Below are positions 1 to 64,000 of a stretch of DNA of 64,000 nucleotides, one piece after another (position 1 is the first letter of the stretch; the number at the start of each line of letters is the position of its first letter). The translations under genes were made by a program, and so were the position numbers. Under the pieces are notes generated by a model that was not told the DNA's origin, did not search any database, and was given only the letters and a program-made list of their open reading frames with translations. The stretch comes from Desulforegula conservatrix Mb1Pa (GTDB taxonomy: Bacteria > Desulfobacterota > Desulfobacteria > Desulfobacterales > Desulforegulaceae): positions 124,001 through 188,000 of the forward strand of contig NZ_AUEY01000001.1 of assembly GCF_000426225.1 (NCBI RefSeq). Direction: 5' to 3'.

Positions 1-423
1 TCCGTTGAAATTAGTAAAAGGTCCGTCAATTACTCTAATCTCGTCACCGGCCTCAAAGTGAAATTTTGGTTGAGGCTTCAGTTTTCCAGCTTCTATTCTG
101 CCAAGTATTTCCATGGCTTCCGAATCTGGTATTGGTGCTGGTTTATCCCTGCCGCCAAGGAAACCGGTTACTTTTGCAGTGCTGGTAACAAGATGCCATG
201 TTGCGTCATCAAGCTCCATCCTTACAAGAATATAGCCGGGATAGAATTTTCTTGATGATTCCTTTTTTTCGCCCTTGACCAGCTCAACTACTGTTTCAGT
301 CGGCACCAGAATATCACCAAACTTTTCAGGATCTACATAGGAAGCTATTTTCTCCTCAAGGGAGCGTTTGACTTTATGCTCGAATCCAGAATATACGTGG
401 ACTACATACCACTTAAGAGCCAT
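1..423 (-). CDS. nusG: transcription termination/antitermination protein NusG (partial)
   Basis: NusG binds RNA polymerase and couples it to Rho or to the ribosome. The visible N-terminal 141 residues begin MALKWYVVHVYSGFEHKVK, the classic NGN-domain opening. They continue through a segment containing YPGYILVRMELDD and a typical 'FLGGRDKPAPIPDSE' stretch. The C-terminal KOW domain has begun (the visible end is VIDGPFTNFNG), but the rest lies beyond the left window edge, so the gene is cut by the window and not broken. The start is the ATG at 423-421, with AGGAGAAG-type purines upstream. It lies just downstream of secE on the same strand, the near-universal secE-nusG pairing that normally leads into rplK and rplA. 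Confidence 0.95.
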   Translation of the reverse strand, partial: MALKWYVVHVYSGFEHKVKRSLEEKIASYVDPEKFGDILVPTETVVELVKGEKKESSRKFYPGYILVRMELDDATWHLVTSTAKVTGFLGGRDKPAPIPDSEAMEILGRIEAGKLKPQPKFHFEAGDEIRVIDGPFTNFNG

Positions 424-449
424 ATTGGCTTCTCCTAGAGGTCAAATCT

Positions 450-833
450 CTAATATGCCAACTTGATGATCCAAGCCAATAAACTATCCGCAATCCCAAG
501 AAAAACAGAAATAATGACAACAAGAACAAGAGCAACTGCGGTTGAGAGCATAGTTTGTTTTCGAGAAGGCCATACAACTTTTTCAAGTTCGATTTTTACT
601 TCCTGAAAAAATTTTGAGGTCTTTTCGAAAAAAGTATCTTCTCTTTCAGCTATGGATTCAGATTTAATAGTTGTTCCTGTCTTTTGTGATTCAATATACT
701 GTTTTTTCTTCTCTTCTTTAGCCTGAAGAGCCTTGGCTTGGTATTCGTCCTGTTGAACAACATGATCGGTTAAACGGTCATCTTTCTTTTTCCGTTTTTC
801 AAGCTCTGTCTTTTTTTTCAGCAAGCGACCCAT
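450..833 (-). CDS. secE: preprotein translocase subunit SecE
   Basis: SecE is the small essential clamp of the SecYEG protein-conducting channel. The C-terminal 60 residues show the SecE signature: a conserved amphipathic stretch (FFQEVKIELEKVVWPSRKQ) followed by one membrane helix (about residues 98-118, rich in V, L and I). The N-terminus is a long, highly charged, Lys-rich extension of about 65 residues, which makes it longer (127 aa) than minimal SecE proteins. I chose the ATG at 833-831 because AAGGTGG lies at ribosome-binding distance. A start further upstream would run towards the tRNA-Trp gene. It sits between tRNA-Trp and nusG. Confidence 0.93.
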   Translation of the reverse strand: MGRLLKKKTELEKRKKKDDRLTDHVVQQDEYQAKALQAKEEKKKQYIESQKTGTTIKSESIAEREDTFFEKTSKFFQEVKIELEKVVWPSRKQTMLSTAVALVLVVIISVFLGIADSLLAWIIKLAY

Positions 834-916
834 TTGCCACCTTAACTGCCCTAATTTTTGGCATATAAGCAAACACCACAGGCTTTAAGCCAACGGCTTC
901 GTTACCATATAAAAAA

Positions 917-992
917 TGGCAGGCCAGGAGGGATTTGAACCCCCATCCATCGGATTTGGAGTCCGCCGCTCTACCGTTAGAGCTACTGGCCT
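917..992 (-). tRNA. tRNA-Trp (CCA)
   Basis: The reverse strand folds as a cloverleaf. The acceptor AGGCCAG pairs with CTGGCCT, the anticodon loop CTCCAAA gives anticodon CCA, and the T arm is GGGGGTTCAAATCCCTC. The 3' CCA is encoded (917-919). It lies between rpmG and secE, the usual place for this tRNA in the tuf-secE-nusG cluster. Confidence 0.96.
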
Positions 993-1027
993 GCAAATTC
1001 TCCGGTCATTATAACCGGAGAATTAAA

Positions 1028-1177
1028 CTATTTCGTTTCCTTATGAGCAGTATGCTTTTTACAGAATCTGCAATACTTGCTGAACTCAAGCTTATCCGGT
1101 GTGGTTCGCTTATTTTTAGTCGTGGTATAATTACGACGCTTACATTCGGTACACGCCAACGTTATTATAATTCTCAC
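1028..1177 (-). CDS. rpmG: 50S ribosomal protein L33
   Basis: This 49-residue large-subunit ribosomal protein starts with GTG (1177-1175), preceded by a strong AAGGAG site. The reading is [17 protein letters not shown] then [19 protein letters not shown] and [13 protein letters not shown]. It has two CxxC pairs (C9/C12 and C36/C39), so it is the zinc-binding (C+) form of L33. It is shorter than most gene-calling cut-offs but unambiguous. It is located between tuf and tRNA-Trp/secE, in the same transcription direction. Confidence 0.95.
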
Positions 1178-1199
1178 GGATAAACTCCTTCTTCACCGC

Positions 1200-2393
1200 T
1201 TACGCGATAATTTCAGCCACAACGCCAGCCCCAACAGTTCTGCCGCCTTCACGGATAGCAAAACGAAGCTCTTTTTCCATAGCGATTGGCGCAATAAGCT
1301 CGACTATGATTGAAGTATTGTCGCCAGGCATGATCATCTCAACGCCTTCGAGCAGATTGAGAATACCTGTAACGTCAGTTGTTCTGAAGAAGAACTGAGG
1401 TCTGTAGCCAGTAAAGAAAGGAGTATGACGACCGCCTTCTTCCTTGCTAAGAACGTAAACTTCAGCCTTGAATTTTGTATGAGGTGTAATTGAACCTGGT
1501 TTTGCAACAACCTGACCACGCTCAACTTCTTCACGCTTTGTACCACGGAGAAGAAGACCAACGTTGTCGCCAGCACGGCCTTCATCAAGTATTTTTCTAA
1601 ACATTTCAACGCCGGTACATACGGTGGTGATGGTTGAACGGAGACCAACGATTTCAACAGTCTCACCCTGCTTGATTATACCGCGCTCAACCCTACCTGT
1701 GATAACAGTACCACGACCTGATATACTGAAAACGTCTTCAACAGGCATAAGGAATGTCTTATCAACGTCACGGACTGGCTCTGGGATATAGCTGTCTATT
1801 GCGTCCATAAGTTTCTGGATGCATTCATTTTCAGGAGCCTTAGGATCTTCACTGTTAAGAGAGTTAAGGGCGCTACCATGAATGATAGGAGTGTCATCGC
1901 CTGGAAAATCATATTTATCAAGAAGCTCGCGAAGTTCCATTTCAACAAGTTCGATCAACTCAGGATCATCAACCATGTCACATTTGTTGAGGAAAACAAC
2001 TATCTTAGGAACACCGACCTGACGTGCAAGCAGAATATGCTCACGGGTCTGAGGCATAGGACCATCGGTTGCAGCAACAACAAGAATTGCGCCGTCCATC
2101 TGAGCAGCACCGGTAATCATGTTCTTGATATAGTCAGCATGGCCTGGGCAGTCAACATGTGCATAATGCCTGTTGTCTGTTTCATATTCAACGTGTGCTG
2201 TATTGATTGTAATACCGCGCTCTCTTTCTTCAGGAGCTTTGTCGATATTATCATAATCAATTTTCTGGCCATAGCCTCTCATTGATGCATACTTGGTAAT
2301 TGCCGCCGTAAGTGTTGTCTTTCCATGGTCGATATGGCCAATAGTTCCAACGTTGACATGCGGCTTGGTTCTTACAAATTTCGCCTTACCCAT
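1200..2393 (-). CDS. tuf: translation elongation factor Tu
   Basis: EF-Tu is the GTPase that delivers aminoacyl-tRNA to the ribosome. The 397-residue protein is full length. It has the P-loop [10 protein letters not shown] near residue 19, DCPGHADY (G3) near residue 81, NKCDMVDD (G4) near residue 136 and GSALN (G5). Domains 2 and 3 are intact, ending [18 protein letters not shown]. The start ATG is preceded by AGGAGGGT. The upstream tRNA-Thr/Tyr/Gly/Thr cluster on the same strand is the classic tufB context, suggesting co-transcription. Confidence 0.98.
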
Positions 2394-2494
2394 TTGTTTT
2401 TACCCTCCTACAAGATTTTGGTTCTTTTAAATTAGAAAAAACCCAACACCCGGCCGCACACTTCGAGACGCGCTTGAGTCCTCACAAATAACAG

Positions 2495-2571
2495 TGGAGC
2501 CCACGACCGGAATCGAACCGGTGAACCTCTTCCTTACCAAGGAAGCGCTCTACCGACTGAGCTACGTGGGC
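2495..2571 (-). tRNA. tRNA-Thr (GGT)
   Basis: The reverse strand gives acceptor GCCCACG/CGTGGGC, anticodon stem CTTCC/GGAAG with loop TTGGTAA (anticodon GGT), and T-loop GGTTCGATTCC. CCA is encoded at 2495-2497. It is the member of the four-tRNA cluster nearest tuf. Confidence 0.96.
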
Positions 2572-2618
2572 CTTTTAATCCGGGATATTTAAGCCATTGC
2601 CTTAATAACTACGTTAAT

Positions 2619-2694
<76 letters not shown>

Positions 2695-2779
2695 GTTATC
2701 CCATTAGCATGTTTTTATGCAGGGATCCTTGTAGTCAAACGGTCCACTTAAGGACCTCCTACAACCGACCGAGTCAGGA

Positions 2780-2864
2780 TGGTGGTGGGGGGAGGATTCG
2801 AACCTCCGAAGGCTGTGCCGTCAGATTTACAGTCTGATCCCTTTGGCCGCTCGGGAACCCCACC
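2780..2864 (-). tRNA. tRNA-Tyr (GTA)
   Basis: The length of 85 nt reflects a class II tRNA with a long variable arm. The acceptor is GGTGGGG/CCCCACC and the anticodon loop CTGTAAA (anticodon GTA). CCA is encoded at 2780-2782. Confidence 0.96.
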
Positions 2865-2886
2865 ATACCGCCTAAAACTATATATT

Positions 2887-2963
2887 TGGAGCCAACGGAG
2901 GGAATCGAACCCCCGACCCGCTGATTACAAATCAGCAGCTCTGCCTGGCTGAGCTACGTTGGC
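2887..2963 (-). tRNA. tRNA-Thr (TGT)
   Basis: The acceptor is GCCAACG/CGTTGGC. The anticodon stem GCTGA/TCAGC has loop TTTGTAA (anticodon TGT). CCA is encoded at 2887-2889. It is the first tRNA of the tuf-linked cluster in the direction of transcription. Confidence 0.96.
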
Positions 2964-3141
2964 TTCGCAAGCGGTTGATTTCTTCAAAAAAAGAACTTCT
3001 CTAACTAACAAAAACAAAATCTGATTACAAGCTTTTTTTTCTCAGTATTTCAGATTCTGAATAATGAGATTTTCTTTCTTTGGCAAACTCATCGTTCGGA
3101 AGGCAGATATCACAGCCTTCTTTTTATTGCAAGAAAAAAAA

Positions 3142-3216
3142 TGGCACCCCCGACAAGAATTGAACTTGTGCACATGGATTAGGAATCCAATGCTCTATCC
3201 ACTGAGCTACGGGGGC
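3142..3216 (-). tRNA. tRNA-Arg (CCT)
   Basis: The acceptor GCCCCCG pairs with CGGGGGT. The anticodon loop TTCCTAA gives anticodon CCT, and CCA is encoded at 3142-3144. A run of T follows the CCA on the transcribed strand. It begins 8 bp after the stop codon of the lytic transglycosylase on the same strand, so it may be read through from that gene or have its own promoter. Confidence 0.95.
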
Positions 3217-3223
3217 TTTAAAA

Positions 3224-5113
3224 TCATTCTACGTGCAATGACTGCCCTGGGAATATTTTAGTATCCTTGGGAAGCCTATTTAAAGCGAGAATCCTGTCCA
3301 CTGAAATATTGTGCTGTCTTGCTATGGAAAAGATGTTATCGCCCTGCTTTACCTTATACGCCGCCTGACTGGTTGAAGCTGTGCTCTTTACAGGCGTCTG
3401 CTTCGAAGGCTTCTCTCTGTTATCAGACTTTGCCTGTGCAGAAGATTTAGCATCCGGTGATGAAACCGTTAATCCTGGATCAGCAACTGCATCTATCTTA
3501 ATTACACTGCCCACCCTTACAGAGGAGCCGGATAATTTATTCATAGAGATTATACGGTCAGGCGTCGTACCATAATTTTTGGCTATTGTCCATACAGTAT
3601 CGCCTTTTTTTACTTTATATTCGACAGAAGTCGACCTTATCCCTGATTTGGCGACGGGCTTGGCAGAATCATCTTTTGACGCAGTTTTTTGTTGGCTTTT
3701 AGTATCCGCCCCATCAGGAATCCTGACTAATTTACCGGCTGATAGTTTTGACTTTTTGTTCAGATTATTGGAACTGATCAATTCATACACAGACTTGTTA
3801 TATTTGCGGGCTATTGAAGCGATGCTCTCGCCCTTGGAAACCTTGTGGTATGTTCCGCCGCCACCGCCATTTGATGAAGCTGCGGTCACTTTTTCAGGCC
3901 TTGGCGGCGCGGCATCCTGAAGAACTGTCACACTGGCGAGAATCTTGTCGCTGTAATTTACAGGAACCTTCAAGGGGTATGTTGAGGGGGGCAAAATACC
4001 ATGCCTTAACTCAGGATTGAGATCACGAAGCACGCATTCGGAAACACCGGAAGCGCTTCCAAGATCCTTTAATGACACACGCTTTGAAACCGTCACAGTC
4101 TCAAAATTAACAGGAGCTTCATACGCGACATCTGCAAGATCATAGTCTTTTAAATTGTTTATTATATGGATGGTGGCAATAAAACGAGGAACATACCTTG
4201 CTGTTTCAACCGGCAATTGTCCGTAAAGATCCCAAAAATTATCAAGGTAATTTATATTCTGGGTTCTTATTGTCCTTAAAACCCTTCCCTCACCGCAATT
4301 ATATGCCGACAGAACAGTTTCCCAATCACCAAACATCTGATGTAGTTCTTTTAGATAAGCTATGGCCGCATCAGTGGATTTTTCGGGATCCATGCGCTCA
4401 TCGATATATTCATCGCGTTTCAGACCATACCTGTGACCTGTCGAAGCTATGAATTGCCACATGCCGAGCGCCCTCGCCGAAGAGTATGCGCTGACCTTGT
4501 ATCCACTCTCAATTAAAGGAAGCCAGGCAAGCTCAGCAGGTATGCCAGCTTCCTTGAGCTTTGCAACTATCATAGGGCGATATTTAGCAGATCTTGAAAG
4601 AGCTGCGACAAAAAAACTTCTCTCGGTAGTGGTCAGAGACTTGATTTCCCGGTTCACATGAGGATTTAAAACTATTGGTATTTCATTTTTAGCAGCTATT
4701 CCACCCTTATTCCTGATCGCATATATTTCCATAATTCTTTTGGAAATCATGAATCTCAAATCTTCTATCTGCTGAAATTCGCCGCCTCTTTCTTCAAGAT
4801 CAATCTTAAGAAGCTTTGAATACGCCTCATCAAGAGCGGTCAAAGCTTTATCATAATCCTTTTTTTTCAGGTGCTCTCCGGAATTTGCATAAAGGGACTG
4901 ACTCTGGGCCACGAGTTTTTTTGTCGCGCCGCTCAGTTCCCCAGACTCCTCATCAGGGATATCAGCATATTCACTGTCACAGTTTTCACCAGCGGCGACT
5001 TGATCAGCCTTGGCATCTGGTTTTTTTGTGCTGCGGCTGGCACCACCGCATGAGGACAGAATCGTACACAACAGCAAAAGTATAAATATTCTTATGCAAA
5101 CATATTTTTTCAT
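3224..5113 (-). CDS. membrane-bound lytic murein transglycosylase (MltD-like) with three LysM domains
   Basis: This enzyme is predicted to cleave glycan strands of peptidoglycan, giving 1,6-anhydro ends. The 629-residue protein begins with a lipoprotein signal: a hydrophobic run then LSSC, with Cys22 as the lipidated residue. An SLT catalytic domain spans about 185-320, with the catalytic Glu near 202 in LPLIESGY, followed by ALGMWQFI and SAYNCGEGRV. A spacer resembling the MltD pre-LysM region follows. Three LysM peptidoglycan-binding domains lie at about 421-465, 498-541 and 586-629, separated by Ser/Lys/Ala-rich linkers. It is predicted to sit at the outer membrane facing the periplasm. 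E. coli MltD has two LysM domains, so three is slightly extended. The gene is monocistronic, with tRNA-Arg downstream. Confidence 0.9.
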   Translation of the reverse strand: MKKYVCIRIFILLLLCTILSSCGGASRSTKKPDAKADQVAAGENCDSEYADIPDEESGELSGATKKLVAQSQSLYANSGEHLKKKDYDKALTALDEAYSKLLKIDLEERGGEFQQIEDLRFMISKRIMEIYAIRNKGGIAAKNEIPIVLNPHVNREIKSLTTTERSFFVAALSRSAKYRPMIVAKLKEAGIPAELAWLPLIESGYKVSAYSSARALGMWQFIASTGHRYGLKRDEYIDERMDPEKSTDAAIAYLKELHQMFGDWETVLSAYNCGEGRVLRTIRTQNINYLDNFWDLYGQLPVETARYVPRFIATIHIINNLKDYDLADVAYEAPVNFETVTVSKRVSLKDLGSASGVSECVLRDLNPELRHGILPPSTYPLKVPVNYSDKILASVTVLQDAAPPRPEKVTAASSNGGGGGTYHKVSKGESIASIARKYNKSVYELISSNNLNKKSKLSAGKLVRIPDGADTKSQQKTASKDDSAKPVAKSGIRSTSVEYKVKKGDTVWTIAKNYGTTPDRIISMNKLSGSSVRVGSVIKIDAVADPGLTVSSPDAKSSAQAKSDNREKPSKQTPVKSTASTSQAAYKVKQGDNIFSIARQHNISVDRILALNRLPKDTKIFPGQSLHVE

Positions 5114-5505
5114 GGCTATTCACCGATTTTATTGACATTTAAGCATTAATAAAAAAACAAATATATATAATTGAAAAGTACTGTCAAGAGCGAAAAGCCA
5201 TCAGAGAAGGCAGATCGACGCGACCCGTTAAAATAAAAGATATAAATTCAGATAGTTAACGAAAAACCCATTACAAATCAAAATAACAATCGTCTTCACA
5301 CAATTATTCGTTACCTTATTATACAGTCAGCAGGCAAAAAATAGGTACGTCAGTCTTATAAAACTTATAACGGACTTTGTGATAGCCCTACAAGCAATTT
5401 TGCCTGCTTTCTTCTATATATCAAAAATCAAATTGAATCCTTTTGATACCGGTGTTATTTGAAATCCTGAATTGTATAATTTCAAATCATCAATAGCGGA
5501 TAAAC
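5114..5505. other. divergent intergenic region with candidate promoter/operator for the U32 gene
   Basis: This 392-bp AT-rich gap lies between two divergently read genes and holds no credible gene. Near the right end there is a perfect TATAAT (5475-5480). A 9-bp inverted repeat, ATTTGAAAT (5457-5465) and ATTTCAAAT (5479-5487), brackets and partly overlaps it. The arrangement resembles a repressor site over a -10 box. No convincing -35 box was seen. Confidence 0.4.
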
Positions 5506-6720
5506 ATGAAAAAAGTAGAATTACTCGCACCGGCAGGCAATTGGGAAAAACTCGAGATTGCCATAAATTATGGCGCTGATGCCGTCTATATGTCAGGCCC
5601 TGATTTTTCCCTCAGAAACTATGCAGGAAATTTCAAATCCGAGGATTTGCCCGCTGCTGTCAAATATGCGCATTCCAATGGAAAAAAAGTTTACGTTACT
5701 TGCAATATCTACCCGCGAAACAATGAACTCTCTGGGATAAGATCATTTCTTAAAATTGTTGGAGACTCTGGTGCAGACGGAATTATTATATCAGATCCAG
5801 GCGTAATACTTGATGCCAAGGAAATTATTCCGCAGATCCCAATCCACCTTAGCACCCAGGCCAATACTACAAACTTCAGGAATGTTCAGTTCTGGGAAAT
5901 GCTCGGAGTGGCACGAATAAATACAGCACGAGAGCTAAGTCTTGAAGAAATATCCGAAATCAGAAGAAATGTCGGTATAGAGATCGAAGCCTTTGTTCAT
6001 GGAGCAATGTGCATATCATACTCAGGCAGATGCCTGCTCAGTTCATTTATGGCCAACAGAGACAGCAACAGAGGGTTATGCTGCCATCCGTGCAGATGGA
6101 AATACTCCGTTGTCGAGGAAATGAGACCGGGTTTTTATTATCCGCTAGACGAGGATTCAAGAGGCACTTATATTTTTAACTCCCGTGATATTTGCATGAT
6201 TGAACACATACCGGAGCTTATTGCTTCAGGACTGGATTCTCTCAAAATTGAAGGCAGAATGAAGGGGATCAACTATCTGGCACCGGTTGTAAAAGCATAC
6301 AGAGAGGCCATCGACTCATACTATACTAATCCAGATGGGTTCAAAATAAAAGACGAGTGGATCAAAGAGCTGGAAAGCGTTAACAACCGTGGCTATTCAA
6401 AAGGATTCTATTTGAACGAAGAATCCGATTCTGCGCCCAATCTGTCAAACATTAAAGGCGAAAGTGATTATCTTCTTGTGGGCAAGGTTGCAACAGATAC
6501 ATCAAACGGAAAAACAGAAGTATTTGTCAGAAACAAAATTTGCGTAAACGACAAACTTGAAATCCTCAGTCCTTCAAAGCCAACAAGTATTGACACAGTA
6601 AGCGCTATTGTAACTGACAAAGGTATCAATACGGATATTGTTCAAAACGGAAGCATTGCATCGATGATACTTCAGGGATCATACAAAAAAAATGATATAG
6701 TCAGAAAAAAAGTCTCGTGA
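5506..6720 (+). CDS. peptidase U32 family protein (tRNA/rRNA hydroxylation type)
   Basis: The U32 family was named for collagenase-like proteases. Its best studied bacterial members (TrhP, RlhA) hydroxylate RNA bases with prephenate-dependent, iron-sulphur chemistry. The 404-residue sequence opens KKVELLAPAGNWEKLE, which is typical of the family. It carries the core motif EAFVHGAMCISYSGRC (about 160-178) and then a Cys-rich stretch GLCCHPCRWKY. Those cysteines are the likely Fe-S ligands. DSLKIEGRMK, another U32 signature, follows. The length matches short TrhP-like proteins. Which RNA, if any, is modified cannot be read from the sequence. It stands alone, with an inverted repeat over its probable promoter. 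Confidence 0.82.
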   Translation: MKKVELLAPAGNWEKLEIAINYGADAVYMSGPDFSLRNYAGNFKSEDLPAAVKYAHSNGKKVYVTCNIYPRNNELSGIRSFLKIVGDSGADGIIISDPGVILDAKEIIPQIPIHLSTQANTTNFRNVQFWEMLGVARINTARELSLEEISEIRRNVGIEIEAFVHGAMCISYSGRCLLSSFMANRDSNRGLCCHPCRWKYSVVEEMRPGFYYPLDEDSRGTYIFNSRDICMIEHIPELIASGLDSLKIEGRMKGINYLAPVVKAYREAIDSYYTNPDGFKIKDEWIKELESVNNRGYSKGFYLNEESDSAPNLSNIKGESDYLLVGKVATDTSNGKTEVFVRNKICVNDKLEILSPSKPTSIDTVSAIVTDKGINTDIVQNGSIASMILQGSYKKNDIVRKKVS

Positions 6721-7004
6721 GCAACCCTGAATTAGATATTCTATAGACATAGATATAAATTGTCGTAAGATTAACTTAAGAACATAATTTTCAGTATTAA
6801 AAAAAATATATTGGTGATATATTAAAGAATCTTTCGTTATTTGATATGGTCAAACCAAAAATACTTCTTATGGGACTCCTTAAGAATTCCTTAATTTCTT
6901 TTCACATAAAATACATCCATAAAGATTCCTTGGAAATATTTTTTGTAACTGCTAATACCTATTAGATCTTTAAGAAATACTTACATAATAATCTGGAGGC
7001 AGCG

Positions 7005-10000
7005 ATGATATTTGAAGATGATGAAACCCTAAGGATGTACGTTGAAGAATCCCTGGAACATCTCTCAAACATCGAGAATGATCTTCTCAGTATTGAAGAG
7101 TCAGGCGAAGACATAAACGAAGAACTGGTGAACAACGTTTTCAGAGCCGCCCATTCCATAAAGGGTGGCGCAGGTTTCATGGGACTCAGCAAAATCAAGG
7201 ACATATCCCATAATCTGGAAAACATCCTTGGACTAATCAGAAGCAGAGAGATGGTTCCGACTCCAGACATAATAAGCATTCTTCTCAAAGCGTTTGACAA
7301 ACTCAAGGATTTGATTGTTTCGGTTGAAACCAGCAATGATGTCGACATAAGCGAATATGTCTCCGCCCTGATGAGAATAACCGAGGCATCTGTATCCGAT
7401 GAAGAAAAAGAAAGCCTTTCAAGGGAACTCCTGATTTGCCATCCAAGCACGAAAGCCGAAATTGATGCATCGGAATTCGACATACTTCAATGTGACAAGC
7501 AGGGTAAATACGTCTATCTCGTTGAATATGATCTGATAAACGATATCCACAAAAAAAACACAACGCCGCTTGAAGTTATAAACTCTCTTCTAAAAAGCGG
7601 AATTATTATAAATTCCAAAATTGATTTCCAGGCTGTGGGGACATTGGACGACGATCTCCCAATGCGAATCCCCTTTGTCGTTTTATTCGCTTCCATAATT
7701 GAGCCTGACATGGTGCCTATTCTGGTAAACCTCGATCAATGCTATGTCCACACAATCACGAAGGAAATGTGGGAATCTGCGCCTGAATACAAATCGGGCA
7801 TGCAAAGTGCTCCGCAAAAAACATCCGTCCAGGAGCCGCTTTGGACACCCCCGGCCGTTAAAAACATAGTCTCTGATGCAAAATCCGAAGCAGCGGAGGT
7901 ACAGACCATGCAAATAGAACCAGTCCCAATCAATGAACCAGTTCAGATGACACCGGCAGCATCTTCAAGACCGGTCATCCAGGACAACATACCGGCTTAT
8001 AATCAAAACTCGGACGACATTTCAACCCAGGATCTGCTCGACGAAAAAAACTCTGAAGGCAAATCAGCAATAGCGCAGCAGACGTCTCTGCGCGTCAATG
8101 TAAATCTTCTTGATACGCTAATGACCCTGGCAGGCGAGCTGGTTCTAACAAGAAACCAGTTAGTGCAAAGCATATCAGCCTCAAATACGCGGGCAATTGA
8201 GACCTCAAGCCAAAGAATCGACATGATCACATCCGAGCTGCAGGAAACAATCATGCGTACAAGAATGCAGCCAATTTCCAACGTATTCAATAAATTCAAC
8301 AGAGTTGTACGCGACCTCTCAAAAGACCTGGGAAAGCAGGTTCAGCTCACACTTGAAGGCAAAGACGTTGAACTTGATAAAACAATCATCGAAGCCATTA
8401 ATGATCCGCTTACTCACCTTGTAAGGAATTCGGTAGACCATGGCATTGAATCGACGGAAATACGACAGAAAACCGGCAAGCCTGTATCTGGTTATATCAA
8501 ACTCAAGGCATACCACGAAGCAGGCCAGGTAAACATCGAAATTGAGGATGACGGAAAAGGCATCGACGGCAACGAAGTAGCTTCGGCAGCAGTAAGAAAG
8601 GGCCTCATAACAGAACAGGATGCCTCGTCAATGGGCATAAAGGAAAAGATAAACCTTATTTTCCTGCCTGGCTTTTCAACTGCAAAAACAATAACAGACG
8701 TCTCTGGAAGAGGCGTTGGAATGGATGTTGTAAAAACCAATCTGGATAAACTTGGCGGGATAATTGATATCGAGTCGAACGCAGGGAAAGGCACCAACAT
8801 AAGAATCAAGCTGCCTCTTACACTTGCAATCATTCCTAGCCAGATAATCGCAGTTGGAAGAGAAAGATATGCCATTCCCCAGGTAAACCTCAACGAGCTT
8901 GTCAGAATACCAGCTTCCCAGGTTAAGGACAGAATTGAAAAGGTCGGGACATCTGAAGTCGTTCGCCTACGCGGAGCCCTCCTGCCGCTGTTAAACCTTT
9001 CCGAAGTTCTTGGTATCCAGAGAATCTTTATTGATCCTGAGACAGGCGAAGAGAAACAGGACAGAAGACAAAATATTGCGGACAGAAGATCAAGGCAGCT
9101 TTTAACAGGCAGGGAAGAAACAGAAGAAATCCCTGATGACGGTATACAAAGAAAAAGAACGCGTTCGGACAGAAGATACAGGGCCGAAAGCGCCATTAAT
9201 ATAGCAGTGGTTTCTGCCGGCAGCTTCAAATATGGCCTGGTGGTCGATCAATTGAGAGATTCTGAAGAAATTGTTGTAAAGCCGCTTGGCAGACATCTCA
9301 AAGATTGCAAAGGATACGCCGGAGCTACAATCATGGGCGACGGCAAAGTAGCACTAATTTTAGATGTTGCGAGTCTTGCCCAGATGGCAGAACTTTCAGT
9401 TGTAAATGCCGCTGCAGCCAAGAGCCAGGAAGAGGCACTCGCTTCTGAAAAAGAAAAACATGACAAAATTTCACTTCTTCTCTTCAGAAATACGGAAGAA
9501 GAGCAGTTTGCGGTGCCTTTAAGCATAGTTGAAAGAATCGAAAGAATCATAGCCAATGAAATAGAAGACGTTGGTGGCAAAAAAGTGATTCAGTACAGAG
9601 GAGGCTCACTACCTCTTTATGAACTTAGTCAGGTTGCAAATGTCAAAAAACTTCCTGAAAGAAAACAACTTGAAGTAATTGTATTCAAGCTTAGCGGAAA
9701 GGAAGTGGGACTAATGGTCACTCCTCCTGTTGATGCCGTTGAAGTTGCTGTAAAAGTTGATGAATCGACTCTAAAGCAAACCGGTATTATTGGATCATCC
9801 ATCATAAACAGCAGAACGACCCTGATGGTAGATATATTTGATGTGGTCAAATCATTAAATCCGGACTGGTTTGCTGAAAAGAAGGCAGAAACAGTCAGAA
9901 TACATACAGGCCGCAAAAAAATTCTCTTTGCCGAAGACTCGGCTTTTTTCAGAAATCAGGTTAAAAGATTTATAGAAGATGAAGGCTATGAAGTAATCTC

Positions 10001-10277
10001 AGCTGAAGATGGTGAGGTCGCCCTCGCGCTTCTTAAAGAAAATATTGAAGATATCGGAATAGTTCTAACAGATCTTGAAATGCCAAGAATGAATGGATTT
10101 GAATTTACACAAATAGTTAAAAATGATCCTAAGCTAAAACATCTCAAGGTTATTGCCCTTACATCCCTTGCTGGTGAGGATGATATGGCAAAGGGTAGAT
10201 CAGTGGGAATAGATGATTACCAGATCAAGCTGGACAGAGACAATCTTATGATTTCCATAAGACAGCATATCCTTTAA
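7005..10277 (+). CDS. cheA: hybrid chemotaxis histidine kinase CheA with two CheW-like domains and a C-terminal receiver
   Basis: CheA autophosphorylates in response to receptor signals and passes phosphate to receivers. The 1090 residues contain an HPt domain (phosphorylatable His50 in RAAHSIKGGAG) and a poorly conserved middle region with a Pro-rich linker (about 260-350). A dimerisation domain (about 360-440) and an HATPase domain follow (N-box LVRNSVDHG near 475, DDGKGID near 518, GRGVGMDVVK near 570). A first CheW-like domain (about 605-795) is split by an Arg/Asp/Glu-rich insertion (about 680-728). A second CheW-like domain spans about 820-950. A receiver domain (about 971-1090) has acceptor Asp1023 in LTDLEMP and conserved Lys1075. 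The start has GGAGG upstream. First gene of the che operon. Confidence 0.93.
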   Translation: MIFEDDETLRMYVEESLEHLSNIENDLLSIEESGEDINEELVNNVFRAAHSIKGGAGFMGLSKIKDISHNLENILGLIRSREMVPTPDIISILLKAFDKLKDLIVSVETSNDVDISEYVSALMRITEASVSDEEKESLSRELLICHPSTKAEIDASEFDILQCDKQGKYVYLVEYDLINDIHKKNTTPLEVINSLLKSGIIINSKIDFQAVGTLDDDLPMRIPFVVLFASIIEPDMVPILVNLDQCYVHTITKEMWESAPEYKSGMQSAPQKTSVQEPLWTPPAVKNIVSDAKSEAAEVQTMQIEPVPINEPVQMTPAASSRPVIQDNIPAYNQNSDDISTQDLLDEKNSEGKSAIAQQTSLRVNVNLLDTLMTLAGELVLTRNQLVQSISASNTRAIETSSQRIDMITSELQETIMRTRMQPISNVFNKFNRVVRDLSKDLGKQVQLTLEGKDVELDKTIIEAINDPLTHLVRNSVDHGIESTEIRQKTGKPVSGYIKLKAYHEAGQVNIEIEDDGKGIDGNEVASAAVRKGLITEQDASSMGIKEKINLIFLPGFSTAKTITDVSGRGVGMDVVKTNLDKLGGIIDIESNAGKGTNIRIKLPLTLAIIPSQIIAVGRERYAIPQVNLNELVRIPASQVKDRIEKVGTSEVVRLRGALLPLLNLSEVLGIQRIFIDPETGEEKQDRRQNIADRRSRQLLTGREETEEIPDDGIQRKRTRSDRRYRAESAINIAVVSAGSFKYGLVVDQLRDSEEIVVKPLGRHLKDCKGYAGATIMGDGKVALILDVASLAQMAELSVVNAAAAKSQEEALASEKEKHDKISLLLFRNTEEEQFAVPLSIVERIERIIANEIEDVGGKKVIQYRGGSLPLYELSQVANVKKLPERKQLEVIVFKLSGKEVGLMVTPPVDAVEVAVKVDESTLKQTGIIGSSIINSRTTLMVDIFDVVKSLNPDWFAEKKAETVRIHTGRKKILFAEDSAFFRNQVKRFIEDEGYEVISAEDGEVALALLKENIEDIGIVLTDLEMPRMNGFEFTQIVKNDPKLKHLKVIALTSLAGEDDMAKGRSVGIDDYQIKLDRDNLMISIRQHIL

Positions 10278-10310
10278 TAAATTATCTCAAATCCTTTTAA
10301 GGAGTGAGCT

Positions 10311-10766
10311 ATGGCCGAACCAAGAAAAACCGCAAAATCCATAGATGGCATGCTGGAACTGGCAACCTTCTATGTCGGAGACGCCCTTTGCGGAATCGAC
10401 ATTCTTAATATACAGGAAATAAACAAGCACACGGAAGTAACCATAGTGCCTCAATCCCCTGAGTATGTACGAGGTGTGCTTAACCTGAGGGGAAAAATCG
10501 TCACAATAATTGACCTTGGTAAAAAATTAGGTCTGGAACCCATAGTCAAAAGTAAAGACAACAGAAATATCATCGTTGAGTCCAATGAAGAGCAGATCGG
10601 GCTTTTTGTCGAATGCATCAGCGATGTTCTGACAGCGGATCCGACCAAGATAGAACCACCGCCATCCAATATAATTGGAACCCAGGGACGTTTTTTTACG
10701 GGAGTTTTCAAAACAGAAAACAAACTCATTGGAATCCTGGATATAGACAAAATCCTTACCGAATAA
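10311..10766 (+). CDS. cheW: chemotaxis coupling protein CheW
   Basis: CheW links receptors to CheA. The 151-residue protein is a single CheW domain. It begins its first strand at LELATFYVGDALCGIDILNIQEI and has the hallmark VRGVLNLRGKIVTIIDL (about 55-72). It ends with GILDIDKIL. A good AAGGAG site lies seven bases before the ATG, and the gene starts 33 bp after cheA. A dispersed repeat copy (10791-10904) separates it from cheB, which may weaken or terminate transcription between the two. Confidence 0.95.
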   Translation: MAEPRKTAKSIDGMLELATFYVGDALCGIDILNIQEINKHTEVTIVPQSPEYVRGVLNLRGKIVTIIDLGKKLGLEPIVKSKDNRNIIVESNEEQIGLFVECISDVLTADPTKIEPPPSNIIGTQGRFFTGVFKTENKLIGILDIDKILTE

Positions 10767-10790
10767 TTACGGATACTTAAACAAGACAAG

Positions 10791-10904
10791 GTCGCAAAAA
10801 GTCTGATTATCGTCATTCCGGTGAAGGCCGGAATCCGGAATCCGGAAATAACTGGAAATACAAAGTGACGGCTAAGCCCTTTTTGACTTTTTGAGAGACC
10901 ATCA
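10791..10904 (+). repeat. dispersed intergenic repeat family A, copy 1 (direct)
   Basis: The left end is GTCGCAAAAAGTC, followed by the palindromic ATTCCGG...CCGGAAT core. The right end is GACTTTTTGAGAGACCATCAA. It lies inside the chemotaxis operon between cheW and cheB. The right end runs into the possible cheB start region. Confidence 0.8.
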
Positions 10905-10923
10905 AATAAGAGAAAATACAGAA

Positions 10924-12084
10924 TTGAATATCCCTCGCAAATTAAGAGCAATGGTTGTGGACGACACCATCCTTTACAGGAAAGTGGTGAGCGATGTATT
11001 ATCCACGATACCTGACGTGGAAGTTGTGGGTACTGCCAGCAGTGGTAAAATTGCAATATCAAGATTACCAGTTTTAAAACCTGACTTCATTACTCTTGAT
11101 ATTGAAATGCCGGAATTAAATGGCATTGAGGTATTGAAATATCTTCAAAAAAATATGCCCGAAGTCGGAGCTGTCATGCTCAGCACCCTGACCCAAGAGG
11201 GAAGCGATATGACGATCAAAGCCCTTGAGTTGGGGGCATTTGATTTTATAGCAAAACCTCAGACAGGGACACTTCAGGAAAACACCAAATTTGTTCACGA
11301 TGCCCTTGCTCCGATGGTAAGAGCATTTAAACGCCAGCTCGAAATCAAATCCATATTAGGCAGAAAACCTGGCACTGAAAGATCTTTTCCAACAGCTCCG
11401 GCTACTGCCTTAAAATCCCAGCCCCAGGCGACAGGGAAAACACCTGCAAGCATAATGGACAGGATGAGCCGGATAGTAAAGCCTCATGCAGGTATTCCCT
11501 CTTCAGAACTCGTGGCAATTGGGATATCGACCGGCGGCCCGAATGCACTGGGAAGAATGATGCCTATGCTGCCAGCGGACATAGGAGTACCGATTTTAAT
11601 AGTTCAGCATATGCCGCCTTTATTTACCCAATCTTTGGCAAAAAGCCTTGACGCAAAATGCGCCATCAAGGTCAAAGAGGCGGCAGAAGGAGATATACTG
11701 ACTCCCGGAACAGCCTATATAGCTCCTGGTGGCAAGCAGATGAGAATTGCCGCTGCGCCGGACGGCAGAAACAGAATGATAAAGATAACGGACGATCCAC
11801 CGGAAAATAGTTGCAGACCATCAGCTGACTATCTGTTCAGATCTGTGGCAGAGCATTATATAGCCAGATCCACCGGAGTAATAATGACAGGGATGGGATC
11901 CGACGGAACCGCCGGACTTCGGTCTATGAAACAAAATGGATCAGTGATAATCGCCCAGAATGAGGCATCCTGCACAGTCTACGGTATGCCCAAGGAACCA
12001 ATTGAATCAGGAATTGCGGATATTGTGGCGCCCTTGGATGAAATTGCCGGGGAGATACTAAAAACTCTCAAACGGAATAAATAA
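10924..12084 (+). CDS. cheB: chemotaxis response regulator protein-glutamate methylesterase CheB
   Basis: CheB removes methyl groups from (and deamidates) receptor glutamines/glutamates, and is activated by CheA. An N-terminal receiver begins LRAMVVDDTILYRKV, with acceptor Asp in LDIEMPELNG. A linker of about 50 residues follows, then the methylesterase domain. Visible there are AIGISTGGPNALG (catalytic Ser), VQHMPP (catalytic His) and MTGMGSDGTAGL (catalytic Asp). Start choice is uncertain: a TTG at 10924 keeps the whole first strand and has weak purines upstream. A TTG at 10891 lies inside a repeat copy with no ribosome site, and an ATG at 10951 would clip the first beta strand. It is 11 bp from cheR. 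Confidence 0.92.
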   Translation: MNIPRKLRAMVVDDTILYRKVVSDVLSTIPDVEVVGTASSGKIAISRLPVLKPDFITLDIEMPELNGIEVLKYLQKNMPEVGAVMLSTLTQEGSDMTIKALELGAFDFIAKPQTGTLQENTKFVHDALAPMVRAFKRQLEIKSILGRKPGTERSFPTAPATALKSQPQATGKTPASIMDRMSRIVKPHAGIPSSELVAIGISTGGPNALGRMMPMLPADIGVPILIVQHMPPLFTQSLAKSLDAKCAIKVKEAAEGDILTPGTAYIAPGGKQMRIAAAPDGRNRMIKITDDPPENSCRPSADYLFRSVAEHYIARSTGVIMTGMGSDGTAGLRSMKQNGSVIIAQNEASCTVYGMPKEPIESGIADIVAPLDEIAGEILKTLKRNK

Positions 12085-12095
12085 GACGGGTAATA

Positions 12096-12950
12096 ATGAT
12101 AAAAGTAACTCCTGCAGAATTCACCCTTTTGGTGAAATATATTCATGACATTTCGGGAATTGCCCTGGATCCGGGCAAGGAGTATCTTATTGAAACCCGT
12201 CTTAGTCCGCTGCTTGAGCAACTCGGATGCAAATCCTATACGGAGCTGCACCAGAAAGCCAAGACAGATCCGCTTAAAGCCATAGAAAGAAAAATAATTG
12301 ACGGGATTTCCACAAACGAGACATATTTTTTCAGAGATAAATCTCCGTTTGACCTTCTTCAGTTCAAACTTCTACCTGATATTATCGACAGAAGAACAGA
12401 CGGAGGAAGAAAGCCAAGACAGGTGAATCTGAGAATCTGGTCAGCAGCAAGTTCCACGGGCCAGGAAATCTACAGCATTGCCATGATTATCAAGGAGCTT
12501 GGCCTTGACCCTAAAAATTACAATATAACTCTCATAGGTACGGATATATCCGATGCTGTAATAGCCCAGGCAAGTTATGGAAAATATAATAAATTTGAAG
12601 CGACACGGGGACTTTCCCAGGGCTTTTTAAACAAATACTTCAATCAGGATGGCGAATGCTGGAGGATAAAGGATGAAGTCAGGGCTATGGCGCAATTCAG
12701 AAAAATCAATCTGATGGAATCTTTTGCAGCCCTCGGCAAATTCGATATTATTTTCTGTAGAAATGTTGCCATATATTTTTCACCAGAGACAAGAAAAAAT
12801 CTGTATCAAAAACTATGCGGGGCATTGGAGCCGGATGGGTATCTTATTATAGGCTCAACTGAATCCCTTTCCAATGACACAACACTTTTCAAGCCGCAGA
12901 AATATCTTAACTCTATTTTCTACCAGAGAAGCGATTACTCTCCCAAGTAA
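12096..12950 (+). CDS. cheR: chemotaxis protein methyltransferase CheR
   Basis: CheR transfers methyl groups from S-adenosylmethionine to receptor glutamates. The 284-residue protein has the short helical N-terminal domain, including KIIDGISTNETYFFRD (residues 66-81). The catalytic domain shows LRIWSAASSTGQEIYSIAM (the variant of GCSTGEEPYS, SAM binding). It continues with TLIGTDISDAVIAQA, FDIIFCRNVAIYF and YLIIGSTESL. It lies directly behind cheB in the same operon and before the HEAT-REC gene. SAM recycling is served by ahcY elsewhere in the window. Confidence 0.94.
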   Translation: MIKVTPAEFTLLVKYIHDISGIALDPGKEYLIETRLSPLLEQLGCKSYTELHQKAKTDPLKAIERKIIDGISTNETYFFRDKSPFDLLQFKLLPDIIDRRTDGGRKPRQVNLRIWSAASSTGQEIYSIAMIIKELGLDPKNYNITLIGTDISDAVIAQASYGKYNKFEATRGLSQGFLNKYFNQDGECWRIKDEVRAMAQFRKINLMESFAALGKFDIIFCRNVAIYFSPETRKNLYQKLCGALEPDGYLIIGSTESLSNDTTLFKPQKYLNSIFYQRSDYSPK

Positions 12951-12979
12951 TTTAAAATAATTTTATATCAAGAGGTTGT

Positions 12980-14644
12980 ATGACCATCAAAGAATCTGAT
13001 TTCATATCGGAATTACAGTTTTGCATATCAGAAAACGATCTTATCAAGGCAAAGGCTCTTTTGCAGTTTTTTTCTGAAATTTCGCCCAAAGGACAAATCA
13101 GATCCCTATTCGAGATAAGCAAGGTACAGGATAAGGTTGCTCTTTACCTTCTGGCCTTTGTTAACGAGCAGCCAATATCTGATGAAAATATACAGGCCAA
13201 GTTGTATGAACTTTTGATAGACAAAGCATGTAACGCCCATGACACGATAATTGAACTGATTCAGATCCAGCAGCTAAAAAAACGAAATATTCTTATCAGG
13301 ATATCCGGGGAGCTCCAGATCAAAAAGGCTCTTCCTATACTGATCGACCTTCTGCTCAAGGAAACAGACGTTGAAGTGCTGAAGGAAATAATCAAGGCAC
13401 TCAGCTCTTACGGCGCAAGTTCAGGTATAAGGGCAATAGCTGACTTTATTTATTATGGTAATGAGGAACTGAAGCAGGAAGCGATATTCGCACTTGCTGA
13501 AATTGGTGGCCCTGCGGCAATTCATCAGCTTGCAGAAGCAATTCGTGGAGACAGCCCGACTGACAAACTCATTATCGAAGCTCTCGCTGAAATCCAGGAC
13601 AAACTTGCCATAAGCAAACTCTGCTCTCTTATGAGCTCTCATTTCACGAGCATAAGAAACTGGGCCATTGACCATCTTGTTGACATAGGTGCAAAAGCTG
13701 TCCCAGAAGTCATAGAAAGCCTTAATATCAACGATGAGGACACAGTAATTCATACCCTTCATGTTCTTGGAAGCATTGGAGACAAGTCAGCTATACCAGC
13801 TGTCGTAAAACTTTTAGCGACCAGACCAGAAAATGCAAACATAAGATTCACGGCGTATGAAGCTCTGGAAAAAATGCCTTCCACCAAATCAGCCATAAGT
13901 CTTGCAGTCGGCCTTGAAGATACCGAAGAGCATGTACGTCTGGCAGCTGCCAGGGCAATAAATAAAAACATGTCACCTGTTCTGGCTGCCGGTCTGAAAA
14001 ATATGATATCTCCGTCAAATCCACTTGCCGAAACAATTGCTGCAACGCTTCTTGATGCAGAGGCGGACAATATTTTTGACAGCATAATAGAACATGAATA
14101 TTTTTCAAAATTTGCGGTTAATTATGTAACCCAGAAAACCCATCCCGAAGCCAAGAAAAAATATGCCGAAAAATTCAAGGCAAAAGGACTTGATTCTTTC
14201 GCAAATATGATTGAGCAGACAATATCCGAAGTCCAAGCAGAAGGAGCTATCAAAGTTTATGCTGTGGACGACTCAAAGATGATGCTCAGACTTTATATGA
14301 AAAAAATCCACAAACTTGGATATGAGGTTAAAATCTTTGAATTCCCGGCTGACGCAATCAAGGAAATAAAAAAGTCCAAGCCAGACCTTGTGATTACGGA
14401 TCTGAACATGCCTGGAATAAATGGCCTTGAAATGACAAGAATTATCAGGGAGAAATATACAAAAGACCAGCTTCCTGTTCTCATGATTACAACCCAGAGC
14501 GATTTTGTCGGAACCAAGAGTTCAAGAAATGATGCCAAGGTTGATAATGAAACCATCATGCAAACTGGCGTAAATATGATAATGCATAAGCCTTTTGATG
14601 ATGATCAGTTTGATACCAATGTCAAAAAACTCATCAAACAATAA
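12980..14644 (+). CDS. HEAT-repeat protein with C-terminal receiver domain
   Basis: The 554-residue protein has an N-terminal helical region. A run of HEAT-type helical repeats follows (about 110-390), with recurring patterns such as ALPILIDLLLKE, GIRAIADFI, EEHVRLAAARAI and DKSAIPAVVKLLA. A receiver domain lies at about 425-554: acidic pair VDDSK, acceptor Asp in ITDLNMPGING, and the conserved Lys in MHKPFDD. It shares the che operon, starting 29 bp after cheR with AGAGG upstream. HEAT repeats are usually protein-binding scaffolds. I infer that CheA phosphorylates the receiver and so controls a HEAT-mediated interaction, standing in for a stand-alone CheY. The partner is unknown. Confidence 0.85.
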   Translation: MTIKESDFISELQFCISENDLIKAKALLQFFSEISPKGQIRSLFEISKVQDKVALYLLAFVNEQPISDENIQAKLYELLIDKACNAHDTIIELIQIQQLKKRNILIRISGELQIKKALPILIDLLLKETDVEVLKEIIKALSSYGASSGIRAIADFIYYGNEELKQEAIFALAEIGGPAAIHQLAEAIRGDSPTDKLIIEALAEIQDKLAISKLCSLMSSHFTSIRNWAIDHLVDIGAKAVPEVIESLNINDEDTVIHTLHVLGSIGDKSAIPAVVKLLATRPENANIRFTAYEALEKMPSTKSAISLAVGLEDTEEHVRLAAARAINKNMSPVLAAGLKNMISPSNPLAETIAATLLDAEADNIFDSIIEHEYFSKFAVNYVTQKTHPEAKKKYAEKFKAKGLDSFANMIEQTISEVQAEGAIKVYAVDDSKMMLRLYMKKIHKLGYEVKIFEFPADAIKEIKKSKPDLVITDLNMPGINGLEMTRIIREKYTKDQLPVLMITTQSDFVGTKSSRNDAKVDNETIMQTGVNMIMHKPFDDDQFDTNVKKLIKQ

Positions 14645-14786
14645 AGGCTATTTTTTTCTTGGAGATCTGACCGAATTGGTTTAATAGCCAGACAATTTCC
14701 CAAAATTCAGGCATCTGTTTTTGGGCCTTGTTTTATATGGCGCGCTGAATGGATTTAAAATATTTTTAAATAGTGGCAGGGAAGCG

Positions 14787-15245
14787 ATGATAAGAAAGGC
14801 TGAAATAAAAGATATAAAAAAGATTTATAATCTTCTTAAATTTTTTGGTGACAAGGGAGAGTTGCTTCCTCGTCCCCTCACCCAGCTTTATGAGCAGGTC
14901 AGGGATTTTTCTGTATTTGAAGATCAGGAGACAGGCGAGATACTCGGCTGCTGCGCTCTCCAGATATGCTGGGAGGATCTTGCTGAAATAAGATCTCTTG
15001 CCGTGGATGAAAAAAGCCAGAAGAAGAAAATAGGATCAGTGCTCGTCAACAATGCCCTTGATGAAGCTATTGCACTGGGCATGCATAAAATATTCACCCT
15101 TACATACAAGCCTGATTTTTTTAAAAAATTCGATTTCAGAATCACCGACAAATCAGAACTGCCCCTCAAAATATGGTCAGACTGCATTTTATGCGTAAAA
15201 TTCCCGGACTGTGATGAAACTGCAATGATTAAAAACCTACAGTAA
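14787..15245 (+). CDS. GNAT N-acetyltransferase, ArgA-like (short N-acetylglutamate synthase type)
   Basis: The 152-residue single GNAT domain begins MIRKAEIKDIKKIYNLLKFF. It has GELLPRPLTQLYEQVRDF, then CALQICWEDLAEIRSLAVDE and the acetyl-CoA loop KKKIGSVLVN. This pattern matches the short N-acetylglutamate synthases found in bacteria that lack the long ArgA. Its product would be the first arginine intermediate, but function is inferred by resemblance. The ATG at 14787 follows CAGGGAAG. An upstream in-frame ATG at 14721 adds residues with no family match, so I rejected it. It is not obviously part of an arginine operon. Confidence 0.72.
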   Translation: MIRKAEIKDIKKIYNLLKFFGDKGELLPRPLTQLYEQVRDFSVFEDQETGEILGCCALQICWEDLAEIRSLAVDEKSQKKKIGSVLVNNALDEAIALGMHKIFTLTYKPDFFKKFDFRITDKSELPLKIWSDCILCVKFPDCDETAMIKNLQ

Positions 15246-15381
15246 AACATTTTTTCCGTATGAATCTGCCTCATTTCAGCTTAACTTTTTTAAAATACGA
15301 TGATGAAAGCTAATGTCAGATAATTATCATTATCGGACATTAGCTTTCCTGACAATCCAACCGGACAAGCACCATCATTTT

Positions 15382-16449
15382 TTAATCCTTTCCGTACACC
15401 AGACTGACTGAAATCGGAGGATACTTCCACACTCCGGGTTTGGGCATAATCTGTTCGGCTCCGACAGTTATCCAGTACGAATCAGGCTTTATCTCCCTGA
15501 GCTTCCCGTCATCCGGAACCCTGGCGTGGTTGGTGTGAATATAATGAATCTGGAATATGAAAACTCCGTCTGCGCCATCTCTGTCAATCTGATAATTTTT
15601 TCTGAATGTTGTGACTGATATACTGTTTTCTTCTGCGAGTCTGTTAACCTCTTCCCTGTTAAGCTTGACAAGAATACTTTTTGCAACCCCGCGCTCGGAA
15701 AATCTCATCACAGCCCTTGACTCACAGCTCCCCACAAAGACGGTTGATATACATGGGATTTTCCTGAGATACTGGGCAGCGACTATGGCAGCGCTTCTTC
15801 TCCCTCCGACCATGAATGGAAGACCATAAAACTCAAAGAATTTTTTCTGCATATCTTCCGCGTACTTGTCACCTTTTTCATAAAGATCTTTTGAAATATA
15901 CCTGAGAGTTTTTCCGAGATCTTCGGCAGCATCCGCAATAGGCCAGTCAACTTTAACATGAAAATGACTTACGGAATATCTGTCCCTCGCCCTGCTGGCA
16001 GGATCTCTTTGAATTAAAAGCGCAAAGTCCACTGGAAGAAGCCTTTTAATTGTGTCTGTAAAATAAACTGAATCCAGATATTTGTAGGTACGATCAAAAT
16101 TCTCGTCCAAAGATACCGCGTCTGTTTTAAGAAGGTTAACTTTGGTTGTTTTATTATCATCAAAAAAACGGATATATTTTTTATGTATGGACGGAATGGT
16201 GTCTTCCACAAAAATCACAAGAAAAACTTTCTGACATTCATGCTCTAGGGCCGGTATTCTAGCTTTTGGCTTCATTTCCCTTCTTTCCACAAAAGGATAA
16301 GGGATGTTCTTTAATTTAAAATTCAAGTATGAATCAACAAGGCCATAATCCAGCACGACCTGCTCAAGATCGTCCCTAAGCAATTCATAATATGAACGCC
16401 TGAGCCTGTTGGCATAACTTAATTCTTCCCTGAAGCTCCAGAATGTCAA
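15382..16449 (-). CDS. conserved-looking hypothetical protein, 355 aa
   Basis: I do not recognise this family. The protein is soluble-looking, with no signal peptide or membrane segment. It starts MTFWSFREELSYANRLRRSY and has a basic/aromatic N-terminal third (FVERREMKPKARIPALEHE). A possible mixed alpha/beta core includes QKVFLVIFVEDTIPSIHKKY, then VDFALLIQRDPASRARDRYS and FYGLPFMVGGRRSAAIVAAQ. The C-terminus contains KYPPISVSLVYG. No catalytic motif was identified. The stop faces the GNAT gene convergently; a 308-bp gap separates the start from pgk. Coding quality looks real (long, uninterrupted, no repeats). Confidence is for it being a gene. Confidence 0.7.
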   Translation of the reverse strand: MTFWSFREELSYANRLRRSYYELLRDDLEQVVLDYGLVDSYLNFKLKNIPYPFVERREMKPKARIPALEHECQKVFLVIFVEDTIPSIHKKYIRFFDDNKTTKVNLLKTDAVSLDENFDRTYKYLDSVYFTDTIKRLLPVDFALLIQRDPASRARDRYSVSHFHVKVDWPIADAAEDLGKTLRYISKDLYEKGDKYAEDMQKKFFEFYGLPFMVGGRRSAAIVAAQYLRKIPCISTVFVGSCESRAVMRFSERGVAKSILVKLNREEVNRLAEENSISVTTFRKNYQIDRDGADGVFIFQIHYIHTNHARVPDDGKLREIKPDSYWITVGAEQIMPKPGVWKYPPISVSLVYGKD

Positions 16450-16757
16450 GCAGGTTTTCCTTTCAAAAGTAGCAGTGTCAAATCAATTACCGGAGAAGAG
16501 GGTTTCCGGTTTGCAACGCACAAAAGGATAAAAAAGGGGACTTTCAGATTTAACTGATAGCATTAGTCGCTTAATTCGTCAATGCACTGAGTATGAAGAG
16601 CTCACATTTACTTATTTTTTAACTGGTAAAAAATCACGGGTCAGAAAGAACTCTTAAAAAACAAAAAGAAACATCAAAGGGGATTAAAGAGCGCGTATGA
16701 AATATTTAAGAAGCCATAAGCTAAAAGTTCATGGCTTCTTTTGAACAAAGCATGGGG
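16450..16757. other. intergenic region without a gene
   Basis: The 308-bp gap lies between the hypothetical gene's start and the end of pgk. It contains the pgk-proximal hairpin at 16709-16740 and a small A/T palindrome near 16615-16635. No coding sequence or recognisable regulatory motif was found. Confidence 0.5.
16709..16740 (-). terminator. hairpin downstream of pgk
   Basis: Perfect 10-bp stem AAGAAGCCAT / ATGGCTTCTT, loop of 12 nt, just past the pgk stop codon. The T-tract is weak on the pgk strand and slightly better on the other. Confidence 0.6.
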
Positions 16758-17948
16758 CTATTTTTTCTCTGATTCCTCAAGAGCTGCGACAGCAGGAAGA
16801 ACCTTGCCTTCAAGGAGATAAAGGAAAGCACCGCCGCCGGTTGAGATATAGGTAATTCTTTCGGTTTCACCAGTCTTGTGGATTGCAACGTCAGTGTCAC
16901 CACCGCCGACAATGGTCATTGCGTAGCAGTTTGCGATATCGTGGGCCAGAGAAATAGTTCCTCTGCTGAAGGCGTCAATCTCGAAAACACCCATCGGGCC
17001 GTTCCAGAGTACGGTTTTGGCGTCATATAGAACTTCCTGGAAAAGCCTCGATGTTGCGGGGCCGATATCGAGTATCATCCAATCGCTTGGAATTTCCTGA
17101 ATTGGAACAACCTTAGTTTCGGCCTTTTGATTGATTTCACGGGCAACAACAGCATCGACAGGCAAATAAAATTTGATTTTCTTTTCTTTTGCAGCTTTTA
17201 CTATTTTCAAGGCAGTTTCAAAAAGATCCGGCTCAACCATTGAATTACCTACTTCTACGCCCTGGGCAGCAAGAAAAGTACTTGCCATGGCCCCACCAAT
17301 CATTATCTTATCCACGTTCAGAAGCAGATTCTCAAGAGCCTCGAGCTTGCTCGAAACCTTTGATCCACCAACTATTGCGACAAGAGGACGCTGGGGATCC
17401 TGCATCGCTTTTTTGAAATAGGTAAGCTCTTTTTGAAGAAGAAATCCGGCTGCTGATTCAGGGGCATACTTGGTGATTGATGACACAGACGCATGCTCAC
17501 GATGACACACGGCAAAAGCATTATTTATATATACATCACAGTAAGATGCGAGCTCTTTAGCAAAATCGTCATTATTTTTCTGCTCGCCTGGATTGAATCT
17601 GAGATTTTCAAGGAGAATGATATCCTGGGCCTTCATTTCCTCGACCATCTTCTTTACTTCAGGGCCAATGCAGTCAGGTGCGAGCTTGACTTCTTTACCT
17701 ATCAGCCTTGCAAGCCTTTTTGCGACAGGCTTCATGCAAAGTTCAGGAACGACTTTCCCGCCCGGACGCCCCATATGCGACGCTACGATTATCCTTGCAT
17801 CATGATCCAGAGCGTACTGAATAGTTGGAAGAACAGCTCTTATGCGGATATCATCAGTAATATTCTGTTCTTCATCCATGGGAACATTCATGTCCACACG
17901 AATAAAAACCCTTTTCCCACTTATATCCAGATCCTTAATCGACTTCAT
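16758..17948 (-). CDS. pgk: phosphoglycerate kinase
   Basis: The enzyme interconverts 1,3-bisphosphoglycerate + ADP and 3-phosphoglycerate + ATP. The 396-residue length is typical. It has the N-terminal substrate motif [15 protein letters not shown], then [21 protein letters not shown] and [13 protein letters not shown]. It continues with [19 protein letters not shown] and the nucleotide loop GGGDTDVAI, ending in [19 protein letters not shown]. The ATG at 17948 has GGGGGAG upstream. It follows the small Cys protein, radC, gpsA and gyrA on the same strand but is separated by a 198-bp gap with a repeat copy, so it may have its own promoter. Confidence 0.97.
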
Positions 17949-18064
17949 TTGACTCCCCCATATCTATAATAATTAAAAACTATTTTTGTAACTATTCAGC
18001 ATTTTGGAGATTTTTGCCTCAAAACAAATATAAGTTTAAAAATCAAGCAGATCTCACCAAACAT

Positions 18065-18111
18065 TAAAGTTTTTGCTGAGCTTTTTTCGAAAAGCGACCT
18101 GCCGGAGGCAC
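18065..18111 (+). repeat. dispersed repeat family B, copy 1
   Basis: A 47-nt unit, roughly TAAAGTTTTTGC then GAGCTTTTTTCGAAAAGC then GACCTGCCGGAGGCAC. A closely matching copy lies at 31857-31903. The middle part can fold as a GCTTTT/AAAAGC hairpin. It is in the gap upstream of pgk. Confidence 0.7.
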
Positions 18112-18146
18112 AAAATAAACACAGACAAACATTAGTAAATAGCCGC

Positions 18147-18413
18147 CTATTTTTTGCTGTTTGTGCTAAGTGTTTTCTTTTTTGACCATCTCTCAAAAAA
18201 ACCTATCTTACCTGACCCGTAATTTCTATCCAGAACCTCTTCCTGGACAAAATCCCCCATAGAACCTTCAAGTGCCGATCTCAGACATTCGGTTCTGAGA
18301 TCGCATTCAAGACGACACGAATCAGGAGAAATCCTGAGACCGTCATCTCCCATGGGAAATACTGATTCAAGATTCCCGTAGCAGGATGGTTTTTTCTCTT
18401 TTTCTGAATCCAT
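18147..18413 (-). CDS. small cysteine-containing hypothetical protein
   Basis: The 88-residue protein has four cysteines: C11, C33, C37 and C43. The last three form C-x3-C-x5-C within CRLECDLRTECLRSAL, which could bind a metal or cluster. The C-terminus is basic (FFERWSKKKTL). No signal peptide or membrane helix. I do not recognise a named family. I prefer the ATG at 18413 to a TTG six bases upstream. It lies 21 bp after the radC stop on the same strand and probably belongs to the gpsA-radC transcript. Confidence 0.6.
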   Translation of the reverse strand: MDSEKEKKPSCYGNLESVFPMGDDGLRISPDSCRLECDLRTECLRSALEGSMGDFVQEEVLDRNYGSGKIGFFERWSKKKTLSTNSKK

Positions 18414-18434
18414 ACTCAATACTATAAATAATAA

Positions 18435-19160
18435 TTATTTCAAGACCAGGATTTCATAATCCTTTTCAAACCCTGCGATATGCCCTGAGTCAGCAAAACT
18501 GAAATATTTTTTACCGCCCATTATAAGATGTTCAAGAACACTGATATCAACAAGACGGCAAGCAAAAGTAAGCCTTCGGGTTATTTCCATATCAGCTTTT
18601 GAAGGTTCTGGATCCCCGGAAGGATGATTGTGGGCAAATATAAGCGAAGCGGCCTTCTTCTCCATCGCATTTTTCACAACTTCTCTTGGATATACCGCAC
18701 TTGATGTGAGAGTACCTTCAAAAAGAGTTTCTACGTCAAGGACCCGATTCTTGGCGTTAAGATAGACAACGCTGAAGTATTCCCTGTCCCTGTTGCCCAT
18801 ATGCATGTTCAGATAATCAAAAAGGACAGAAGGATTCCGGATGATGTCATCCTCAAATACCCTGTCCTTTAAATATCTTTCGCAAATAGCCTTTATTAGC
18901 TTTATCCCGAAGACATTTACATCGCCTACCCCGTTTATTTTCATGAGGGCTTCGGAACTTGCCTCCATGACGCCCGTAATATTCTTGAACCGGGTTAAAG
19001 CTTCCTTGGCAGCGGGTTTGCAGTCCTTCCTCGGAGTTGCGACAGTTAAAAGCAACTCCACAACTTCATAATCATGGAATCCATCAAGACCGTCCTCAAG
19101 GAATCTCTCCCTGAGTCTCTGCCTGTGCCCTTCGTTATGACCATCATTTACGGAAGCCAT
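18435..19160 (-). CDS. radC: RadC family JAB-domain protein
   Basis: RadC proteins carry a JAB/MPN+ metalloprotease-like domain. Despite the name, a role in DNA repair is not established. The 241-residue protein has a helix-hairpin-helix-like N-terminal region (LLTVATPRKDCKPAAKEAL...MKINGVGD). The C-terminal JAB domain shows the metal motif FAHNHPSGDPEPSKAD (H-x-H-P-S-G-x7-D) and LEHLIMGGKKYFSFADSG. The ATG at 19160 overlaps the gpsA stop in a TGATG junction, indicating translational coupling. Confidence 0.92.
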   Translation of the reverse strand: MASVNDGHNEGHRQRLRERFLEDGLDGFHDYEVVELLLTVATPRKDCKPAAKEALTRFKNITGVMEASSEALMKINGVGDVNVFGIKLIKAICERYLKDRVFEDDIIRNPSVLFDYLNMHMGNRDREYFSVVYLNAKNRVLDVETLFEGTLTSSAVYPREVVKNAMEKKAASLIFAHNHPSGDPEPSKADMEITRRLTFACRLVDISVLEHLIMGGKKYFSFADSGHIAGFEKDYEILVLK

Positions 19161-20191
19161 CAATCCCCAAACTCATCCTTGAGAGATCTTGTCATGAGTC
19201 TGTGGACAGCGTCCCTTGGAGAATAGCCATCATAGAGAATATGATAAACCTCTTCACAGATGGGAAGCTCGACTTCAAGCTTGATTGCGAGATTATATAC
19301 TGACTTGGCTGTCTTAACCCCTTCTGCCACCATTTTCATTTCCGAGAGTATTTTATTTATGGATTTACCTTCTCCCAGAAGCTTGCCGACAGTATGATTG
19401 CGGCTCAGTTCTCCGGTACATGTAAGAAGAAGATCTCCAACACCTGAGAGACCAAGAAAGGTATTTGGGTCAGCTCCGAACTTGAGGCCAAGTTTTCTTA
19501 TTTCTGCAAGTCCACGTGTTATTACGGCAGCCCTGGTATTAAGACTCAAATCAAGTCCGTCTGAAATTCCGGCTGCAATTGCGATCACATTTTTTAACGC
19601 ACCGCCAAGTTCTACACCTACTACATCCGTATTTTTATAAACCCTGAAATATGGAGTCGCAAAAATCTGCTGAACAAAACCGGCAACATCAGAATCTGAA
19701 GACGCCGCAGTTACGACAGTTGGAGACATTTCGCCCACTTCCCTGGCAAAGCTTGGGCCTGAAAGAGCAGCGAAATTCTTTTCAGGAACGCCTGTCAAAA
19801 CTTCCTTCAATACGCCGCACATTGTCAGGTATGTCTGATTTTCAATACCCTTCGACGCTGAAACAAAAACTGTATTAACCGAAACAAAAGGCTTCATCTT
19901 TTCTGCCGTCTCCCTCATCACATGGGAGGGAACAACAAGAAGAATCATATCCTTGTCTCTGGAAACTTTTTCAATATCACCCGTAGGCTTTATATTCGGA
20001 GAAAGTTTTATACCCGACAAAAAACTTTCATTTTCCAGTTTTTCTTCAATCTGACGTCTGACATCATCCTCAAAAACCCAAAGATCTATAACAGCGCCCT
20101 TGAGAGCCAGCAGATTGGCAAGTGCAGTCCCCCAGCTTCCTGCCCCAACCACGCCAATTTTATATTTTGTAATATCTATTAAATTTTCCAT
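19160..20191 (-). CDS. gpsA: NAD(P)H-dependent glycerol-3-phosphate dehydrogenase
   Basis: GpsA reduces dihydroxyacetone phosphate to sn-glycerol-3-phosphate for phospholipid synthesis. The 343-residue protein shows the Rossmann motif IGVVGAGSWGTALANLLA (about 12-29). VSASKGIENQTYLTM and ALSGPSFAREV follow. The catalytic region is GVELGGALKNVIAIAAGISDG (Lys), and later LSGVGDLLLTCTGELSRN, the family hallmark. It is translationally coupled to radC and starts 66 bp after gyrA ends on the same strand. The ribosome site is weak. Confidence 0.97.
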   Translation of the reverse strand: MENLIDITKYKIGVVGAGSWGTALANLLALKGAVIDLWVFEDDVRRQIEEKLENESFLSGIKLSPNIKPTGDIEKVSRDKDMILLVVPSHVMRETAEKMKPFVSVNTVFVSASKGIENQTYLTMCGVLKEVLTGVPEKNFAALSGPSFAREVGEMSPTVVTAASSDSDVAGFVQQIFATPYFRVYKNTDVVGVELGGALKNVIAIAAGISDGLDLSLNTRAAVITRGLAEIRKLGLKFGADPNTFLGLSGVGDLLLTCTGELSRNHTVGKLLGEGKSINKILSEMKMVAEGVKTAKSVYNLAIKLEVELPICEEVYHILYDGYSPRDAVHRLMTRSLKDEFGD

Positions 20192-20256
20192 ATACCCATA
20201 TAAAAAGCCCTGGACTATTCAAAGTGCCAGGGCAGATATTCATATCATTGATATAG

Positions 20257-22737
20257 CTATTCCCCGGATTCTTCATCCTCAATTTCGTCCAAATCCGAAG
20301 ACTCCTTGTCGCCTGCGCTGCCTTCCGCAATTCTGGCAGCAGCAATCAGTCTTTCACCCTTGTCAAGGCCAATAAGCTTCACGCCCTGGGTGTTTCTGCT
20401 TATCACGGATATTCCTGCAACTTCCATTCTTATAAGCCTACCTGTATCAGTGATAAGCATTACTTCGTCACCATCATCCACGAGATGCATATCAACCACC
20501 TGGCCATTTCTCTCGGAAGTCTTTATTGCAATAACTCCTTTTCCGCTTCTGCGTTGAACAGGGTATTCGTCGATCAATGTCCTTTTGCCGAATCCGTTTT
20601 CAGTTACGGCGAACATGGTCTGTCCATGACTTAGAACTTCCATACCCACAAGCCTGTCGCCTTCTTCAAGGTTTATACCGATAACGCCCCTGGAAACCCT
20701 TCCAGTCGGACGCACATCAGTTTCCTTGAATCTTATGGACTGACCGCCAGCTGTTCCAAGAAACACGTCCATCGCGCCATCTGTTATTCGGGCAGAAATC
20801 AGTTCGTCGCCTTCGGCAAGATCAAGTCCGATTATTCCGCCCGCCCTTGGTCTGCTATAAGCCATGAGATCTGTTTTCTTTACAAGGCCTTCACGGCTCG
20901 CTGTCAGAATGTAATGATCCGCCTTGAATTCAGGAACTGCAAGAACAGCAGAAAGCCTCTCGCCTTCACCAAAATTGAGGAGATTCACAAGAGCTTTGCC
21001 CTTGCTTGTCCTGCTTGCCTGGGGAATTTCATAGACCTTGAGCCAGTATACCTTGCCAAGGTTTGTAAAAAACAGGAAAGTATGATGTGTTGAAGCAACA
21101 AAAAGATGCTCAACAAAATCCTCTTCCTTGGTTCCCATGGCAGTCTTGCCCTTCCCTCCCCTTCTCTGGCTCTGATAGAGGGTAACCGGGCTTCTTTTAA
21201 TATATCCGTCCTTTGAAACAGTAACAACCATATCTTCTTCGGTGATCATATCTTCTATGCTGATCTCTCCCGAAGCCTCGATTATTCCGGTTCTTCTTGC
21301 ATCAGAGTAACTCTTCCCGAGGTCAGAAAGTTCGCCTTTTATAATGCCAAGAACCAGACTCTCGTTTCCAAGTATTTCCCTGTATCTTTCAATATCCTTC
21401 AATATCTGGTGGAACTCTTCAATTATCTTGTCCCTTTCAAGACCGGTAAGTCTCTGGAGCCTCATATCGAGAATTGCCTGGGCCTGAATAGCAGAAAGAG
21501 AAAACGTTTCTATAAGCCCTGCCTTGGCTTCTCCTGGTGATGCTGAATTTCTTATCAGGGCAACAACGGCATCAAGATTATCAAGGGCGATCTTGAGTCC
21601 TTCAAGTATATGGGCTCGTTCCTCTGCCTTGCGGAGTTCGAATTTTGTCCTTCTGACTACAACTTCCTTGCGGTGATAAATAAATTCCTGGAGAGCCTCT
21701 TTCAAGGAAAGAAGTTCAGGCCTGTTGTTTACAACTGCAAGAAGAATTATTCCGAAACTGGACTGAAGCTGGGTGTGCTTGTAAAGCTGATTGATTATAG
21801 GCTCCGCCATCTGATCGCGCCTGATTCCTATGGCTATTCTCATGCCCTCTCGGTCAGACTCGTCACGGACAAATCTTATACCTTCTATTTCCTTTGCCTT
21901 GACAAGCTCCGCGACCCTTTCTATCAGCCTGGCTTTGTTGACCTGATAAGGAATTTCTGTAATTACTATCGTTTCCTGATCATTTTTTTCATCTGTCTCA
22001 ACTTCGACCTTTCCCCTGACCTGAATTATACCGCGACCTGTCTCGTAAGCTTCCCTTATTCCATTTGTACCATAGATTATTCCACCTGTAGGGAAGTCAG
22101 GACCAGGAATAAACTGCATCAGCTCAAGGGAGGTCATTGAAGGATTTTCGATAAGTGCTACAAGGGCGGCAAGGGTTTCCGAAAGATTGTGGGGCGGTAT
22201 GTTTGTTGCCATACCGACTGCGATGCCTGAACTGCCATTCACAAGAAGCGCGGGAAATTTTGATGGAAAAACAGCCGGCTCATAAAGGCTGCCGTCGTAG
22301 TTGGGTGTAAAATCAACGGTTTCTTTTTCGAGGTCTGCCATCATTTCATGGGCAAGCCTCGTCATTCTTACTTCAGTATAACGCATGGCTGCCGGCGAGT
22401 CGCCGTCAATTGAGCCGAAGTTTCCCTGACCGTCTACAAGCATATAGCGCATGGAAAAATGCTGGGCCATTCGCACCATTGTATCGTAAACAGCCGTGTC
22501 TCCGTGGGGGTGATACTTACCGATCACGTCCCCGACAATACGGGCTGATTTTTTGTAAGGTTTGTTCCAGTCGTTACTGAGTTCATGCATGGCAAACAGA
22601 ACACGCCTGTGTACTGGCTTCAGACCGTCACGGGCATCAGGCAGAGCCCTGCCTATTATGACGCTCATGGCGTATTCGAGGTAAGACTGTTTCATCTCAC
22701 GCTCTATGCTGATTTCATGCCTTGCTTCGTTTTGCAT
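20257..22737 (-). CDS. gyrA: DNA gyrase subunit A
   Basis: GyrA is the DNA-breaking and rejoining subunit of the topoisomerase that introduces negative supercoils. The 826 residues contain the winged-helix core with [19 protein letters not shown] and the catalytic Tyr in [14 protein letters not shown]. At the usual quinolone-resistance positions it has [15 protein letters not shown], so Thr replaces E. coli Ser83 and the Asp87 position carries Asp. The six C-terminal beta-pinwheel blades follow, with the GyrA-box [10 protein letters not shown]. The tail is acidic ([12 protein letters not shown]). gyrB is not in the window. ATG at 22737. Confidence 0.97.
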
Positions 22738-22900
22738 GCGAAAATGCCCCTAAGTTATTTGTTCAGATTAATCGATCCAAACAGCTAAGATAGTTTTAAT
22801 TTTGCGGATATTCAACAATTTTCTGGTAATTTGCTCTTATATGGCAATCAATTAAAAATGTCTTTAAATGAAAGGGCTCTGAGGGGTCATTTTTTTAACA

Positions 22901-22943
22901 AAAAACCCTTCTTGCCTAAACTAAAAGGTCAAGAAGGGTTTTT
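22901..22943 (-). terminator. rho-independent terminator after the thiolase gene
   Basis: Stem of about 14 bp, AAAAACCCTTCTTG / CAAGAAGGGTTTTT, with a 15-nt loop and T-tracts on both strands. It lies 55 bp past the thiolase stop codon. Confidence 0.85.
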
Positions 22944-22997
22944 ACAATCAAGCTAAAACCGGGTTTTATCTAAAAAAAATTCTTTTCAGATTGCCCG

Positions 22998-24284
22998 TTA
23001 TCTTTCCACAATCATGGCCATACCCATACCGCCACCTATACACATTGATATAAGGCCGGTGGACATATTATTGCGTTTCATATGGTGCATACATGTAACC
23101 ATCTGGCGCGCGCCTGTACATCCGATCGGATGGCCGATGGAGATACCGCTGCCCACAGGGTTTGGTGTGTCAAAATCAAGACCGAGTTCCATCATGCAGC
23201 CGATTGCCTGGCCTGCAAAGGCTTCATTCAGTTCTATATTCTGAATGTCCTTGATGGTCATGCCGGTTTTCTTGAGAACCTTTCTGATTGCAGGAACAGG
23301 ACCAAGGCCCATATATGCAGGATCAAGACCGCCTGATGCAAATGCCTTTATTTTAAGAAGAGGCTCAAGACCAAGTTCTTTTGCCTTTTCAGCGCTCATC
23401 ATAAGAACAGCTGCAGCGCCGTCGTTAACACCAGACGCGTTGCCGGCAGTAACAGATCCGTCTTTCTTGAATGCAGGCTTCATTGCAGCAAGTTTTTCAA
23501 GGGTAGTTGCCACTGGTCTTTCATCTGTGTCAACTATTACATCACCCTTGCGTCCCTTGATAACTACAGGAGCAATTTCATCCTTGAACCAGCCGTTCTT
23601 TATTGCTGCAACAGCGCGGCTTATACTTGTGAAAGCAACCTTGTCCTGATCTTCACGGCTTATGCCATACTTAGCGACTATGTTTTCTGCGGTTATACCC
23701 ATGTGGTAGCCGTAGAAAATTTCATAGAGACCGTCATAAACGAGAAGGTCATGAATCTCGCCAACTCCTGTGAGTTCCATTCTGTGTCCCCATCTGGCTT
23801 TTTTAAGAGCCATAGGGATATTGCTCATGCTTTCCTGGCCACCTGCGAGAACCACATCAGCGTCACCATTCATGATGGACTGAGCGCCAAGCGCAATTGC
23901 CTTGAGCCCAGAACCGCATACCTTATTAACCGTAAAAGCTGGTGTCTCCTTTGAAATACCGGCTTTTATCATAGCCTGACGCGCCGGATTCTGTCCCTGC
24001 GCAGCAACAATAACATTACCCATGATAACTTCATCAATGGATATTTCTTTTGCATTGTCGTCCCACTGAGCGCCTTTTTTTTCAAGCTCGATAACGCCCT
24101 GATCCTTCAGCTTGTCAGGAGCAATAGCATTCATCTCCGCGCTTGGCACCGGCTTAAGGCCTGCCTTTTTAAGGGTTTCCCTCATTACTACAGCGCCAAG
24201 ATCAGCAACAAGTACATCCTTGAGAGCGCCGCCAAAAGAGCCGACAGCAGTTCTTGCACCACTTACTATTACAACTTCCTTCAT
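22998..24284 (-). CDS. acetyl-CoA C-acetyltransferase (thiolase) with an N-terminal insertion
   Basis: Thiolases condense two acetyl-CoA or cleave acetoacetyl-CoA. The opening KEVVIVSGARTAVGSFGGAL is typical. The active-site Cys is at 123 (VNKVCGSGLKA), about 34 residues later than the usual position near 89. The shift is caused by an extra charged segment (about 44-85, including PDKLKDQGVIELEKKGAQWD). The remaining motifs are intact: ELNEAFAGQAIGCM, SIGHPIGCTGARQ and the C-terminal CIGGGMGMAMIVER. The length of 428 aa compares with about 390-395 for the family. It appears to be a single-gene unit with its own terminator. Confidence 0.93.
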   Translation of the reverse strand: MKEVVIVSGARTAVGSFGGALKDVLVADLGAVVMRETLKKAGLKPVPSAEMNAIAPDKLKDQGVIELEKKGAQWDDNAKEISIDEVIMGNVIVAAQGQNPARQAMIKAGISKETPAFTVNKVCGSGLKAIALGAQSIMNGDADVVLAGGQESMSNIPMALKKARWGHRMELTGVGEIHDLLVYDGLYEIFYGYHMGITAENIVAKYGISREDQDKVAFTSISRAVAAIKNGWFKDEIAPVVIKGRKGDVIVDTDERPVATTLEKLAAMKPAFKKDGSVTAGNASGVNDGAAAVLMMSAEKAKELGLEPLLKIKAFASGGLDPAYMGLGPVPAIRKVLKKTGMTIKDIQNIELNEAFAGQAIGCMMELGLDFDTPNPVGSGISIGHPIGCTGARQMVTCMHHMKRNNMSTGLISMCIGGGMGMAMIVER

Positions 24285-24427
24285 CTCCTTGCCCTCCGTT
24301 TAATAAATAGCTTAATGAAATTAAGGTTGTCGTTCCCTATAAAACTTCCTACACTGCAAAATTGAAACTTTACTGATAATTTGGAGTTAAACGTACAAAC
24401 AACGTAAACCAAAGTCAACGATTAGCC

Positions 24428-25198
24428 ATGTGCCTGATTCTTTTTTCATACAAAAAACACAAAAAATACAAATTAATTCTCGCAGCAAACAGAGACGAGT
24501 TTTACGCAAGACCAACAGACCCTGTTTCCAGATGGAACAAAGGAAGCGGAATAATCGCAGGAAAAGATCTTGAGGCTGGCGGAACATGGATGGGAATATC
24601 GGAAAACGGCCGTTTTGCGGCCCTTACAAACTTCAGGGATCCCAAATCAATTAAAAAAGATGCGCTTTCAAGAGGCCTGCTTGTTTCAGATTTTCTTGAA
24701 GGGAAAAACAGTTCTCCGGAAGAATACCTTAACCATGTTGCAGCACAAAAAAATCTTTACAATGGATTCAATCTTCTTGCAGGAGACAGGGACGATCTTT
24801 ACTATTTTTCAAATCATGAAGGTATTGTCAAAAAAATAGAGCCTGGGCTACACGGCCTTTCAAATCATTTGCTTGACACGCCCTGGCCTAAAGTTGAAAA
24901 AGGCAAAAAATACCTGGAAAGCCTTATAAACTCAGAATGTTTTGAAAACCATGAAAAGGTTTTCGCTTTTCTAGAGGATTCCAAAATTCCGCCTGACCAA
25001 CTTCTTCCTGAAACAGGAATGGGGATCGATTGGGAAAGGATACTCGCGCCCCTTTTCATTAAAAGCGAAGTATATGGAACAAGATCATCCAGTTTTCTAT
25101 TGATCGGATATGATGGCAAAGGGATATTCACCGAAAAGACATGGATCAAGGCCGGTGCCAGCGTCATGGCTGGAGAAACGAGAGTGATAAACTTTTAA
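24428..25198 (+). CDS. NRDE (TANGO2-like) family protein
   Basis: The 256-residue protein starts MCLILFSYKKHKKYKLILAA then NRDEFYARPTDPVSRW, containing the NRDE motif that names the family. Cys2 would be N-terminal after Met removal, consistent with the Ntn-hydrolase-like fold proposed for this family. Further family features are GGTWMGISENGRFAALTNFR and LSRGLLVSDFL. Biochemical function is unsettled; the eukaryotic relative TANGO2 is linked to lipid, CoA or haem handling. No clear ribosome site is visible. The gene is divergent from the thiolase and convergent with the GTPase. Confidence 0.85.
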   Translation: MCLILFSYKKHKKYKLILAANRDEFYARPTDPVSRWNKGSGIIAGKDLEAGGTWMGISENGRFAALTNFRDPKSIKKDALSRGLLVSDFLEGKNSSPEEYLNHVAAQKNLYNGFNLLAGDRDDLYYFSNHEGIVKKIEPGLHGLSNHLLDTPWPKVEKGKKYLESLINSECFENHEKVFAFLEDSKIPPDQLLPETGMGIDWERILAPLFIKSEVYGTRSSSFLLIGYDGKGIFTEKTWIKAGASVMAGETRVINF

Positions 25199-25250
25199 GT
25201 AAAGTAATAGCTGTAAAAAACTGGAATAGGCATTCGGCTGAATATAGCTC

Positions 25251-25292
25251 AAAAAAACCTCATCCCCCACTCTTGAAGGGGGAGGATGAGGT
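25251..25292 (-). terminator. terminator for the dynamin-like GTPase gene
   Basis: A long GC-rich stem (CCTCATCCCCC.../...GGGGGAGGATGAGG) is followed on the minus strand by seven T residues. It lies 60 bp past the GTPase stop codon. It could also stop the convergent NRDE transcript. Confidence 0.8.
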
Positions 25293-25352
25293 TCTCACAC
25301 CTTGTATTTTAAATAAACGCCCGACAAAAATTATCAGTCTTAATTCTTCATC

Positions 25353-26759
25353 TTAATCAACCATATCATCCTGGATAAAATCATCCGGCTTAAGGTTCGC
25401 GTATTCATTAAGAGCTGATCTTATTTCTTTTGAACCCTTTTCAACAACGGAACGAACAGCACGGTAATGAACCTCGAGCGGAGACAAGGCATATTTACCT
25501 TTTGTCCTTATAATATAGTCCCGCACATAGCCTTTTACAGAATTCCAGGTATCCCTTCTTGCCTGGGTCTTAAGATTGGTCAGATTGTCAAGCTTTTCAA
25601 GCTGTTCCTTTTCAAACCTGGCTTCAAGGCTTTTCTGAGCCATGGTTATCCATATGAAAAACACTCCGACTGCGGCAGCTGCCCCTGCAGAGGCAAAAAT
25701 CTCGAGCACAGGGAATCCGGCGAAAAACAATATTCCTGATGTTGCCGCTCCAGAAATCAGAGCGAGCAGTATTCCAAGCAAGGTGAATTTTGTCTTAAAA
25801 TTCCTGAGCCTCTTTTTATAGATAATGAGAGAACCCAAAAGATGTGAAAGCCTCTCACTGTTTACTTCCACGAATGTTGCAATATTATCCAGCTGATACC
25901 TCGGAGCGTCCTGAATGGCCTTTTTAAGCTCCTCCCTCTGATTCTCAAGAAGATGCAGATACTCGGAATCATAATGTGTCTGACTTTTATTGCTGGCATG
26001 CTGGGAATATGTCAGATGAATCATTGGAATGTCTTTCCGGCCGGTCATCTGGGAAAGATTCCAGCAGAGGGTTCCATAGACCCTCAAGAGATCGGGCAAA
26101 GAAGCGCATTCATCAATACGGTTCAGAACAAAGAGTAGCCTGTCTTCAAAGGTCTCTTTTGGTAGGGTGTCCCGCAGGCTTTCATGGGCTTCTCGTCCGG
26201 TTCCTGCCTTGTGGGGATCGAAAAGTACCAGTATCAGGTCGGCGGTTCTTGCAAGATCTCCTATTGCCTCCTGATAATTGTAACCACGGTCTCGCTCTGT
26301 AATGCTGTCTATCATTCCAGGCGTGTCAATCAATGCAAGATGCTTCAAAAATGGAGAATTGACCTTTTTTAGGCAAAAATGGGCTGCGAATCTCTGTCCG
26401 TGGCGTTTGAGGGACTCGAAAGGATATTCCGGGTCGTTCATCAGGAACTTGCCATCCCTTTCATCTGTAACCCTTATGCCCGCTTCCTCGGGAACAGAAT
26501 CATCATAGGTCAGGATAGTAAAGGAGTCATCTGTCGGAGCCTGGCCTGTTTTCTGAATGGTTGCCCCAAGAAATTCGTTTATGAGTGTGGATTTTCCTGA
26601 AGAATAATTACCTATTACAAGAACCTGGGGTTTCCATTTGATAGCTGACTCAAGCGGTGTCTCGCTGTATCCGTAAAGCTTTGCAGCAGGCGTCAGCTTG
26701 CCTGACACCATTTCAATTATTTCATTTTTAAGAGCTGTAAGATAATTGTCACGATACAT
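25353..26759 (-). CDS. dynamin-family GTPase, membrane-associated
   Basis: The 468-residue large GTPase has the P-loop GNYSSGKSTLINEF, the switch threonine in QAPTDDSFTIL, DTPG (G3) and NRID in place of NKxD (G4). A C-terminal pair of hydrophobic segments (about 325-370, LLGILLALISGAATSG and FASAGAAAAVGVFFIWI) probably inserts in the membrane. It is flanked by helical segments rich in Lys/Glu. Bacterial dynamin-like proteins remodel or protect membranes. The exact role here is unknown. I chose the ATG at 26759 because GAGG lies five bases upstream; an ATG at 26774 and a TTG at 26783 are alternatives. Confidence 0.82.
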   Translation of the reverse strand: MYRDNYLTALKNEIIEMVSGKLTPAAKLYGYSETPLESAIKWKPQVLVIGNYSSGKSTLINEFLGATIQKTGQAPTDDSFTILTYDDSVPEEAGIRVTDERDGKFLMNDPEYPFESLKRHGQRFAAHFCLKKVNSPFLKHLALIDTPGMIDSITERDRGYNYQEAIGDLARTADLILVLFDPHKAGTGREAHESLRDTLPKETFEDRLLFVLNRIDECASLPDLLRVYGTLCWNLSQMTGRKDIPMIHLTYSQHASNKSQTHYDSEYLHLLENQREELKKAIQDAPRYQLDNIATFVEVNSERLSHLLGSLIIYKKRLRNFKTKFTLLGILLALISGAATSGILFFAGFPVLEIFASAGAAAAVGVFFIWITMAQKSLEARFEKEQLEKLDNLTNLKTQARRDTWNSVKGYVRDYIIRTKGKYALSPLEVHYRAVRSVVEKGSKEIRSALNEYANLKPDDFIQDDMVD

Positions 26760-26799
26760 GGCCGCCTCATTCATATGGTTCAATTATGATTGCATTTTA

Positions 26800-26957
26800 G
26801 GCCACCTCTAAAAATTGCCTTTTTGCCAAAGCTTAATCAGGCAGCGTCAGCGTCGTACTCTAATCCTCATTTATACAGTATAAACTCCGGTTCTTAGTGC
26901 GACACTGCTGATTCCCTTGCGCTATCAAATCAATAACTCTAATCTTTAGAGGCACCC
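26800..26957. repeat. candidate miniature inverted-repeat element
   Basis: A 158-bp intergenic segment is bounded by imperfect 17-bp inverted ends: GGCCACCTCTAAAAATT at 26800-26816 and AATCTTTAGAGGCACCC at 26941-26957 (13 of 17 match). The interior is non-coding. A lone related end (GGGTGCCCCTAAAAATA) lies at 34798-34814. Confidence 0.5.
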
Positions 26958-27046
26958 TTTAAACTGTTTTAAAAGGAATAATAGACCTCGACTACCACAT
27001 ACGCAGAATGTTTTCAAACCCATAAAAAACAAACGCTAAAAGCAAA

Positions 27047-29944
27047 TCAATAAAGCCAGGTTCTGAGCATACCAAGTAATCTGTCCTCATCCACAGGCTT
27101 CACGAGATAATCATTGGCCCCGGCCTTTAGACAGTTGTCCCTTCCCTTCAGGTCACCGCGTTCACCTGTCATTGCAATCAAAGGCACACCCTTGAACTCC
27201 GGTGAATTCTGGAAATGCTCGACAAACTTCATGCAATCTGAAAGCATGAGCCCTATATCCATGAGAACAAGATCAAAATGCTCGTTTTTTCTGACTATGG
27301 CGTCCAGCTTGGCTGCATCCCTTGCGATAAAAGGCACAAGGCCGCTGTTTTCGAGGATACTGGAAATAATGAACACATGACGCATGTCATCGTCCACGAT
27401 AAGAACACGTTTATCCTTAAGAATCTGCCTGCTATCGTGAATGGAATAAAGAAGATTACGCCGCTCAGGCTTTATGTCAGTGTCCCTGCAATGCAAAAAC
27501 AGGGTCGCGTCATCAAGAAGCCTTGGGAGAGACTTGGCTCCTTTGACAATAATTTTTTCAGCATAGTCATCTATTGTTATCTTTTCATCACTTACCAGTT
27601 CACGGCCAGTATAAATAATGATTGGAATATGTGATATCCTCTCACTCGATCTGATTTTATTTAGAAGATCTATCCCTGACATATCAGGCAGACCAAGGTC
27701 GAGTATCATACAGTCGTAATCGTCGTGATCCAGAAGAAATGCCGCCTCTGCCGCTGTTTCGGCAAGAGTTATATCAATTTTCGGACTGTCAATGATCTTT
27801 GAAATAAGACTTTTCTGAACAGGATCATCTTCTATGACAAGCAGTTTTCTCTGGCGGTTATAATCAGAATATTTTTCAACTTTTTCAAAAAAGGATTTAA
27901 TGTCAATATCTTCAATCCGTCCCTCAATTACAAATCTGGCGCCAAGCTTTATAGCATAGACCCTGTCTTCGGCTTTTGCCACAACAAAAATAGGTATATG
28001 CCTTAGAGAAACATTTTCCTTTATCCTGGCAAGAATCCCCCAGGCATCTTTCTTGTTCACAGTGTCAAGCACCACAGCAACCCGTGGGTATGCCTCAAGC
28101 GATGATATAATCTTGCTGTTATCAAAAAAACGGGCCACCGAGTAATTATAGGTTCGGCTGTTTTTTTCAAGAAAGCTTACAAGATCTGGATCATCGGAAA
28201 TTACTGCTATGGTATTTTCAAAAACAACTATTTCTTCAGCCTCCTCAATTTCCACAAAGCTGCCTAACGCTTCGTCCGGCACGACCAAAGTCTCATGCAC
28301 CGATATTTCCATGGTATCACATCCATCCATGGTCTCAGGGAGAACAAGAATAAACTCGCTTCCTTTTCCAGGAAGACTCTCAAGCCTTATCTCTCCTCCA
28401 AGAAGCACGGCAATTTTTTTCGAGATCGAAAGTCCAAGTCCGGTTCCTCCATATTTTCTAGATATTGAACCATCGGCCTGAATAAAAGCATCGAATATTG
28501 CATCCTGCTTATCAGGAGGTATACCGATCCCTGTGTCCCGAACCGAAAAGGAAAGGAACTTTTTGCCGTTCACCGTATGGCCGGAGATTGCTACCTTTAT
28601 ATGTATCCCGCCCTTTTCGGTGAATTTGCAAGAATTGGAAAAAAAATTTTTCAGAATCTGTTCAAGCCGGTGCTGATCTGTAATGATGGCGGCGGGAACA
28701 TCCTCTCCAACAAATACGGTCAGGTCGAGGTTCTTTTCTTCAGCGAGATGCCTGCACTGTCTTGAAAAATAATCGACAAAAGTCCTTATATCTATCAGGG
28801 AAGGGCATACGTCCATCTTTCCTGCTTCAACCTTGGACATGTCAAGCACGTCATTGATGAGCTTGGAAAGATCATTAGAAGCATTTATGACTGTTTCAAT
28901 AAAGTCAATCTGGCGGGGGTTAAGATTTTTCTCCCTGTTCTCCGCAATGAGTTTTGACAGAACAAGAATGCTGTTCAGGGGAGTCCTGAGTTCGTGGGAC
29001 ATATTGGCAAGAAATTCGGATTTATAAGTACTGGCCGCCTCAAGGTCTCTAGCCTTGTCCCTGAGCTGTTTCTGAATTTCCTCAAGCTCTTTGTTCTTTA
29101 ACTCCATGCTTCTTTTCTGGCTTTCAAGCTCACTGGCCTGGGCCTCGAGATATCTGTTTGTCTTGAGAAGAGCCTCATGCTGCCTGCGAAGAAGATCCTC
29201 GGCTCTTCTTCTAAGCGAAATATCCCTCACTGTTATGAGTGCAAATATCTTGCCTTCAAGCTGAACCTTACTGAAAGACACCTCAACCGGGAACTCGGCT
29301 CCATTCTTCTTTTTGTGCTCAAACTCGTAAATCCCGCTCACATCATCTGCGCTTATCTGCCAGTAGACATCAGGATCTGCAAAAAGAGAAGAAATAACCA
29401 TTGCTGAAAATTCCCTGCGGGAATAAGCATACATGGACATTGCAGACCTGTTTGCCTCCATGATGAACCCAGTCTCATCGTCCACGATAAAACAGGCATC
29501 AGATATGAATTCAAAAACCCTGGCATAAATCTCACCACTTTTTATCTTGCGCGGGCCATAAAGTGGAATTATATGGGATTTTTTTTTCTCGTCACTCAGT
29601 TTGAGTATATCGAAAATTTTTTCATTGATGGATTTTTTCTTGGGCAGATAGTCGTCCGAACCTGCCTTCATGGCTTCCACAGCCTTTTCATATGAAGGTG
29701 AGTCCGAAACAATGACAAAAGGTATCTCAAAGATTTCTTTGATTTTCCTGCAAAACTCTATTCCGGAACCTTTTGGCATCTCATCTTCGGCAATAATAAA
29801 ATCCGGTCTCAGGCTTTCGACTGCAATTTCGGCATCATCAGGATCTGAAAACTGAAAATGATTGACTATAAAATCAAGATTACTGCAGTATTCATGCAGA
29901 GTCGTTCCAAATCCTGTTTTGTTACTCAGAATCAGAATATTCAT
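27047..29944 (-). CDS. hybrid sensor histidine kinase with four receiver-type domains
   Basis: The 965-residue protein has an N-terminal receiver (1-125, Asp54) and a PAS domain (about 140-245). A coiled coil spans about 250-305. HisKA (His317 in MSHELRTPLNS) and HATPase follow (N-box NFFSNSCKF near 434, DTGIG near 470, GGTGLGL near 499). A degenerate receiver (about 577-690, Asp627, lacking the acidic pair pattern and the Lys) comes next. Two more receivers end the protein (about 700-818, Asp749; about 845-965, Asp896). There is no membrane segment, so sensing is probably cytoplasmic. The ATG at 29944 is chosen because an upstream extension would overlap the end of the REC-GGDEF gene. Both genes are likely one operon. 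Confidence 0.9.
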   Translation of the reverse strand: MNILILSNKTGFGTTLHEYCSNLDFIVNHFQFSDPDDAEIAVESLRPDFIIAEDEMPKGSGIEFCRKIKEIFEIPFVIVSDSPSYEKAVEAMKAGSDDYLPKKKSINEKIFDILKLSDEKKKSHIIPLYGPRKIKSGEIYARVFEFISDACFIVDDETGFIMEANRSAMSMYAYSRREFSAMVISSLFADPDVYWQISADDVSGIYEFEHKKKNGAEFPVEVSFSKVQLEGKIFALITVRDISLRRRAEDLLRRQHEALLKTNRYLEAQASELESQKRSMELKNKELEEIQKQLRDKARDLEAASTYKSEFLANMSHELRTPLNSILVLSKLIAENREKNLNPRQIDFIETVINASNDLSKLINDVLDMSKVEAGKMDVCPSLIDIRTFVDYFSRQCRHLAEEKNLDLTVFVGEDVPAAIITDQHRLEQILKNFFSNSCKFTEKGGIHIKVAISGHTVNGKKFLSFSVRDTGIGIPPDKQDAIFDAFIQADGSISRKYGGTGLGLSISKKIAVLLGGEIRLESLPGKGSEFILVLPETMDGCDTMEISVHETLVVPDEALGSFVEIEEAEEIVVFENTIAVISDDPDLVSFLEKNSRTYNYSVARFFDNSKIISSLEAYPRVAVVLDTVNKKDAWGILARIKENVSLRHIPIFVVAKAEDRVYAIKLGARFVIEGRIEDIDIKSFFEKVEKYSDYNRQRKLLVIEDDPVQKSLISKIIDSPKIDITLAETAAEAAFLLDHDDYDCMILDLGLPDMSGIDLLNKIRSSERISHIPIIIYTGRELVSDEKITIDDYAEKIIVKGAKSLPRLLDDATLFLHCRDTDIKPERRNLLYSIHDSRQILKDKRVLIVDDDMRHVFIISSILENSGLVPFIARDAAKLDAIVRKNEHFDLVLMDIGLMLSDCMKFVEHFQNSPEFKGVPLIAMTGERGDLKGRDNCLKAGANDYLVKPVDEDRLLGMLRTWLY

Positions 29945-29975
29945 GAACGCATGGCCAAAAACATAAAAACATTTC

Positions 29976-31637
29976 TCATATGCTGCCCCTGTAAACAACC
30001 TGGTTACGTCCCCTCTGCTTGGCAATGTAAAGAGCCTTGTCAGCCGAAGAAATAAGGTTTTCCGAAGTTTTGTAATCAAGCCGATCAAGATCTGCCAGCC
30101 CGACGCTCAAAGTAACATGGATAATAGTATCGCCGTAGGTAAAATCATATCCGCCAATCCTGTTTCTGAGGCGTTCACAACCGATCACTGCCTTTTCAGG
30201 ACTGGTATTGGGCAAAATTATGGCAAACTCCTCGCCGCCATACCTGCAAATAAGATCGCTTTCCCTTATGACATCCTTAAGAAGCCTTCCCATTTTTGAA
30301 AGAACCGCATCTCCGGCAGGATGGCCATATGTGTCATTGATCAACTTAAAAAAATCCAGATCGACGATACAAAGAACCAGAGCACTCCTGAATCTCATTG
30401 CGCGGGCTACTTCCCTGTCCAGGGCTTCACTGAAATATCTTCTGTTATAAAGACCTGTCAGTTCATCCCTTGTACTCATTTCAGCCATTTTGGCCTGGGC
30501 CTGGAGTGCGGTTTTTTTCAGTTCAGCCTTCTGAATTGTATTTGAAATAATTCTTAATAAAGTGATCGGGCTGATTTTTGATTTAGGGATATAATCGTAG
30601 GCTCCGAGCTTGATCATTCTTGTGGCGATTATTTCATCACCGCATCCTGTAATCACGACGCTTGGAACATCAATGGCCTCTTTTCTCATGGTTTCCAGAA
30701 AATCTATGCCGTTACCGTCAGGGAATCTGAAATCCATCATTATCAGATCATAGTGTTCGATTTTTAAAAGGCGTATCGCATCGGCAATTGTTGAAACTCT
30801 CCTGAAAATGATATTGGTGCTGTCAATGAGCATGCCTTTGATAATCTCAAAATCATTTTCGCTACTTTCCACGGATAAAATGGACAGATGACGTTCAATA
30901 TTATGTATGCCACGGACATCTTCCGTGGTTTTTGTCTCAAAGATCTGGAAAACCTGCATTCTGTTGATTGTATTATCTATCGTGGCACCGGCATCCTTGA
31001 TAATTCTCATGTGATCACTGAGAAGTTCAGGGTCTTCAAGATCTTTTTCAAGCATGGCTATGCCCCCCAAAAGGACATCGAGCGGCTGTCTTAGATCCTG
31101 GGCAGTGGCACCTGCCATCTGAAGAAGCATCTTTAGGCGCTCTTCTTCAATAAGCGACTGCTGCTGTTCAAGAATTTTTCTATTGGCAAGGTCAAGCTCG
31201 GTTACTATTCTTTCAAGGGTTCTGGCGGTCTGCTCAAGGGATCTTTTCTGTTTGTAGAGTTCTATGAACACAGAAACCTTATTCCTTAAAATGGCCGGAT
31301 CCAGAGGCTTGAAAAGATAATCAACTGCTCCTGTTTCATAGCCCTTAAAGACCTGCCTTGCGTCCTTGCTTATTGCAGTTACAAAGATGATTGGAATACG
31401 CTTGGATTTTTCACTTGAACGCATAAGCTCTGCGATTTCGAATCCATCCATGTGAGGCATCTGGACATCAAGCAGAACAACTGCAAAATCATGCTCCAGA
31501 ATCATGGCAAGGGCATCATTGCCTGATGTCGCCTTAAAAAAGCATATTGACGGATCATCAAGAATACTTTCCAGAACCATGAGATTCTCTGGTTTATCAT
31601 CGACAAGCAGAATATTGACAGGAAGGTTGCTGCTCAT
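29976..31637 (-). CDS. response regulator REC-REC-GGDEF (diguanylate cyclase)
   Basis: Predicted to make cyclic di-GMP from GTP. The 553 residues comprise a first receiver (1-125, Asp57 in LLDVQMPHMDG) and a coiled coil (about 130-170). A segment resembling a histidine-kinase dimerisation helix but lacking the His is next (AGATAQDLRQPLDVL, about 175-185). A second receiver follows (about 250-370, Asp302 in MMDFRFPDGNG). The GGDEF domain (about 385-545) has an active GGEEF motif at 467-471 and a canonical inhibitory I-site R458-x-x-D461 five residues before it, suggesting product feedback. It is encoded directly upstream of the hybrid kinase, 31 bp apart, implying a phosphorelay. Confidence 0.92.
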   Translation of the reverse strand: MSSNLPVNILLVDDKPENLMVLESILDDPSICFFKATSGNDALAMILEHDFAVVLLDVQMPHMDGFEIAELMRSSEKSKRIPIIFVTAISKDARQVFKGYETGAVDYLFKPLDPAILRNKVSVFIELYKQKRSLEQTARTLERIVTELDLANRKILEQQQSLIEEERLKMLLQMAGATAQDLRQPLDVLLGGIAMLEKDLEDPELLSDHMRIIKDAGATIDNTINRMQVFQIFETKTTEDVRGIHNIERHLSILSVESSENDFEIIKGMLIDSTNIIFRRVSTIADAIRLLKIEHYDLIMMDFRFPDGNGIDFLETMRKEAIDVPSVVITGCGDEIIATRMIKLGAYDYIPKSKISPITLLRIISNTIQKAELKKTALQAQAKMAEMSTRDELTGLYNRRYFSEALDREVARAMRFRSALVLCIVDLDFFKLINDTYGHPAGDAVLSKMGRLLKDVIRESDLICRYGGEEFAIILPNTSPEKAVIGCERLRNRIGGYDFTYGDTIIHVTLSVGLADLDRLDYKTSENLISSADKALYIAKQRGRNQVVYRGSI

Positions 31638-31856
31638 ATGGCTCCGATTTTAAAAGGCGTTGAGGGAATCAGACATTAATAGATCAGCTGACCGATTATT
31701 TGGGTTCACTTAATGACATTAACATTAAAAACAGTAAATTTGCAAATTCGATAGCTTTTTGTGGTTATGCTCAATTCTCAGTAACATTTGAAAGTTCATG
31801 GGCTTAGCATTTTTAAAACTCTAAAAATATCCGTTTTTTGCCTATTAACAAAACCA

Positions 31857-31903
31857 TAAAGTTTTTGCGGAGCTTTTTACAAAAAGCGACCCGCCGGAGG
31901 CAC
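31857..31903 (+). repeat. dispersed repeat family B, copy 2
   Basis: Closely matches the 47-nt unit at 18065-18111 (TAAAGTTTTTGC, GAGCTTTTTACAAAAAGC, GACCCGCCGGAGGCAC), with a handful of differences, one of which preserves the hairpin stem. Confidence 0.7.
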
Positions 31904-32157
31904 TCGGCTTAACGTCGGATTACGGACAAAGGGCGTCCTAATCCGACCTACGCATCACACTTTTTTGATGACAAATTAACCATAAAAGGCACTTCTTAAC
32001 TGAAAATCAGGCAAAGCCACATAGCTTTTTGATTTATTGAAGCCTGAAGAATTAATGAGAAGCTAATTTCCTTAATGGATTGATCTTGAACATTTCTTGA
32101 AAAGTCCACTTAGAAAAAAATTTGTAGCTTAGCCGGCAAATAAAACAGATGAGAAAA

Positions 32158-32180
32158 GGGGCTCTTTTCAAAAGCCCCTC
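32158..32180 (-). terminator. terminator downstream of hisD
   Basis: AGGGGCT / AGCCCCT stem with a short A/T loop, flanked by T-rich sequence on both strands, 9 bp past the hisD stop codon. It can act in either direction. Confidence 0.75.
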
Positions 32181-32189
32181 CTTCTTTTT

Positions 32190-33491
32190 TTACTTCAATC
32201 TTATTCGCACAGAATTAGCATGAGCCTCCAGGCCTTCAATATCAGCCAGCCTCATAATATCATCAGCCTCTTTAATGAAAGCATCCTTGGAATAATTGAT
32301 CAGACTTATTCTTTTTGTGAAATGCTCCACTGATAAGGCTGAGGCGAATCTCGCTGTCCCTGATGTAGGAAGAACGTGATTTGGCCCTGCTATGTAATCG
32401 CCCACTGGCTCAGGAGTATATCTGCCCATAAACACTGCGCCTGCGTTTCTAATTTTCCCGAGAAATTCAAAAGGCGTTTCAACCTGAAGCTCAAGATGCT
32501 CAGGAGCTATCCTGTTTGAAAGCTCAATTGCAGCATCCATATCCGGGACAATGAACGCGCCTGCAAAATTATTGACAGATTCAATTGCAATTTCTTTTCT
32601 GGGAAGATTCTCAAGCTGCTTCCTGACCTCTTCCACTGTTTCCTCTGCAACTTTCTTTGAAACAGTAACAAGGATACTTGACGCCATCGTATCATGCTCT
32701 GCCTGGGAAAGAAGATCAGCAGCAAGATGAGCCGGATCTGCCTTCTCGTCCGCAATCACAAGAATCTCGCTTGGGCCTGCAATCATATCTATGCCAACGG
32801 CTCCTGAAACAAGCTTCTTGGCAAGTGTCACATAAATATTTCCCGGGCCTACGATCACATCCACTTTTTTTATTGTTTCTGTCCCATAAGCAAGTGCGGC
32901 AACGGCCCAGGCGCTTCCTGTCTTATATACCACATCTGCGCCTGTCATTTTAGCAGCAACAAGAAGATATGGATTGATCCCGCCGTCTTTCATCGGAGGA
33001 GTTACCATGGCGATATGCTGAACGCCTGCTATCTTTGCAGGAACGACGCCCATTATTACGGAAGAGACAAGCGGAGTCATTCCGCCTTTTGCTCCAGGCA
33101 CATAAACCCCGGCAGCATCAACAGGTTTTATCATCTGACCAACGATAACTCCGTCTCTTGGTGTGTCTATCCAGGAATTCTTTGTCTGGCGGGCATGAAA
33201 TTCACGCACCTGATTTATTGATCTTTCTATGGCTTTTATGAACTCAGGGCCTGCTTTTTTCTCGGCTTCAGCAAACTCCGCCTCTGTAACAATGAGGCTA
33301 TCAGCCTTTAGATCCGGAGAGTCGAAACGGTTGGTATAGTCAATAACAGCTGAGTCGCCTCTTTTTCTGACATCATGAATTATATCGAGAACTTTTTTTT
33401 CGTCTTCTTCTGTAAAATCAACGCTTCTCTTTTCTGTAAGATCTTTTATCCAGACTTCTGCGTCTTTTGAAGGATAACTGAATATTTTCAT
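32190..33491 (-). CDS. hisD: histidinol dehydrogenase
   Basis: HisD performs the last two steps of histidine synthesis, oxidising histidinol to histidine with NAD. The 433 residues show AGVYVPGAKGGMTPLVSSVIMG (about 130-150) and VDVIVGPGNIYVTLAK. IDMIAGPSEILVIAD and LLSQAEHDTMASSILVT (zinc and catalytic residues) follow, then IAPEHLELQ (catalytic Glu-His) and GPNHVLPTSGTARFASAL. All expected motifs are present. The ATG at 33491 has GGAG upstream. It stands apart from other his genes and is divergent from serC. Confidence 0.97.
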   Translation of the reverse strand: MKIFSYPSKDAEVWIKDLTEKRSVDFTEEDEKKVLDIIHDVRKRGDSAVIDYTNRFDSPDLKADSLIVTEAEFAEAEKKAGPEFIKAIERSINQVREFHARQTKNSWIDTPRDGVIVGQMIKPVDAAGVYVPGAKGGMTPLVSSVIMGVVPAKIAGVQHIAMVTPPMKDGGINPYLLVAAKMTGADVVYKTGSAWAVAALAYGTETIKKVDVIVGPGNIYVTLAKKLVSGAVGIDMIAGPSEILVIADEKADPAHLAADLLSQAEHDTMASSILVTVSKKVAEETVEEVRKQLENLPRKEIAIESVNNFAGAFIVPDMDAAIELSNRIAPEHLELQVETPFEFLGKIRNAGAVFMGRYTPEPVGDYIAGPNHVLPTSGTARFASALSVEHFTKRISLINYSKDAFIKEADDIMRLADIEGLEAHANSVRIRLK

Positions 33492-33612
33492 TTCAACTCC
33501 ATGTTTACGGAATAGTATTTTTCTATTATTAGACTGTTTATGAATATATTTTAAATACTCTAACCAGACAATTCATATTTCAGATAAAAACAGTCTGTTT
33601 CAGGAGAAACAA

Positions 33613-34701
33613 ATGGAATACAACAGAATATACAATTTCAATCCGGGTCCAGCTGTTCTGCCAGTTGAAGTTCTTGAAGAAGTCAGGGACAATTTCATGA
33701 ATTTCAATAGTTCAGGAATGTCCATAACAGAAATCAGCCACAGATCCAAACTTTTCGAGGCTGTGCTTGATGATGCGATTTCAAGAACAAAGCGGCTTCT
33801 CAACCTTGGGCCAGAATATCATGTTATTTTTGTACAGGGCGGAGCAAGCATGCAGTTCTGCATGATCCCCATGAATCTTCTGGGTGAAGGCAGAAAGGCT
33901 GATTATATAAATACGGGTATATGGGCCACAAAAGCTATTCAGGAAGCAAAAAACCTCGGCAAAAATGTCAATGTTGCCGCGACATCAGAAGATCGCAATT
34001 TCTGCTACATCCCAAGACAATTTAATCTCTCAGATGACGCTGATTACGTTTACATTACTACAAATAACACCATAAAAGGCACTCAGTGGCATAATTTCCC
34101 AGATACAGGCAAGATCCCGCTCATTGCAGACATGTGTTCGGACATCTTAAGCCGTCCGCTTCCCATTGATAAATTCGGGCTCGTCTACGCAGGCGCCCAG
34201 AAGAATATAGGGCCTGCCGGAGTCACCATGGTCATAATCAGGGATGACATGCTGAAAAAGGTGGATGAAAAACTTCCTACCATGCTCAAATACACAACGT
34301 ATGTAAAAAACAATTCAATGCACAATACTCCTCCGTGTTTTGGAATCTATATGGTTGCCCTTACGCTTAAATGGCTTGAAGAAAAAATAGGCGGTCTCGG
34401 ACAGATGGAGACAATAAATAAGAAGAAAGCTTCCATCTTATATGATTTCATGGACTCAGGGTCTTTTTACAGAGGTACGGCAGACAAAGACAGCAGATCT
34501 CTCATGAATGTGACATTCCGTATGCCAACTGAAGAACTTGAAAAAGAGTTTGTAAAAACCGCCCTTGAAAATGGTTTTGGAGGACTCGCCGGACATAAGT
34601 CTGTTGGAGGCTGCAGGGCTTCAATTTATAATGCAATGCCTATAAAAGGCGTTGAAGAGCTGATAAAGTTCATGAAAGAATTCGAAGAAAAAAAAGGATA
34701 A
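33613..34701 (+). CDS. serC: phosphoserine aminotransferase
   Basis: SerC transfers an amino group from glutamate to 3-phosphohydroxypyruvate in serine synthesis and uses pyridoxal phosphate. The 362-residue protein has the N-terminal NFNPGPAVLPVEVLEEV and SITEISHRSK. FVQGGASMQFCMIPMNLL forms the phosphate-binding loop. The Lys that binds PLP is in VYAGAQKNIGPAGVT (about residue 198), followed by HNTPPCFGIYM and GHKSVGGCRASIYNAMP. AGGAGA lies upstream of the ATG. Divergent from hisD, so the 121-bp gap must hold both promoters. Confidence 0.97.
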   Translation: MEYNRIYNFNPGPAVLPVEVLEEVRDNFMNFNSSGMSITEISHRSKLFEAVLDDAISRTKRLLNLGPEYHVIFVQGGASMQFCMIPMNLLGEGRKADYINTGIWATKAIQEAKNLGKNVNVAATSEDRNFCYIPRQFNLSDDADYVYITTNNTIKGTQWHNFPDTGKIPLIADMCSDILSRPLPIDKFGLVYAGAQKNIGPAGVTMVIIRDDMLKKVDEKLPTMLKYTTYVKNNSMHNTPPCFGIYMVALTLKWLEEKIGGLGQMETINKKKASILYDFMDSGSFYRGTADKDSRSLMNVTFRMPTEELEKEFVKTALENGFGGLAGHKSVGGCRASIYNAMPIKGVEELIKFMKEFEEKKG

Positions 34702-34732
34702 TTCCATAGTTCCGGTTATTGATCAGAAATAT

Positions 34733-34756
34733 CGGGGGTTGTAGTACAAGCCCCCG
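34733..34756 (+). terminator. hairpin after serC
   Basis: GC-rich stem CGGGGGTTGTA / TACAAGCCCCCG with one bulge. No T-tract follows on the plus strand, so termination efficiency is doubtful. Confidence 0.5.
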
Positions 34757-34877
34757 CGATCATAAAGTCACGCCCAATAAAGGCAACAAATTCTTTTGGG
34801 TGCCCCTAAAAATAAGGCACTGTTCCAGTTAAGCATGGAATTATCTTTATTCCAATATTTTACCAATATTTCAAATA

Positions 34878-35010
34878 AAAAGCTGCCACCGGCGAAGCCT
34901 GTCCCTGTAAAAACCGGGAGCCGGAATCCAGAAATGTCTAAAAAGACAATGAGCCTGATCAAGCCAGGCATGAGGCCAGCTTTTTTTTGACCTTTTGCGA
35001 GTCCATCAAA
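34878..35010 (+). repeat. dispersed repeat family A, copy 2 (direct, degraded left end)
   Basis: The left end lacks the usual GCAAAAAGTC. It keeps the CCGG...CCGGAAT core, with an extra GCCTGTCCC...GGGAGCC segment shared with copy 4. The right end is GACCTTTTGCGAGTCCATCAA. Confidence 0.7.
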
Positions 35011-35141
35011 TTTTATCAAATAATATTTATTCCATTCATGAGTGCATTTTTTGTTCATTGTTTGATATAACTGTTCAGTAAAAATTCAAAACAAATCAAA
35101 CATCCAATTTTCAGACTAATAAACCAACAAAAGGAGAATGC

Positions 35142-36101
35142 ATGAAAAGGATTTTTTTAATAATAGTATTTTTAAGTATCCACTCGCCCTCTTTTGCCTC
35201 AGTGCTCGAAGGGACTTACACATCCCTTGCTGACAACGGCACATGGACAATGTATCTGAATGACTCAGGCAGCGAAGGCACTCTTTATATGCTCTCAGCC
35301 AGATATTTCTTCATCAGATATGGCACAGGCACATATAATTCTGTTACAGGAGAAATTTCAGTACCATCCATGTCTTCTCCGCTTGGCGACACATCCAGCA
35401 TGACAGCAAACCTTACAGGATCTTCGGTTACAGGCGTCTGGCAGTCAAGCACTTTTGGACGAGGTACCTTGACAGGTGATAACAGAGCCCTTGATTTTTA
35501 TTCTGGTTTCAAAGGTTACAGAAATCTTCAGGTGAATGATCCCCAGGGCGCTTTCATGACTCTCATTCAATTCTCGGACGAAGGCAAGGCTACCCTGTAT
35601 GATAGATACGGGGCAACCATTGGCAACGGATTCATCAACAGCAACGGCACGATCGGTGTTGCCGTAAGCGGAACTGACGTTACGCTTGTGGGTACAATTG
35701 CAAACGGAGCTTTGACAGGAGGCTACTGGGCATATTATCAGACTGGATCAACCCAATGGCCCACTGTAACTGAAGTAACCTGCAATGTAATCCCCAATTA
35801 TGTCCAGATGAACCAGAGCACATTCCCAAGAGTCGGCGAACGTGTGACCTTTAATACCAGCACTATTTCCGAATGCCCAAACACCTCATCCTATTATCAG
35901 TATTTCTATTGCCCGGACTACGGATCTGCAAGCTATGATCCCAATTTATGGGTTAGCATGAATTCATTTTCAACTGAAAGCAGTCTTACTTACGCCTTTG
36001 ACTCAGCTGGATATTATGTCGTTGTTGTCTGGACGAGCGCAAAGCCGGTTCATCAGAATCCTGCCACCCAGGGAGGCTTTACAATTCTTGTAAAAAATTA
36101 G
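35142..36101 (+). CDS. secreted hypothetical protein with possible PKD-like C-terminal domain
   Basis: An N-terminal Sec signal peptide is clear: KR, a hydrophobic core (IFLIIVFLSI) and likely cleavage in PSFA-S near residue 19. The mature protein (about 300 aa) is rich in Gly, Ser, Thr, Tyr and Asn. It looks like beta-sheet repeats: two halves carry similar phrases on tensile patterns such as TSLADNGTWTMYLNDSG and MTLIQFSDEGKATLYDRYG. The last 95 residues (from VQMNQSTFPRVGERVTFNTS to YYVVVVWTSA) resemble a PKD/immunoglobulin-like sandwich with two Cys that could bond. Function unknown. AAGGAGAATGC upstream of ATG. Flanked by copies of repeat family A on both sides in opposite orientation. 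Confidence 0.75.
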   Translation: MKRIFLIIVFLSIHSPSFASVLEGTYTSLADNGTWTMYLNDSGSEGTLYMLSARYFFIRYGTGTYNSVTGEISVPSMSSPLGDTSSMTANLTGSSVTGVWQSSTFGRGTLTGDNRALDFYSGFKGYRNLQVNDPQGAFMTLIQFSDEGKATLYDRYGATIGNGFINSNGTIGVAVSGTDVTLVGTIANGALTGGYWAYYQTGSTQWPTVTEVTCNVIPNYVQMNQSTFPRVGERVTFNTSTISECPNTSSYYQYFYCPDYGSASYDPNLWVSMNSFSTESSLTYAFDSAGYYVVVVWTSAKPVHQNPATQGGFTILVKN

Positions 36102-36206
36102 CCTGAGGCATTTTCCTGCTCAGGATGAATCCATAGTCTTTCATTGCCTATGGTATGACCTTTTCCCAAAGCAGAATAATGAAACCTGATTGATTTATTC
36201 CTGTTT

Positions 36207-36262
36207 TGATGGACTATCAAAAAAGGACACTGGAGCCATGCCTGGTTTGATCCGGCATCTTT
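36207..36262 (-). repeat. dispersed repeat family A, copy 9 (inverse, truncated)
   Basis: Keeps only the outer end (TGATGGACTATCAAAAAAGG) and the inner GCCTGGTTTGATCCGGCATC palindrome. The remaining half is missing. Confidence 0.6.
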
Positions 36263-36425
36263 ATTGAGGCTTGGGGTTTTTCACCGGTTTAAATAAAGAG
36301 AACGTTTGTTTGCTTGGTTTTCGGCTGGTCGCTTTATAATAGAAATAGAATTACACAGCAAATTGCATTGCACTTTTTCAGACTTTTCGGCAATCACAGT
36401 GCCGGGAAAAATTATGCGGACGAAT

Positions 36426-36465
36426 AAAAAGGGGCCGATCCTTTCGGATCGGCCCCTTTTTTATT
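36426..36465 (-). terminator. bidirectional terminator after the beta-oxidation operon
   Basis: Perfect stem GGGGCCGATCC / GGATCGGCCCC with a 4-nt TTTC loop, A-run on the left and T-run on the right. It sits 26 bp past the thiolase stop codon and would work on either strand. Confidence 0.9.
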
Positions 36466-36490
36466 TATGATCTAAAAGCTGTTAAGCTGA

Positions 36491-37675
36491 TTAAACCATT
36501 TCGAAGATAGCGCAAGCGCCCATACCACCACCGATACACATAGAAACTATACCATATTTACCATTGGTACGTTTGAGATGTGCAAGGAGAGTAGCGGTAA
36601 GTTTTGCACCAGTACATCCCAGTGGATGGCCAAGAGCAATAGCACCACCGTTAGGATTTACTTTTTTCATTGCGTCGGTTCCCCATATTCCGAGTTCCTT
36701 GAGGCAATGAATAGCCTGGGAAGCAAAAGCTTCGTTAAGCTCAAAGCAATCGATCTGATCTATGGTAAGGCCAGCGATCTTGAGAGCCTTTGGAATTGCA
36801 TATTTAGGACCAACGCCCATTTCTTCTGACTTGCAGCCAGCAACCGCATAAGCAACAATCTTTGCGATTGGCTTGAGGCCAAGACGATCACAAGCTTCTT
36901 TTGAAGCAACGATTGTAGCAGCAGCGCCGTCAGTTGTCTGTGAAGAGTTAGCAGCAGTAACACCGCCGCCGAACTTGAAAGGAGAGCTCAAACGAGCAAT
37001 ACCTTCCGGGGTTGTTCCACCGCGTACGCCATCATCTGCAGAAATAATTTTGCTGGTTTTCTTGAAGGTTCCGTCAGCCTGTGGCTCATAGTAGTAAGCT
37101 GGAGTAGGAACTATTTCAGTGAAAACGCCGGCAGCCTGAGCAGCAGCAGCCTTTGCGTGTGAATTGCACGCAAATTCATCCATTTCAGCGCGGGTAATGC
37201 CATATGATCCAGCAACATTTTCAGCGGTTACACCCATTGAAATGTATGCTTCTGGTTCAACTTTTGCAAATTCTGGGTGAGGGCGTGGAGTATTTCCACC
37301 CATTGGAACATAAGTCATGGACTCAACACCACCGCCCATTGCAACTTCTGACCATCCTGCCTGAACACGAAGTGACGCAAGAGCAATCGCTTCAATGCCA
37401 GAAGAGCAGAAACGGTTAACGGTAGCGCCTGAAACTTCATTTGGGAAGCCTGCCATACGTGCAGCGATACGGGCTACGTTAATGCCCTGCTCACCTTCTG
37501 GCATAGCACAACCGATCATGCAGTCATCAATTTCAATTGGATTGATGCCTGCTTTTTCAGCGCAAGACTTCATGATGAAGGACAGCAAATCTTCAGGACG
37601 AGTTTCACGGAATGCGCCCTTCTTGTTTTTGCAACCCGGAGTTCTTACGGATTCAACAATATATGCTTCTCTCAT
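36491..37675 (-). CDS. acetyl-CoA acyltransferase (3-ketoacyl-CoA thiolase), beta-oxidation
   Basis: Carries out the last beta-oxidation step, cleaving 3-ketoacyl-CoA with CoA. At 394 residues it has the standard length. The active-site Cys90 is in [15 protein letters not shown]. The substrate loop [14 protein letters not shown] is followed by [28 protein letters not shown] (catalytic His and second Cys) and [19 protein letters not shown] upstream. It is the second gene of an operon with the HAD/ECH gene 50 bp upstream, matching the FadN-FadA arrangement. It ends at a strong terminator. Distinct from the other thiolase at 22998. Confidence 0.95.
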
Positions 37676-37725
37676 TTATATTCTCCTTAAAATCTTTACA
37701 TGGTTGATAACAGGTTTACACTCGA

Positions 37726-40143
37726 TTAGTTACGGAGCGGTTTGCCAGTTGTCAACATATGCTCGATACGTGCGAGGGTCTTGTCTTCTTTAAGGAAGTC
37801 AACGAAAGCATCTCTTTCGAGCTTGAGGATCAGTTCTTCTTCAACCTCTGTACCATACTTAACGTCGCCACCAGCAATAACGAATGCAATACGTTTTGCA
37901 AGGAATGCATCGTATTCGCTCATGAATCCGCCGTTGAGCATGTTGTAAAGCTGAGCAACGATCATACCCTGACCTTCACCACCAACTACACGGAGTTTTT
38001 CTTTTCTTGCAGGAGCATATCCGTCTTCAACCATACGGAGAACTTCTTTCTTGGCTTCGCCGATCAGAAGGTCACGGTTGAAAATGATGCGGTCTGTCTG
38101 AGCGCTGAGGTGACCGTTAGCAACCGCACCAGCAGCTGACATGGAAACTTTAGCCATAGCGATTGCCATGAAAGCGCTGATATAATATTTGGTAAGGTCA
38201 ACTTCTTTTACGCTGCCTGCAGGAAGAGCATTGAGCATCTTCTTGTAGAGGTTAAGACAACCACCGCCAGCAGGAAGAAGACCAACGCCTATTTCAACGA
38301 GACCCATGTAAAGTTCAGAATGAGCTACCATCTTGTCCGCAGAACCAATACAAGTTTCACAGCCACCGCCGAGAACCATTCCGTAAGGAGCAGCAACGAT
38401 CGGGAAGCTTGAGTATCTTGCATTCTGGAGACCGTACTGTGCCTTCATGAGGAATGCGTCGATTTCTGCATATTTCTTGTCTTTGGCCATGCCAAGAACG
38501 AAAGAAAGGTCAGCACCGGCAGAGAATGCACCTGGCATACCAGGAGCCTGGTTACCGATAACAAGACCAGCACCATTTGCATCTACAAACTCAAGAGCCT
38601 TGCCAATGAAATCAATGATTTCACCGTTAAGGGCATTCATCTTTGTGTGGAATTCACAGCAGAATACATCATCACCAAGGTCGATAAGTGAAGCAGAAGC
38701 GCAGGTCATTGCAACTTTCTTAGGATCTGCCTTTACTGCCGCAAGGGTGATAGCTGTTTCGCTTACCTGAACCGGCTTGTAACCGCCAGCTACCAGGTCA
38801 TAATAAAGACGCTTGCCATTTTCTACCTTGTAGAAAGAAGTTGCGCCTGAAGCGAGCATTTTTTCAACTGCTGGAGAAACAGCAAGACCTTCTGCTTTCA
38901 TTCTGTCAACAGACTTCTTAACGCCGATCATGTCCCAAGTTTCGAAAGGACCAACTTCCCATCCATAGCCCCATTTCATAGCGTTGTCGATTTCAACAAG
39001 GCTGTCAGCTATTTCAGGAATTCTGTTTGCACAGTAGGTCATTGCGTTTGCGGAACATTTCCATACAAATTTTGCGCCCTTGTCATCGCCGTAAACAACG
39101 GTCTGAACTTTTTCAGCAAGGGTAGCAACTTTCTTTGCAGCGTCAAGACATGGGAATGAAGGCTTGCCTGCTTCAACATATTCGCCGGTTGCAGGGTTAA
39201 GCTGCATCTTGACGTTCTTGCCAGCTTCATTCTTGACTTTCTTGTAGAAACCAGCCTTGGTCTTGTTACCAAGCTGACCATTCGCTACCATCTTCTTGAG
39301 GTACTCAGGAACAGCAACTGTGTCTCTCATTTCATCAGTCGGGCACAGGTTGTAGGAGTTATCCGCAACGTGTACCATTGTATCGAGACCTACGAGGTCA
39401 GCTGTACCGAAGATAGCTGTTTTTGGACGTCCCATGGATGCACCGAAAAGAGCATCTGCTTCAGCAGGAAGAATTCCGTCTTCCATGATCGCCTGGAGAA
39501 CCTTTCCAATTCCCTGGATACCGATACGGTTACCAATGAAGTTAGGAGTGTCTTTCGCCCAAACGATACCTTTTCCAAGCATAACTTCGCCAAACTTGGC
39601 CATGAAATCAAGAACTTCCTGTTTGGTTTCTGCGCCAGGAATGATTTCAAGAAGATGCATGTAACGTACTGGGTTGAAGAAATGGGTTCCAAGGAAATGA
39701 GCCTTGAAATCAGCTGAAAAGCCGTCGGAAATCTTCGCAAGTGGAATACCTGAGGTATTTGAAGACACGATAGCGTCTGCTTTTCTTATACCTTCGATAC
39801 GTTTGAAAAGGTTTCTCTTGATTTCGAGGTTTTCAACGATAACTTCGCAGATCCAGTCACAGTCTGCAAGCTTGTTGAAATCGTCTTCAAGGTTGCCAAG
39901 CTCGATAAGAGAAGCATCTTTCTTGGTCATGAAGAGTGAAGGTTTAGCAGCAAGAGTAGCTTTCATACCTGCTTCAACCATTCTATTGCGAGCTGCCTTA
40001 TCTTTCTTTTCTTCATCTGTGAGATTGAAAGGAACGATGTCGAGCAGAAGCACTTTTACCCCAGCACCAGCCAGGAGAGCAGCAATACCGCCACCCATAA
40101 TACCTGAACCGATAACTGCAGCCTTTCTGATTTTTCTTACCAT
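37726..40143 (-). CDS. 3-hydroxyacyl-CoA dehydrogenase / enoyl-CoA hydratase fusion (FadN-like)
   Basis: This bifunctional beta-oxidation enzyme hydrates trans-2-enoyl-CoA and oxidises the 3-hydroxyacyl-CoA with NAD. The 805-residue order is HAD first, then hydratase, as in Bacillus FadN and opposite to E. coli FadB. The HAD part has the Rossmann loop VIGSGIMGGGIAALLAGAG. It continues with GTHFFNPVRYMHLLEIIPG and KDTPNFIGNRIG. The hydratase/isomerase part (about 490-800) has PGAFSAGADLSFVLG (oxyanion hole) and GMVLGGGCETCI, then GLVEIGVGLLPAGGG. AGGAGG precedes the ATG, and a good promoter lies upstream (40226-40253). It is probably cytoplasmic. Confidence 0.94.
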   Translation of the reverse strand: MVRKIRKAAVIGSGIMGGGIAALLAGAGVKVLLLDIVPFNLTDEEKKDKAARNRMVEAGMKATLAAKPSLFMTKKDASLIELGNLEDDFNKLADCDWICEVIVENLEIKRNLFKRIEGIRKADAIVSSNTSGIPLAKISDGFSADFKAHFLGTHFFNPVRYMHLLEIIPGAETKQEVLDFMAKFGEVMLGKGIVWAKDTPNFIGNRIGIQGIGKVLQAIMEDGILPAEADALFGASMGRPKTAIFGTADLVGLDTMVHVADNSYNLCPTDEMRDTVAVPEYLKKMVANGQLGNKTKAGFYKKVKNEAGKNVKMQLNPATGEYVEAGKPSFPCLDAAKKVATLAEKVQTVVYGDDKGAKFVWKCSANAMTYCANRIPEIADSLVEIDNAMKWGYGWEVGPFETWDMIGVKKSVDRMKAEGLAVSPAVEKMLASGATSFYKVENGKRLYYDLVAGGYKPVQVSETAITLAAVKADPKKVAMTCASASLIDLGDDVFCCEFHTKMNALNGEIIDFIGKALEFVDANGAGLVIGNQAPGMPGAFSAGADLSFVLGMAKDKKYAEIDAFLMKAQYGLQNARYSSFPIVAAPYGMVLGGGCETCIGSADKMVAHSELYMGLVEIGVGLLPAGGGCLNLYKKMLNALPAGSVKEVDLTKYYISAFMAIAMAKVSMSAAGAVANGHLSAQTDRIIFNRDLLIGEAKKEVLRMVEDGYAPARKEKLRVVGGEGQGMIVAQLYNMLNGGFMSEYDAFLAKRIAFVIAGGDVKYGTEVEEELILKLERDAFVDFLKEDKTLARIEHMLTTGKPLRN

Positions 40144-40465
40144 GATTTCCTCCTGTATATACGTAAGATTGCACGAACACCAAAATAATTATACTTATCC
40201 TATATACTGAATAAACATCCAGATCATTAACAAAGCCTGTCTGAGGCTGTCAAGAAAAAAGCTTGTTCCACAGTAAAATGAGAAGTAAAAATAAATATAT
40301 TTAAATTCAAGAAGTTAAACACAACACTTGAATTTTCCCCAATATGCAGCTCCGGCCCAAAATGCCAGAAAGCTTGCTGAACAATGCTTCGCAAATATGG
40401 AGCAAATGGTGTGTCAGATGACTAAAATTGAACAATTATTCAATTACACCGTTTTTGTGACAATA
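40144..40465. other. 322-bp intergenic region, promoter of the beta-oxidation operon
   Basis: Contains the promoter described at 40226-40253 with a short GCCTGTCTGAGGC palindrome between its two boxes. The rest is AT-rich, with no gene seen between it and the ubiX stop codon. Confidence 0.5.
40226..40253 (-). promoter_or_regulatory. candidate sigma70 promoter of the beta-oxidation operon
   Basis: On the minus strand a perfect -35 TTGACA (40253-40248) is followed after 16 bp by GTTAAT (40231-40226), matching four of six -10 positions. A small inverted repeat GCCT...AGGC sits in the spacer and could be an operator. The start codon is about 83 bp downstream. Confidence 0.6.
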
Positions 40466-41098
40466 TCAAACGCCCCATCTTGATGAAACTGCATTTGGAA
40501 TTCCGATATGGTCAAGAATCCTTGATACAACAGTATCCACAAGCGCTTCAATTGAAACGGGAAAACTGTAAAATGACGGAGAAGCCGGCATTACCGTAGC
40601 TCCGGCCACTGAGAGCGTCCTCATATTTTCTATATGAATGAGATTAAGAGGGGTTTCCCTGATAACAGCAACCAGGGGTCTTTTTTCCTTAAGACACACA
40701 TCCGCTGCCCTGTGAATCAGATTCCCGCCTATGCCGTTTGCGACAGAGCCGAGTGACTTCATGGAGCATGGAACTATCACCATTCCTGAATTAATGAAAG
40801 AACCACTTGCCGGGGGTGCAAAAAAATCATTTTCAGCATAAATTTTTAAACACGAATCAGGATGCTTATCAGTACAACACCCAAGCAAAAAAGCATAAAT
40901 GTTTTCACCGTCCCATCCGCTTTCATGCATGAGAAGCATTTTCCCTGATTCAGACACACAAAGATGAACCTCAACTCCTGAGGCCATCAGCGCCCCCAGA
41001 GTCCTGATTCCATAGATGACACCTGACGCGCCTGTAATTGCCAGCACGATTTTTTGGGGCTCTATGGCGCTTTCAACGGCATATCCTCTTGGCATCAT
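40466..41098 (-). CDS. ubiX: UbiX family flavin prenyltransferase
   Basis: UbiX prenylates FMN to make the prenyl-FMN cofactor of UbiD-type decarboxylases. The 210-residue protein shows the FMN motif LAITGASGVIYGIRTLGAL, then APPASGSFINSGMVIVPCSMKSLGSVANGIGG split over the core. RPLVAVIRETPLNLIHIENM follows, with further flavoprotein features through MPASPSFY. It overlaps the ubiA-like stop by four bases (ATGA), with GGGAGG eight bases upstream, so the two are translationally coupled. In bacteria with the futalosine route this pair serves menaquinone synthesis. The decarboxylase partner is not in the window. Confidence 0.92.
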   Translation of the reverse strand: MMPRGYAVESAIEPQKIVLAITGASGVIYGIRTLGALMASGVEVHLCVSESGKMLLMHESGWDGENIYAFLLGCCTDKHPDSCLKIYAENDFFAPPASGSFINSGMVIVPCSMKSLGSVANGIGGNLIHRAADVCLKEKRPLVAVIRETPLNLIHIENMRTLSVAGATVMPASPSFYSFPVSIEALVDTVVSRILDHIGIPNAVSSRWGV

Positions 41099-42000
41099 CC
41101 GATCATCCTCCCAAACAGCAGGTCACCTGCAATGCCAAGCAAAAGCACGACGGAAATAACACTATTGATATGAAAAAAGGCAATGTTGACCTTTGACAAA
41201 TCATTGGGATTCACCAGCCTGTGCTCAATAATCAGCAGAAGCCCGATAATTAGTGAGGAGACATAATAAATAAGTCCGAGTCCGGACGCAAAACCTATGG
41301 CCACAAAAAATACAAAAGAAGCAATATGAACATATGTCGAAATATCAAGCGCTTTAGCAACACCGAGCTTTGCCGGTATTGAATGCAATCCCTCCCTGGA
41401 ATCAAATTCATAATCCTGGCAGGCATAAAGAATATCAAAACCAGCAATATGAGTCATTAGTGCCAGGGAAAACAAGACTGGAATCCAGGAAAAAGTCCCT
41501 GTCATTGCAACCCATGCACCTGTCGGAGCAAGCGAAATGGCAAAACCAAGATAAAAATGGCAGAAGAGTGTGAATCTTTTCGTATAGGAATATCCTAATA
41601 AAACAGCCAAAACCGGAAAGGAAAGATAGAAGCAGAGATTCCCCAGCATTGCCGAAGCAATTATAAAAACAATAGAGGACGCAACTACAAATAATGTTGC
41701 TGATCCGGCGGATATCTCTCCTTTAGGAATTTCACGAACCGCAGTCCTTGGATTTGAGGAGTCCATCCCTGCGTCCACTATTCTGTTGAATCCCATGGCC
41801 GCTGATCTCGCACCGACCATTGCCACAATGATCCAGAATAACCTTGAGAACGAAAAGCCAAAATCCCTTGCTGCAATAATAACTGCGGAAAGCGCGAACG
41901 GAAGGGCAAAAATGGTGTGACTGAATTTGATCATCCTGCCGAACACAACGGCCCGTTCGAGGAGAACCGAAAGCTTCTCCTTTTTAAAAGAAAGCATCAT
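41095..42000 (-). CDS. UbiA family prenyltransferase (menaquinone type, MqnP-like)
   Basis: Membrane enzyme predicted to attach a polyprenyl chain to an aromatic acid in quinone synthesis. The 301 residues have multiple membrane helices. The first Asp-rich motif is NRIVDAGMDSSNPRT (about 65-80), with DxxxD. The second is DILYACQDYEFDSREGLHSI (about 185-205). I chose the ATG at 42000, which has AGGAC upstream. The longer in-frame start at 42075 adds a segment with no family match. The UbiA-UbiX coupling and the taxon suggest the futalosine pathway, but the aromatic substrate is an inference. Confidence 0.88.
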   Translation of the reverse strand: MMLSFKKEKLSVLLERAVVFGRMIKFSHTIFALPFALSAVIIAARDFGFSFSRLFWIIVAMVGARSAAMGFNRIVDAGMDSSNPRTAVREIPKGEISAGSATLFVVASSIVFIIASAMLGNLCFYLSFPVLAVLLGYSYTKRFTLFCHFYLGFAISLAPTGAWVAMTGTFSWIPVLFSLALMTHIAGFDILYACQDYEFDSREGLHSIPAKLGVAKALDISTYVHIASFVFFVAIGFASGLGLIYYVSSLIIGLLLIIEHRLVNPNDLSKVNIAFFHINSVISVVLLLGIAGDLLFGRMIG

Positions 42001-42136
42001 TAAAGTCCTGTTCAGATATTTTATATGGAAAGAAAACAAATCATGAAGCCATGGCAGATTCAATGATATGTCCATGGCAGATCAGCAATTATCAGATACG
42101 CCTGTTTTTTTGAAGAAAAAACAAGGGTCTGAAAAA

Positions 42137-43174
42137 TCACGGCATGTCAAGGCCATCAAAAGGAATTCCGCAGCCCGGACATTTGCCGTTATTTACCCTG
42201 ATGGCGTCGATCCTGTAGCCGCTTCTTTTAATAAGAATTTCCCCGCACGAAGCGCAGAAGGAGTTTTCTCCTTCATCACCCGGCAGGTTGCCGGAATACA
42301 CATACATCAGCCCCTTATCAAGGCCGATATGCCTTGCCTCGGCTATGAGACCCTGCGATGTCGAAGGCCTGTCAGTCATTTTATACTGGGGATAAAATCG
42401 TGAAATATGCCAGGGAGTTTCAGGGCCAAGCTCTTCTGCGATAAAAGAAGCAAGGTCAGACAATCTAACCCTGTCATCATTCAATCCAGGTATCAGAAGA
42501 GTTGTAATCTCAACCCATATCCCGGCTTTTTTCATAAGCCTTAGAGTATTTTTAACTGGCTCAAGCCTTGATCCGCAGTATTTTTTATAAAACTCGTCAT
42601 CATATGCCTTCAGATCAACGTTGGCTGCATCAAGAAAAGGTGAAATCATTTCAAGGGCGTCAGGGCTCATATAACCATTGGTTACCATTATATTCCTGAG
42701 ACCTTTTTCTGAGGCAATCCTGGATGAAGCAAGAACAAGCTCAAAAAAAACAGTAGGTTCAGTATATGTATAAGAGATGCTCCTGCAACCTGACGAAATG
42801 GCCTTTTTAACAATCACTTCAGGATCTGCCCTGTATCTTGAATCACTCATTTCAAAACCAGGATCTGAAAGTCTCTTTGGGAATTCCTGAGCTATTTCCC
42901 AATTCTGGCAGAACAAACACCTGAAATTACAACCAGGAGCAGCAATAGAGTATGAATGAGAGCCGGGAGCGACGTGGAAAAGCGGTTTCTTTTCTATAGG
43001 ATCAACTGAAGCAGCTATAAGCAGATCAGAATTCAGAGAAAAAAGCGATCCTCCCATATTTTTCCTGACCCTGCAAATCCCCACTCCACCTTCGGGCACA
43101 GTACAATAATGATTACAGAGTCTGCATTTTACCCTGGAATCGTCAATTTTTTCATAAAGAAGCGCATCCATCAT
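42137..43174 (-). CDS. amrS: AmmeMemoRadiSam-type radical SAM enzyme
   Basis: Radical SAM protein of 345 residues. It starts with a zinc-ribbon-like cysteine set (CRLCNHYCTVPEGGVGICRVR). The radical SAM cluster motif CNFRCLFCQNWEIAQ follows at about 79-93. Later come FFELVLASSRIASEKGLRN, LDAANVDLKAYDDEFYKKYC and a C-terminal CxxC...CPGC zinc ribbon. This matches the AmrS family that often sits beside AMMECR1 and Memo genes. Neither is here, and the reaction is not established. It overlaps the methyltransferase gene by 23 bp, with GGAGGTG before ATG. The gap to ubiA-like is 136 bp. Confidence 0.87.
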   Translation of the reverse strand: MMDALLYEKIDDSRVKCRLCNHYCTVPEGGVGICRVRKNMGGSLFSLNSDLLIAASVDPIEKKPLFHVAPGSHSYSIAAPGCNFRCLFCQNWEIAQEFPKRLSDPGFEMSDSRYRADPEVIVKKAISSGCRSISYTYTEPTVFFELVLASSRIASEKGLRNIMVTNGYMSPDALEMISPFLDAANVDLKAYDDEFYKKYCGSRLEPVKNTLRLMKKAGIWVEITTLLIPGLNDDRVRLSDLASFIAEELGPETPWHISRFYPQYKMTDRPSTSQGLIAEARHIGLDKGLMYVYSGNLPGDEGENSFCASCGEILIKRSGYRIDAIRVNNGKCPGCGIPFDGLDMP

Positions 43175-43943
43175 TATTCACCTCCATTGCCGCTCCACAC
43201 CCATTTAGAACAACCGGAGATCTGCCAGTCACAGTAAGTGAAAGCGGCTTAGTTCTGAATTTGGGGACAAGAAAAACACGGAGACCAATAAAAACACCGA
43301 GCGGAAAACGCTGGGCTATCCTGCTGTTTTCGGCGGCTATTGCAAAAGCGTTTTTTGATGGAGAGATCATATAAACCGAACGGCCAAACATAGGCACATT
43401 ACCAAGCATCTTCTTAATCATTTTCCTGATTTCCCATATGCTGAAAAACTCGGCATTCTCATAAGGCGCTGAAAGCTCGGGAAAAAACTCACAAATACGC
43501 CTTCGTGTCCCTCCAATGGCATATTTGTTCCAGAATCCTATATACACACTGTCCTTTGTGACCCGGAACGCTTCTTCAAGCATTTTTTCAGGATTCTGGG
43601 CAAACTCTAATGTAGATACTAATATGGAGTGGTTGAAATAATTATCCTCATATGGCAGATCCTCACCGCATCCTCTTATAAATTCCGCCCTGCTTCCTAT
43701 GTGGGATTCTGCGAGGTCAAGCATATACACCGAAGGATCAATGCAGGTAAGCCTTGACCCCATTTCAATAAACGGAATAGAGGCGGCTCCGGTTCCACAG
43801 CCTATATCAAGGACATTGTCTCCGGCAAGAGGCCTGATCAGCCCCATTGCGAGTTTCTGCAATATGCCTGATATCATGCCTGAATATGCATGATGGCATT
43901 TGTCGCTAAGAACAGAATCTTCAAAATTAAATATATATCCCAT
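43152..43943 (-). CDS. class I SAM-dependent methyltransferase
   Basis: The 263-residue protein has the SAM-binding motif VLDIGCGTGAASIPFIEMG (about 46-64), followed by LTCIDPSVYMLDLAE (motif II), and EDLPYEDNYFNHSILVSTLEF. The C-terminal third is hydrophobic/aromatic (RSVYMISPSKNAFAIAAEN), probably the substrate domain. Substrate unknown. Its reading frame overlaps the start of the radical SAM gene, so the two are translationally coupled and may act on one pathway. Ribosome site is not obvious. Confidence 0.85.
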   Translation of the reverse strand: MGYIFNFEDSVLSDKCHHAYSGMISGILQKLAMGLIRPLAGDNVLDIGCGTGAASIPFIEMGSRLTCIDPSVYMLDLAESHIGSRAEFIRGCGEDLPYEDNYFNHSILVSTLEFAQNPEKMLEEAFRVTKDSVYIGFWNKYAIGGTRRRICEFFPELSAPYENAEFFSIWEIRKMIKKMLGNVPMFGRSVYMISPSKNAFAIAAENSRIAQRFPLGVFIGLRVFLVPKFRTKPLSLTVTGRSPVVLNGCGAAMEVNNDGCASL

Positions 43944-44027
43944 AAGTATAATTTAGACAAAAAATCCAAGATTGCAACCGTGGGAAGATGTTGTCCCCGG
44001 TATAGTTCAGAGCAATGCGACAGTTAA

Positions 44028-45680
44028 TCAGCCTTTTCTCTGTTTAAGATATTCAAGAGCCTGCCTTATAGGCAGCTGCACGGTGGACGGCCCGCTTCTT
44101 ATGTAAAAAGCCTCTTCGTTCTTGTTATTCAAAAAAACAGGATTCTTTGAAGGTTCGCAGGTAACCATTCCTACATTCCCATATTGAGTCCTGTAAAGAT
44201 TAAACCTGATATTTGGCACATGCTCAATTCCGATATGCTGGTGAATAAGATTTTTAAAATGGAGGCAGCATTTATCGTCATTTTCAAAAACATCCGCGTC
44301 AAGCCCAAGAATATTTCCGCCATCATCCACGCCAAGAAGAATGATCCCTCCTTCTGTGTTAAGGAATGCAACGACGGTTTTCAGCCATGCGATCTCAATC
44401 TCTTTACCTGGCTTTCCAGTATGAAGATTCATTCTCATGGTCGATTTAAACTCTAAATCTGCACCCTCCCCCTTTGATATAATCCTTAAGATATCATCAT
44501 CCTTTAACTGGCCGGAATCAAGAATAGAGGCGAGATCTTTTATTTGATGGCTGTATTTGTAAGCTATCATAAGAAAAAGAAAAATGCTTGCAAGAACTAT
44601 CGACCAGGCAATCAAAACAAACCCGACACCTCTGCCTGCTGCGAGATCGAAAAGATCAGGATCAGGAGCCACAATCCCAATAAGCATATCAAGTTTTCCT
44701 GAACTGACATAGGAAAGGGATGCCCAGTATTTTTCCCCTGAAAATTCAAAAGAAATGGAATCTGATGGTCTGCCTGAGCTGATCCATTTATTTGCGGCCA
44801 AAGCCTCATAATCGACAGCGAGATTTTGCTGGTTTGTAATATCTACAATATCAAATTTATTTTCGGCCTTTTCTTTTAAACTGGAAGCAGAAAACAGATA
44901 TTTTTTACCGTCAAAAAGAAAAGAGTCGACACCGCCAATTTTTATGGATTCGATCTGTCTAAAAAAATCACCAATCTGTACATCAACAGCCGCAACCATT
45001 ATTGCGGAGTTGCTTTCCGGCTTATGAAAAGCCACACTGAGCGTAGAAACCATTTCCTTGCCATAGGCAGGCACATAAGGCTTGTTCCAGACAGCCTCTC
45101 CAAAAGATTCTGATGCTTTTCTGTACCACAGGGGCTCTTTCAGAACCTCTTTTTCCCGGCTCATTTCAGGAGCTATGTTTTTAAACTTAAACTCCTTGCT
45201 CCACTCCTGAAGCTCGATAACGCCATCACCCCCACCCTTCAGTATAGCCACAGAATACCCATCAGGGCTATTGCGGATCATGAAAAACCCTCCGCCGTCA
45301 TCCGCGAACTTGAAAGCCCTTATCAGGGGGACAGCATCCATGACAGGACCGAGGAGAGACACCATGCCTTTTACATCTGATATTCTGAAAAACCCTTCTT
45401 TCCCCCACATTTTAAGCATCTGGGCATAAGAATTAAGATTATTTAAATCATTTGAAAGGGTCAGCCGCTTATTTTCAACCACATCTTTAAGTTTCATCTG
45501 GACATATGTTTTTTGAACCGCATTACCACGAAACCATAAAAGACCACCCATCAGAAACAATGCCGCAAAAAAAACCAGCAAAATGTCCCGGACGAGCTTT
45601 ACCCTGAACTTACGCTTTAAAAGATCCCCGGAAAACTGATCGTTATTCTTGTTTTTCAATCTCAATTCCTTGCAATTCAT
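44028..45680 (-). CDS. membrane sensor with dCache-like domain and cytoplasmic AlbA_2 (Schlafen-like) domain
   Basis: The 550-residue protein has membrane helices at about 30-50 and 352-374, framing an extracytoplasmic region of about 300 residues that looks like a Cache-type ligand-binding domain (FDGKKYLFSASSL, VDVQIGDFFRQIESI). The cytoplasmic part (about 400-545) is not a kinase, HAMP or GGDEF but an AlbA_2 domain. It has GADLEFKSTMR, then VAFLNTEGGIILLGVDDGG (the family signature), FKNLIHQHIG and FYIRSGPSTVQL. Family members bind nucleic acids or nucleotides, or act as nucleases, and are usually soluble. This fusion suggests a transmembrane-controlled nucleic-acid function. Sensor domain call is by general pattern only. 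Confidence 0.8.
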   Translation of the reverse strand: MNCKELRLKNKNNDQFSGDLLKRKFRVKLVRDILLVFFAALFLMGGLLWFRGNAVQKTYVQMKLKDVVENKRLTLSNDLNNLNSYAQMLKMWGKEGFFRISDVKGMVSLLGPVMDAVPLIRAFKFADDGGGFFMIRNSPDGYSVAILKGGGDGVIELQEWSKEFKFKNIAPEMSREKEVLKEPLWYRKASESFGEAVWNKPYVPAYGKEMVSTLSVAFHKPESNSAIMVAAVDVQIGDFFRQIESIKIGGVDSFLFDGKKYLFSASSLKEKAENKFDIVDITNQQNLAVDYEALAANKWISSGRPSDSISFEFSGEKYWASLSYVSSGKLDMLIGIVAPDPDLFDLAAGRGVGFVLIAWSIVLASIFLFLMIAYKYSHQIKDLASILDSGQLKDDDILRIISKGEGADLEFKSTMRMNLHTGKPGKEIEIAWLKTVVAFLNTEGGIILLGVDDGGNILGLDADVFENDDKCCLHFKNLIHQHIGIEHVPNIRFNLYRTQYGNVGMVTCEPSKNPVFLNNKNEEAFYIRSGPSTVQLPIRQALEYLKQRKG

Positions 45681-46088
45681 AAAATACGGAAATAATTAAA
45701 TGATAAAGATCCCAAAAGATCAATCTTGCCAATGCGTGCCAGTGTGATTGTCAGCTTAATTCCACTATACCGGATTTGTCATTTTTTTTTCATTACAAAT
45801 TACGCATGTCGAACCTGAAAAGTCGCAAAAAATCCGATTCTCGTCATTCCGGCTAGGCCGGAATCCATAAGTACCTGAAAGTAATGGATGCCGGATCAAG
45901 TCAGGCATGACGCTAAAGCTATTTTTAGACTTTTTGCGACTCCATCAAGACTGTCTATTTGAAAATCTTTTCCGGTAAATACGCTCCATAAATAAAAACA
46001 TGTTCGAAAAAACCATAATTGTATTATATTATTGTTTACTGAAGAAAGACAATAACCCTCCAACCAATCTGAGCCACACGGAGGCATG
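45681..46088. other. 408-bp intergenic region with repeat copy 3
   Basis: Between the divergently read sensor and cNMP genes. Holds family A copy 3 (45822-45948). An AT-rich stretch (46000-46045) that should include the cNMP gene promoter follows. No gene seen. Confidence 0.5.
45822..45948 (+). repeat. dispersed repeat family A, copy 3 (direct)
   Basis: Near-complete copy: left GTCGCAAAAAATCC, ATTCCGGCTAGGCCGGAAT hairpin core, GCCGGATCAAGTCAGGC second palindrome, right GACTTTTTGCGACTCCATCAA. Confidence 0.85.
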
Positions 46089-46580
46089 ATGGAATATGGC
46101 GGCATAGACCTTTTTAAAAGCCGGGAAATAATACTGGATCTCCTGATCGAAATCCAGCTGTTTCAAGAACTTACGCCCAAAGAACTCGAAATCATCTCAA
46201 AATACATGACGTTTTTCGAGATAAACGAAGGAGAAGCTCTTTTTCGTGAAGGAGACACAGGGGACTTCATGTGTTTTGTTGTAAAGGGAAGCGTGGATAT
46301 CCTGAAGGAATCCGCAAGCGGACGGACGGTCGTCATTGCCAATCTTGGAAGAGGAAGAAGCATAGGCGAGATGGCCATAATTGACAAGACGCCCAGATCA
46401 GCGACAGTGAAAGCAAAGACATTTACAACCCTTCTGGTTCTCTCAAGAAAGGGTTTTGATACAATAGTTGAAAAGCACCCTGGAATTGGAATTAAAATAC
46501 TTAAAGGACTTGCGAGGCTTCTAAGCCTTAATATGCGTGCGACTTCAAGCAAACTTGCGGATTATATGAATCCTATATAA
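46089..46580 (+). CDS. single-domain cyclic-nucleotide-binding protein
   Basis: The 163-residue protein is one CNB domain without a DNA-binding helix-turn-helix. It shows INEGEALFREGDTGDFMC (about 50-66), then VVKGSVDIL. The phosphate-binding cassette is GEMAIIDKTPRSATV with the Arg that contacts cyclic phosphate. The C-terminal helix is MRATSSKLADYM. I chose the second of two adjacent ATGs because GGAGG is four bases away rather than one. Predicted soluble regulator; whether it binds cAMP, cGMP or neither is unknown. It faces the RsbW-like gene convergently, 19 bp apart. Confidence 0.85.
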   Translation: MEYGGIDLFKSREIILDLLIEIQLFQELTPKELEIISKYMTFFEINEGEALFREGDTGDFMCFVVKGSVDILKESASGRTVVIANLGRGRSIGEMAIIDKTPRSATVKAKTFTTLLVLSRKGFDTIVEKHPGIGIKILKGLARLLSLNMRATSSKLADYMNPI

Positions 46581-46599
46581 TTATCTCACTATAGTTGTG

Positions 46600-47016
46600 T
46601 CATATCTTCTTGGTAAGAATTATTCGATTGCCTTTTTCATTAAAAAAACAAGAACTGAAATAACTCTTCATTATCGCCAGCCCCCTGCCTGATTCCTGAT
46701 CAGGTTCGGGAGCATCCATTTCCATAAGCTCCTTCCACACGAACCCTTCTCCCTGATCAATTATATCAAGCACGATGGAATCATCATCAAGATAGATATG
46801 ATATGCTACGAGCTTGGTGTCATCCGATCTGTTACCATGCCTTACCGCATTGGTAAGTGCCTCGCGCATTACAAGACAAATTGCAAAAGCATGGGAGCCA
46901 AGGCTCATGCGGGCCAGGAATTCCCTGGTGGCGGCATCAACCACATCGATATTTGACATGATGGACGAGAATTCAATTCTGAGCCCATAAGGCTCTTTTG
47001 TCATCTCAAAAACCAT
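46600..47016 (-). CDS. RsbW-like ATP-binding serine kinase (anti-sigma factor type)
   Basis: The 138-residue protein is a GHKL ATP-binding domain of the anti-sigma kinase type. The N-box MREALTNAVRHGN is at about 50-62, the G1 box IIDQGEGF at about 85-92, and the G2 box ESGRGLAIMKSYF at about 108-120. Such kinases phosphorylate a STAS antagonist and sequester a sigma factor or other partner. GGAG eight bases upstream of the ATG. It lies 68 bp after the REC-SpoIIE phosphatase on the same strand, the expected pairing. No STAS or sigma gene is present in the window. Confidence 0.85.
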   Translation of the reverse strand: MVFEMTKEPYGLRIEFSSIMSNIDVVDAATREFLARMSLGSHAFAICLVMREALTNAVRHGNRSDDTKLVAYHIYLDDDSIVLDIIDQGEGFVWKELMEMDAPEPDQESGRGLAIMKSYFSSCFFNEKGNRIILTKKI

Positions 47017-47084
47017 ATAAAAACTCCGGATTTGTCATTTGTGGAAATATGGCCGCAAAGTGATTATAAACAAAAAACTGCGGA

Positions 47085-48215
47085 TCAGACTTCAAAGCCA
47101 AGGATAGCCATGTCATCCTCTGGTATAAAATCATCTCCGAAAATATCTGTGATGATCTTTCTGGGAGCTGAAGAAATTTCAGTATCTTTTGCATTCGCGC
47201 ATGCTTCAGCAAAAAATTTTGCGCCTTCAGACCACATAACCCTTCGCTTGCTGGATTCGGTAACTCCATCGGAATACAGATAAAACCTGTCGCCTACAGA
47301 TACGTCGATCACCTCACTTCCGAAATAGACGTCCTTAAAAAGGCCAAGAATATCGCCTTCAAGATTTATAAGCCTTACTTCTCCTGAAACAGACACATAA
47401 ACCACAGGAGGATGTCCGCAGCTTACAATAATCACCTGCTTGGTCCTTCTGTTCAGTCTGACATAAGAAGCAGTCAAATATTTGCCTTCTGGAAGTATTT
47501 CGGATAGCACGTCATTTATCATCTTCATGCTTTCCATAGGCTGATAAACAGTATTGCAGTTCTGTCTCAGGAGGGCTTTGACTGAAGAAGTCATATAACT
47601 GGTTTTTATGTCGTGACCTGAAAAATCCGCCACAAAATAACTGAAAATATTTTCTGATATTCTGAGAACATCATAGAAATCCCCGCCTGCTTCTTCCAGG
47701 GCCTTGTAATAAACACCGAATTTTGCTTCTGGCAGCATCTCAGGATACGCGAGCATGGATTTCTGAGCTTCTTTTATCTGCTTTAGCTTGGAAGCCTGAC
47801 TTGCGATAAGGGAGTTTGTCGCAATGGACATCTTCAGATGAAGCCTTACCCTGGCAAGTACTTCAAGGGCTTGAAAAGGCTTAATGATATAGTCAACTGC
47901 GCCGAGTTCAAAACCTGTCAGCTTAGAATCAAGTTCAGATTGGCCGGTCAAAAAGATAACAGGTATTGAAGTGGTGGATGAATGATTCTTGAGATATTTA
48001 ATTACTGAAAAGCCATCCTCTCCTGGCATAACTATATCGAGAAGAATCAGATCAGGCCTTTTCTGGACAGCCTCTATTTTAGCAGCAGCAGCATCCTTGG
48101 CCTTGTATACCGTATATCCTTCCTTGGACAGAACTGTGGAAATATAGGTCAGGTTCACAGGGTTATCATCAACCGCGAGTATGCTATATCCTTGGGTTTC
48201 ATTATTTGAAGTCAT
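47085..48215 (-). CDS. response regulator with SpoIIE/RsbU-type PP2C phosphatase domain
   Basis: The 376 residues contain a receiver domain (5-125; acidic pair VDDNP, acceptor Asp60 in LLDIVMPGEDG, Lys in YIIKPF). A short coiled-coil linker (about 130-165) follows. The PP2C-type phosphatase domain has MLPEAKFGVYYKALEEAGGDFYD, VADFSGHDIKTS, and the metal/catalytic GDRFYLYSDGVTESSKRR. Its role in partner switching is to dephosphorylate a STAS protein when the receiver is phosphorylated. It is paired with the RsbW-like gene and followed upstream by an HPt gene, consistent with one pathway. Confidence 0.92.
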   Translation of the reverse strand: MTSNNETQGYSILAVDDNPVNLTYISTVLSKEGYTVYKAKDAAAAKIEAVQKRPDLILLDIVMPGEDGFSVIKYLKNHSSTTSIPVIFLTGQSELDSKLTGFELGAVDYIIKPFQALEVLARVRLHLKMSIATNSLIASQASKLKQIKEAQKSMLAYPEMLPEAKFGVYYKALEEAGGDFYDVLRISENIFSYFVADFSGHDIKTSYMTSSVKALLRQNCNTVYQPMESMKMINDVLSEILPEGKYLTASYVRLNRRTKQVIIVSCGHPPVVYVSVSGEVRLINLEGDILGLFKDVYFGSEVIDVSVGDRFYLYSDGVTESSKRRVMWSEGAKFFAEACANAKDTEISSAPRKIITDIFGDDFIPEDDMAILGFEV

Positions 48216-48419
48216 AAGAAACTGTTTTTCGCTTTTTTAAAATTGGTCATGGAACTCCGGACTCCCAGACAGTCATTCCCTTAAAAAACAAAAAGCCGAA
48301 TAAATCAAAAATTATGTCATAAGTGAAATAATATTAACTGGGAGCGAGATAAATCTTTGGGCCTTCCGATAGCTCCGGTCTTTAGATCAGGGCAAAGTAC
48401 CTTGATACAACTCAGGTGA

Positions 48420-48734
48420 TCAGGAAATGACAACTTTAATCTTTTCGATCTCGCAGGAAATATTCACTGAATAAGAATCAAGATCCGTAAGATCGCTTTT
48501 CCTGGCATTTTGCTCGATCCTTGATGCGAGGTCAGCTATTGCAGAAAAGCCGAGATTTCCCGAAGATCCCTTGAGTGAGTGCGCTGCTTCTGCAACCGCC
48601 TTGGAATCACTCACGCTAAGAGCATTATTGAGTTTCTGAATATCTTCTTCTGCAGAAGACACAAAAATATCCACAAGCTCCATGAACTCTTCTTTTTCAA
48701 GTCCAAGCCTTGCTCCCATTTCTTCAAAATCCAT
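48420..48734 (-). CDS. stand-alone HPt (histidine phosphotransfer) domain protein
   Basis: The 104-residue protein is one helical HPt domain with the phosphorylatable His52 in EAAHSLKGSSGNLGFSAIADL. It starts MDFEEMGARLGLEKEEF, and AAGGAG lies 8 bases upstream of ATG. It lies 204 bp upstream of the REC-SpoIIE gene on the same strand. HPt proteins relay phosphate between a hybrid kinase receiver and an output receiver. The REC-SpoIIE protein downstream is the obvious candidate. Its kinase donor is not identified. Confidence 0.9.
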   Translation of the reverse strand: MDFEEMGARLGLEKEEFMELVDIFVSSAEEDIQKLNNALSVSDSKAVAEAAHSLKGSSGNLGFSAIADLASRIEQNARKSDLTDLDSYSVNISCEIEKIKVVIS

Positions 48735-48969
48735 GAGCAGCTCCTTTCTTCAAATCAGAATGTATAGTGCAAAATGAAAGGCACTTGAAGGCAAATATAA
48801 AGAAATCAACTATGAGGGTAAATATTGAAACGGTTTTTTCTTTAAAGAATATACCCCATACAGCCTTTAAGCCGCAACATAATTTTCCATGCTTTTAAAG
48901 TAAGACTAAAGTACCGCTGGTTCTGCTATGGGAGACATTTACGGGAATGCTGCAAACTAAGATTAAACA

Positions 48970-49110
48970 AGCAGATTCCAGTCATTCCGGCGGGGCCTGT
49001 CCCGGTGAAAAGAGGGAGCCGAAACCAAGAAACATCTGAAAATACAAAGATGCCTGATCAAGTAAGGCATGACGCCAAAGCCCTTTTCCTGATTTTTGCG
49101 AAACCATCAG
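48970..49110 (+). repeat. dispersed repeat family A, copy 4 (direct)
   Basis: Shares with copy 2 an internal GCCTGTCCC...GGGAGCCG segment, marking a subfamily. The left end lacks the GCAAAAAGTC tip; the right end is GATTTTTGCGAAACCATCA. Confidence 0.75.
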
Positions 49111-49162
49111 GCTTAAAATAATCACACATCTTTTTTTACATCTGCGGAATCATTTAAAGATC

Positions 49163-49200
49163 TTGACATTGATAAACAGTTTTATGATATATCAAAAAAT
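49163..49200 (+). promoter_or_regulatory. candidate promoter and operator of the sahR-like gene
   Basis: A perfect -35 TTGACA (49163-49168) lies 16-17 bp from a -10-like segment that is inside a perfect 10-bp palindrome TGATATATCA (49185-49194). The ATG follows at 49201 with no ribosome-binding site, so the transcript is probably leaderless or nearly so. The palindrome overlapping the -10 region suggests autoregulation. Confidence 0.5.
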
Positions 49201-50118
49201 ATGGATATATTGATATTACTAAAGGCATGTGCCGACGAAACCAGAATCAGACTGCTTAACATCCTCATAAACCATGAGCTCAGCGTCAATGAAATAGTGG
49301 ACATGATGGGCATGGGCCAGTCAAGGATATCAAGGCATCTCAAAATCCTTCTTGATGCAGGCCTTCTGAAATGCAGAAGGGACGGAGTATGGGCTTTTTA
49401 TTCAGGTTCAACGTCAGGGCCCGGCAAATTCTTTATTGAAGCAATGCTACCCATGTTGTCAAAAGATGAGGCCCTCAAGAAAGACCTTGTAACGGCATCT
49501 GCAATTATTGAGGAAAGAACCAAGACGGCCAGACAGTTTTTTAATAAAATTGCGGGGCAATGGGACAGACTGAAAAGCGAAATACTCGGAGGCTTTAACC
49601 TTAGCAAGGCGATTGCCGATCTCGCTCCTGAATGCGATAAAGCGGCAGATCTTGGCTGCGGAACAGGCGATCTGTTAACCGCCCTAAAATCCAAGGCTCA
49701 AAAGATCATAGGAGTCGACAGCTCTTCTGAAATGCTGAAAGAGGCAAGGACAAGACTGGAATCAGCCGGAAATGAAAAAGCTGATTTAAGGCTCGGAGAA
49801 CTTGAATACCTGCCGCTCAGAGACAAAGAAGTCTCTCTGGCTGTTTCATCCATGGCTCTTCACCATATCCAGAACCCAGTGCAGGCAATAAAAGAAGCAG
49901 GCAGAATTCTTGAAAAAGACGGAACATTCATAATAGCCGAATATGGAAAACACTCAGATGAATCAATGCGCCAGAAATACGGCGATCTCTGGTTAGGCTT
50001 TCATACTGATGAAATTAAATACTGGCTCGAGGATGCCGGATTCAGACTGTCCGGCATAGAAACCTATGAGCTTAAAAACCACATCAAAATAAATATTTAT
50101 AAATCAATAAAAAACTGA
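49201..50118 (+). CDS. ArsR-family regulator fused to a SAM-dependent methyltransferase domain (SahR-like)
   Basis: The 305-residue protein has an N-terminal ArsR winged helix (1-95), which opens with ACADETRIRLLNILI and continues through SVNEIVDMMGMGQSRISRHLKIL and LKCRRDGVWAFYSG. A class I methyltransferase domain follows (about 145-290), with AADLGCGTGDLLTALKSKA, IGVDSSSEMLKEA and LAVSSMALHHIQNPVQAIKEAGRI. Known family: SahR in Deltaproteobacteria is an ArsR regulator of the SAM cycle, next to ahcY, responding to S-adenosylhomocysteine. Here it is 22 bp upstream of ahcY. The methyltransferase fold may act as the SAH/SAM sensor. Identity as SahR is by context. Confidence 0.83.
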   Translation: MDILILLKACADETRIRLLNILINHELSVNEIVDMMGMGQSRISRHLKILLDAGLLKCRRDGVWAFYSGSTSGPGKFFIEAMLPMLSKDEALKKDLVTASAIIEERTKTARQFFNKIAGQWDRLKSEILGGFNLSKAIADLAPECDKAADLGCGTGDLLTALKSKAQKIIGVDSSSEMLKEARTRLESAGNEKADLRLGELEYLPLRDKEVSLAVSSMALHHIQNPVQAIKEAGRILEKDGTFIIAEYGKHSDESMRQKYGDLWLGFHTDEIKYWLEDAGFRLSGIETYELKNHIKINIYKSIKN

Positions 50119-50140
50119 AACTTTTTAAGGAGACGCCAAA

Positions 50141-51568
50141 ATGTCATTTATGGAACTTGACCTCAACATGAAATATAAAGTTGCGGATATGGGACAGGCT
50201 GATTTCGGAAGAAAAGAAATGCAGCTCGCTGAAAACGAAATGCCGGGCCTGATGGCTTGCAGAAAAGAATACGGAACAACAAAACCACTCAAAGGCCTCA
50301 GGATCACAGGCAGCCTGCACATGACCATCCAGACCGCGATGCTTATTGAAACCCTCACAGAGCTCGGGGCTGACGTTAGGTGGGCATCATGCAATATATT
50401 CTCAACCCAGGATCATGCTGCGGCTGCAATTGCTGCAAAAGGAACCGCCGCTGTATTTGCATGGAAGGGCGAAAGCCTTGAAGAATACTGGTGGTGCACT
50501 GAGCAGGCTCTTCTCTGGCCTGACGGAAGCGGCCCAGACCTTATAGTTGATGACGGCGGAGACGCCACACTTCTCGTGCATGAAGGAGTAAGAGCAGAAA
50601 AAGATTCTTCTATCCTTGACCGCACGCCTTCAAATCATGAAGAAAAATGCATACTTGACAGACTCAAGGAATCCCTGAAAAAAGATCCTCAGAAGTGGAC
50701 CCGCATCGCTGCAAAAATAAAAGGCGTTTCAGAGGAAACAACCACAGGTGTTGGCCGTCTGTATCAGCTTCAGAAGAGCGGCGGGCTTCTTTTCCCTGCA
50801 ATCAACGTAAATGACTCCGTAACAAAATCGAAATTTGACAACCTATATGGATGCAAGGAATCCCTTGCGGATGGTATCAAAAGAGCCACGGACATCATGA
50901 TAGCAGGCAAGACCGTTGTTGTTGCAGGGTACGGAGATGTCGGCAAAGGCTGCGCCAATTCCATGAAAGGATACGGAGCACGCGTTCTTGTAACCGAGAT
51001 AGATCCCATCTGTGCTCTCCAGGCCTCAATGAGCGGATATCAGGTCGTGACAATGGAAGAAGCTGCTCCAATGGGCGATATTTTTGTGACAGCCACAGGT
51101 AATTACAACGTAATAACAGGCGCCCATATGGAACAGATGAGAAATGAAGCCATTGTCTGCAATATCGGTCACTTTGACAATGAGATAGACATGGCCTACC
51201 TCCTTTCCACACCAGAATGCACATGCATGAATATTAAACCCCAGGTTGACAAATGGACCCTGAAATCAGGCAGATCAATCATCATCCTTGCCGAAGGAAG
51301 GCTTGTAAACCTTGGATGCGCGACCGGACACCCAAGCTTTGTAATGAGCACAAGCTTCACAAACCAGACTCTCGCCCAAATTGAACTTGCTACTAACAAA
51401 AATCTTGAGAAAAAGGTCTATACATTAAGCAAAAAACTTGATGAGGAAGTTGCAAGACTCCACCTTGGAAGGCTTGGCGTTAATCTCACCAAACTTACAA
51501 AGGAACAGGCTGACTATCTTGGATTAAGTGTTGACGGCCCTTACAAGCCAGAACATTACAGATATTAA
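50141..51568 (+). CDS. ahcY: adenosylhomocysteinase
   Basis: Hydrolyses S-adenosylhomocysteine to adenosine and homocysteine, relieving inhibition of methyltransferases. The 475 residues, typical length, show [20 protein letters not shown], the [20 protein letters not shown] active-site region, and the NAD-binding [38 protein letters not shown] follows, and the C-terminal stretch [11 protein letters not shown] closes the NAD site of the partner subunit. It has an AAGGAGA ribosome site. It is co-transcribed with the SahR-like gene and ends at the terminator at 51663. No SAH riboswitch-like structure is evident before it. Confidence 0.98.
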
Positions 51569-51662
51569 GAAAATCTTTCTAACCTAACCGGAATTATGAA
51601 TATAAAAAATCTTCAGGCTGAATGCCCATAGGTTTTCCGTTCTAAAACGTATCCTTGTTACA

Positions 51663-51699
51663 AACACCCTGTGGATTTCATTCACGGGGTGTTTTTTTT
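51663..51699 (+). terminator. terminator after ahcY
   Basis: AACACCC...GGGTGTT stem followed by eight T residues, 94 bp past the ahcY stop codon. Confidence 0.85.
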
Positions 51700-51809
51700 C
51701 ACCACAATCCAGCAAGTATGTATTGAATATTTCATTTTTTTTAAATACATACCAATTTCTGAAATTCAATATCAAAAAAACCTTAAGAATATACAATCCG
51801 GAGAATGTG

Positions 51810-53780
51810 ATGAAAAAAATTGTCAATTCCAAGACGGGGCTGAAAACAAAGCTTCTTTTCCCCTTGCTGCTCACCGTGCTTATCGGAATGATTGTCGTGG
51901 TGACAAACTCCTACCTGAAAACAAAGTCCTATATTAAAGATCTTGCAACGACACAGCTGGAGGCAATAACAGCGGCCACATCCTCTTCGATTTCAGAGTA
52001 TATAGCATTCAACAAGAAACTTAATTTATCCTGGAGCCAGACTAATTTTGCGATCGACGCCCTCGAAGGCACCCAGGAAAAGGCAGCAAAAGCGACTGAG
52101 CGCCTTAAAATTCTTCAATCCCAGTTTAGCGCTATAGACAATGTCTTCATAACAGATCTCTCAGGGAAAATGATCGCCGCATCCACAGAAGAATCGATCG
52201 GGAAAATCAACATATCCGACAGGGAATATTTCAAAGAGGTCATTTCAAAAGGAGAACAGGCCCTTTCAGACGAGGTCATAAGCAAGTCGACCGGAGAGCC
52301 AATCTTTGTAATAGCTTCCCCTGTCAAAAAAAACGGTAAGATACTCGGAGTCATCGGAACATCCATACAGCTCAAATCTATGGCTGAAAAAATCACTGAC
52401 CCTGTCAAGGTAGGCAAAAGCGGATACGCATTCGCCCTTAACAGGCATGGTGACAATATTATCTATCCTGACAAAACCAAGCTGTTCAAGCTCAATGCAA
52501 AAACATTCCCAACCATCCAGACCATTATGGATAAAAAAAACGGAACCCTTATCTATGAATTCGGAGGCGTGAAAAAAATCTGCGTATTCAAGGAGGAAAA
52601 TGAAAAAGGATGGATAACCATAGTAAACGCTCCGGTTGATGAAGTTTTCGGGGCAGCCGCAGACATAAGAAACAGCATGATACTTTACAGCTTCCTGACC
52701 CTGATAGGACTATGGCTCATGATAAGGTTCCAGACAGACAGAATTGTAATGAGGCCGATTAAAAGACTTAACGAAAGAATGAAAGACATATCAATGGGAG
52801 AGGCCGACCTCACCATGAGGATCAAGGATCTGTCAAATGACGAGGTAGGGGAGCTGGGAGACCTTTTCAATACTTTTGTCGAAAAACTGCACACGCTCAT
52901 CTCCAGCATGGCTGAAAGATCAAACGGACTTGCAAGATCATCCGGCAGCCTGTCTGAAATATCGATATCCATGTCCGCAAAGTCGGCCGAAATGCAGCAG
53001 AAAGCAGCCCAGACAACCAAAGACTCAGAAGAAATGAACACAAGCATGCAGGCTGTTGCTGCGGCCATGGAACAGTCAGCCTCAAACACAGGGATGATAG
53101 CTGCAGCGGCAGAAGAAATGAACGCAACTATTTCTGAAATTGCCCAGAACGCAGGAAAAGCGAGAAAAATATCGGACGAGGCTGAAACCAAAGCCCAGAA
53201 AGTTGCGGAAATTGTAATTAATCTTGAAAAATCTGCGATGGACATCGGCAAGGTAACAGAGGCTATCGCAGATATTTCAGACCAGACCAATCTTCTTGCA
53301 CTGAATGCGACAATTGAAGCGGCAAGGGCAGGAGAAGCAGGCAAGGGGTTTGCTGTTGTCGCAAATGAAATAAAAGAGCTTGCAAGGCAGACAGCAGAAG
53401 CCACATCTGAAATCACCCAGAAAATCCAGGCCATTCAGGGATCAACTGGCCTGGCCACTGGAGAGATGAATGAAATAACAAAAGTAATTGTGGATGTTAA
53501 CACCATAGTTTCCGGAATTGCGGCGGCAGTTGAAGAACAATCGGCAACAACAAGAGAAATTGCGTCAAACGTAGCTGAAGTTGCAAAAGGTATAGATGAA
53601 ACCGCCCGGAAATCAACGGCCGCGACAGCAATCTCCGCCGGAATTACAGAGCTCATGAATGAAATGACGCAGGAAGCAGAAGCCATGGCTGAAAGCAGCG
53701 ATGAGGTCTCAAGAAGCTCGGTTAATTTTTCCGAAGTTGCCGGTGACCTCAGGTCTATTGTAAAAGGATTTAAAATATAA
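51810..53780 (+). CDS. methyl-accepting chemotaxis protein
   Basis: The 656-residue receptor has an N-terminal membrane helix (about 14-34), an extracytoplasmic double-Cache-type sensor (about 40-290) with typical segments such as [20 protein letters not shown] and [19 protein letters not shown] second membrane helix follows near 295-313, then HAMP (about 314-370) and a long coiled-coil signalling domain with the conserved tip [20 protein letters not shown]. The ATG at 51810, preceded by GGAG, is preferred to an earlier ATG at 51723. It stands alone after ahcY rather than in the che operon. Ligand unknown. Confidence 0.93.
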
Positions 53781-53812
53781 TATTCAAGCCCTTGGTCTGA
53801 AATAAGCTTAAC

Positions 53813-53852
53813 AGGCGCCGGAGTCAAAATCACACTTATGACTCCGGCGCCT
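53813..53852 (+). terminator. hairpin between the chemoreceptor and the next gene
   Basis: Perfect 14-bp stem AGGCGCCGGAGTCA / TGACTCCGGCGCCT with a 12-nt loop. No T-tract, so it may be an RNA-stability or pausing hairpin rather than a strong terminator. Confidence 0.55.
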
Positions 53853-53872
53853 AAATTTCGAAAGGGCAAAAA

Positions 53873-54523
53873 ATGACTCTGAAAAAAGAAGAAATCCTCA
53901 GAAAGCTGCTTCACCTGATAGCCCTCCTGATGCCCATATCCATATATTATATCCCATATTTGGGGCTGCCTCCGTGGATTCCTGCGGCCGGACTCGGCAT
54001 AATCCTCGGAACAAGCATAATTGTTGAATATGTCAGAATGAAAAACAGCAAGGCAGGCCAAGCATTTCTAAAAATATTCGGCTATATGATGAGGCCGTCT
54101 GAAAAAAATGAAGTTACAGGATCGACATATATAATTGCGGGTGCCTTAATATGCTCCCTTTTATTCATGAGCACGCCTGAAGTGGCGTTCATAAGTCTTT
54201 TTTTGTTCATCACGGGTGATGCTATGGCCGCAGTGATAGGACTTAGCATCGGCAAAACAAGGATATTCGGAAAATCAGTTGAGGGTAGCGCGGCCTGCAT
54301 GATCTGCTGCATACTTTGCCTTGAGTTCATAATCCCACTTTTTCCTGGAGTTCTTTCCCCGTGGAAAGGCAATATGCCATTCATTCAAATTGTCTCAATA
54401 GCCCTTGGAGTCACCCTGCTTGAACTTGTTCCCATGAAAACAGGAAAATTCAAAATCAATGACAATCTCGCAGCTCCTGTTCTGGCCGGTTTTTTAATAT
54501 ATGCAATTATGTGCCTTAATTAA
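53873..54523 (+). CDS. membrane CTP-transferase/dolichol-kinase-like protein (SEC59/DGK1 superfamily)
   Basis: The 216-residue integral membrane protein has about six helices. It shows the features of the SEC59/DGK1/phosphatidate cytidylyltransferase superfamily: KEEILRKLLHLIALLMPI at the N-terminus, then GSTYIIAGALI, FLFITGDAMAAVIG (the catalytic Asp region) and FGKSVEGSAACMI with a Lys/Gly phosphate-binding look. The C-terminal part TGKFKINDNLAAPVLAG matches the family's DN motif. Members use CTP to phosphorylate lipid alcohols or phosphatidate. Substrate here is unknown. It is 92 bp after the chemoreceptor. Confidence 0.75.
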   Translation: MTLKKEEILRKLLHLIALLMPISIYYIPYLGLPPWIPAAGLGIILGTSIIVEYVRMKNSKAGQAFLKIFGYMMRPSEKNEVTGSTYIIAGALICSLLFMSTPEVAFISLFLFITGDAMAAVIGLSIGKTRIFGKSVEGSAACMICCILCLEFIIPLFPGVLSPWKGNMPFIQIVSIALGVTLLELVPMKTGKFKINDNLAAPVLAGFLIYAIMCLN

Positions 54524-54585
54524 GTATGCCTCAATCTTAAGCAAAAACCGATAAAGATATCAGATCTTGCCCTTAAAAAACATAA

Positions 54586-54614
54586 AGGCGCGCCACAAAA
54601 TATATGGCGCGCCT
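54586..54614 (+). terminator. hairpin after the membrane kinase-like gene
   Basis: Perfect 10-bp GC-rich stem AGGCGCGCCA / TGGCGCGCCT with a 9-nt A/T loop; no strong T-tract. It lies between two convergent genes and may serve both. Confidence 0.6.
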
Positions 54615-54633
54615 CGTAAAGAAAATCACAGGA

Positions 54634-54930
54634 TCAGTTTTTCTTGAAAACAAAAACATAATCCCAGTCATTTACAACAACAGACAAATCCGCGCCTCTT
54701 CCTATCGCATAGTCAATCCAGAAAGAACCGTCCTCATGACATACGTTCTGAGGGCCACAGGTTCCTTCATTTTTGCAGATCCACGATATGAGAAGGGGGT
54801 CTTTATTGAAGTTTCTTGCATAGGCAATTGCAAATTTCGCTATTTCTGCCTGGTCCATTTTACCTGTGTCAAAGGTTGCCATTACAGGAAATGGAATTTT
54901 ATTTCTATCCACTATTTCACATGAAGTCAT
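54634..54930 (-). CDS. small hypothetical protein with CxxxxxC region
   Basis: The 98-residue protein of no family known to me begins MTSCEIVDRNKIPFPVMATF and has a Cys-containing stretch ICKNEGTCGPQNVCHEDGSF (Cys at about 52, 58 and 64). It ends DWDYVFVFKKN. The stop is convergent with the membrane kinase-like gene. A GGGGGTG ribosome site precedes ATG. It is 20 bp downstream of a 50-residue ORF on the same strand with its own strong ribosome site, so the two are probably co-transcribed. No signal peptide or membrane helix. Confidence 0.65.
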   Translation of the reverse strand: MTSCEIVDRNKIPFPVMATFDTGKMDQAEIAKFAIAYARNFNKDPLLISWICKNEGTCGPQNVCHEDGSFWIDYAIGRGADLSVVVNDWDYVFVFKKN

Positions 54931-54950
54931 GGGTCACCCCCATATATTTT

Positions 54951-55103
54951 TTATGCTCCGCCCCCCCTTGCGTCATCACAAGGGAGATCAGGATCATCGA
55001 TTCTGGCATGTTCAGGTGAAGCAGCCATCGTGCAGACATCCTTTTCCTTAATTGAAGGAGTCTTCATGACCTTTAATTTTTCCTTTGAACTGCATTTTTT
55101 CAT
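54951..55103 (-). CDS. very small hypothetical protein (50 aa)
   Basis: Reading the reverse strand from the ATG at 55103 gives a 50-residue open frame with a strong AGGAGGTG ribosome site. It starts MKKCSSKEKLKVMK and ends DDARGGGA before TAA at 54951. It is Lys-rich at the start, Asp-rich towards the end, and has cysteines at 4, 24 and 42. It is soluble in appearance and unlike any family I know. The excellent ribosome site, lack of overlap with other genes and its place 20 bp before the next gene argue that it is real. Confidence 0.5.
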   Translation of the reverse strand: MKKCSSKEKLKVMKTPSIKEKDVCTMAASPEHARIDDPDLPCDDARGGGA

Positions 55104-55372
55104 ATTCACCTCCTGTATTCATTTAACTTATCTTAATCATTATGCCATGGAATACAAGAATCCATACCAAGCAAAGATCAATGAAAAAACATTCAAGGGT
55201 CGTCAAATCCGAAGCAACAACTTGTCCCATGCAAGTGAACGCTCATGTCTTAAGGAAAAAGCTATTTACAAATATTGATTACTAATATAAAAGATGCGTT
55301 TAAAAAACGATTATGATTTCAAGAACTTCTTTTTTAAATATATTATAAATTCAGGCAATTAAAGGTGTAGAC

Positions 55373-57043
55373 ATGGCAAAGAAAGCTCCAAAAAAAACAG
55401 CCGCGACTAAATCAGCAGCCAAAAAATCCACATCAAAAAAAACGGATGAAACGTCTTCAGCTCCTGAAACAGTAGAATCTGCTGAAGAAGCCGAACCTGT
55501 TGCTGAAGAAACAAGTATCCTTCTGAGAAAATTCAAGTCATCTTGGAAACCGGAATCCACCTATAAAGTTGAACCTGAAAAATCAGGGGCAGGCATTACC
55601 GCTCCTGCTTTCACAGAAGATGAAAATGCAAGAAAGCTCCTGTTCATCAAATTCGACATATCCACCTTCCCGCAAGAACTTTCTCCTGAAAACAAAAAGA
55701 AGCAGGAAGAAGCTCTGAAAAAAATCGCCGAAGCAAAAGAACAAAGAAAAGCTGAGATTGAAGCAGCTAAAAAAGCCGCTGAAGAAGAAGCCCGCATAAA
55801 AGCTGAAGAGGAAGCGAGACTTAAGGCAGAAGAAGAAGCTCGCATAAAAGCCGAAGAGGAAGCCAGAATTAAGGCAGAGGAAGAAGCTCGCCTGAAAGCT
55901 GAAGAAGAAGCAAGGCTTAAGGCTGAGGAAGAAGCTCGCCTGAAAGCTGAAGAAGAAGCAAGGCTTAAGGCTGAGGAAGAAGCTCGTATCAAAGCTGAAG
56001 AGGAAGCAAGAAAAAAGGCCGAAGAAGAGGCAAGAAAAAAAGCTGAAGAGGAAGCAAGGCTCAAGGCTGAAGAAGAAGCCCGCTTAAAAGCTGAAGAAGA
56101 GGCAAGAATCAAGGCCGAGGAAGAAGCCCGTTTAAAGGCCGAAGCAGATGCAAGAATCGAAGCTGCGGCAAAAGCAGTCGAAAATGCAAGGATAGAAGCA
56201 AGAAAAAGATTTGAAGAAGCCGAAAAATTGGCTCCGAAAAAATCTGCCGCATGCGCGGCTAAAAAGTCCGAGCCGAATTACGGTCTCTTTGCTGCTGGAG
56301 CTATATTCGCTATTCTTCTTGCGGTTCTTTTCTTCAAAAGCGCCGTAAACAGCACCAACTATTATGTAAAAACTTCAAGCGACGGAGTTCAGATATTCCA
56401 GGGCAATTTTTCACCAATAGGTTCAAGCATGATCGCTGACCTAAAGGGAATGAAGAAACCAGATAAAATCGAAGCCTGCTATTCAAAAAGCGGCGTTGCT
56501 CCAATGATTTTCTCCTACTATATAGGACTTGCTGAAAAGCAGCTCAAGATGCAGGAAATCAAGCTTGCAAGAGCAAATGCCGAAAGCGCGCTTGAATTTG
56601 CAATCGACGGCAAGACACAGAAAGCGGCTCAAAAATGCATAGAACAGATCGATTTCATTGAACTTCTTGAAAAAGCTGACAAGGAAATGGCGAAAGCCTC
56701 CCAGGAAAGCATTCAGAACGCCATAAACATGATGGTCAAATCGCCTAAATTCAGCCTGGAAGATAACCAGCTTGTTATTCTGGAAAACAAGATAACATCT
56801 GCGAAAGCACAACTTGCAGAAATAAAACGCATATCCAGCTCAAAAATAATTCCTCCGACCCCGAAGAAAACTGAAAAAGAGGATGAAGCAATAAAGGAAG
56901 CCAAAACTCCGGCGAAAGAAGAAGTTTCTAAAAAGGCTGAAGTAAAAACAGATGAACATGCACCAAAGGCAGAAGCGCCAAAGAATCCTGAAGCAAAACC
57001 TGAAAACCATATTCAGCCTGAGGAACAGCCAAAAGCTCATTAG
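55373..57043 (+). CDS. TolA-like coiled-coil membrane protein with EEEAR repeats
   Basis: The 556-residue protein has a Lys/Ala-rich N-terminus (AKKAPKKTAATKSAAKK), a short Glu/Ala-rich acidic region and a folded-looking segment (about 48-105). An uninterrupted series of 15 eight-residue units (KAEEEARx; about 136-255) gives a long charged helix. A membrane helix follows at about 304-324 (LFAAGAIFAILLAVLFF), then a domain to about 490 and a Lys/Pro/Glu-rich tail. No signal peptide, so the repeat is probably on the cytoplasmic side. The alternating-charge helix resembles TolA domain II, but the orientation is reversed. Function unknown. It ends at a strong terminator. Confidence 0.75.
   Translation: MAKKAPKKTAATKSAAKKSTSKKTDETSSAPETVESAEEAEPVAEETSILLRKFKSSWKPESTYKVEPEKSGAGITAPAFTEDENARKLLFIKFDISTFPQELSPENKKKQEEALKKIAEAKEQRKAEIEAAKKAAEEEARIKAEEEARLKAEEEARIKAEEEARIKAEEEARLKAEEEARLKAEEEARLKAEEEARLKAEEEARIKAEEEARKKAEEEARKKAEEEARLKAEEEARLKAEEEARIKAEEEARLKAEADARIEAAAKAVENARIEARKRFEEAEKLAPKKSAACAAKKSEPNYGLFAAGAIFAILLAVLFFKSAVNSTNYYVKTSSDGVQIFQGNFSPIGSSMIADLKGMKKPDKIEACYSKSGVAPMIFSYYIGLAEKQLKMQEIKLARANAESALEFAIDGKTQKAAQKCIEQIDFIELLEKADKEMAKASQESIQNAINMMVKSPKFSLEDNQLVILENKITSAKAQLAEIKRISSSKIIPPTPKKTEKEDEAIKEAKTPAKEEVSKKAEVKTDEHAPKAEAPKNPEAKPENHIQPEEQPKAH
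55778..56137 (+). repeat. 24-bp tandem repeat array inside the TolA-like gene
   Basis: Fifteen in-frame units of 24 bp (AAAGCTGAAGAGGAAGC-type) encode KAEEEARx. Units differ mainly at third positions and at the variable L/I/K codon, so the array is maintained mostly by selection on the protein. Confidence 0.9.
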
Positions 57044-57066
57044 TTAATAAGAATAACATAAAAAAC

Positions 57067-57102
57067 CAAAAGCCTTTCGGTGAATACCGAAGGGCTTTTT
57101 TA
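57067..57102 (+). terminator. terminator after the TolA-like gene
   Basis: AAAAGCC..CGGT/ACCG..GGGCTTTT stem with a GAAT loop followed by a T-run. Confidence 0.9.
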
Positions 57103-57169
57103 TTTCTCTATTTACTACTGAAACGGTAGGTCTTCCGCAAGACCTCTTTATAGATTCATTTATTTTAAA

Positions 57170-58168
57170 TCAGACAACTATCAACTGCTCGACTCTGCTG
57201 TCCAGCAGCTTATCAAATTTAACATGCACAGAATAATCATTAAACATATGAGAAATCACTCCGGTAATCACTCCGGTTCTTTCCGCACTCAACAGGCCTT
57301 TCTGGGTTGGCAGCCCGAATCTGATCAAAAGTCTTCTTCCGAGCAGATTCCTTGCATGCTCCCTGTTCGCAGTCCTGATGTAGTAAGATACGCCTCCGAG
57401 GGAAACATCTGAAAGCTCTCCCCTATGTTCGTTGCTTATTATTTTCCCTTCATCATTTATGACATAGAACCTCAGCGTGCCGCCTATTTTAAATCTTTCA
57501 TGATTTCTTCTGTTAAGACCTTTCTGCACAAGAAGATCATGTGCTCTGTCAAAACTAAGGCAATAATCCTTTAATTTTGGCAAAATAGTCGGGTTCTTTT
57601 GTTTGATGGCCTGAACTGCTTCGTCAGTCAGTATACCGACCTGTGCAGTCGAAATTGCAGCAAGTGAAGTGGTTGAAACAGAAATAGAAAAAAAAGAATC
57701 CGCTCCTGCTATTGAACCTGGCCCAAGGGTCTGAATAAGCATTTCCTGACGACCTTTGGCAAATACTGACTTTATCTGACCGCTGATTACAAAATACAGG
57801 GAATCGCCGGCCTCACCCTGTTTACAAAGATATTCATCCGGTGAAAAAGTCTTTATGCTCGTTGCATAATAGATTGCATTTATTTCTTCTTCAGAAAAAA
57901 AGTCTTTGAAGCCGACCCAAACATCACCAAAAGTGGGGTCTATGGCCTGGGTTTTTGCTTTTTCTATGATTTCAGCAGTCTCGACAATTTCGGAAAGAGC
58001 CATGTCATCTATCTCAAAAATTTTTTCCCGAAGAGCTTCGGCCTTGGCAAACTTTTTCATTGCCACACATTCCTTGACCAGGGAAACGAGAATTGCGATA
58101 GCCCCCTTGTTATCGCCTTCTGCGGCCAGTCTGGCGATCTCTGATTCTTGAGGTAAAATATCAGACAT
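57170..58168 (-). CDS. cNMP-binding / PilZ (c-di-GMP receptor) domain protein
   Basis: The 332-residue protein has an N-terminal helical part (about 1-90). A cyclic-nucleotide-binding domain follows (about 100-220): FSPDEYLCKQGEAGDSLYFVI, then SGQIKSVFAKG and LGPGSIAGADSFFSISVSTTS in the cassette position. The canonical GExxLL...PRSA core is not well kept. A C-terminal PilZ domain spans about 230-330, with the c-di-GMP motif NRRNHERFKIGG (RxxxR) and DVSLGG (DxSxxG) intact. This suggests two nucleotide inputs. Start: the ATG at 58168 is preceded by AAGG at a suitable distance. Cytoplasmic. Confidence 0.86.
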   Translation of the reverse strand: MSDILPQESEIARLAAEGDNKGAIAILVSLVKECVAMKKFAKAEALREKIFEIDDMALSEIVETAEIIEKAKTQAIDPTFGDVWVGFKDFFSEEEINAIYYATSIKTFSPDEYLCKQGEAGDSLYFVISGQIKSVFAKGRQEMLIQTLGPGSIAGADSFFSISVSTTSLAAISTAQVGILTDEAVQAIKQKNPTILPKLKDYCLSFDRAHDLLVQKGLNRRNHERFKIGGTLRFYVINDEGKIISNEHRGELSDVSLGGVSYYIRTANREHARNLLGRRLLIRFGLPTQKGLLSAERTGVITGVISHMFNDYSVHVKFDKLLDSRVEQLIVV

Positions 58169-58603
58169 TTTCATACCCTTCAAAATAATATTAAACGGTG
58201 AATATAGATGGCGCTGCATTCAGATATCCAACGCGGCAGATAATTTACTCTAAATATTTCAGTTTGATGGCTCTTTTTTATTCAAGCCTAATCGATGGAG
58301 TCTCAAAAAGCCAGGAAAGGACGTCAGCGACATGCCTGACTTGATCCGACATAAAATATTTTCAGTCACTTCCTGATTCCGGTCTGCTTCGGAATGACGG
58401 GAATCGGCCTTTGCGACCTTGTCAATAATCCTAATATTTTTCTTAAATTCTTTACTCGGCCAATACAAAAAAAATAGCATCTGATTTCTTAGAAATCAAA
58501 TAGAATAAATTTTGGCATTTGCCAGGAATCTGCTTTCACAGCCCATGCCATTATCCTGGATTCAAACCCAGGCGGCATAAGCAATCCGTGAGATATTAAA
58601 AAA
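58169..58603. other. 435-bp intergenic region with repeat copy 5
   Basis: Between the NUDIX stop (58604) and the cNMP-PilZ start (58168). Holds family A copy 5 (58293-58424) and otherwise AT-rich sequence; a short stretch before the NUDIX stop is repeat-like. No supported gene. Confidence 0.5.
58293..58424 (-). repeat. dispersed repeat family A, copy 5 (inverse)
   Basis: Near-complete copy in inverse orientation: GATGGAGTCTCAAAAAGCC at the left, GGAATGACGGGAATCGGCCTTTGCGACC at the right. Confidence 0.8.
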
Positions 58604-59026
58604 CTACTCTTTTAATAAATGCGCCATCACGAGAGCAAATGACTTACGGTTACTGTCCCATAGCAGAAATCTGGAAACAAGCTCTGGTCGAACCCACTGA
58701 AAACCGAGATGCTCATCCGACAAAAAAACCGCGTCAGAATGAACCTTGACAAGAAAAATCCTTTTCCTCAGATCCATGTCATTCTCAGGGATTTCCACCT
58801 GAAAAAAAGGAGCAACAATATTCAAATCATCCAGCCTGATCTCAATTCCGGTCTCTTCCCGTACCTCTCGTAAACATGCGGTCTCATGGGTTTCAGAAGG
58901 TTCTACTCCGCCAGTTACAGGCTGCCAGTATATGCCGTGTTTTACAGTAACAGGACATTTAAGAAGCAAAAAACCTTTTAATTCAACATTGTAAATCCAG
59001 CATTCTATGCTGTTTTTAATCCGCAT
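58604..59026 (-). CDS. NUDIX hydrolase
   Basis: The 140-residue protein has the NUDIX box GGVEPSETHETACLREVREETGI (about 37-59; G-x5-E-x7-R-E-x-x-E-E-x-G), so pyrophosphohydrolase activity on a nucleoside-diphosphate-type substrate is expected. It starts at the ATG at 59026, preceded by AAGGTG. A longer in-frame start would run into repeat copy 6 and was rejected. The C-terminus FLLWDSNRKSFALVMAHLLKE does not identify the substrate. It is bracketed by copies 5 and 6 of repeat family A in opposite orientation. Confidence 0.85.
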   Translation of the reverse strand: MRIKNSIECWIYNVELKGFLLLKCPVTVKHGIYWQPVTGGVEPSETHETACLREVREETGIEIRLDDLNIVAPFFQVEIPENDMDLRKRIFLVKVHSDAVFLSDEHLGFQWVRPELVSRFLLWDSNRKSFALVMAHLLKE

Positions 59027-59082
59027 TAAGGACACCTTATAATTATTTATTAAGAAGCGGTGAAAAGGACGCCTATTCAATC

Positions 59083-59219
59083 TTGACGAAGTAGCAAAAA
59101 GTCCGATTATCGTCATTCCGGCGCAGGCCGCAATCCGGAAGTGTCTGAAAATACAAAGATGCCTTATCAAGTCCGGCATAACGCCGAAGCCATTTTATAG
59201 CTTTTTGCGAGACCATCAA
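59083..59219 (+). repeat. dispersed repeat family A, copy 6 (direct)
   Basis: One of the best-preserved copies: TTGACGAAGTAGCAAAAAG left, ATTCCGGCGCAGGCCGCAAT core, CTTTTTGCGAGACCATCAA right, flanked by TCAATCTT on both sides. Confidence 0.85.
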
Positions 59220-59293
59220 TCTTTTTACAGACTCAGAAAAAAGCCGACATGTTTGAGATACAAAAATAAGGTGGAATCGCGAGAGCAAAAAAA

Positions 59294-61372
59294 TTAGTTT
59301 CTTACAGCTCTCACATATCCGCAATCCGATACTGCAACGGTTTCATTAGTGATTTCATGCTCGATACCAGGACGCACTATTCTGACAATTTCGTTAACCC
59401 CGCGCCATAAAGCATCTGAAGTCCAGTACCAGCTGGAGCCTGTATCAGGCAGAGCAGGAGAATTCTTGTAGACAGCGAACAGTTCTGATGCCGTTGGCAT
59501 TCTCCAGTCACCGTACCCACCAATTGCAAGACCTTTTACGTATTCCTGTGCATCTCTATAATTAAGACATCTGCCCGCATCTTTTCGGGAATCAACTATA
59601 CACCAAATCTTCCCGGTCATTGTGTCAGTAAATGTCCCGTTGCCATTATTCCTGAATCTATTCCCGGAGGCCTTCTCTATAACCGACCACTCTCTCGCAA
59701 AATCGACCGAGGACGACGTTGATCTGACCACAGATGGTTGCTCATCAGTCAACAATTTTCTTGAAGCCTGAGTGTCAGATATTGACGCAGATGGGGACTC
59801 AGAAGATGACCGAAAAGAGCCCATTGATGCCAGAAGATTTTTTGCGTCAGGCACGTAAGTGCTTTTTGGATTTCTTGCTATAAAGGATTCAAGCCTCCTT
59901 GCCCGCTCCTTGATTGGGTAAGAATTATTAGTAGCATAGCTCCTGGAAGATTCCCAATCCTTTCTGTCTGCAATCAGTCTTTCAATTTCGTCTGAATCCA
60001 TGCGGGCCTGACGCCTTGAGTCCGTATCGTGCCTGTTGTTTCTGAGATACTCATTGTAAAGATCGCGTTTAGCTTCCAGATCATCTCCAAGAGCTGCGGC
60101 ATTCTTCCTGAGAGCTATAAGGTCCCGGCCACCCGCCATGTTTGCCAGCAGATTTTCTACATCGTATTTCCTGGAGTCTTTACCGAATATTCTCCGATAG
60201 GACTCAATTTTAGTTACACATGGAGAAAAATCATTTTTTTCCACACATTGGCCAGACATTGACACAAGATTATCGAACAATTTCTGTTCAACATCCATGT
60301 ACATTGTCTTTGCAGCCTCATAGTTCTTCGAACCGGGGAATTCTGCCAAATAAGCCGACAGTGCGACGGCCTGGGCTTCTATATCATCCTTGACCGAGAC
60401 AGATGCCTTTTCAAATACCGCAGCCTCATAGATATCAGGGAGTTTGTTTATTTTTTCAGCGACTTCATTATTGTACGTGCTTTCAGGGTTTGCCCTGGTG
60501 TAAGCACTTAAAATTTTCTGGGCATCTGAAACAAATTTTTTATCTATCGGAAGGTTCTTGATCTGCTGATCCAAAGACCTGAATTCCTTCTCGGCCTTTT
60601 CTTTTTTTATTTGCACAAGCCATTCAGAAGCTTTTTGAAAATACTCAGACTCCTTATTATCATCCAGGTATTTCTGAATAATATTGATTTTCTCAGGGAA
60701 GTCAGGGGTCTTTGCAACCTGATCAAAAATTTTTAAATATTTATGCTCATCACTTTTCCCGCCAAACATCAAAATGCCTGCAATGACCACAGCCACAATT
60801 GCAAATGCGGCGAAAGCTCCCATCACCAATGATCTGGAATATTTTAAGCCAGGAGAGGAAGACTTCTTTTCAAGGGTTTTAAAAGAGATAGCGCCTTCAT
60901 TTACTGATCCGGAGACAACAGTTTCGTTATATTGGGGCAATGACTCTTTAAAAACAGACATGGCTGGAATCCCAAGCACAGGAATTTCCGGGAGATCAGT
61001 GTAGTCAGTTTTTTTTACGGGCTCGGGCTGGACAGGTTTAGCCGGTAATTCAGGAATCAACCCGGCATCTCTGTCATCTCTTTTTTTGAGACCTTCCATG
61101 AGAAGATGCATCAGAGGCATATTTATTTTCCTGATGCGGTCGTCACAGATATTCTCAAATTCAAAGGAGATATCTCTCCAGCTCACAATCTCAAAGGCAG
61201 CATCCGATCCGGACAGATCTTCGCATTCAGCATCGACCAGTTCTCCGTTGACAATATACATGACGCCACTACCACTTCGGGACTCAACCCTTAGCGTACA
61301 ACTGGTCTTATCCATCTGGATCATCTGCAAAAAAGAATCCAGACTAATTCCCTGAAACCTGCTCTTGGTCAC
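59294..61372 (-). CDS. DUF4388 (PATAN-type) - membrane helix - Lcl/DUF1566 C-terminal domain protein
   Basis: The 692-residue protein has an N-terminal DUF4388 region (about 1-100): GISLDSFLQMIQMDKTSCTL, MYIVNGELVDAEC and FEIVSWRDISFEFEN. A Pro-rich linker precedes a membrane helix (about 181-204). A 330-residue helical repeat-like region (about 210-530) follows, with recurrent patterns like KTPDFPEKINIIQKYLDDN. The C-terminal domain (about 570-692) matches the Lcl/DUF1566 family: NGTFTDTMTGKIW, GYGDWRMPTASELFAVY and WYWTSD. DUF4388 is usually cytoplasmic and signalling related; Lcl domains are usually surface binders. GTG start with AGAGG upstream. Confidence 0.8.
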   Translation of the reverse strand: MTKSRFQGISLDSFLQMIQMDKTSCTLRVESRSGSGVMYIVNGELVDAECEDLSGSDAAFEIVSWRDISFEFENICDDRIRKINMPLMHLLMEGLKKRDDRDAGLIPELPAKPVQPEPVKKTDYTDLPEIPVLGIPAMSVFKESLPQYNETVVSGSVNEGAISFKTLEKKSSSPGLKYSRSLVMGAFAAFAIVAVVIAGILMFGGKSDEHKYLKIFDQVAKTPDFPEKINIIQKYLDDNKESEYFQKASEWLVQIKKEKAEKEFRSLDQQIKNLPIDKKFVSDAQKILSAYTRANPESTYNNEVAEKINKLPDIYEAAVFEKASVSVKDDIEAQAVALSAYLAEFPGSKNYEAAKTMYMDVEQKLFDNLVSMSGQCVEKNDFSPCVTKIESYRRIFGKDSRKYDVENLLANMAGGRDLIALRKNAAALGDDLEAKRDLYNEYLRNNRHDTDSRRQARMDSDEIERLIADRKDWESSRSYATNNSYPIKERARRLESFIARNPKSTYVPDAKNLLASMGSFRSSSESPSASISDTQASRKLLTDEQPSVVRSTSSSVDFAREWSVIEKASGNRFRNNGNGTFTDTMTGKIWCIVDSRKDAGRCLNYRDAQEYVKGLAIGGYGDWRMPTASELFAVYKNSPALPDTGSSWYWTSDALWRGVNEIVRIVRPGIEHEITNETVAVSDCGYVRAVRN

Positions 61373-61582
61373 TTAAAAACCTCTGCTTTGTTCATGTTTG
61401 ATGCCTAAAACACTATATTTATGGCAAAATAAGAGTCAACAATTATAAATTATCTCATAGCATTTTTTCTGTTGGCATTTTTTCATGGCATGGCGCTCAA
61501 TTTAGGGTATTATAATTGATGTCTCAAAAAGATCAATATAACCTTAGAATTTGCAATGCATGTGTAAAAAAGGAACAAAATC

Positions 61583-62437
61583 ATGCTGATTGAATTTTCA
61601 AAAATGCACGGGTTGGGTAATGACTTTGTCTTTATTGACTCAAGGGAAACCGGCATCCATTTTTCAGATACAGAGCTTCAAGATCTCAGCATAAGCATAT
61701 GCGACCGTCATCATGGAATAGGCGCTGACGGACTGGTTGTCATCAAACGCTCAGACTCATGTGATATAAAGTTCATCATCTACAATTCCGACGGAAGCAG
61801 AGCCAGAATGTGCGGAAACGCCATCAGGTGCCTGAGCTGGTATATTTATGAAAAAGATACTGACAAAAAGACGGCACTTCGTGTTGAAACAGACTCAGGC
61901 ATTGTCTGCCCTGTATTAATACCAAGAGAAAATAATAAAAAACATATGATTCGCGTAGATATGGGCAAACCTGTTTTTGCCCCGGATAAAATACCTTGTT
62001 TGTCAAAAAGCCCAAAAGTAATTGACGAAGTCCTTAATACAGAAGTAGAAGAATTCAGAATAAATGCAGTGTCAATGGGCAATCCGCATGCAGTCATTTT
62101 TGTTGAAGACGTCAATGGCATAGATATCGAAAAAAAAGGCAAAAGCATTGAAAACCATCCATTCTTCCCACAAAGAACAAACATTGAGTTCATTAAAATA
62201 ATATCTGAAAACGAAGTATTAATGAGGGTCTGGGAAAGAGGCGCTGGAGAAACCCTCGCATGTGGAACTGGAGCATGTGCTGCTGCTGTTGTATGCATTG
62301 ACTCAAATCTGACCGCAAACAGAGTCTCGGTTCGGCTTTCCGGCGGTTTGCTGGATATCGAATGGGATGGGAAAGATGGGAATGTTTACATGACAGGGCC
62401 AGCAACCCATGTTTTTGATGGTGTCATCAAAATATGA
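61583..62437 (+). CDS. dapF: diaminopimelate epimerase
   Basis: Converts L,L- to meso-diaminopimelate for lysine and peptidoglycan synthesis. The 284-residue protein starts MLIEFSKMHGLGNDFVFID. The two catalytic cysteines are in ARMCGNAIRC (about 76) and GAGETLACGTGACAA (about 225). It also has the CDRHHGIGADGLVVI and SMGNPHAVIFV motifs. AAGGA lies upstream of ATG. It is divergent from the DUF4388 protein gene and followed by a repeat copy. No other dap gene is adjacent. Confidence 0.97.
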   Translation: MLIEFSKMHGLGNDFVFIDSRETGIHFSDTELQDLSISICDRHHGIGADGLVVIKRSDSCDIKFIIYNSDGSRARMCGNAIRCLSWYIYEKDTDKKTALRVETDSGIVCPVLIPRENNKKHMIRVDMGKPVFAPDKIPCLSKSPKVIDEVLNTEVEEFRINAVSMGNPHAVIFVEDVNGIDIEKKGKSIENHPFFPQRTNIEFIKIISENEVLMRVWERGAGETLACGTGACAAAVVCIDSNLTANRVSVRLSGGLLDIEWDGKDGNVYMTGPATHVFDGVIKI

Positions 62438-62448
62438 GTACCTGCAAG

Positions 62449-62574
62449 ATCGGCAAAAAGTCAAAAAAGGGGCTTAGTTCATGCCGGACTTGATCCGGCA
62501 TCTTTGTGTTTTCAGATATTTATGGATTCAGGCCTGCGCCGGAATGACGGGAATCGGACTTTTGCAACGTTGTC
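62449..62574 (-). repeat. dispersed repeat family A, copy 7 (inverse)
   Basis: Left GGCAAAAAGTC, with a long GCCGGACTTGATCCGGC palindrome. Right GGAATGACGGGAATCGGAC then TTTGCAACG. It lies 12 bp after the dapF stop codon. Confidence 0.85.
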
Positions 62575-62589
62575 ACCACTGAGAATGGA

Positions 62590-63342
62590 TTAGTATTGCC
62601 GGAAAGGATCAAGAGATGATCGGGCAACGCTTATTTGCTGACCATTATAAAAAAATGATTCAAGGCATTCAAGCGAAGATTCTATTTCAAAGCTTATGAA
62701 CTCTATCATAACATGAAAAGAGTGCATGGCGTTAACGCAAGCGTCCCCTTCAAAAACCCCCTTTGTACGGCTCATCATTCCGTCCTGAAGCATTTTAAGA
62801 TACTCGAATGCCTTATCAAGCTTTTCAAGTTTCCAGTCAGGCGAACCACAATTTTTTTTAGTAAAATACTGGGACAGAAGATAGAATGAAATTGTCCTTA
62901 CCAGGGACTCTTCAGGAGTAAAAAAAGGCATGTGAAATCGTGCCAAAGACCTGAAAGGAGCAAGATAGGGACAAGGGCTTGAAAGAGTAATCAATGACAG
63001 GGCAGACGCCAGGCCGGACATCACATCTGTCATCTTGGAGTAAGACCTCTGATATGTCACGCATCTGACAAAACATTTCTCCGTTGACACCATTGATCCG
63101 AAAGAATGCATCAGCCCTGAAATATTGAAGGCCACGGGACAATATGCCACTGTTTCCGGATCAACAGGACATTTAGGACACTTCCTGTATTCAAGCTTAG
63201 CCCATTCCGGTATATCTTTATAATTTCTTCTGACTATAATTTCATAGGTATCATGCGTAAAATCCATACTGAAGGATTTTTTTGCTCCTCCAGCAAAATT
63301 GAACTCATAAACTACTCTGAATGGTTTGCAGTCAGTGCTCAT
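62590..63342 (-). CDS. cysteine-rich hypothetical protein (possibly DUF6901-like)
   Basis: The 250-residue protein starts MSTDCKPFRVVYEFNF. It has a Cys cluster CPKCPVDPETVAYCPVAFN (about 67-85) that could bind metal, and further cysteines later (FVRCVTYQRSY). The rest is helical, with an aliphatic segment SGLASALSLITL. The N-terminal strand plus CPxCP...CPVA arrangement reminds me of the DUF6901 family, but I cannot confirm it. The ATG at 63342 is preferred; a longer frame extends into repeat copy 8. No ribosome site of note. Bracketed by repeat copies 7 and 8. Confidence 0.6.
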   Translation of the reverse strand: MSTDCKPFRVVYEFNFAGGAKKSFSMDFTHDTYEIIVRRNYKDIPEWAKLEYRKCPKCPVDPETVAYCPVAFNISGLMHSFGSMVSTEKCFVRCVTYQRSYSKMTDVMSGLASALSLITLSSPCPYLAPFRSLARFHMPFFTPEESLVRTISFYLLSQYFTKKNCGSPDWKLEKLDKAFEYLKMLQDGMMSRTKGVFEGDACVNAMHSFHVMIEFISFEIESSLECLESFFYNGQQISVARSSLDPFRQY

Positions 63343-63406
63343 AAATATCCGATCTTTTAGACGTGTAATCCTAAACAGGGCCAGTGCAGAAAAAAACAGG
63401 GTCAAA

Positions 63407-63543
63407 TCTTGATAAAGTAGCAAAAAGTCCAATTACCGACATTCCGGGGCAGGCAGGAATATAGAAGTATCTTCAAATACAAAGACGCCGGATCAAGTCC
63501 GCATGACGCCAATACCCTTTTTGACTTTTTGCGAGACCATAAA
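63407..63543 (+). repeat. dispersed repeat family A, copy 8 (direct)
   Basis: Left TCTTGATAAAGTAGCAAAAAG, right GACTTTTTGCGAGACCAT. It is flanked by an 11-bp direct repeat AAATCTTGATA (63404-63414 and 63542-63552), though part of that may belong to the element itself. Confidence 0.85.
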
Positions 63544-63560
63544 ATCTTGATATATCTATA

Positions 63561-64000
63561 TTAATCAGGCAAAAAAGACCTGTAAACAGAAGCATCCTTT
63601 TCAGAAAAGAGAACAAAATAGACTTTTTTTAGGAAATCATCAGACTTAAGAAACTCTGAAACTGTTGCAATGGCTATGGGAGCTGCCTCGGATATGGGAT
63701 AGCCATAGACACCGCAGCTTATTGCGGGAAAAGCAATGCTCTCCACTTTGTTTTCAGCTGCAATTGCAAGGGAATTCAAATAACAGTTCCTGAGCAATAC
63801 AGGATCTTCAGGCTTACCATTATAGACAGGGCCAACAGTGTGAATCACAAATTTTGCCGAAAGATTATACCCGGCGGTAATCCTGGCTTCTCCTGCGGGA
63901 CAGCCGCCGATATTCCTGCATTCCCGGATTAATCCCGGGCCGGCGGCACGATGTATGGCGCCATCCACCCCGCCGCCTCCAAGAAGAGAACTATTTGCAG
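63561..64000 (-). CDS. macrodomain protein, O-acetyl-ADP-ribose deacetylase-like (partial)
   Basis: The reading frame runs off the right edge. The last visible codons give ANSSLLGGGGVDGAIHRAAG, the classic macrodomain ADP-ribose-binding loop. Later motifs are CPAGEARITAGYNL, IHTVGPVYNGK, IAFPAISCGVYGYPISEAA and a C-terminal helix ending YRSFLPD. The protein is therefore cut at its 5' end by the window, with the first part (the VNAAN-type start) outside. It is likely to hydrolyse ADP-ribose esters or remove ADP-ribosylation. It reads towards repeat copy 8. Confidence 0.92.
   Translation of the reverse strand, partial: ANSSLLGGGGVDGAIHRAAGPGLIRECRNIGGCPAGEARITAGYNLSAKFVIHTVGPVYNGKPEDPVLLRNCYLNSLAIAAENKVESIAFPAISCGVYGYPISEAAPIAIATVSEFLKSDDFLKKVYFVLFSEKDASVYRSFLPD

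Follow-up and report, generated by a model that had tools for sequence, protein, structure and literature searches.

In the current analysis of a 64,000-nucleotide stretch of the Desulforegula conservatrix Mb1Pa genome (the window), we have identified a membrane receptor, P0001, in which a domain related to Schlafen and SAMD9 takes the place of the usual signalling enzyme. The receptor class with a Schlafen-type output to which it belongs is widespread and is new to the open literature searched.

Domain organisation of the receptor

The gene and its parts are given below with the evidence for each.

44028..45680, minus strand: whole gene of P0001, 550 residues, with the order TM1 - dCache sensor - TM2 - AlbA_2 (open reading frame, Pfam, AlphaFold2)
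45531..45584, minus strand: first transmembrane helix (TM1), residues about 33-50 (sequence ILLVFFAALFLMGGLLWF and AlphaFold2 helix 17-94)
44628..45530, minus strand: extracytoplasmic double-Cache (dCache) sensor, residues about 51-351 (Foldseek to dCache receptors of the PDB, weak dCache_1 matches in orthologues, alignment columns)
44556..44621, minus strand: second transmembrane helix (TM2), residues about 354-375, or about 352-376, and after it a short juxtamembrane linker that lacks HAMP (sequence, AlphaFold2 helix 351-386, Pfam)
44034..44498, minus strand: cytoplasmic SLFN_AlbA_2 domain, residues 395-549 (Pfam, AlphaFold2, Foldseek to the SAMD9 tRNase domain and SLFN cores)

The plus strand over 44028-45680 is dense in stop codons. 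An earlier sequence-only reading had proposed two membrane helices framing a large extracytoplasmic sensor, followed by an AlbA_2 domain with intact core motifs where a kinase, cyclase or chemoreceptor output would be expected. This layout is borne out, on the minus strand, by the AlphaFold2 model, the Foldseek comparisons and Pfam. Residues 405-536 have been assigned to SLFN_AlbA_2 (PF04326) over positions 1-117 of the 118 of the model (E=3.4e-20), the score of 73.2 bits lying above the curated cut-off of 25.3, and the motifs DLEFKST and FLNTEGGIILLGVDD are both present. HAMP, kinase, cyclase and chemoreceptor domains are not found in P0001 by Pfam. Searches of P0001 against NCBIfam, of its single sequence against the PDB and of the region around the gene against Rfam gave no match. 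The source genome encodes one AlbA_2 gene, which was recovered again by a genome-wide search.

No clear ribosome-binding site precedes the annotated ATG of the gene. Seven codons into the frame from there, a TTG is preceded by AAGGA at a distance of a few bases, and judged from this signal it may be the true start of P0001.

The dCache sensor

None of the Pfam Cache models scores above threshold in P0001 itself, and its orthologues (L021-L023) have weak dCache_1 matches with E-values from 6e-8 to 3e-4. The AlphaFold2 model, generated from an alignment of 42 homologues, has a pLDDT of 84.4, and its best match in the PDB by Foldseek is Mlp24 of Vibrio (6ioq, TM-score 0.79 normalised to the target), with Tlp3 of Campylobacter also matched. 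The region is predicted to consist of two PAS-like Cache subdomains with a long N-terminal helix, placed between the two transmembrane helices, as is typical of dCache sensors. The Cache assignment raised by the sequence-only reading is hence supported by the predicted structure, and by profile in the orthologues only. The YDPRxRPWF motif of the relatives is degenerate in the sensor of P0001, with W185 and D233 retained in the alignment columns.

P0001 has the sensor fold and topology of the dCache chemoreceptors, kinases and cyclases, Mlp24 and Tlp3 included, but differs from them in its AlbA_2 output and in the absence of HAMP. In relatives, class III cyclases (L027, L028 and L030) and a histidine kinase (L029) have dCache parts that the sensor region of P0001 matches in sequence, which suggests that AlbA_2 substitutes for these standard outputs.

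Distribution of the AlbA_2 subfamily

A profile of the AlbA_2 domain was scanned against 84,980 species genomes, with a retrieval motif that included both glutamates of the carboxylate triad described below, and 348 relatives of the subfamily were confirmed. The best 80 of these 348 are spread over about ten bacterial phyla and the archaea. Three genomes of the order-level set of 40 encode the same full-length layout, and in three others the subfamily follows a REC domain, an SBP_bac_3 domain with a transmembrane segment, or multiple transmembrane segments. In the phylum-level set the subfamily is found in 23 of 297 genomes at E-values below 1e-30. Matches on mobile DNA number two on plasmids, none in phages and three on viral contigs.

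On a tree of 93 AlbA_2 domains, 62 relatives have the dCache layout with two transmembrane helices, where the dCache label was assigned from length, topology and similarity of sequence, with Pfam run on a handful only. As the layout is shared by 62 of the 93 sampled relatives, its origin by chance in P0001 is excluded. These records come from Thermodesulfobacteriota, Myxococcota/Deltaproteobacteria, Pseudomonadota (mainly Chromatiaceae), Kiritimatiellota, Krumholzibacteriota, Planctomycetota, Acidobacteriota, Aminicenantes and Cloacimonadota. The architecture had been thought unusual; with 348 relatives in the subfamily, and dCache as its commonest partner (L021-L023 and most of L031-L097), it is instead a common one, and not already characterised in the open literature searched. 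Searches of the open literature for AlbA_2, Schlafen or AAA_4 domains in response regulators, Cache proteins, sensors and anti-phage systems returned no description, which does not prove absence. In Marichromatium bheemlicum the AlbA_2 gene is flanked by repetitive open reading frames (RNAQSTTTRIET) beside apparent cas genes (L036:9600-12700), which are probably a CRISPR array.

AlbA_2, very probably an exchangeable output of signalling proteins

Apart from dCache, the subfamily has been identified in fusion with a variety of sensory domains. REC-AlbA_2 proteins have been recognised by Pfam in L024, L086 and L100 and elsewhere by similarity, and one protein (L093) continues from REC-AlbA_2 into a Ser/Thr kinase. 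Four Bacteroidota (L096, L099, L106 and L108) encode fusions with a CRP-type cNMP_binding domain, L026 encodes SBP_bac_3-TM-AlbA_2, and fusions with multiple transmembrane segments are mostly archaeal (L098, L107, L109 and L110). The domain is thus recurrently fused to different sensory inputs, as expected of an output domain. REC-AlbA_2 genes immediately follow hybrid histidine kinases in L092, L093, L095 and L104; the verrucomicrobial operons L092 and L104 have the order REC-cyclase, dCache-HAMP-histidine kinase-REC and REC-AlbA_2. As to switches of architecture, REC may have arisen twice on the tree, but the starred branches force just one origin.

The mean pairwise identity among 42 dCache members is 23% in the sensor and 52% in the AlbA_2 domain, a pattern of variable input and constant output. 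We consider it very probable that AlbA_2 is the signalling output, and the suggestion of an undescribed signalling output is strengthened by these modular fusions and by the literature search. Dimers are the usual working form of dCache receptors, of REC and of CRP-type domains. With such input modules, and with the coiled-coil-like linkers of the REC-AlbA_2 proteins, the output is probably controlled through a change in a dimer.

Genes for SBP_bac_3 lipoproteins lie beside dCache-AlbA_2 genes in six genomes of Desulfobulbaceae type (L051, L062-L065 and L074). Adjacency in these six together with the fusion in L026 suggests a natural fusion pair in which the binding protein would supply the receptor with ligand. 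Kef-type antiporter genes (Na_H_Exchanger and TrkA_N) are situated directly upstream in L062, L070 and L089 and adjoin the gene in L026, and universal stress proteins are encoded near AlbA_2 genes in L034, L070, L084 and L089. These neighbours hint at a role in ion, electrophile or envelope stress.

Fold, carboxylate triad and likely activity

The AlphaFold2 model of the AlbA_2 domain alone has a pLDDT of 94.3 and a pTM of 0.89. The top Foldseek matches are, in order, SAMD9 with DNA, the SAMD9 tRNase domain, DIP2311 of Corynebacterium, a RecG-related domain and SLFN14/13/12/5/11, the TM-scores to the SAMD9 structures being moderate (0.43-0.59). A profile of the domain matches SLFN13 in the PDB (5yd0, E=2e-8), as well as SLFN14, 12, 11 and 5. 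In this alignment the E/E/D carboxylate triad of the Schlafens is intact in P0001, each residue being assigned from the profile alignment to 5yd0 and from conservation.

44466..44468, minus strand: E405, first triad residue, equivalent to E205 of SLFN13
44451..44453, minus strand: E410 (EFK motif), second triad residue, equivalent to E210 of SLFN13
44322..44324, minus strand: D453 (GVDD motif), third triad residue, equivalent to D248 of SLFN13

Among 81 sequences fetched by motif, D453 is conserved in 99% and E405 and E410 in 100%, the latter by construction since the retrieval motif contains both glutamates. The subfamily set fetched by profile is a fairer test and has E405 and E410 in 22 of 22 sequences and D453 in 21 of 22, with a glutamate in the exception. 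Within PF04326 at large, P0001 belongs to a subfamily that serves as output of membrane and soluble sensors and has a motif of its own, EFKSTxRxNLxTGK, with R416, K434, D469 and R528 near-invariant. The E...EFK pattern occurs commonly in AlbA_2 domains at large and is therefore not diagnostic of catalysis.

Cleavage of RNA by SLFN13 depends on the triad E205/E210/D248 (PMC5862951). SLFN5 keeps the triad and does not cleave tRNA, so that the triad alone is insufficient for a tRNase (PMC8789055). E196 and D241 are two of the acidic residues with a catalytic role in SAMD9 (PMC12331169); these are 45 apart as against 43 for E410-D453, a likeness which we take as a lead only. The two-lobed, pseudo-dimeric core of the Schlafens is not seen in P0001, which has one AlbA_2 match, and a homodimer could stand in for the second lobe. 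The CHCC zinc finger is absent, as the cysteines of the domain are C471, C472 and C508 only, among which C508 alone is conserved above 80%. No tRNA-repair or toxin-antitoxin partner is seen. On the strength of fold and alignment, we place the likelihood that the AlbA_2 output is a nuclease slightly short of even.

CadC and ToxR are membrane-bound one-component regulators that combine an external sensor and a cytoplasmic domain acting on nucleic acid in one chain. P0001 is like them in joining an external sensor to a cytoplasmic domain that probably acts on nucleic acid, and unlike them in that sensor and output are both unrelated to theirs and the triad suggests catalysis. The AlbA_2 domain might nevertheless bind DNA or RNA without cutting it, in which case P0001 would be a membrane-tethered regulator of the CadC/ToxR kind, the REC-AlbA_2 proteins would be response regulators of an unusual type and the cNMP-AlbA_2 proteins analogues of CRP. 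The outputs usually driven by REC and by CRP-type cNMP domains, both fused to the subfamily, bind nucleic acid, and the top fold match is SAMD9 bound to DNA. SLFN5, with its triad, just binds (PMC8789055), and the literature on pAgo takes AlbA_2 as DNA-binding (PMC6299218). Against this, the domain is slightly acidic, with a mean net charge of -2.3, which is atypical of a nucleic-acid binder and counts against a nuclease as well, although this refers to overall charge and not to local patches. No helix-turn-helix is found, and an identity of about 52% over about ten phyla, including numerous invariant residues of acidic or polar character, is more readily reconciled with an enzyme than with a sequence-specific binder. 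Binding without cleavage is, on balance, a rather unlikely account.

The triad could also serve other chemistry, for instance hydrolysis of a nucleotide second messenger. Consistent with this are the REC-cyclase, histidine kinase and REC-AlbA_2 genes in one operon (L092 and L104), the cNMP_binding-AlbA_2 fusions, the cNMP-binding gene adjoining that of P0001, six class III cyclase matches in the source genome, and the acidity of the domain. The nearest folds, however, act on nucleic acids, and class III cyclases are found in 13 of 23 subfamily-positive genomes of the phylum against 212 of the 274 others (odds ratio 0.38, p=0.04), so that second-messenger hydrolysis appears improbable. The narrower idea of a cNMP phosphodiesterase was rejected, as the subfamily is not enriched in the cyclase-bearing genomes of the phylum.

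Genomic neighbourhood

The nearest neighbour of the P0001 gene is divergent.

46086..46580, plus strand: stand-alone cNMP_binding protein, 164 residues (Pfam, E=4.1e-23)

It is a possible functional partner of P0001. The two genes are separated by 405 bp, and this gap contains a palindromic repeat at 45810-45945, upstream of the P0001 gene, with flanks AGTCGCAAAAA/TTTTTGCGACT and sequence of the GTCATTCCGG...CCGGAATC type between them. The open reading frame called at 58604-59179 (MPDLIRHLCIFRHFRIAACAGMTIIGL) is apparently a translated copy of a similar repeat.

Beyond the cNMP-binding gene, an Hpt protein, a REC-SpoIIE phosphatase and an RsbW-like HATPase are encoded in a row on the minus strand (46600-48734). 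They make up a compact partner-switch module with no obvious STAS antagonist adjoining. Further on (49201-51568), an ArsR-type HTH is fused to a SAM methyltransferase by Pfam, and what follows at 50141-51568 is, judged by eye, apparently an adenosylhomocysteinase; the fusion protein is probably a regulator of the SAM/SAH cycle with the adenosylhomocysteinase as its target.

The sequence-only reading had tied P0001 to the cNMP-binding and partner-switch genes. None of the cNMP-binding, RsbW-like, REC-SpoIIE and Hpt genes recurs next to the relatives examined, and this link is not conserved beside dCache-AlbA_2 genes. A homologue of the window HATPase was not matched near the relatives, nor was a conserved HATPase_c_2/SpoIIE linkage. 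Apparent REC-SpoIIE homologues near relatives were matched through REC, and those checked (L092, L104 and L069) are REC-cyclases and a REC-kinase. The association of cNMP with AlbA_2 survives as a distant hint through the direct fusions in Bacteroidota.

These observations bear on the view of AlbA_2 as a mere protein-protein or dimerisation module that signals to a partner such as the RsbW-like kinase or the SpoIIE phosphatase. The partner-switch genes are less than 3 kb away in the window, but relatives do not share this neighbouring module, and the dCache members have no partner gene in common; we give this view little credence.

Animal Schlafen and SAMD9 proteins are antiviral, and P0001 could be conceived as an effector of defence or abortive infection that responds to phage attack through a signal from the envelope. 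Members of its AlbA_2 subfamily are fused to GmrSD_N (L105:118-2376) and, in a Chloroflexi MAG, to BrxL (L076:2058-4076); a further GmrSD_N-AlbA_2 gene (L147:4162-6471), recognised by sequence, lies close to an integrase on a viral contig. The output domain is thereby common to signalling and defence-type proteins. On the tree, however, the dCache members cluster apart from the defence fusions. P0001 has no match in PADLOC, which gives it no place in a listed anti-phage system, its chromosomal surroundings are of a housekeeping kind, and hardly any members of the subfamily occur on plasmids, in phages or on viral contigs. This copy was on these grounds rejected as a defence element, the earlier suggestion of such a role being dropped, and an effector of the kind described is very improbable indeed.

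Comparison with known systems

The core endoribonuclease of SLFN13 (5yd0) agrees with P0001 in the aligned triad E205/E210/D248 and in its related fold. P0001 differs in having one AlbA_2 lobe instead of two, in being without the CHCC zinc finger and in being a membrane-anchored receptor. The closest fold in the PDB to its AlbA_2 domain is the tRNase domain of SAMD9/SAMD9L (7ksp and 9o0d), which are tRNases with a single AlbA_2 domain (PMC12331169). SAMD9 is a cytosolic protein of the STAND type, unlike the receptor P0001. The PUCH complex of C. elegans (TOFU-1/TOFU-2/SLFL-3) is a membrane-anchored Schlafen-domain nuclease with a transmembrane subunit (PMC10567574); unlike P0001, it is a heterotrimer, is involved in piRNA processing and is without an extracellular ligand sensor.

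Proposed mechanism

We propose that P0001 is a one-component membrane receptor whose dCache sensor would bind an external ligand, the two membrane helices relaying the ligand-induced change to the cytoplasmic AlbA_2 domain. This domain would itself be the output, in place of a kinase, cyclase or chemoreceptor domain, and in other proteins the same subfamily would be driven by phosphorylation of REC, by binding of a cyclic nucleotide or by a periplasmic binding domain. The output would most likely be an endoribonuclease like those of Schlafen and SAMD9 and dependent on metal, its on and off states set by how two AlbA_2 subunits face each other, and in the presence of the signal translation may be lowered or RNA processed. 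As a whole, this model of a ligand-gated, membrane-tethered receptor with a dimer-switched endoribonuclease output seems to us evenly poised between right and wrong. The broader proposition is tentative and more doubtful: an undescribed class of bacterial and archaeal receptors in which ligand, phosphorylation or cyclic nucleotide directly switches Schlafen-type RNA cleavage without a kinase, a second messenger or a transcription factor.

Significance

The outputs usually listed for bacterial signalling proteins are kinases, cyclases, c-di-GMP enzymes, chemoreceptors and DNA-binding domains. The main survey of Cache domains reported known outputs only, bar one family, and as its models were seeded from proteins with outputs already listed, receptors with an AlbA_2 output could have escaped it (PMC4822843). 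The class is open to experiment in cultured carriers, among them Marichromatium gracile DSM 203 and Desulfogranum mediterraneum DSM 13871. If AlbA_2 acts on RNA, the sensing of ligands at the membrane would be tied directly to RNA metabolism, and everyday signalling in bacteria would use the same output domain as the Schlafen and SAMD9 nucleases of animals.
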